Shown here: piece after piece, positions 1 to 21,336 of the stretch | How positions within the stretch are numbered: the stretch's first letter is position 1 | How the letters are laid out: each line of letters starts with the position of its first letter | IMG/VR virus record: IMGVR_UViG_3300007760_000107 | Location: 1 to 21,336 of that record | Source of the DNA: a virus | DNA: 21,336 nt | Direction: 5' to 3' (one strand) | Notes under the pieces: generated by a model | Databases searched by the model: none | Told to the model about the DNA's origin: nothing | The model's input: only the letters and a program-made list of their open reading frames with translations | Made by a program: the position numbers and the translations under genes

Positions 1-2
1 AT

Positions 3-608
3 TCTACATATGGACAGTTTGCTGACGATTCTTCGTTCGAGATTATTCCTACATGGCAGAATAAATTACAAGCAATTATGTATGAAGATTCAATTTATAC
101 AAGAACATCTCACTATTCATATGAAATTAAAGACAACAAGTTGAGACTTTTTCCTACTCCGAGTTATTGGGGCTTTGATGATACTTCTCGCATTTGGGTT
201 AATTTTTATGTCGATATGAAAAATGCGTGGGATAAAAATGCGAATTTTGATGACGGAAGAGAGGGCATCAACAACATTAATACTATTCCTTTTGATAATT
301 TGCCTTATGTAAACATCAACTCTATGGGCAAACAATGGATCCGTAAATATGCTTTAGCTCTGTGCAAAGAGATGTTAGGACAAATTCGTGGCAAGTTTGC
401 TACAATGCCGATACCGGGCGAAAGTGTTACTTTAAATCATGCTGAATTGCTCTCGCAAGCTAAAGAGGAACAACTTGCTTTAAAAGATAAATTGAGAGAA
501 ATTCTAGATAGAGTAAATTATAAGGAGTTGGCTAAGACGGATGCTGAAATGACGGATGCGGCAGTGGCGGCCCTTAAGAATTCGCCGCTCCCAATATTTG
601 TGGGGTAA
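3..608 (+). CDS. Neck/adaptor protein, 5'-truncated by the window edge (gp13-like, tentative)
   Basis: The frame is open from the first bases of the window, so the true start lies upstream; the ATG at 78 is internal. About 201 residues are visible. The visible N-terminal part is rich in aromatic and polar residues. It is followed by a stretch around WIRKYALALCKEMLGQIRGK and a helical, charged region (about residues 140-190 of the visible part) that looks like a coiled coil. The position, immediately before gp14-like and gp15-like genes and the sheath, matches the neck/connector slot of T4-like phages, where gp13 lies. A role in joining the head connector to the tail is inferred from this order and from a remembered resemblance to marine myovirus neck proteins. 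No catalytic motif is seen. The gene stops 7 bases before the next start. The neck assignment is moderate; the exact T4 equivalent is uncertain. Confidence 0.6.
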   Translation, partial: STYGQFADDSSFEIIPTWQNKLQAIMYEDSIYTRTSHYSYEIKDNKLRLFPTPSYWGFDDTSRIWVNFYVDMKNAWDKNANFDDGREGINNINTIPFDNLPYVNINSMGKQWIRKYALALCKEMLGQIRGKFATMPIPGESVTLNHAELLSQAKEEQLALKDKLREILDRVNYKELAKTDAEMTDAAVAALKNSPLPIFVG

Positions 609-615
609 CTAAACA

Positions 616-1104
616 ATGAGCAACGAATGGAAAAGACCTGCGGCCCCTCCTCCTCCACTCTTTTTTGGCAAGAAAGAGCGAGATCTCGTTAAGCAAGTTA
701 ATGACGAATTAATTGAAAAAGTCATTGGTCAACAGATTCTTTATTATCCCATTGATCTGGAAAGAACGAATTTTCATGAATTATATGGAGAAGCTATTGA
801 AAAAACATATTTGCCACCGGTGCGGGTGTATGCTCTAGTAGAGTTCACAGACTACTCCACAGATTATATGGAAAATGCGGGTATTGACAAAACGTGGGAG
901 ATTAATATACATTTTCACAAACGTCGCCTTACTGAAGATCAAAACTTATATGTGCGAGAAGGCGATTTTGTTTTATATGGAACTTATTACTATGAGATAG
1001 TAAAACTCTCAGAGCTTTCAAAGCTGTTTGGTCAAGTTGACCACAGTTTCGAAATTGCTGCACGATGCCGCCGCGCCAGAAAGGGATTATTCGATGCTAC
1101 CTGA
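616..1104 (+). CDS. Neck / head-completion protein, gp14-like
   Basis: A 162-residue protein that starts with a Pro-rich stretch (about residues 8-15). A central segment around LVKQVNDELIEKVIGQQILYY is followed by 'PPVRVYALVEF', and the whole resembles the gp14-type neck proteins of T4-like cyanophages, which form the connector surface that receives the finished tail. It lies between a neck-like gene and a gp15-like gene, as gp14 does in T4. The ATG follows the previous stop after 7 bases, with only weak purine-rich sequence upstream, so translation may be coupled. The last 11 bases overlap the next gene. No enzyme motif or membrane segment is visible. The identification rests on overall pattern and gene order, not on a diagnostic motif. 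Confidence 0.6.
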   Translation: MSNEWKRPAAPPPPLFFGKKERDLVKQVNDELIEKVIGQQILYYPIDLERTNFHELYGEAIEKTYLPPVRVYALVEFTDYSTDYMENAGIDKTWEINIHFHKRRLTEDQNLYVREGDFVLYGTYYYEIVKLSELSKLFGQVDHSFEIAARCRRARKGLFDAT

Positions 1105-1978
1105 TGATTTTGACTTTGCGATGATTCCGGCAGGCTCTCAACTTACATTAAGTGAGATAGGGATGCTCTCTTCTACTATTGAAACTATAGATTATGCCAT
1201 TGTTTCCTGGGTTAAAGATGAATTACGTTTAAGTGCAAACACCAATGAAGGAACAACGCAGGTACCAGTTCTATGGCAAGCGCCTGAACGAGCTTATCAA
1301 ATAAAACATGATAAAGCGTTGAGAGATGATGCCGGCGCCCTGAAGTTACCTTTGATTAGTGTGGAAAGGACAACCATAACTAAAGATCCTGCACGCAAAG
1401 GCGCCTTTCAAGCACAGGTATATTCGGAAGATAAGAACGGACGCACCGGTAGAATGGTGGTAGCTCGTAAGATAGTGGAAGACAAGACACGCAACTTTGC
1501 GGTTGCTGCCAACATCCGCAACGCCAATTACGGCTCCGGATCCGCGCAGCGCTATTATCCGAGAGTAAATAAAAAAATTGTAATCCGGTCGTTATCTGTA
1601 CCGATTCCCATTTATGTAAATGTAGAATATAAGATTACAATTAAAAGTGAATACCAATCTCAGATGAACAGTTTGCTGCAGCCTTTTATGACCAGGACCG
1701 GTCAAATTAATTCTTTCACAATGAAGCGAAACGGTCACCTTTACGAAGCTTTTATCGATCAAGGGTTTGCTCACAACAACAATGTGTCTAATATGGGTGA
1801 AGATTTGCGTCTTTTTTCGTCCGACGTATCGATTCGGGTGTTGGGATATTTAATTGGAGAAGGCGAAAACGATGATCGTCCAATTGTGAGAGTGGAAGAA
1901 AACATCGTGGAAGTTACATTCCCTCAAGAAGGGCTCGCGGCAAAAGGCCCCGATGGTTTCTACATTATCAGTTCCTGA
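1094..1978 (+). CDS. gp15: Tail terminator / sheath-stabilising protein, gp15-like
   Basis: About 294 residues from the ATG at 1094, which follows an AAAGGG ribosome-binding sequence and overlaps the preceding gene by 11 bases. A longer TTG-initiated form from 1028 would overlap by 77 bases and is less likely. The middle of the protein (LPLISVERTTITKDPARKGA, then IPIYVNVEYKITIKS) matches the layout of T4-like gp15. In that family a conserved 'P.ISFE...' strand precedes 'P..Y.I.FEL.I...' and a helix contacting the tail end. Gp15 caps the tail tube and last sheath ring and lets the tail join the neck. In T4, terminase genes 16 and 17 lie between genes 15 and 18; here the sheath gene follows directly. 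The 111-base gap after this gene holds a candidate promoter. Confidence 0.7.
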   Translation: MLPDDFDFAMIPAGSQLTLSEIGMLSSTIETIDYAIVSWVKDELRLSANTNEGTTQVPVLWQAPERAYQIKHDKALRDDAGALKLPLISVERTTITKDPARKGAFQAQVYSEDKNGRTGRMVVARKIVEDKTRNFAVAANIRNANYGSGSAQRYYPRVNKKIVIRSLSVPIPIYVNVEYKITIKSEYQSQMNSLLQPFMTRTGQINSFTMKRNGHLYEAFIDQGFAHNNNVSNMGEDLRLFSSDVSIRVLGYLIGEGENDDRPIVRVEENIVEVTFPQEGLAAKGPDGFYIISS

Positions 1979-2015
1979 AGTGAAAGTTGGAATTTATTGA
2001 AGCTGTCAAAGCTTT

Positions 2016-2046
2016 TTGAAATCCAAAATACTATTTAAAGTATAAT
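2016..2046 (+). promoter_or_regulatory. Candidate promoter upstream of the tail sheath gene
   Basis: In the 111-base gap before the sheath gene, TTGAAA (2016-2021) and a perfect TATAAT (2041-2046) lie 19 bases apart. The spacing is long for sigma70, so the fit is imperfect. Between them lies the 19-mer at 2024-2042 that is nearly repeated before the tape measure gene (6838-6855), so the active element may be that phage-specific motif and not a host-type promoter. Confidence 0.45.
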
Positions 2047-2089
2047 TGTGATACCAATTAAATCTATTTTTTAAAGAGAGGAACCACTA

Positions 2090-5008
2090 ATGTCAGTTAA
2101 GAATTTTAAATTTGTATCTCCTGGGGTGTTTATTAATGAAATAGACAACTCGTTCATCCCGAGATCAGCGGAAGAGATAGGACCCGTTGTAGTCGGGCGC
2201 TCCACACGGGGCTTAGGTATGACTCCTGTAAAGGTTGCATCATACTCTGAATTTGTAGAAATGTTCGGAGACACAGTTCCTGGCAATGGTGGTGGAGACA
2301 TCTCCCGATATGGAAACCTTCAATCTCCCATGTACGGCACATACGCAGCTAAAGCGTTCTTAAATGCTAATGTTGCTCCTCTTACTTATGTGCGACTTTT
2401 GGGACAGCAAGAATCGGCAGCTACGGGCGACGGTCTCGCCGGATGGGAGACCCTTAATGATCCTGCTTCAACGCTCCACGAAAACGGTGGTGCCTACGGC
2501 ATTTGGTTGTTTGCTAGTGCTTCCGGTGACCAAGGATGGGAATCTAATTACTTAGGTACCGGCTCATTGGGAGCAATAGTATATGTCAACTCTGGTTCTA
2601 CCATAGAATTAAGCGGTGGTGGCATTGGATCCGACGCCGGCGCGACCGCAGGGGACGCCCCCTCTGCCTCTTATGCGGGAGTGGCGAAAGCCGTTGCCTC
2701 CACAAGTGACGGCACTATTACGGCTATTATTAGTAGTTCTGAGAATGCTTCTCCGCGTATAGTAATTGATTTTAATTTTGATGATTCGTCTGATTCGTTT
2801 ATTCGCAAGCGCCTTAACACGAATCCTCAATTGACGAGTGATGCTGGCACTTTTTATCCTTCTGCCTCTTTCAAGACTTATTGGTTAGGCGAATCATATG
2901 AACAAACTTTGCGCGATAACAGCCTCATTGGAGCCGCTGTGGGAGCAGCTATTGTACCTCTCGCTTTAAGCACTACAGTAGCTACGGGTCCCAACAACAA
3001 ACGCCAAGCCTCTCAAGAAGGAAAAACAGGCTGGGTTATTGCTCAGGATTTGGGAACTGCCGGATCCTTTGCTATTGAAGATATGCCTAAACTTTTTCAA
3101 CTAGTCGGCCGCGGGCATGGCGGATGGCTTCACAAGAATTGTAAAGTAACAATTGAAGACATTCGTAAGTCTGCCCTTTCCACTAGCGATTATGGAACAT
3201 TCTCTGTCGTAATTCGTAGACTTTCCGATAGCGATAACGCTCAAGAAGTAATGGAAAGATTTGATTTGTGCACTTTAGACCCAACGTCGGTTAACTTTGT
3301 TGCCCGCAAGATTGGTGATCGGTATGTGGTATGGGACACGACAGCACGACGACTTAAGGAGTATGGAGATTACCCGAACCAGTCTAAGTTTGTTTATGTA
3401 AAAATGGATGCCGACTGCGAAGCTGGCGCGACAGATCCTCTGTTACTTCCTTATGGCTATTTTGGTCCGCCCAAGTTTGTTGGATCAGAGAACCTTACGA
3501 ATCAAGGATCGTCACAGCCTTTGACACAGGGCGCCTGGTATTTTTATACTGGCTCAACTTTCGGAGCATTCCCAAGCGTCAACGCCAAACCATACCTCTC
3601 AGGAGCTACTGGGGGGACAGCAGCGCTGACGTCTTCAATGACTTTCCCTTCGGTAAGGTTGAGATTATCAGCTTCTGATGGCGGCATTTCCGACCCCACA
3701 AGAGCATGCTTTGGGATGTCTACAACGCGCGCCGCAGATAGCACCACTTTTGATCCCAGCGTAGGAGATTATCACAATATCCTTCGAGCCTCTTTCACAG
3801 GCGGCGGCGGTGATGGTGGCGCTACAGGAATCTTGGATCACGCTTATGTCTTCTCATTAGACGATGTTTGTGTGTCCAGTGGCAACTACTTCTATGTATC
3901 TGGCTCACGCCTCCTTGAAAATAGTGTCGCTTACGGCACGCTGCTAGCGGCAGGTTATGATAGCTTTACGATGCCTTTCTTCGGCGGCTTTGACGGATTT
4001 AACGAGAAGGTGCCAGATCCCATGTACAACAAGGGAATTCCAGGCGCTGGTGGCTCAGGGACCGGTACAGCTACGGAACAAAATAGTTCAGCTTACTATA
4101 CCTGGAAGCGCGCCATGGATACAGTATCCGATCCTGAAGCGGTCAACATGAATATGTTGGTGCCTCCAGGACTCACGGTTGACTCTCTCACTCAGCATGC
4201 AGTTAACATCTGTGAAGAGCGCGCCGACTCCTTAGCGCTTATTGATTTGTCGTCGGTATATATTCCTTCGGCCGAGCAATATGACCAGGGTGATAAAACC
4301 AATCGAATTGGAACAACGCCTTCAGCAGCAGCTACAGCGCTGCGCGATAGGCGGATTGACTCCAGTTACGGTGCCACTTTCTATCCATGGGTACAGACTC
4401 GGGATGAAAACACAGGACGTCTCCTGTGGATTCCGCCCAGTGTAGCAATGATGGGAGTTCTTGCAAGTTCACAACGCAAAACTGCAGTTTGGTTTGCGCC
4501 AGCCGGGTTCAATCGCGGCGGCTTAACTGACGGAGCAGCAGGAATCCCCATTACGCATGTTTCTGAGAGGTTGACCTCAAAGAATCGCGACACTCTATAC
4601 GATGCAAATATTAATCCTATTGCTTCATTCCCCTCCAGCGGTATTGTGGTCTTCGGTCAGAAGACTTTGCAAGAAGCCCAGTCGGCTCTTGACAGGATTA
4701 ACGTAAGAAGGCTTGTTATCTACTTGAAGAAGCAGATTTCAGTTCTTTCTACAAAGGTTCTCTTCGAACAGAACGTTCAAGCTACTTGGAACAGGTTTAC
4801 AAGCTTGGTTGAGCCCCTTCTTTCGAATGTGAAAAGTCAGTTTGGTATTACCGACTATAGGTTAATATTGGACGAAACTACAACAACGCCAGACTTAATT
4901 GATCAGAACATTTTGTATGCGAAGATTATGATTAAGCCGGCACGCGCCATTGAATACATTGCCATCGACTTTGTGATCATGAACACTGGCGCTTCTTTCG
5001 ATGACTAA
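2090..5008 (+). CDS. gp18: Contractile tail sheath protein, gp18-like, unusually large
   Basis: A 972-residue protein. It opens with 'FVSPGVFINEID' (residues 8-19), the N-terminal signature of myovirus tail sheaths that forms the strand linking sheath subunits. The C-terminal part (about 860-972; KKQISVLSTKVLFEQNVQAT, then YAKIMIKPARAIEYI) is the conserved core domain that packs on the tube. A conserved 'GGFDGFNEKVPDP' lies near residue 630. T4 gp18 has 659 residues, so roughly 300 extra residues sit in the Gly/Ser/Thr-rich region between about 100 and 630, probably surface domains of the sheath. An AGAGGAA ribosome-binding site precedes the ATG. The gene starts what looks like its own transcription unit and is followed by a hairpin and the tube gene. 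The protein should polymerise around the tube and contract on infection. Confidence 0.93.
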   Translation: MSVKNFKFVSPGVFINEIDNSFIPRSAEEIGPVVVGRSTRGLGMTPVKVASYSEFVEMFGDTVPGNGGGDISRYGNLQSPMYGTYAAKAFLNANVAPLTYVRLLGQQESAATGDGLAGWETLNDPASTLHENGGAYGIWLFASASGDQGWESNYLGTGSLGAIVYVNSGSTIELSGGGIGSDAGATAGDAPSASYAGVAKAVASTSDGTITAIISSSENASPRIVIDFNFDDSSDSFIRKRLNTNPQLTSDAGTFYPSASFKTYWLGESYEQTLRDNSLIGAAVGAAIVPLALSTTVATGPNNKRQASQEGKTGWVIAQDLGTAGSFAIEDMPKLFQLVGRGHGGWLHKNCKVTIEDIRKSALSTSDYGTFSVVIRRLSDSDNAQEVMERFDLCTLDPTSVNFVARKIGDRYVVWDTTARRLKEYGDYPNQSKFVYVKMDADCEAGATDPLLLPYGYFGPPKFVGSENLTNQGSSQPLTQGAWYFYTGSTFGAFPSVNAKPYLSGATGGTAALTSSMTFPSVRLRLSASDGGISDPTRACFGMSTTRAADSTTFDPSVGDYHNILRASFTGGGGDGGATGILDHAYVFSLDDVCVSSGNYFYVSGSRLLENSVAYGTLLAAGYDSFTMPFFGGFDGFNEKVPDPMYNKGIPGAGGSGTGTATEQNSSAYYTWKRAMDTVSDPEAVNMNMLVPPGLTVDSLTQHAVNICEERADSLALIDLSSVYIPSAEQYDQGDKTNRIGTTPSAAATALRDRRIDSSYGATFYPWVQTRDENTGRLLWIPPSVAMMGVLASSQRKTAVWFAPAGFNRGGLTDGAAGIPITHVSERLTSKNRDTLYDANINPIASFPSSGIVVFGQKTLQEAQSALDRINVRRLVIYLKKQISVLSTKVLFEQNVQATWNRFTSLVEPLLSNVKSQFGITDYRLILDETTTTPDLIDQNILYAKIMIKPARAIEYIAIDFVIMNTGASFDD

Positions 5009-5016
5009 AAGATGTG

Positions 5017-5033
5017 AGGGGGATTTTCCCCCT
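5017..5033 (+). terminator. Hairpin between sheath and tube genes (terminator-like, no U tract)
   Basis: AGGGGGA pairs perfectly with TCCCCCT around a TTT loop, 8 bases after the sheath stop codon. The 7-bp stem is G/C-rich but no run of T follows, so it is more likely to stabilise or process mRNA, or to terminate only partly, than to be a complete rho-independent terminator. Confidence 0.5.
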
Positions 5034-5037
5034 ACGC

Positions 5038-5051
5038 ACTAATTAAAACTA
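5038..5051 (+). promoter_or_regulatory. Degenerate copy of the putative late-promoter motif before the tube gene
   Basis: ACTAATTAAAACTA matches the core ACTATTTAAWGTA seen before the sheath and tape-measure genes, with a few mismatches. It lies 37 bases before the tube ATG, close to the 40-base distance seen for the tape measure. The region is A/T-rich and a chance match is possible. Confidence 0.3.
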
Positions 5052-5074
5052 GAACACACAGGAGTATCCATATT

Positions 5075-5665
5075 ATGCCATTCTGGTCAGAAAATTTCGG
5101 TGAGAGTGCCGACCTCAAAGATCCAAAGAGAAAATTTAGATTTAAAGTAGAGTTTCAAGGTATTGGAACGTCTGCTACCGGAGGAGCATTGCTATGGTAT
5201 GCGAAGACAAGCTCTAAGCCCTCCTTTCAAATAAGCGCGGCGGAACACAAATATCTCAATCATACTTTCTTTTATCCTGGCTCGGTGACGTGGCAAGATG
5301 TGACGGTAACTTTGGTTGATCCTGTAGATCCAGACATGACTGCAACTCTTTCCGATATCGTACAGTTGGCCGGATATTCTCCTCCCACTGATTCCAGCGA
5401 TTTGACTTCAATGTCTAAGGCAAAGTCTGCCAGCGCATTGGGGACCGTAATCATCACTCAAATTGATGCAGAAGGAAAGGACCTAGAGCAATGGACCCTG
5501 TGGAATTCTTTTATCACTGAGCTTAAGTACGGTGATTTAGAGTATGGCGCAGATGACTTGACTGAAATTTCCGTTACTCTCAAGTATGACTGGGCTCGTG
5601 TGAAGACAGCCGGCGTCTCAACTGCCGCAGCCGGCGATGGTGCCAGCGAGTTCTTCGCAGGTTAA
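5075..5665 (+). CDS. gp19: Tail tube protein, gp19-like
   Basis: A 196-residue protein, slightly longer than T4 gp19 (163 residues). The N-terminal 'DPKRKFRFKVEFQGI' strand, the central 'YPGSVTWQDVTVTLVDPVD' segment and the late 'TELKYGDLEYGADDLTEISV' beta-strand segment are the usual order in T4-type tail tube proteins. These stack as hexameric rings to form the channel through which DNA passes. The gene follows the sheath gene, the standard pairing in myoviruses. An AGGAG ribosome-binding site precedes the ATG. The last residues (about 178-196) are an Ala/Gly-rich tail without clear structure. No signal peptide or membrane segment is present. Confidence 0.88.
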   Translation: MPFWSENFGESADLKDPKRKFRFKVEFQGIGTSATGGALLWYAKTSSKPSFQISAAEHKYLNHTFFYPGSVTWQDVTVTLVDPVDPDMTATLSDIVQLAGYSPPTDSSDLTSMSKAKSASALGTVIITQIDAEGKDLEQWTLWNSFITELKYGDLEYGADDLTEISVTLKYDWARVKTAGVSTAAAGDGASEFFAG

Positions 5666-5696
5666 AAAAACAAGCTAAAACAAAACGAGGTGTATA

Positions 5697-6554
5697 TTGG
5701 CTAGAAATACAGATCGGACAGGCGCACGAAAAACTAATGTAGAAGCGCCCCCTCCACCCGTAGTACAAAATAATAATTCAGAGGGCTTTTCATTTGTCGT
5801 CCCCACTGAATTTGTGGAGCTTCCTTCAAAAGGAAAATATTATCCAGAGGGTCACCCCCTTCATGGAGAAGATACTATTGAAATTAAACAAATGACCGCA
5901 AAAGAAGAAGATTTGCTCACGTCGAGGGCTCTCCTCAAGAAGGGGATTGCAATAGATCGACTCATTAAGAGCATTATTGTCAACAAAAATGTCAACGCTG
6001 ATTCGTTACTGGTAGGGGATCGCAATGCAATCTTGATTGCAACTAGAGTCTCTGGCTATGGGAGCGAATATGGTACCAGTGTGACGTGTCCTTCATGTGG
6101 AGTCCAGCAGGACTATGAGTTTAATTTGAATGACGCTTCAGTTTACGACGGCAACGGCTATAGTGCCGACGAAGCAACTCTTCAAGAAGATGGAACCTTT
6201 ATGACGGTTCTTCCTCGCACCAAAGTCGAAGTTGCTTTTCGTTTGTTGAATGGAGTAGACGAGCGTAACCTAGTGATGCAAATCGAGAATGCGCGCAAGA
6301 AACGACAAGATGAAAACCCCATTACACGCCAACTTCGACAGTTTATTGTTGCAGTGAATGGCAACTCGACTCAAGAGGCTATTAACTATTTAGTAGATAA
6401 TATGCCCTCGAGCGATGCGCGCCACTTGCGTCTAGTTTATAAGCTTACAACGCCTAATATTGATCTTACTCAAACGTTTGAATGTAACGAGTGTGATTAT
6501 GAGCAGGAAATGGAGGTGCCGCTCACTGCGGACTTTTTTTGGCCTGACCGATGA
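5697..6554 (+). CDS. gp26: gp26-like baseplate/tail assembly protein with a zinc-ribbon-like site
   Basis: A 285-residue protein with a probable TTG start; CGAGG upstream is a plausible ribosome-binding site and no better ATG exists near the start. After a disordered Pro/Asn-rich leader (about 1-30), 'PTEFVELPSKGKYYP' and 'EIKQMTAKEEDLL' match the T4 base plate protein family to which T4 gp26 belongs. Two CxxC pairs, C131/C134 and C263/C266, probably bind one zinc ion. The gene lies just before the tape measure, where lambda has gpG and many phages have the tail-assembly chaperone. The last codons read through seven T (6534-6540) and stop 12 bases later at 6552-6554. In the +1 frame, coding potential continues to 6792, which suggests a frameshifted longer form. 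Family assignment is good; the assembly role is inferred. Confidence 0.8.
   Translation: MARNTDRTGARKTNVEAPPPPVVQNNNSEGFSFVVPTEFVELPSKGKYYPEGHPLHGEDTIEIKQMTAKEEDLLTSRALLKKGIAIDRLIKSIIVNKNVNADSLLVGDRNAILIATRVSGYGSEYGTSVTCPSCGVQQDYEFNLNDASVYDGNGYSADEATLQEDGTFMTVLPRTKVEVAFRLLNGVDERNLVMQIENARKKRQDENPITRQLRQFIVAVNGNSTQEAINYLVDNMPSSDARHLRLVYKLTTPNIDLTQTFECNECDYEQEMEVPLTADFFWPDR
6534..6540 (+). other. Candidate slippery site for +1/-2 ribosomal frameshifting
   Basis: Seven consecutive T are read as TTT TTT TGG in the gp26-like frame, 12 bases before its TGA. A +1 slip (TTT TTT, skip T, GGC) or a -2 slip leads into the frame open to 6792. The P-site tRNA-Phe could re-pair perfectly after either slip. 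The product would be about 364 residues (+1) or 365 residues (-2). Confidence 0.5.
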
Positions 6555-6792
6555 ATACATCGAGAACGTGTATGAGCAGTTCTTTTTCTTAAAGTATTCA
6601 GGCGGTTGGTCATTTTCAGAAGCTTATAATTTGCCTCTTGGTTTGCGGAAGTGGTTTGTTGGGCGCTTAGTGCAACAGATTGAAAAAGAGAATACTGCCA
6701 TTGAAGAAGCTTCTCGAGGATCTGGCGGCTCTCGCACTCAAACTTTGACTCCATATAATCAACCGCAAATTCCAGACAGCATGAAGCGATAA
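6541..6792 (+). CDS. Second-frame extension of the gp26-like gene, or small separate tail gene
   Basis: The protein-like part of this frame begins at about GLTDEYIENV and continues with 'FFLKYSGGWSFSEAYNLPLG', a sequence typical of small proteins encoded between gp26 and the tape measure in T4-like marine phages. The frame lies +1 to the gp26-like gene. Coordinates start at the first base after the T run because no start codon is convincing. TTG 6460 and ATG 6499 would add basic, low-quality residues that are merely the out-of-frame reading of the upstream gene, and both lack a ribosome-binding site. CTG 6544 has none either, and GTG 6568 has only a weak GAG upstream. It is either the C-terminal part of a frameshifted tail-assembly chaperone (83 residues) or a separate protein of about 74 residues from GTG 6568. 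Confidence 0.65.
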   Translation, partial: GLTDEYIENVYEQFFFLKYSGGWSFSEAYNLPLGLRKWFVGRLVQQIEKENTAIEEASRGSGGSRTQTLTPYNQPQIPDSMKR

Positions 6793-6807
6793 TTACGGAA
6801 TTATATT

Positions 6808-6834
6808 AGACAGGGCAATTGCTCTGTCTTTTTT
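6808..6834 (+). terminator. Rho-independent terminator before the tape measure gene
   Basis: AGACAG pairs with CTGTCT, followed inward by a G-U pair and GC/GC around an AATT loop, and the stem runs directly into TTTTTT. This is a good intrinsic terminator, placed 15 bases after the stop codon at 6792. It ends the sheath-tube-gp26 unit, and a promoter-like motif follows within 4 bases. Confidence 0.8.
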
Positions 6835-6837
6835 ATG

Positions 6838-6855
6838 CAAAAACTATTTAATGTA
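6838..6855 (+). promoter_or_regulatory. Putative phage late-promoter motif before the tape measure gene
   Basis: CAAAAACTATTTAATGTA nearly repeats the intergenic 19-mer at 2024-2042 (one base insertion and one A/T change). It lies between a terminator and the tape-measure ATG 28 bases further on, where a new promoter would be expected. No good sigma70 -35/-10 pair is visible here, so a phage-modified polymerase or phage sigma factor may recognise it. Confidence 0.45.
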
Positions 6856-6882
6856 GACGCAAGTTTATAAGAGGTATTATTT

Positions 6883-9540
6883 ATGGGAATTGGTGATCCA
6901 CCCGGAGACAATCCGTCTCCCACACCCGAGCAAATCGCGATAGCTGAACGGTTACTAAACATAGGGCGTGAAACTACTCGAGATCTTCAAACGCGACTAG
7001 AAACACTGAACAAAGTCATTAACAGAGAAGGGGAGTATAGTGCCCTCATCAAGGATGAGTACGCAGATCGCCAACGGACAAAACTTTTAAGAGAGACAGA
7101 ACTACAGCTTGAAGGACAACTTCTAGATGAAATGCGTAAGCGCATCCTCGCCGGCGCAGATTACCAGGATCTACTGGAGGGGATGAGCCCCGAGCAAAAG
7201 GCGCATTATCAACAATTAGCTGACAATCTGCAGCTGTTAGACGGTCAATTAAACTCGGTTGAAGCTATTAGAGACGCTCATCAGCGCATCAACACACAGC
7301 TAGCGGAAGGCACGCCTTTACAAACTAAGATGATGAAAGCTGCAGCCGATTGGGGCGCCGCGATGGAACAGGGCGCCAGAGCGACAGCCAGTTTAGCTTG
7401 GGGTAAATCTTTGGCGGGCATGGAAGTCGCTATTAAGAAAATAACGAGAGTTGGTGTCGATCTTATAATGCAATTTGATCAACAAACTAAAGCATTTGAA
7501 CGTCAACTTCAATTAGGTCCGAGATATACACAAGCGATAAAAGCTAATTACAAAGCACTTAATGAATATGGGGTGAGCATTGAAGATGCCACCAAAGCTG
7601 AAACATCGCTTGTTAAAGCTGTCACTGATTATACAATGATGAGCGGCGCCGAACAGCAAGCTTTACGCACTAGTGGCGCGCTAGCCGCAGAACTGGGCGT
7701 GAACATTGAGGACTATGCGAAGGGTGTCCAGAATTCCATGAAGATGTTCGACCTATCAGTGGGAGATGCAATTGCAGTTCAAGGAGAGCTTGCGGCTACT
7801 GCGCGCATGTTGGGGCGTGATCAAGGAGAATTTGCAGCAGAATTTGCTGCCTCTGGACAAGCGCTAGCTAAGTTTGGCGATCAAGGTGTTAAAGCGTTTA
7901 AGGACTTGCAACATATTGCCAAGATTACAGGCATGGAAATGAACAAACTGTTGAGTATTACAAACAAGTTTGATACCTTCGAAGGCGCGGCAGAACAAGC
8001 CGGTAAGCTAAATGCAGCACTAGGCGGCAACTTTGTAAATGCAATGGACTTGATGATGACTACCGATCCGGCCGAAAGGTTTAGTATGATCCGCGATTCA
8101 ATCTTAGATGCTGGTTTAAGCTTTGATGACATGAGCTACTACCAGAAGAACTTTTATAAGGACGCATTAGGTCTCGCAGATGTGGGCGACCTTGCGCTAA
8201 TGTTGTCTGGAAATATGGATGATTTAGCCGGCTCCTCTAATCAGAGCGCTGAAGCCCTCATTGAACAGAAAGAGCGCGCCCAAGCAGTCATGAACATTCA
8301 GGATAAACTTAAAGCTATTCTAGCTGATAACGCTGACGGGTTTTTGAAATTAGCAGAGACCGTTCAAAAATTTGTGTCATTCCTGCAGTACATTAGCCCT
8401 GTTCTCAGGTTGCTGTTTCCATTTATGGTTGCGCTCCGTGTTGCCACTATGGTGCAAGCCACGGCAAATATATTCTTGGCGTCAAGCAACCAGATGGTAG
8501 CAGCTGGAGCCAAGAAGGCTCAGATTCCGCTAATGCTTTTTGCGTCGGCGCTCTCCGCCATCGCCGCCGGCATGCTTATGAAATCTCCGTCCCTATTAGT
8601 TATAGCTTTATTCGCAATGGCAGGAGCATTGTTTGCGCTTAGCAGAGTTAGCGACACATCCGCCGCTTCTATTCAAAAATTAGCAATTCCAATGATGCAA
8701 TTGGGAGCAGCTATTTTTCTCGCAACAGCAGGTGTAGCATTAATGGCTGCAGCCTTCTCGTTGCTAAGTGTTGAACAGATGGCAGGCATGGCAGTCGTAT
8801 TGCTTGCTATTGGAGTAGGGCTTTATTTCTTAACGCCTGCTTTGATAGCTGCCGGCGGCGCTGCAATGGGAGTTGCTCCTGGTTTGCTTATTTTAGCTGC
8901 CGTCTTCTTGGCAATTGGCGCCGGCATCGGCATGGCTGCAGCAGGCATCGGGCTTATGGGCACCGGTATGGCAATGTTGTTTGAAGCTATAGATGTTCCG
9001 AAAGCCGGCGCTCTTCTGGCGCTGTTTATAGGCTTAGGTGTTATGGCACCACTTCTCCTTCTAGCTTCAGTGGGCGTGGGATACCTCGCAGTAGCCTTCG
9101 CAGGGCTTGCACTTTCGATGGCACTAATGAGCACTGAAAAGGTAGCCGCTTTTGGCGAATTTATCTCCTCTTTGGGAGGTTTAACTGACATAGCAAATCT
9201 TGCTGCAGTGCGGTCTGAGATTGAAGGTATTATTGAGACCATTGGAAAGCTTGACACACACAAGACTCTTACATTTACCAGCAACCTCGAAGCGTTAGCG
9301 GATGTAGAGAAACTAAGCGCAGCCACCAATCGTCGTGCCGCTGCAGGAACCAGCGCAACGGTAGAAAAAATGGCAATGATCATTAACGGCACTCAAGGAA
9401 CTGCAGCCCCAGCCGGCGCCGAAACAATAGAGAGAGTAAGACAACCTGTTACTCTTAAAGTGGACGGCGACGAGATGGCCAACTTTGTAATCGAGGTAGT
9501 AGGAAAAAGAGTTAAAGAGCTTAATTTGCACAACGGCTAA
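6883..9540 (+). CDS. Tail tape measure protein
   Basis: An 885-residue protein preceded by AGAGG. The N-terminal third (about 10-150) is charged and mostly helical with coiled-coil character. The central region (about 150-500) is Ala/Gln-rich and helical. The part from about 505 to 760 is a chain of hydrophobic, Gly/Ala-rich segments (for example LLVIALFAMAGALFALSR and LLILAAVFLAIGAGIGMAAA), as in tape measure proteins that insert in the host membrane during DNA delivery. The C-terminal 120 residues are soluble. The protein should set tail length from inside the tube and leave the tail at infection. At roughly 1.5 angstrom per residue, 885 residues would suggest a tail of about 130 nm, a rule of thumb only. 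The position, after the gp26-like frameshift region and before the baseplate genes, fits. Confidence 0.88.
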   Translation: MGIGDPPGDNPSPTPEQIAIAERLLNIGRETTRDLQTRLETLNKVINREGEYSALIKDEYADRQRTKLLRETELQLEGQLLDEMRKRILAGADYQDLLEGMSPEQKAHYQQLADNLQLLDGQLNSVEAIRDAHQRINTQLAEGTPLQTKMMKAAADWGAAMEQGARATASLAWGKSLAGMEVAIKKITRVGVDLIMQFDQQTKAFERQLQLGPRYTQAIKANYKALNEYGVSIEDATKAETSLVKAVTDYTMMSGAEQQALRTSGALAAELGVNIEDYAKGVQNSMKMFDLSVGDAIAVQGELAATARMLGRDQGEFAAEFAASGQALAKFGDQGVKAFKDLQHIAKITGMEMNKLLSITNKFDTFEGAAEQAGKLNAALGGNFVNAMDLMMTTDPAERFSMIRDSILDAGLSFDDMSYYQKNFYKDALGLADVGDLALMLSGNMDDLAGSSNQSAEALIEQKERAQAVMNIQDKLKAILADNADGFLKLAETVQKFVSFLQYISPVLRLLFPFMVALRVATMVQATANIFLASSNQMVAAGAKKAQIPLMLFASALSAIAAGMLMKSPSLLVIALFAMAGALFALSRVSDTSAASIQKLAIPMMQLGAAIFLATAGVALMAAAFSLLSVEQMAGMAVVLLAIGVGLYFLTPALIAAGGAAMGVAPGLLILAAVFLAIGAGIGMAAAGIGLMGTGMAMLFEAIDVPKAGALLALFIGLGVMAPLLLLASVGVGYLAVAFAGLALSMALMSTEKVAAFGEFISSLGGLTDIANLAAVRSEIEGIIETIGKLDTHKTLTFTSNLEALADVEKLSAATNRRAAAGTSATVEKMAMIINGTQGTAAPAGAETIERVRQPVTLKVDGDEMANFVIEVVGKRVKELNLHNG

Positions 9541-9566
9541 TTAAGTTAATAAGGAGATATAACACA

Positions 9567-10688
9567 ATGAGCAGCGATCCTAAATTTTTCAATAACTCAG
9601 CATACAATGATCCTCGCAAAGATGAACTGTCTCCACGCTATGATGTGGACGGCACAGATGCTCTCGCAAATAAAGGTTTTGTTTTGTCGTTTTGGCATGT
9701 GCCCTCGAAAAGATCGGTTTATTTTAAAGCTTTTATCACAGCTTTTAACGAAACTTATTCTTCTGATTGGAGTGGGGAATCTGTATATGGTCGAGCGGAT
9801 CCTATTTATATGTTCAAGCAAACACAGCGCAAGATAACGTTGGCATTTAAAATCCCATGCTCTACGGCCGGTGAGGGTTATGAGAACTTGTCGAAAGTTC
9901 AAAAGCTTATTCAGTTTCTCTATCCGTCTTATGAAGATCCGGCTAGCGCAACCACTATCACACAATCACCTTTGATTCGATTAAAAGTAATGAACTTGCT
10001 GACTAATGCACAGAATGGCGCCGAGGGTCAAACACCCGAGCAAATATTTGATAACTATTCGTCAACTCGCGATGCGAATTTGGGACTTTTGGGAGCCATT
10101 AACAACTTAACGGTTAATCATAATTTGGAGAACCCTGACATTGGCGTGATTGAGAAGCCTCTTGCGCGCTGGTCGCGTCAAGAAGCAGTAGGAAGCGGCG
10201 TCACATTGGACGCAATTCTTCCCAAAATGATTGAGGTCAACTTGGACTTTTCTGCAATTCACGAGACAGCGTTGGGTTGGGAAAACAGCACTAACTTTAG
10301 CAATACAAACTTTCCTTATGGTGCTCCTAACATGGACGTCGACGATTCGATGGTGAAGACCCCATGGGCAGATCAGCCTGAATATGCAGCCGGCTGGGAT
10401 GTTGCCACAATTGTGACCGGATCCAATAGCATCGACACAAGCCTCTATCCTGCATTAGATCGAGAACAAGAAGAGCCAGAAGGTTACACTCCAGAGCAAG
10501 ACGCTGCCAATGCTGAAGCGCGCTATGCTGGAGTATTAGGAGACTTCCGATACAAGCAAGATGTAAAGAAGCACCGCGATACGGACAATGAATATATTAA
10601 ATCCTCTATGCGTGGCGAGTGGGAATCTCAAAACGAGGGAGCGCAGACAGTATTTGGAACTGAGTTAACCAATCCCTACGACTATTAA
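9567..10688 (+). CDS. Putative baseplate protein (tube-initiator or hub type)
   Basis: A 373-residue protein with a strong AAGGAG ribosome-binding site. After a short polar leader, residues about 30-150 (SVYFKAFITAFNETYSSDWS, VYGRADPIYMFKQTQRKITL, then VQKLIQFLYPSY and SPLIRLKVMNLL) form a beta-rich domain. This pattern recurs in proteins between the tape measure and the LysM-like protein in marine myoviruses. The order matches the place of T4 gp48/gp54 or a hub protein, which connect tube and baseplate; T4 gp48 has 364 residues, but equal length is weak evidence. The C-terminal 90 residues are acidic and probably disordered. No catalytic motif is seen. A structural role is likely; the exact T4 counterpart is not established. 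Confidence 0.65.
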   Translation: MSSDPKFFNNSAYNDPRKDELSPRYDVDGTDALANKGFVLSFWHVPSKRSVYFKAFITAFNETYSSDWSGESVYGRADPIYMFKQTQRKITLAFKIPCSTAGEGYENLSKVQKLIQFLYPSYEDPASATTITQSPLIRLKVMNLLTNAQNGAEGQTPEQIFDNYSSTRDANLGLLGAINNLTVNHNLENPDIGVIEKPLARWSRQEAVGSGVTLDAILPKMIEVNLDFSAIHETALGWENSTNFSNTNFPYGAPNMDVDDSMVKTPWADQPEYAAGWDVATIVTGSNSIDTSLYPALDREQEEPEGYTPEQDAANAEARYAGVLGDFRYKQDVKKHRDTDNEYIKSSMRGEWESQNEGAQTVFGTELTNPYDY

Positions 10689-10708
10689 TATTAAGGAGAA
10701 CTTTATTA

Positions 10709-11047
10709 ATGCCAACAAGATATAAACGAAAAGACATTATTATCAATGCCAGTGAGTATTATCAACCTCTCTTGAAAGAGCGAGGGTTAAAGGCAGTTCG
10801 TCAATACGGCACGGTTAAGATAAAGAATCCTAGTGTATCCGAGAGGTCGCGCCATAAGACTACAGTACATCTATGGTCTTACGGAGATAGGTTGTATAAC
10901 TTAGCTCACACATTTTATGGCGACTCTCGCTATTGGTGGGTCATTGCGTGGTGGAACGGTTACGGGTGCGAAGCTGACATAACCACAGGCTCTCCCTTGA
11001 CTATCCCCATCAACTTGGAAAAGGCACTCAAGGCATTGGGGATATAA
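10709..11047 (+). CDS. gp53: LysM-like baseplate wedge protein, gp53-like
   Basis: A 112-residue protein after a good AAGGAG site. Residues about 50-80 (LWSYGDRLYNLAHTFYGDSR followed by YWWVIAWWN) form a LysM-like segment of the type found in T4 gp53 and in other phage baseplate proteins. Here the fold holds baseplate parts together and does not bind peptidoglycan as an enzyme. The last residues (SPLTIPINLEKALKAL) match the usual 'G..L.IP' LysM ending. It is shorter than T4 gp53 (196 residues) and consists of little more than this domain. Only 3 bases separate it from the following large gene, so the two are very probably translated together as baseplate components. Confidence 0.78.
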   Translation: MPTRYKRKDIIINASEYYQPLLKERGLKAVRQYGTVKIKNPSVSERSRHKTTVHLWSYGDRLYNLAHTFYGDSRYWWVIAWWNGYGCEADITTGSPLTIPINLEKALKALGI

Positions 11048-11050
11048 GCC

Positions 11051-14000
11051 ATGGCTGGATGTTGGGATGGAGATGTTACCGATTTTGATGCTATTAAAGA
11101 ACTAGAGGCTGCCTACGTAGAGGCAGCCTTGGGGATTCATGCGGCTGCCAATCCTACTCAAACTGCTGAGGACGGGTCACCTATTCCAACGACAGAAGGT
11201 GCGCCTATTTGGATTGACGCAAACATTGGCTCTGACTATGCCGACTACTCCGAAGAAGGGGAGAAGTTTTGGGAGAACGCAGGGAGCAATGCCAACAAGA
11301 TTTGGGGAACGTGGATGGTGGGTAACTACCAAACGAGCGGACTTGGGGACACTCGTACAGCTTTGTTCAACATACAGAGAGAAATCAATACCCATCAAGG
11401 GCTCGACCCCGCTTTGATGACCGACGAGCACAGGGCGGACATCACAGCGAAAATTGAAGCTTTCAAAGAAGCTTATCCCGACCTAGCACAATGCACCGAT
11501 GGACTGCAAAAACAGGCGACTGACGATTACAGAAAGTTTCTCACAGAATTAATGGACAAAAATGACATGTTGAGAGGTCTCCCAGAGGAGATTGCCAGAA
11601 TCTCTGAAGGCGCAAAAAATTCAGCAGTAGGACAAAAGTGTTTAGCTGCCCGAGCCACCGCCACGGACCGAGGCGTCTCAGCGGAGGATTTAGCGAGCGT
11701 CCAATTCGACCCCGCCACATCTGCAGCTTGCGAAGCATATGATGCGGCCATGAGCAGGGGTGCAGACCTGAAAGAACGAAAAGAAGCTCTCGTTGCGTCC
11801 GCCACGTCTACCGGCAAAGAGGGGATCGTGTTCAAAGAGCAATGTTTTTTGTTAGGTCACATTTATCAGTTGTCTCAACTTAAACAAACGCTCGATGAAG
11901 AGCAGGCACTCAAAAGCCTTCCTTATCAAGGGGGCGGCACCAATGCATGCTTGTTGGCACAGGGCGATCCTTTTGCTTTTATGAACAAACTAACTCAACA
12001 TATAGGGAAAGACGGAGATAGCAGCAAAGCAGCATTTTTTGATATGAAGACAGCACAACTCTCAAGCTTGCAGCCAATGATTAGATTATTTAAAGTTATC
12101 AGTGATAAGAAAGGCAACGAAAGCCAAATAGAAATGAAGTTTGATTCTTTTTATACGAGCATGGCATATCCTTGGGGCGCTACGATGCAAAGTGCTATTG
12201 ATAGAGGTGCTGCCCCATTTTTACGAGGGGGTTTCATGGGTGATCTTGAAGACTTTTTGATGAACAAAAAGAGGCGTGGCCACGGAGTAGGAATTAAAAA
12301 GTTTACCTTTTCTTATGAAGCCGATAACCCTTTTGCAATTAAAAAGAGTATCAAAGCTAAACTAGTATTGCATGCAAATACTTTTGATGAGCTTTTAAGA
12401 GATCGGGGCGATTATTCTTATGCGGATTTGGCACTTAAAACCGGAGGGTTGCCTGACGGACCCCAAGGGTGTAAACCCGTAACCACTGATCAGATTAACC
12501 CGCTCGATCATGACGTAAGCACCGTACCTGAAACTAAATTAAACTTTCGTCTTAAAGCCATCGTAGGCTGGGCGCGCCCCGGTACAGATAGTTTGATTCC
12601 ATCGGGCGATCCTCTCAAAAAAGCTATTGAAGATTCGTGCATTACTTTAAATCTCACTCCCACTATTCATGAGTTTAATATTGACGAACAAGGGCGCGTA
12701 GAGTTTGTATTAAATTATTTAGCATACGTAGAAGACTTCTTTGACCAATCTGTCTTTAATATTTTTAGCGATCCTACAGTCACAGTCAGTCAACTGAATC
12801 GCAAACTTCAATATCAAGAATATAATAAAACTTGCGAGACCGAAAAAGTAAACGAATTGCGGTCGTCTCAAAAAGATCTTATGCAAGCAGAAATTGATAC
12901 TAGTATGCAGTCCTTAGTTACAAATTTGCTCAATGAAAGAAAAATTCAATTCTTAGATATTCCTTTAGCAGAACTGGTAACATTCCAGGCGGAGGGTCCC
13001 ATCCGAGGAGAAATAGATTTAGCGCCATATATTTTGGGCATGCCACCAGGCTATGAACCAACATTAACAGAGCAGTTATCTTCCGATGTTGAAGTACGCA
13101 CCAATGCACTTAGAGACGTCAACCCTGCACAAGCAGTGAGTTATTTTTATATTAGTGATTTAATTGATATTATTTTGAAAGGGATCGAAAAGACACTAGT
13201 GGACATCAGCGAAGGATCGGTTTCAGTGGGAAGCAGCACTGACGATCCAGAGGGCATTATAACCGAACAACAGATTATGGATGAAAGAGCCAATTATGTT
13301 CGCTACTTAGAAAACTTTAAAAAATTCAGGTTGTTGTTGGGACCAATGGAAATTGTGCATACCACTAAGGCGGATCCCGTCACCGGGAAGGGCGGCACCA
13401 TAGAGAGTAAAATGATATGCATGGGCGATGTTCCCATATCTGTAAGGTATTTTATTGAATGGTTAACTAAAAAAATGTTAAAGAAAGATGAAGCCGTCTA
13501 TCCGCTTCCCAAATTTTTAAATGATTTGTTTAACGAATTTTTAAGAACCTTCCTGAACAACGACACATGTTTTAGCAACGTTGCCAAACAGTCTACTAAA
13601 CTAGCACAAGCTTCGCTGACTGCTTATAAAGAAACTGTTGATGGCCCCGATGAAATCACCGCCGCCATACAACGCACAACATATGATGTGCCACTGGATG
13701 ATGCAACAATGCGCGCAAACAGCGATGCCTGGCGCCAAACTCAATTGTTGGTAGAGCAGGGAGTACTCCCTGCTGATGCAGTAAATGACGATATGATAAC
13801 CGATGTACGAAGCGTCCCCGCTAAGCGCTTGCGTATCGACCGGTCTGAGCTTTCTTATCCATTATTAAGCATCTCGGGACAACGCGGAACTGCCATCGTC
13901 GATCCCGGCTTTGCGAAAGAAATTAATTATTTAGTTTATTTCGCTGCGCGTACCTATCCTACTGAAAAGATGAACGGAGACAAAGACGAAGATCAAACGC

Positions 14001-14467
14001 GAGGCATTTGGCATTATCAGATAGGAAAACCCACAGGCATCATTAAAAACATTAACTTAACTAAGACTGACGCTCCAGGTCTCAAGGAGGTTCGCTTTGA
14101 ACAACAAGGATATGATGGGCTTCAACAGTTGAGAGAAATGTATGATGCTAAGATAAGCACATATGCAGATGTAAGTGCTTTTCCCGGCAATTATATATTC
14201 ATCGACCCTGCAGGCTTTTCACCTAGTGTGAATAGCGAGTACGATTTGACACAATTGGGAGTGGGGGGATATCATATGATTATTCGTTCGGAACACACCT
14301 TTGGTCCTGGCGTGGCTAACTCTGAAATTACAGCAAAATGGGTAGCGGAGATAACGAAGCCTGGGTGTGTGGTGCCGAAGCAGGTTGATGAAGAGGACAA
14401 AGAAGTTGATTATAGTAAATGCACATTGCCCTCTCGTCAGGCGGCAGCAGCGGAGTCAGGCACATGA
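11051..14467 (+). CDS. Large putative baseplate/structural protein (1138 aa)
   Basis: A 1138-residue protein starting 3 bases after the LysM-like gene, with GGGGAT as a ribosome-binding site. The N-terminal 300 residues are charged and Ala-rich with several Cys. Residues about 320-600 look beta-rich, with 'TPTIHEFNIDEQGRVEFVLN' and 'EDFFDQSVFNIFSDP' as notable segments. The C-terminal 250 residues contain many aromatic and Gly residues (for example GNYIFIDPAGFSP and GGYHMIIRSEHTFGPG) and end in a polar tail with two Cys. I recognise no enzyme motif. Size and position among baseplate genes suggest a hub, spike-complex or wedge protein of the virion; this is inference. It overlaps the next gene in ATGA, so translation is coupled. 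Confidence 0.6.
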   Translation: MAGCWDGDVTDFDAIKELEAAYVEAALGIHAAANPTQTAEDGSPIPTTEGAPIWIDANIGSDYADYSEEGEKFWENAGSNANKIWGTWMVGNYQTSGLGDTRTALFNIQREINTHQGLDPALMTDEHRADITAKIEAFKEAYPDLAQCTDGLQKQATDDYRKFLTELMDKNDMLRGLPEEIARISEGAKNSAVGQKCLAARATATDRGVSAEDLASVQFDPATSAACEAYDAAMSRGADLKERKEALVASATSTGKEGIVFKEQCFLLGHIYQLSQLKQTLDEEQALKSLPYQGGGTNACLLAQGDPFAFMNKLTQHIGKDGDSSKAAFFDMKTAQLSSLQPMIRLFKVISDKKGNESQIEMKFDSFYTSMAYPWGATMQSAIDRGAAPFLRGGFMGDLEDFLMNKKRRGHGVGIKKFTFSYEADNPFAIKKSIKAKLVLHANTFDELLRDRGDYSYADLALKTGGLPDGPQGCKPVTTDQINPLDHDVSTVPETKLNFRLKAIVGWARPGTDSLIPSGDPLKKAIEDSCITLNLTPTIHEFNIDEQGRVEFVLNYLAYVEDFFDQSVFNIFSDPTVTVSQLNRKLQYQEYNKTCETEKVNELRSSQKDLMQAEIDTSMQSLVTNLLNERKIQFLDIPLAELVTFQAEGPIRGEIDLAPYILGMPPGYEPTLTEQLSSDVEVRTNALRDVNPAQAVSYFYISDLIDIILKGIEKTLVDISEGSVSVGSSTDDPEGIITEQQIMDERANYVRYLENFKKFRLLLGPMEIVHTTKADPVTGKGGTIESKMICMGDVPISVRYFIEWLTKKMLKKDEAVYPLPKFLNDLFNEFLRTFLNNDTCFSNVAKQSTKLAQASLTAYKETVDGPDEITAAIQRTTYDVPLDDATMRANSDAWRQTQLLVEQGVLPADAVNDDMITDVRSVPAKRLRIDRSELSYPLLSISGQRGTAIVDPGFAKEINYLVYFAARTYPTEKMNGDKDEDQTRGIWHYQIGKPTGIIKNINLTKTDAPGLKEVRFEQQGYDGLQQLREMYDAKISTYADVSAFPGNYIFIDPAGFSPSVNSEYDLTQLGVGGYHMIIRSEHTFGPGVANSEITAKWVAEITKPGCVVPKQVDEEDKEVDYSKCTLPSRQAAAAESGT

Positions 14468-15663
14468 GCATTTATAGCGAAGACCCCAAAGCCGAATCGG
14501 TGAGCGAACTGTTTTATAAAAAAACTATTTATAATAATGATTCTATAACTTTAGGTTATGACAATTTAGTTGATTTTAATTTTGGAGAAAAGCTTTTATA
14601 TGGACGAGTGACTCAATTGTTTGTACCTATGGAGACAATGGGCGCCGGAGCCAACATGAAAGCTCTTCCCAACAAGCAGGCTGTAGAGGAGAACGCACAG
14701 GTTATTAATTTTGTAGCTGATGCATTCAAGGGGCTCTCGCAAGAGTTTGAGCGCTGCGCGCAGACTAAAAAAATTGATACGACCGATCCTTTTTTGACCA
14801 CCCTTAAAGTATACAAATCGTATGAAAAACCTCGTGTTCATTACCAGACACACCAAGCTAACTATACTAATGCACTTAAAGGCGCCTTCAAGGCGAAAAA
14901 TGTGCACCTTGAAAATTTTGAACAATTCATAAAAGAACTCACAGCAGCACTGGAAGGTGCAGTCGGCACCACTCCTTTCACCTATCCCGCATATATCAAA
15001 AGTCGCCGCTGCCCTGCTTCTGTTTCCGGCTTGGCAATAGAAATTGCAAATTTGGATCCCAACAACGATAAAGAGAAAATGGAAAAGTTTGTTGAGAGTA
15101 ACAATTGGGAGTTTTATTTAAATGCGTGCCGCTCTTATGGGTTTATGGTAGATAGACATATCCCTTGGCGCCTCGTTGCTGATATCGGCTCTTCCCCTAT
15201 GATTCAATATGCCAGCGCTTATGGTTCTAATTCAACTCCCAAGGTGTTGGGGACCTATTATATGCCGGCTTATAATTCGTACTATCACACCTTTAAAGGC
15301 CAACTGTTGACGATATATAATAGAATTAAGCCGAAGTATATTAGAAAAACCGATGAATGTAACGGCAAGACAATCAATATCACCATTCGCCCCGCTGACT
15401 ATACGCCAGCTTACTTGAATCTTAAGTTTTCAGAAGAATTTTTTTTAGAAACGTATTTTAAGATTAGATTCATGGAAGAAGAATCGCAGTTTTCACCCGA
15501 AGAGAAGCGGTTGCTTGTGGACGACTTGTTAGAAATCAACAGAACACACAGCGCAATGAAAGCAGTTGCACAATTTGAACGAATTCTTAATAAACCATTT
15601 GACTATCGTGGCTCTTTGAGTTATATTATAAAGAGGAAAAAGCTTTTAGAAGCTACGGAGTAA
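14464..15663 (+). CDS. Uncharacterised protein, probably virion/baseplate-associated
   Basis: A 399-residue protein from the ATG at 14464, which shares ATGA with the preceding stop. A longer in-frame start at 14419 would add 15 residues that are only the out-of-frame reading of the upstream gene. The protein is soluble, mixed alpha/beta and rich in Tyr, with 'ESNNWEFYLNACRSYGFMVD' near the middle and 'FDYRGSLSYIIKRKKLL' at the end. I recognise no family or active site. Its coupling to the large baseplate gene suggests a structural or tail-assembly role. It is followed 2 bases later by a polymerase gene, so it marks the boundary between late and replication functions without any visible terminator. 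Confidence 0.55.
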   Translation: MSIYSEDPKAESVSELFYKKTIYNNDSITLGYDNLVDFNFGEKLLYGRVTQLFVPMETMGAGANMKALPNKQAVEENAQVINFVADAFKGLSQEFERCAQTKKIDTTDPFLTTLKVYKSYEKPRVHYQTHQANYTNALKGAFKAKNVHLENFEQFIKELTAALEGAVGTTPFTYPAYIKSRRCPASVSGLAIEIANLDPNNDKEKMEKFVESNNWEFYLNACRSYGFMVDRHIPWRLVADIGSSPMIQYASAYGSNSTPKVLGTYYMPAYNSYYHTFKGQLLTIYNRIKPKYIRKTDECNGKTINITIRPADYTPAYLNLKFSEEFFLETYFKIRFMEEESQFSPEEKRLLVDDLLEINRTHSAMKAVAQFERILNKPFDYRGSLSYIIKRKKLLEATE

Positions 15664-15665
15664 AT

Positions 15666-16841
15666 TTGTTTTTCCAAACGCTTGATGACAAAAGAGAATG
15701 CGTTGGCGTGTATGCCAATGGCAAGTTACATTTTGATGAGATTCCGACAGGGCTTACCAAAACGTGGAGATATACTGGTTCCATTGTTGAGCCGGGTATT
15801 GAATATGCATGGCTGTATGCGCAAGGGAAAACCTTACAAGAGGCATGCCCCGAAGAACTTCAAGCAGACTTGGAGAGAGCCCAAAAGAGATTCAATGCTT
15901 ATATGAAAGCCTTTAAAATTGGTAAGATTGACATGCGTCATCATTGCTTTTTTGACTTAGTGCCTGAAAATTTTTTAATGGAATTTTGCGAGATTAAGAA
16001 CAAGGTCACAGAACACGTATTTAAGACTTATGAAAAGCCAACGAATTATGATCTGCTTGAGGGATCCCATCGACTTCTCCATAAGATAAAATATCAAAAC
16101 CTTAATCTTAATAAAGAAGGATGTCGAGAACTCTATTATTCATCCCGTGGACGCAGCAAAGCCAACGAGCTTATGAAAAATTACTACTACGTAGACTACA
16201 ACCTGTTTGGCACGGTCACAGGGCGCCTTACCACCTCTCCAATTTCGTTTCCCATGCTCACACTTAAGAAAGAATTTCGTAAGCTTGTAAAGCCTCACAA
16301 CGATTGGTTTATTTCGCTTGATTACAATGCGGCCGAGCTTAGAACGTTCCTTCATTTGATGGGAGAAGAACAGCCAGAGGAAGACGTCCATGAATGGAAC
16401 GTTAAACATGTATTTGGAGGAAAACAGGATCGCGAGACAGCTAAGACTTTATTTTTTGCATGGCTTTACAATCCCGAATCAGATGCTATCAAAGCGGATC
16501 AATATGATAGAAAAAAATTGCTTGACAAATGGTATGATAATGGATATATTAAGACACCATATGGCAGAGAGATTTTGGTTGACGAGAGAAAAGCTTTAAA
16601 TTATCTGATTCAAAGCACAACCTCAGATCGTGTTTTAAGCAGGGCAATTGAGATCGATAAGCTATTAGAAGGGAGCAACTCTTTTGTTTCCCACATTGTA
16701 CATGATGAAATTGTAATAGACTTAGACGACAGCGAACGACAAATGCTTCCCACTCTCAAAGGGTTGTTTGAAACTGATAATTTCAAAGCTAATGTGAGGG
16801 CCGCCAAGAACTATTTTGATTTTGAAGAGTTAAAAATATGA
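15666..16841 (+). CDS. Miniature family A DNA polymerase without exonuclease domain
   Basis: About 391 residues from a TTG start with CGGAG 5 bases upstream; no ATG lies near the beginning. All family A polymerase motifs are present. 'TGRL' is at 185-188. Motif A is DYNAAELR with catalytic D219. The O helix reads R256-x3-K260-x3-F264-x3-Y268, equal to R754/K758/F762/Y766 of E. coli Pol I. 'GYIKTPYGRE' is at 293-302, and motif C is VHDE with D347. Motif A to motif C spans 128 residues, against 177 in Pol I, and the stretch after the O helix is cut from about 60 to about 25 residues. No 3'-5' or 5'-3' exonuclease motifs are seen; the first 110 residues are unrecognised. It should extend DNA primers during phage replication. 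A related arrangement (separate polymerase and exonuclease genes) is known in the far-T4 phage RM378. Confidence 0.88.
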   Translation: MFFQTLDDKRECVGVYANGKLHFDEIPTGLTKTWRYTGSIVEPGIEYAWLYAQGKTLQEACPEELQADLERAQKRFNAYMKAFKIGKIDMRHHCFFDLVPENFLMEFCEIKNKVTEHVFKTYEKPTNYDLLEGSHRLLHKIKYQNLNLNKEGCRELYYSSRGRSKANELMKNYYYVDYNLFGTVTGRLTTSPISFPMLTLKKEFRKLVKPHNDWFISLDYNAAELRTFLHLMGEEQPEEDVHEWNVKHVFGGKQDRETAKTLFFAWLYNPESDAIKADQYDRKKLLDKWYDNGYIKTPYGREILVDERKALNYLIQSTTSDRVLSRAIEIDKLLEGSNSFVSHIVHDEIVIDLDDSERQMLPTLKGLFETDNFKANVRAAKNYFDFEELKI

Positions 16842-17698
16842 TTTCGATAGTAGGACTCGGCACTGCTGCTTCTAGGATTGCCGAGAAATTCGCAGTGCTC
16901 CCACAATATAATGTATATTGTTTAAACAATAGTGTCAAGCGCACATCTAAATTTAAATTTAAATTAAAAACATATGAAACTCCAGAAGAGCACGAAAATA
17001 ATGTGCCAGATGTTAGAAAGTTTTTTAAAGATGCGGACGAGCGAATACAATTTTTTGTAATGGGTGCATCTCTGAGTTCTAACTATAGTTTAGGGATCTT
17101 AGAGCAACTCAAAGATAAACAAATCGATCTTGTTTATGTTAGACCAGATGTGGACTTATTAACAGGCATACCCAGGTTAATGGAAAACGCTACCTTTGGC
17201 ATTCTACAGGAGTATGCACGTTCGGGATTGTTCAACAGCATCACATTAATTTCTAATTTAAAAATGGAAGAAATTGCTCACAACATTCCTGTGAAAGAAT
17301 ATTATGACACTCTCAATAACATGATTCATTCTACTGTTCATTATATAAATTATTTTGAGCACAACGAACCTGAAATTGGAGTGCTAGCAAAGCCATCTGA
17401 GATTTGTCGGGTCCAAACCTTTGGAATATTGGACATGAAAAAACTTGAAGAAAAATGGTTCTTTGACCTTGACATCGACAGAGAGGTGTGTTATTATTTA
17501 TGTATAAATAAAGAGAAATTAGAAACAGATGGAGGCTTGCATCGGAGAATGGTTACGATGCTAAAAGAAAAACCTCACAATGCCTATAGGAAGCTTTCTT
17601 ATGGGATCTATGAAACCGAAACAGGTAAAGACTTTGGGTTCTGCGTTGCCCGCACTAACGTAGTACAAGAAACTCTTGACAAGCTAGAGCAAGAGTGA
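16838..17698 (+). CDS. Divergent tubulin/FtsZ-like protein (candidate)
   Basis: A 286-residue protein translationally coupled to the polymerase (ATGA). The order of segments follows FtsZ. A Gly-rich nucleotide-binding start is 'MISIVGLGTAASRIAEKF' (1-18). A strand-loop-helix is at 71-90 (FFVMGASLSSNYSLGILEQL), where FtsZ has GGGTGTG. 'VRPDVDLLTGIPRLMENATF' and 'LFNSITLISNLKMEEI' correspond to the FtsZ pattern of P(F)..EG..R...A then D.(L)I.I.N..L. A helix follows, then 'PEIGVLAKPSEICRV' in the T7-loop position. The last domain (EVCYYLCINKE, then KLSYGIYETETGKDFGFCVA) resembles the FtsZ C-terminal domain. Canonical residues are missing: the GGGTGTG loop is degenerate and NxDxxD is absent, so GTP hydrolysis or polymerisation cannot be assumed. 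If correct, it may position phage DNA or virions, as PhuZ does. A different Rossmann-type protein is the main alternative. Confidence 0.55.
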   Translation: MISIVGLGTAASRIAEKFAVLPQYNVYCLNNSVKRTSKFKFKLKTYETPEEHENNVPDVRKFFKDADERIQFFVMGASLSSNYSLGILEQLKDKQIDLVYVRPDVDLLTGIPRLMENATFGILQEYARSGLFNSITLISNLKMEEIAHNIPVKEYYDTLNNMIHSTVHYINYFEHNEPEIGVLAKPSEICRVQTFGILDMKKLEEKWFFDLDIDREVCYYLCINKEKLETDGGLHRRMVTMLKEKPHNAYRKLSYGIYETETGKDFGFCVARTNVVQETLDKLEQE

Positions 17699-17706
17699 TA
17701 TATTAG

Positions 17707-17727
17707 ATATCAAGGAACGCTTGATAT
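17707..17727 (+). promoter_or_regulatory. Perfect 8-bp inverted repeat upstream of the gp32-like gene (operator or RNA hairpin)
   Basis: ATATCAAG and CTTGATAT are perfect inverted copies around GAACG. The repeat lies 8 bases after the upstream stop codon and 31 bases before the gp32-like ATG. There is no T tract, so it is not a typical terminator. Its right arm overlaps an extended -10 element, which would suit an operator; as RNA it could be the site where the single-strand binding protein controls its own messenger. Confidence 0.5.
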
Positions 17728-17730
17728 ACT
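17722..17730 (+). promoter_or_regulatory. Candidate extended -10 promoter for the gp32-like gene
   Basis: TGA-TATACT fits the extended -10 pattern TGnTATAAT with one mismatch. No good -35 hexamer lies at the proper distance, which is allowed for extended -10 promoters. The AAGGAG ribosome-binding site (17745-17750) lies 8 bases before the ATG. Confidence 0.4.
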
Positions 17731-17758
17731 ATAGTCATACTAATAAGGAGAAAAAAAT

Positions 17759-18529
17759 ATGACAATTGACATGGAGCTAATGCGCCGCAAGCTCGCATCA
17801 TTGCGCGGCGAAAACACTGACAATGGGAACTCTCCCTGGTTTAAACCAGACGAGGGCGACACGGATATCCGCATCGTGCCTACAGGCGATGGCGATCCGT
17901 TGAAGGAAAAGTTCTTCCATTATAATGTAGGGAATCACAGAGGTGGTGTGATGTGTCCAAAGCGAAACTTTGGCGAAGAATGCCCCATCTGTGAGTTTGC
18001 TTCTTCGTTATGGCGCGAAGGAGTTGACAACAATGATGAGGAAAGCAAGAAGCTTGCTAAGTCTCTCTTCGTGAGAACTCGGTATTTCTCTCCAGTGGTC
18101 GTTCGCGGCCGCGAGAATGAAGGAATTAAGGTATACGGCTACGGTAAGACCGCATACGAATTGCTTCTGGGCTATATCCTTGATCCAGAATATGGTGATA
18201 TCACAGATGCAACGGAGGGAACTGATATTACTTTAACATACACCAAGCCCACCAAGCCTGGTGCCTACCCCCAGACGAGTCTCAAGATGCGTCGTAATAC
18301 TTCATCCCTCCTAGGTGATACAGAGGCGATTCCCGCCCTTCTAGATCGCATGCCGGATTTTGATGATCTTTTCGAACGTTTAAGTTCGGTACAAGTAGAC
18401 GCAATCCTCGATGAACAACTTTCTAATGATGGTTCCGCAGAAAGTCGTTCATCTGAGACGGCCAAGTATGCTCCCTCTGATGGTAAAAATGAGGTTGATC
18501 GTGCTTTTAATGAGTTAATGAGTGGCTAG
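17759..18529 (+). CDS. gp32: Single-strand DNA-binding protein, gp32-like
   Basis: A 256-residue protein with a strong AAGGAG site. The N-terminal segment (about 1-20, basic, 'MELMRRKLASLRGE') corresponds to the B domain that drives cooperative binding in gp32. 'SPWFKPDEGDTDIRIVP' starts the core. A zinc site is visible as H54 or H60, C66, C75 and C78 (Cx8CxxC), close to T4 gp32 (H64, C77, C87, C90). The core continues to about residue 190 with Tyr/Phe-rich strands, as in the T4 OB fold. The C-terminal tail (about 205-256) is polar and moderately acidic and would contact other replication proteins. T4 gp32 has 301 residues, so this one is shorter. It coats single-stranded DNA at the fork and should work with the polymerase two genes upstream. 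A terminator follows. Confidence 0.9.
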   Translation: MTIDMELMRRKLASLRGENTDNGNSPWFKPDEGDTDIRIVPTGDGDPLKEKFFHYNVGNHRGGVMCPKRNFGEECPICEFASSLWREGVDNNDEESKKLAKSLFVRTRYFSPVVVRGRENEGIKVYGYGKTAYELLLGYILDPEYGDITDATEGTDITLTYTKPTKPGAYPQTSLKMRRNTSSLLGDTEAIPALLDRMPDFDDLFERLSSVQVDAILDEQLSNDGSAESRSSETAKYAPSDGKNEVDRAFNELMSG

Positions 18530-18547
18530 TAATAAGTAGACTCTTGG

Positions 18548-18596
18548 GAGACCGAAAGGGCGCCTCGGTCTTAAATATATGGCGCCCTCATTTTTT
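18548..18596 (+). terminator. Terminator after the gp32-like gene with pseudoknot-forming arms
   Basis: AGGGCGCC (18557-18564) pairs with GGCGCCCT (18581-18588), and CA then TTTTTT follow, a good intrinsic terminator. A second stem, AGACCGA (18549-18555) with TCGGTCT (18565-18571), encloses the 5' arm of the first. The two stems interlock as an H-type pseudoknot, or they compete as alternative hairpins. Confidence 0.75.
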
Positions 18597-18606
18597 AAAA
18601 AAGTTA

Positions 18607-18634
18607 TTGACATTTAAAATCAAGGTGTTATAAT
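18607..18634 (+). promoter_or_regulatory. Near-perfect sigma70 promoter for the ParB-like/Dam operon
   Basis: TTGACA (18607-18612) and TATAAT (18629-18634) are both exact consensus hexamers, 16 bases apart. It lies just after the terminator of the gp32-like gene and about 100 bases before the ParB-like start. Exact consensus suggests immediate transcription by unmodified host RNA polymerase, as expected for early phage genes. Confidence 0.85.
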
Positions 18635-18640
18635 AAAGAC

Positions 18641-18717
18641 ATCTTCAATAGAAGATAAGTACAAAATCTCTATCGCTGCGGCACTTGAGATTTTTAGACA
18701 TTAACCGGCGTTTCGCC
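18641..18717 (+). promoter_or_regulatory. Structured 5' leader of the ParB-like gene
   Basis: Three hairpins can be drawn between the promoter and the ribosome-binding site: ATCTTC/GAAGAT with an AATA loop (18641-18656), AAAATCTC/GAGATTTT with a 16-base loop (18663-18694), and GGCG/CGCC with a TTT loop (18707-18717), four bases before AGGAG. The second runs into T and could be a weak attenuator. No known riboswitch class is recognised. Confidence 0.4.
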
Positions 18718-18734
18718 AAAAGGAGATTATTATC

Positions 18735-19850
18735 ATGTCAAATGTACAAATTGTAGCCACCCAACAGGCTTATATTGTTGGATCACCCACCCGTCCAGGT
18801 TTCAACGGACAGGGAATTATTGACCTGAATGACTTTACTGGTCTACACCCTACTGAGTTTGAGGACTGTACCTTTTCTCATTTTGAGTTTCTTGATTTAA
18901 ACACAGTAAATCTTGATACTGAAAACTTTGCCAACCTTGGTATTCGTGAGGATTTTGAAGGAATAGATGGCAATCGAATTGATGAACTTGAAGTTTCATT
19001 TGAGAACAATGGTTTTGAAACCGTTGATTGGCCACCAAGTCGCGACAGTAACGGTGAATGGATCGACGGTCGTGGGCGCGCCCAAGCAGCTATTAATCGC
19101 AAGGAGCGATGGCTGCCAATTGCAGTTTATGATTGCGAAAATGCATCAATCAGCAACACTGTAACCAATGGTATCAAAGGCAACCTTGGTGGGCGACCTT
19201 CAACCAAAGCGGGCTATAGAGATATCGTTACTGCTGGCGTTCACTTAGTGAATGCGGGCGAACTAGACGCGGATCGCCTTAGCGATATCAATAATTGGCT
19301 CAAAAAGCGTCTTGAGTTGTGGCGCTACTTTAAGCCGGATTTGATTACGAAAATGAGTAATTCTATCATTGAAGAAAGCACACGCGATGAGTCTTTAATT
19401 CTTCGCAAGAAAACCAATGCTTGGCATTCATGGATCGAGCGTAATCTTAAGCTTGATCGCAATAAGAACGAGTACGTTTTGGTGAATGCTTCCGAGAAGT
19501 CTTACGACACCTACATTCAACGCGTCTGGTGCGAGAGTATTTTGCCAGCCATTGTCGAGGGTACCGATCCGGTAGATATTATTTTCTACACTAGTGTGTA
19601 TCGCCCGGGCGAAGCTCGAAACGGACTAGCTAAATCAATTAAAAAACTGGACAACCTTTACAACATGTCGTTCAGTTTAGTTGAGAGTCAGCTTGCGTCG
19701 GTCAACGTTGATTTGGATGCATTTTTGAAAGCGACCGGGAAGCAACTCGATAGCAGCAATAAGCCATATAACATCATTGGTGCGTGTCCACAGATTGTGG
19801 CTAGTCATGATTATGAAAGTGGCGAACTTGTTGATGTGGATAATTACTAA
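18735..19850 (+). CDS. ParB/sulfiredoxin-like domain protein
   Basis: A 371-residue protein with an AGGAG site. Residues about 80-135 (IDELEVSFENNGFETVDW, then NGEWIDGRGRAQAAINRKER and WLPIAVYD) match the ParB N-terminal pattern, in which 'I.EL..S...NG' precedes 'DG.GR..AA' and 'LP..V.D'. Members of this superfamily include CTP-binding ParB, Srx and phage or plasmid nucleases. The segment from about 150 (LGGRPSTKAGYRDIVTAGVH) to 215 is helical and could bind DNA. The last 120 residues are unrecognised. Typical partition parS-binding features and a ParA neighbour are absent, so a partition role is unlikely. The stop codon overlaps the Dam gene start (TAATG), so the two proteins are probably made together; ParB-like domains are often linked to DNA methylases in phages. 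Domain call moderate to good; function inferred. Confidence 0.72.
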   Translation: MSNVQIVATQQAYIVGSPTRPGFNGQGIIDLNDFTGLHPTEFEDCTFSHFEFLDLNTVNLDTENFANLGIREDFEGIDGNRIDELEVSFENNGFETVDWPPSRDSNGEWIDGRGRAQAAINRKERWLPIAVYDCENASISNTVTNGIKGNLGGRPSTKAGYRDIVTAGVHLVNAGELDADRLSDINNWLKKRLELWRYFKPDLITKMSNSIIEESTRDESLILRKKTNAWHSWIERNLKLDRNKNEYVLVNASEKSYDTYIQRVWCESILPAIVEGTDPVDIIFYTSVYRPGEARNGLAKSIKKLDNLYNMSFSLVESQLASVNVDLDAFLKATGKQLDSSNKPYNIIGACPQIVASHDYESGELVDVDNY

Positions 19851-20746
19851 TGAAAACTCCACTGCGTTACCCTGGCGGTAAATCTCGCGCAGTTAAGACG
19901 ATAATGGAATTCATTCCCGCAGACTGTGGGGAGCTTTGCTCCCCCTTTCTCGGGGGTGGTTCTGTTGAGTTAGCTGTGGCCGAGAGAGGAACGAAAGTTC
20001 GCGCCTACGACATCTTTAAACCTTTAGTCTGGTTTTGGGAATCTCTACTGAGTACACCGCACCAACTAGCCGAAGCAGCCGATAGCTATCGCGTCTCGCA
20101 TCCGGATTATTTATTGCGCAAGTCGCGCAAAGACGAAGAGCTTGTTCCAGTACGAGGGCTACTGAAGGATGAGTTCCACAAACTGCGAGAGGAACTTCGT
20201 ACTGAGACGACTCACTCTCTGCAAAATGCAGCCAAGTTTTATGCGATAAACCGAAGCAGCTTTTCAGGCGCCACCTTCAGTGGAGGCTTTTCAAAGCGCG
20301 CCTCCTACGCACGTTTTACCGACTCGTCAATTGACAGGATTCGAAACTTCAAGGAGCCAAACCTAACAGTGGCACAGGCACACTTTAAAGATTCGATCCC
20401 TAAGCATCCGGATGCATTTTTATATCTCGACCCTCCCTATATGCTAAAGAAAGAATACATACCAGAGCATGCTGATGAAAGAACTGGCAAGCTTATTGAT
20501 GGATACTGGATGGATAGAGACAGGCTTTATGGAAAAGACGGAGACCTACACTCATCATTCGACCACAAAGGCTTGCATGATATTTTGACACAGAGAAAAA
20601 ACTGGGTTCTTTCTTACAATGACTCTCCAGAGATTAGGGATTTATATAAAAATTATAAAATCGTTGACGCTGAATGGGCTTATGGCATGAAGAACGTGAA
20701 ACAAAAGAAAATGGGTTCTTCATCAGAGATACTAATTATAGGGTGA
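19850..20746 (+). CDS. dam: Dam-type DNA N6-adenine methyltransferase
   Basis: A 298-residue protein overlapping the ParB-like gene by one base (TAATG). 'LRYPGGKSRAVKTI' (5-18) and 'SPFLGGGSVELAVAERG' (31-47) form the S-adenosylmethionine-binding part of the D12/Dam class (alpha order, SAM motif first). 'FYAINRSSFSGATFSGGFSK' follows, and the catalytic DPPY is in 'FLYLDPPYMLKKEY' (about 191-204). 'VLSYNDSPEIRDLY' near 265 is also typical. The length is close to that of Dam enzymes (about 270-280). It should methylate adenine in phage or host DNA, plausibly GATC, but target specificity cannot be read from the sequence. GATC is not depleted in this window. The next gene starts at TGATG, one base overlapping. 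Confidence 0.9.
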   Translation: MKTPLRYPGGKSRAVKTIMEFIPADCGELCSPFLGGGSVELAVAERGTKVRAYDIFKPLVWFWESLLSTPHQLAEAADSYRVSHPDYLLRKSRKDEELVPVRGLLKDEFHKLREELRTETTHSLQNAAKFYAINRSSFSGATFSGGFSKRASYARFTDSSIDRIRNFKEPNLTVAQAHFKDSIPKHPDAFLYLDPPYMLKKEYIPEHADERTGKLIDGYWMDRDRLYGKDGDLHSSFDHKGLHDILTQRKNWVLSYNDSPEIRDLYKNYKIVDAEWAYGMKNVKQKKMGSSSEILIIG

Positions 20747-21336
20747 TGCAAATGAAACCGATAATGGAAAACTGGCGTGGGTATTTGACAGAAGGACAGA
20801 CGGGGACTGCCTTTGAAGATGTGGTGGTGGCGGTAGCTCGCGGTGATGATCCTGGCGAGAAAGGAACGCTGGCATATAAAGGCTCATCCTATGAGGACTT
20901 AGCCATTAGAGCATTGGCAAAAATGAATCCACCCGTACTCCCCGGTGGTGATCCCCAGGCGCGAAAGGTTTCAGGAAAGGGAATCTCCGGAGATCCTAAG
21001 ACTGATATCATCATAGATGGAAAGAAGATTTCGTTGAAGTTGCCGGGACCTATCCAATTCGCTTCAGGTGAAGCGGCTTCTAGTTCAGAGGCAATGATTT
21101 TAGCGCTAAAGGATTATTTAAAAAACCACCCTGACGAGATATCAGACATAGAACACACCCATTTGGAGACCCTTAAAAATTCTATTGATTCATTAATTCA
21201 AAAGCTTAAACAAACAGTGGGAAAGAAATATCTTCCTCAAGGGTCAGGCGGGGAAGGATATATCACCCAATTAGCTGTTAAGGCGCGCCAAGACTGGGAT
21301 CGAGGAAAGTGGGCAAGCGGGAGCCAAATTCCTACA
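20746..21336 (+). CDS. Protein with PD-(D/E)xK-like nuclease motifs, 3'-truncated by the window edge
   Basis: Open from ATG 20746 (overlapping the Dam stop as TGATG) to the window end, 197 codons without stop; ATG 20752 is a second possible start. The N-terminus 'MKPIMENWRGYLTEG' is a short amphipathic segment. A helix with E24/D25 is followed by 'GDPKTDIIIDGKKISLKLPG' (82-101), which fits a PD-(D/E)xK nuclease core: D87, then a strand ending in S96-x-K98, then Q104. The usual D/E before x-K is replaced by S, a known variation but also a reason for doubt. If a nuclease, its place behind a Dam methylase suggests a restriction-like partner, host-DNA degradation or DNA processing. The C-terminal part is outside the window, so the call is tentative. 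Confidence 0.6.
   Translation, partial: MQMKPIMENWRGYLTEGQTGTAFEDVVVAVARGDDPGEKGTLAYKGSSYEDLAIRALAKMNPPVLPGGDPQARKVSGKGISGDPKTDIIIDGKKISLKLPGPIQFASGEAASSSEAMILALKDYLKNHPDEISDIEHTHLETLKNSIDSLIQKLKQTVGKKYLPQGSGGEGYITQLAVKARQDWDRGKWASGSQIPT

Follow-up and report, generated by a model that had tools for sequence, protein, structure and literature searches.

Comparative evidence for probable two-way decoding of a T4-like tail assembly chaperone gene by programmed +1 ribosomal frameshifting

Comparison of sequences makes it very probable that a T4-like tail assembly chaperone gene is decoded in two ways through a programmed +1 ribosomal frameshift. The gene lies on a stretch of 21,336 nucleotides, positions 1 to 21,336 of the IMG/VR record IMGVR_UViG_3300007760_000107, which is called the window throughout. 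The junction, the coding of the second frame, the homology and the +1 direction are well supported by comparison with related loci; from these we infer a pausing step, two products, the ratio between them and their role in assembly.

Organization of the chaperone gene

The features of the chaperone region are on the plus strand of the window, where the gene order is sheath, tube, chaperone and presumed tape measure. The tail sheath protein of 972 aa (2090..5008; PHROG 23, E 4e-59) is followed by a gp19-like tail tube protein (5075..5665; PHROG 4542, E 4e-27), the chaperone gene and a gene for a protein of 885 aa (6883..9540), which from its position is presumed to encode the tape measure protein. 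The gene that follows the chaperone in Flavobacterium and Listeria phages carries a tape measure annotation; the product of 6883-9540 itself matched no family, and BLASTP against the Flavobacterium phage protein gave nothing clear.

The 0-frame gene, designated TAC-N (5697..6554), encodes a gp26-like tail assembly chaperone of 285 aa with a TTG start and a TGA stop at 6552-6554. An earlier reading of the window, made from the sequence only, had described a gp26-like frame that passes TTT TTT TGG and ends 12 nt past a run of seven Ts. The codon readout of 6534-6554 agrees with this, with TTT at 6534 and 6537, TGG at 6540, CCT at 6543, GAC at 6546, CGA at 6549 and TGA at 6552, and the T7 run occupies 6534-6540. 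The continuation in the +1 frame to 6792 was likewise found as described: the frame is open from GGC 6541 to TAA 6790-6792, and its 83 codons, beginning GLTDEYIENVYEQF, encode the C-terminal domain TAC-C (6541..6792, 83 aa). Translated with the step TGGC=G at the shift site TTT TTT T (6534..6540), the predicted frameshift product TAC-NC (5697..6792) would comprise 364 aa with the junction ...LTADFF-GLTDEYIENVY.... Shuffling of 6551-6789 leaves the +1 frame open with a probability of ~0.006, and it is conservation rather than this value that provides the real test of the frame. The identical T7 in another assembly, L002 (99.98% identity over 6252 bp), rules out an isolated sequencing error in the run.

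Conservation among related loci

A search of IMG/VR with the +1 product alone yielded 80 loci, representing the nearest relatives. All of them, and the window (81/81), retain the 0-frame gene together with its shift site and the extension in +1, and the 0-frame stop follows 5-6 codons after the TTY. Three scans with N-domain alignments and the addition of GenBank matches widened this set to 326 loci with the N-domain, of which ~240 were retrieved via this domain, so that the result on the +1 frame is independent of having searched for the extension. The C-domain lies directly downstream in 317/326 loci, in the +1 frame in 315 and in the -1 frame in two (L085 and L089), and no in-frame fusion of both domains was found among the 317. 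Eight of the nine N-domain loci without C-domain end within 85 nt. MAG contigs (genome_contigs) contributed 12 further relatives, likewise +1, and a search of plasmids gave no match. Since some loci share one contig, counts are given for 263 unique junctions. The sequence-only reading had proposed a programmed frameshift before the tape measure gene, at the place where lambda G/GT-type chaperones shift, and the comparison (81/81; 315/317 in +1) lends this strong support.

Among the GenBank phage records L082-L088, those of Mel-JY01, immuto, SP-15, GXN1 and LIS04 list the extension as a small gene of its own for a hypothetical protein, list it in part or do not list it. Contig NHDW01000006.1 (305838 bp, labelled Methylococcaceae bacterium TMED69) has chaperone matches near both of its ends (L342 and L343), with equal identity and E-value and an identical junction. 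This contig may represent a large phage genome that has repeated ends and was binned as bacterial, and other chaperone matches in Flavobacteriales and Woesearchaeota MAGs may be phage contigs as well.

Shift site and direction of the shift

In the motif set (311 loci), TTY_YTT_T is present in 263/263 unique junctions. TTT (255) or TTC (8) precedes the P site, which itself holds TTT (238) or CTT (25). A T comes next in all 263, and the A-site codon that it opens reads TGG (223), TAC (37), TAT (2) or TTC (1). TTC accounts for 24% of the Phe codons elsewhere in these genes and for none at the P site. Since the P site holds TTT or CTT without TTC and the next T is invariant, we read the common element as YUU_U, on which one tRNA could re-pair one base forward, as on the CUU_U of prfB. 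Four GenBank outliers without YTT_T are still +1, with TTT_C in SP-15, GXN1 and LR756508 and TTT_A in LIS04. The uncultured phage LR756508 (L083 3728), which has no YTT_T, carries a +1-frame ATG immediately ahead of the junction; it may shift on TTT_C, or start at its ATG.

The direction had earlier been given as +1 or -2, not -1, and a +1 step is the most likely one. A -2 slip on the same run would reach the same final frame with one extra Phe (...DFFF-GLTDE), and we consider it improbable. The T7 run would allow it, and Mu-like phages use -2. The preference for TTT before the P site (255/263) would also be favoured by -2, but the 8 unique sites with TTC at this place would face a mid-codon mismatch. 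A Leu tRNA at TTT_CTT_T would re-pair on UUC in a -2 slip about as well as on UUU in a +1 slip. The T after the P-site codon in 263/263 junctions is required by +1 re-pairing and not by -2. The outliers GXN1 (TTC TTT CGT C) and LR756508 (AAC TTT CTA) fit a +1 step on UUC, not a -2 step.

Slippage of RNA polymerase on the T7 run, with the fusion read from an edited mRNA, would yield an identical product, and T7 runs can induce such slippage. Its probability is nevertheless very low, since the run is interrupted by C in 32/263 unique sites, which have 3-4 T in a row left, retain YTTT and keep the arrangement. This favours a +1 re-pairing like that of prfB over transcriptional slippage. Of the two features whose conservation among homologues had been in question, the overlap of the frames is conserved (81/81), and the T run is broken in these 32 sites with YTTT kept.

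Coding of the +1 frame

Past the 0-frame stop, pN/pS in the window's clade was 0.066 (codons 6-24) and 0.149 (codons 6-55), compared with 2.8 and 1.1 in the two other frames; these values are qualitative, because synonymous sites are saturated and the pairs are not independent. They indicate that the region beyond the stop is under strong purifying selection, in the +1 frame only.

As an alternative, the downstream ORF would be a separate gene with a start at GTG 6568 or another codon, or would be reached by re-initiation past the 0-frame stop, a reading to which we assign hardly any probability. Possible starts are present in the window (GTG 6568, and ATG 6499 in the +1 frame), a Shine-Dalgarno-like GGAGG lies upstream, and annotators of cyanophages name the C-domain a separate gp51. 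However, the start positions vary among relatives. From the last upstream stop to the 5th codon past the site, the +1 frame lacks ATG, GTG and TTG in 89/263 unique sequences, and in 36/263 no start codon occurs through the 25th codon, in agreement with the earlier remark that this frame has no convincing start. A start codon at the position of GTG 6568 is found in 24/263 unique sequences. A downstream ORF equipped with an ATG and a ribosome-binding site of its own was sought among homologues and not found as a conserved feature, and an independent start at GTG 6568 or other codons was rejected for want of a conserved start codon. Moreover, selection at the protein level reaches the codons adjoining the shift site, and a separate gene would not need the exact YTT_T. 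Finally, a sequencing error or a decayed gene can be dismissed: a one-base change within a T run is a typical error, but the arrangement recurs in GenBank isolates as well as in hundreds of independent assemblies, with 0/317 fused, and the second assembly of the same phage agrees.

For programmed +1 frameshifting we propose the following course. The majority of ribosomes would terminate at UGA 6552 and release TAC-N (285 aa). A fraction would pause with tRNA-Phe on UUU 6537-6539 and the A site waiting on UGG 6540-6542. The tRNA-Phe would then move one base forward onto UUU 6538-6540, GGC 6541-6543 would replace UGG in the A site, and reading on to 6792 would give TAC-NC (364 aa), in which the added, predicted helical domain is a homologue of the T4 gp51 C-terminus. 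If the two forms act like lambda gpG and gpGT, they may both coat the tape measure protein, with the long form recruiting the tail tube protein.

Protein family and predicted fold

TAC-N of the window matches PF12322 (E 1.3e-19), as do T4 gp26 and T4 gp51, and it also matches PHROG 150 (baseplate hub). Profile comparison of the N-domain with the T4/cyanophage set gave Prob 97.8 and E 9.6e-13. In T4, gp26 and gp51 are encoded separately, and gp51 extends ~48 residues past its PF12322 match. The C-domain of the +1 lineage matches that of the -1 T4-like phages (cyanophage group) with Prob 95 and E 2.5e-8, and the C-domain of the -1 group in turn matches the gp51 C-terminus with E 2.5e-12. Direct profile comparison of the +1 C-domain with gp51 is weak (Prob 18), so that the link to gp51 runs through the -1 group; comparison of the +1 fused protein with gp51 gave no end-to-end alignment. 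By their profiles, the predicted proteins make up a pair of tail assembly chaperones, with TAC-N corresponding by homology to T4 gp26 and TAC-NC to gp51, and we suggest that the label baseplate hub on these proteins be replaced by tail assembly chaperone.

For structure prediction, the N- and C-domains were folded separately. The AlphaFold2 model of the N-domain has a pLDDT of 90.6, and the C-domain is predicted to be helical. Foldseek found no significant match of the N-domain model in the PDB. The top solved matches after realignment were 3fgx, the HK97 tail assembly chaperone 2ob9 and YqbN 3klu, all with Z < 8. For 2ob9 (Z 5.8, 75 residues, rmsd 3.1) the value is below Z 8, and the modelled likeness to the HK97 chaperone is taken as supportive only.

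Sequences around the shift site

The Shine-Dalgarno-like GGAGG (6512..6516) lies 20 nt upstream of the P-site codon. In the window's clade, GGAGG is the best anti-Shine-Dalgarno match and has a fixed offset in 55/55 unique sequences, beyond what synonymous shuffles give. Anti-Shine-Dalgarno pairing upstream of the site is enriched over synonymous shuffles in the whole set, too, with the match in other groups lying for the most part at offsets between -36 and -31. At -12, GGG makes up 85/138 Gly codons, versus 9% elsewhere in the genes. Textbook frameshift stimulators lie closer to the site than this GGAGG. The -1 cyanophage group has a Shine-Dalgarno-like signal, GGAG, ~10 nt before the slippery codons, the spacing known for the stimulation of -1 shifting in dnaX. 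Downstream RNA structure did not exceed background in 60 sampled loci.

A terminator-like hairpin with a T run (6808..6835) was detected by a pattern scan between the chaperone gene and the next gene. A similar hairpin and T run follow the stop in 36/63 unique sequences of the window's clade.

Direction of shifting within the family

The arrangement in the window is not an X_XXY_YYZ heptamer with a -1 extension, since the window and 315/317 loci are +1. The extension is, however, in the -1 frame at T_TTT_TTC in cyanophages S-SSM7 and S-RIM8, Vibrio phage PC-Liy1, Aeromonas phage Asswx_1 and Citrobacter phage Ci1; Ackermannviridae phage SD25 is -1 too, on a different sequence. A cyanophage pair served as query for -1 relatives, and of the further IMG/VR loci related to the genes from cyanophages and the Vibrio phage, all that could be classified (81/81) are -1, at TTT TTC. 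The -1 group (cyanophages, Schizotequatrovirus and relatives) shares with the window homologous N- and C-domains and the location of the shift, at the matching Phe-Phe position close to where the N-domain ends. It differs in shifting by -1 on T_TTT_TTC with the Shine-Dalgarno-like signal ~10 nt upstream, as compared to +1 on YTT_T with GGAGG 20-30 nt upstream in the window's lineage.

A tree of the N-domain separates the -1 T4/cyanophage group strongly from the +1 lineage in terms of support; it places L085 (-1) beside the SP-15 group (+1), and L089 sits on a long branch with unsure placement. Together with the frames, this unrooted tree implies at least one change of direction, which may have gone either way. 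Tentatively, and with less than even confidence, we propose that a very large T4-related myovirus lineage uses +1 shifting on YUU_U before a sense codon, stimulated by the distant GGAGG, versus -1 in its relatives on the cyanophage/T4 side. If true, the phages of this lineage would offer a very large natural collection of +1 sites that work without a stop codon, and a novel type of stimulator in the distant GGAGG. Since the family has both directions at one homologous place, it lends itself to the study of how sites change direction.

Comparison with known systems

As is predicted for the window, lambda produces two chaperone forms, gpG and gpGT, from one gene by a frameshift before the tape measure gene; the lambda shift is -1 at GGGAAAG. 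Most described phage chaperone frameshifts are -1. The prfB gene (release factor 2) uses re-pairing on CUU_U one base forward, as is proposed for the window's lineage, where CUU_U is present in 25/263 sites. It differs in that the ribosome stalls at the stop codon UGA with a Shine-Dalgarno sequence 3 nt away, while the A-site codon in the window's lineage is a sense codon (UGG, UAC).

With T4-like chaperones the window shares the PF12322 family, a place before the presumed tape measure gene and predicted short and long forms with one N-domain. T4 itself has two genes (26 and 51), and for T4-like phages PMC12846349 cites -1 polyT signals, as opposed to +1 in the window; PMC12846349 also describes -1 in Vandenendeviridae. 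The sequence-only reading had held that T4-like phages are not generally described as using a frameshift for gp26. This does not apply to some of them, as PMC10885494 and PMC12846349, citing Vladimirov, Gautam and Davidson (2022, Virology 566:9-15), report frameshifting of the gp26-type chaperone in some T4-like phages. A passage on the same study in PMC10885494 (PRFect) mentions some T4-like phages with a short and a long gene and no frameshifting. Further +1 shifts, reported or likely, in tailed viruses are those of Listeria phages PSA, A118 and A500 and of Halorubrum myovirus HSTV-2 (PMC5009743). The HSTV-2 case, at the chaperone position, is a likely, inferred one; the Listeria phages have CCC sites in capsid and tail-shaft genes, unlike the YTT_T chaperone site of the window.

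The literature search found no description of +1 in this lineage, with the direction in Vladimirov et al. 2022 taken from passages of the papers that cite it. Frameshifting in T4-like TAC genes is thus already known (2022). The apparent novelty lies in a +1 shift at the corresponding position of the protein, fixed in a very large lineage, together with the distant GGAGG. Gene callers miss the extension. With hundreds of natural sites, the requirements for +1 shifting at a sense codon are directly testable.

Further observations in the window

A T8 run (15439-15446) lies within a 414-aa ORF (14419-15663), where no frameshift is apparent. The short family A DNA polymerase ORF at 15666-16841 (391 aa) aligns with just a portion of the polymerase profiles, and the remainder of the enzyme may be encoded elsewhere.

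Follow-up and report, generated by a model that had tools for sequence, protein, structure and literature searches.

Tubulin-like proteins of phages are known from the nucleus-forming Chimalliviridae, which encode PhuZ, and from isolated cases among other large phages (PMC11835377); they have also been described for jumbo phages (PMC7824862), and a TubZ is carried by a plasmid-prophage (PMC7950403). TubZ, found on Bacillus plasmids (PDB 4ei7, 2xka) and in a clostridial phage, is a GTPase that treadmills and is accompanied by a partner gene, TubR. In alpha/beta-tubulin, BtubA/B, and archaeal FtsZ1/FtsZ2, two members of the superfamily are kept together. Assembly-coupled hydrolysis in FtsZ, TubZ, PhuZ, and tubulin depends on the T4 G-box, i.e., the phosphate-binding loop GGGTGTG, and on the acidic residues of the T7 loop. 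Literature searches, subscription papers and preprints aside, yielded neither a polymerase-coupled or degenerate phage tubulin nor two tubulins in a single phage. The initial annotation had held that a tubulin-like gene coupled to a DNA polymerase would be a new setting.

Such a gene, hereafter pseudo-tubulin, was characterised in the window, the whole 21,336-nucleotide stretch of viral DNA analysed (IMG/VR record IMGVR_UViG_3300007760_000107), and in its relatives. Judging from the gene sequences, it is a new branch of phage tubulins that is catalytically degenerate, belongs to the core gene set of a T4-like lineage, coexists with a canonical tubulin, and apparently falls within none of PhuZ, TubZ, and FtsZ. 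Like PhuZ (phiKZ gp39), pseudo-tubulin is a phage-encoded protein with a tubulin fold, but it is about 40 aa shorter than the phiKZ protein, lacks the G-box and the T7 acids, occurs in T4-like phages bearing gp23, and is ATG-coupled to a family-A polymerase. The PhuZ family phrog_4733 was matched neither by the window protein nor by 38 relatives and four divergent members. TubZ is the second-best structure match, and a DNA-linked role like its own is plausible, whereas pseudo-tubulin adjoins polA and gp32 genes and has no hydrolysis motifs. The best structure matches are CetZ and FtsZ (PDB 3zid, 2r6r, 1w59), with which T1-T6 and H7 are colinear; in contrast to these, pseudo-tubulin has an altered T4 loop, carries neither GGGTGTG nor NxDxxD, and is viral, not a division or shape gene. 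The lineage resembles the two-tubulin systems in keeping two superfamily members, one of them with degenerate catalysis, comparable to the non-hydrolysing site of tubulin dimers. Unlike in those systems, the two phage genes lie ~40 kb apart, encode proteins of very unequal size (278 and about 376 aa), and are unequally conserved.

The initial annotation had placed the open reading frame exactly: it starts with ATG at 16838 and closes with TGA at 17698, after 286 codons, while the strand opposite is closed by many stops. The annotated ATGA coupling to a polymerase was also recovered, with the upstream gene assigned to family A by Pfam DNA_pol_A (Table 1), and the overlap would couple translation of the two proteins. 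These gp23-bearing phages use a short family-A enzyme, as opposed to the family-B gp43 of T4; at 391 aa, the window polymerase is probably too short for an exonuclease domain. The 414-aa protein encoded directly 5' of it, which has no family match in Pfam or PHROGs, adjoins the polymerase in most related loci and is a candidate replication or late structural gene. Further downstream, the window encodes a protein of 371 aa (18735-19850) in which one stretch, GRGRAQAAI, is ParB-nuclease-like; it is found in a minority of related loci and followed directly by a Dam-type adenine methyltransferase (19850-20746). The gene order resembles that of Flavobacterium phage immuto (polA, two small genes, SSB, RecA, exonuclease, DnaB), but the two small immuto genes between polA and SSB (151 and 171 aa) are unlike pseudo-tubulin by eye. 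In the part of the Rhodothermus phage RM378 annotation that was covered, there is no pseudo-tubulin counterpart.

Table 1. Features of the pseudo-tubulin locus and of the canonical tubulin genes in related contigs. Positions refer to the window unless a contig is named.
Feature	Position	Strand	Basis
Conserved 414-aa protein, directly 5' of the polymerase, same gene block	14419..15663	+	Homologues in 199 ORFs of related loci
Short family-A DNA polymerase, 391 aa	15666..16841	+	Pfam DNA_pol_A E 3.5e-15; phrog_17 E 3.9e-25
ATGA, pseudo-tubulin start codon overlapping the polymerase stop	16838..16841	+	Sequence; -4 overlap in relatives
Small tubulin-fold protein (pseudo-tubulin), 286 aa	16838..17698	+	ORF; AlphaFold2 model, structure matches
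Parts of pseudo-tubulin	GTPase-like N-domain, residues ~1-150; H7, 152-174; C-terminal beta domain, ~180-273; disordered tail, 280-286		AlphaFold2 model
AAGGAG ribosome site of the gp32-like gene	17745-17750		Sequence
gp32-like single-stranded DNA-binding protein, 256 aa	17759..18529	+	Pfam gp32 E 1.2e-15; phrog_1192 E 5.1e-23
Canonical tubulin	L317:5284-6435; L323:6001-7149		Intact motifs
Canonical tubulin homologues	G001, G002, G003, G004, G006, G010, G013, G015, G026, G027, G029

Seven scanning rounds of IMG/VR yielded about 240 locus entries with pseudo-tubulin relatives, whose overall identity to the window protein spans 100% to about 32%. In pairs of close relatives with unsaturated dS, dN amounted to 0.05-0.09 of dS (dN 0.08 and dS 1.5 between the window gene and L002), and the protein is therefore under strong purifying selection. 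The number of relatives, the low dN/dS, and the overlap kept in 135 of 139 loci together argue that the reading frame is not a product of chance. Beyond IMG/VR, tblastn searches of INPHARED (50,697 phage records) gave no pseudo-tubulin match, some returning chance-level matches only; no relative was found in the GTDB genomes scanned, nor in plasmids with the divergent member L243 as tblastn query. Pfam, PHROGs, and NCBIfam held no accepted family for the window protein, and PDB sequence searches, with the single sequence and with the profile, came back empty. The Pfam Tubulin model gave weak matches only to single members (L314, E 0.03; L130, E 0.1), and the NCBIfam ftsZ equivalog TIGR00065 was unmatched by P0001, L243, and L313.

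The genomic position is conserved as well. After exclusion of identical loci, 139 had a recognisable start and enough upstream sequence; a family-A polymerase preceded pseudo-tubulin in all of these, with the exact 4-base ATGA overlap in 135, and a gp32-like gene followed in nearly all loci with room. When the search was reversed and started from the polymerase, all 41 loci, with polymerase identities as low as 42%, contained pseudo-tubulin. Of 14 long contigs of relatives, 13 encode gp23, the major capsid family of T4. On this syntenic evidence, pseudo-tubulin belongs to the core genes of a T4-like phage lineage that bears gp23, and is strictly retained there.

The tubulin fold proposed in the initial annotation was examined through structure prediction and fold searches. 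The AlphaFold2 model, built with 93 relatives, reached a pLDDT of 93.1 and a pTM of 0.90 and was confident throughout, bar the last seven residues; tubulin folds ranked on top. The best PDB match was CetZ 3zid (Z 23.9, rmsd 3.1, 262 aligned residues), followed by TubZ 4ei7 (Z 22.8, rmsd 3.6, 281 aligned) and FtsZ 2r6r (Z 21.7, rmsd 3.9, 272 aligned), with eukaryotic tubulins at Z about 21. Overall, the tubulin-fold matches had Z 21-24 over 262-283 residues, spanning model residues 1-286 and both domains; a Rossmann-only fold devoid of the C-terminal domain, named in advance as contrary evidence, did not emerge. Foldseek returned FtsZ 1w59 (E 8e-13) and TubZ (E 1e-12), and the VIA-align step re-examines Foldseek's own matches, so that the absence of other folds there proves nothing. 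An earlier AlphaFold2 model, built from 39 sequences and poor in its C-terminal part, gave the same tubulin-fold answer. Among viral models (BFVD, Foldseek), the best match was A0A6J5RW92 of an uncultured Caudovirales phage (E 2e-14, TM 0.74, 16% identity), ahead of other phage tubulin-like proteins; annotated as 'FtsZ Cell division GTPase', it is 452 aa long, a size that suggests a canonical tubulin and not a member of the pseudo-tubulin family.

Profile comparisons with the tubulin families backed homology across residues 2-179. The pseudo-tubulin profile aligned colinearly over this range with a profile built from FtsZ and PhuZ together (FtsZ+PhuZ; E 1.8e-6 to 3.9e-6, probability 87-90%), against controls of E 0.13-0.15 for reversed and 0.23-0.26 for an unrelated polymerase profile; for scale, PhuZ and FtsZ profiles match each other at E 1.7e-7. 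Compared with PhuZ on its own, it matched in the N-domain at E 1e-4 to 3e-4, with T4 loop on T4 loop. By predicted fold and by profile, pseudo-tubulin is therefore a member of the tubulin/FtsZ superfamily.

The segment order read from the letters was recovered as well, comprising the Gly-rich start, the P..G..R...A block, the I.LISN strand, the T7 region, and the C-terminal beta domain. Across 104 pseudo-tubulin members, the T1 glycine G8 and E50 of the T3 segment were invariant (104/104 each), and P103 in T5 (103/104), N140 in T6 (102/104), and, within H7, Y/F156 (101/104) and N160 (104/104) were nearly or fully so; position 140 is H in G002 and G015, which lie outside this set. N140, Y/F156, and N160 presumably correspond to the guanine-base contacts of FtsZ and tubulin, an equivalence taken from the colinear profile alignment and not from superposed coordinates. 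The T4 G-box ([SAG]GGTG[SAT]G) and the T7 catalytic loop NxDxxD, whose loss had been noted in the window protein, were missing family-wide (0/104 each). The G-box site usually reads G(S/A)SxSSNY and the T7 segment is of the EPEIG or TPLVG type, the latter leaving one sub-clade without any acid. In divergent members, the T1 loop is more complete (GQAGCNIA) and the T4 loop survives in part (AGGGKIAGSS in L313, GSGxISGxS in others), a pattern suggesting that a normal G-box eroded step by step. The motif counts indicate that the T1 glycine and the putative guanine-pocket residues of T6 and H7 are kept while the T4 G-box and the T7 acids are lost. Of the tentative suggestion that the protein is perhaps a non-GTPase, what stands is that loss of the signature loops throughout the family fits a non-canonical or a non-GTPase form. 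Many pseudo-tubulins end in a short disordered tail, TLDKLEQE or TLDSLETE (window 17674-17695), reminiscent of a protein-binding tail and absent from others.

A second, canonical tubulin gene was found in the same phages. On 14 long contigs, Pfam Tubulin recognised a ~380-aa protein above the cut-off in five and below it in a sixth, and a dedicated profile found the canonical tubulin in 9 of 13 contigs, with three copies cut by the contig end. The uncut genes share the strand of pseudo-tubulin and lie 38.6-45.0 kb upstream of it; for the cut copies, located at the contig end, the distance agrees. An approach from the opposite side added two contigs, and wherever a contig reached 39-45 kb upstream, the canonical gene accompanied pseudo-tubulin (11/11). 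The four contigs without it are no exception to this two-tubulin rule, because they reach only 9-37.5 kb upstream. The window, a 21-kb fragment, ends before the position in question; its nearest tested relative, G013, is 69% identical, and a second tubulin in the window's own phage may be inferred from such relatives. In G013, the two tubulin genes span 12246-13370 and 56865-57701. The lineage thus appears, from its gene content, to be a two-tubulin one lying outside the nucleus-forming phages. In L317, a 1035-aa ORF (2180-5287), a fusion of SbcD (1-368) and SbcC (325-1034) corresponding to the T4 gp47/gp46 functions, lies immediately 5' of the canonical tubulin gene and overlaps its ATG.

The canonical tubulin has intact motifs (T1 GVGGGGNKM, T4 GGGGGTGSS, T7 FDSKDLE) and a conserved N-terminal FDFLP motif, and is much more conserved than pseudo-tubulin. 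Its profile matched FtsZ+PhuZ at E 1.9e-14, and it scored E 4e-15 with TIGR00065, far below the cut-off of that model; in INPHARED, nothing was found except a weak match to gp138 of Bacillus phage G (E 8e-4). Recent duplication of this gene as the origin of pseudo-tubulin is unsupported, the two profiles matching each other weakly (E 0.036-0.046) and at the N-terminus only. The pseudo-tubulin match became no better when canonical tubulin sequences were included in the reference profile.

In our preferred reading, to which we assign a probability of roughly 0.45, pseudo-tubulin would be a nucleotide-binding, non-hydrolysing tubulin at the replisome, acting as a partner (adaptor, cap, or nucleator) of canonical-tubulin filaments. 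It would bind guanine nucleotide, as its conserved pocket suggests, and hydrolyse it poorly or not at all; made together with the polymerase, it would be located at or near the replisome, where it may tie replicating phage DNA to canonical-tubulin filaments or regulate these filaments. The arrangement would amount to a two-component version of the job that PhuZ and TubZ perform with one tubulin. Conserved gene order can, for its part, arise without physical contact among the products.

A somewhat unlikely alternative confines the protein to the replisome, as a polymerase or SSB accessory or a processivity factor built on a co-opted tubulin fold and unrelated to filaments or to the canonical tubulin. 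The strict polA and gp32 neighbourhood with its ATGA overlap speaks for it, as does the family-specific conserved patch QEYARS (124-129) ending helix H5. Across seven contigs, moreover, pseudo-tubulin divergence tracked that of polA (r 0.60) and gp32 (r 0.64) and not that of the canonical tubulin (r 0.12), in pairs that are non-independent and for linked genes that share a history; the pattern leans towards the replisome side over a tight hetero-dimer with the canonical tubulin, with linkage as a confounder. The C-domain of the T4 gp45 sliding clamp, absent above the cut-off from the 14 long contigs, would also leave room for a processivity factor, but this argument is weak, given that a diverged clamp may escape detection and that the contigs are fragmentary. 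Against a replisome-only role, the canonical tubulin is kept without exception in the same phages, so that enlisting this fold for an unrelated purpose would be a coincidence. Somewhat unlikely, too, is a bolder reading in which a tubulin is part of the phage replisome: pseudo-tubulin would be a stoichiometric PolA/SSB partner and, jointly with the canonical tubulin, build a cytoskeleton of two components, physically coupling DNA synthesis to filament dynamics in a T4-like phage that has no phage nucleus.

That pseudo-tubulin, its GTPase site altered, forms PhuZ- or TubZ-like filaments on its own to position phage DNA is improbable. The fold covers the whole chain, including the C-terminal domain needed in polymerisation, the pocket residues are retained, and the PhuZ profile is matched at the values given above, but the T4 G-box and T7 acids are gone in every member, the TPLVG sub-clade has no acidic residue in its T7 segment, and the lineage already possesses a canonical tubulin.

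Quite improbable is a decoy role, in which the protein would insert into the FtsZ filaments of the host or cap them and prevent cell division, even though a tubulin fold minus its hydrolysis motifs would suit a filament poison. Gp0.4 of phage T7 is not known to be a tubulin. Its complex with host FtsZ provides a precedent for such a decoy (PMC13423816); pseudo-tubulin, however, is always encoded between the polymerase and SSB genes and not among host-takeover genes, and its conservation is stronger than expected of a host-facing inhibitor. Finally, a non-tubulin Rossmann-type protein with superficial resemblance is hardly credible and, as a dehydrogenase, rejected: some relatives have weak Pfam matches to Rossmann families at the N-terminus (NAD_binding_2 and F420_oxidored, E about 0.02), and L248 matches TrkA_N around S4/T4 (E 6e-5), whereas the confident full-length model matches tubulins over both domains, all listed structure matches are FtsZ, TubZ, CetZ, or tubulin, and the FtsZ+PhuZ profile match runs along 2-179.

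If the preferred reading of a replisome-associated partner of canonical-tubulin filaments is true, pseudo-tubulin would be a natural tubulin that keeps its base pocket yet drops hydrolysis, and if both tubulins cooperate, DNA replication would be directly linked to a cytoskeleton in a virus.
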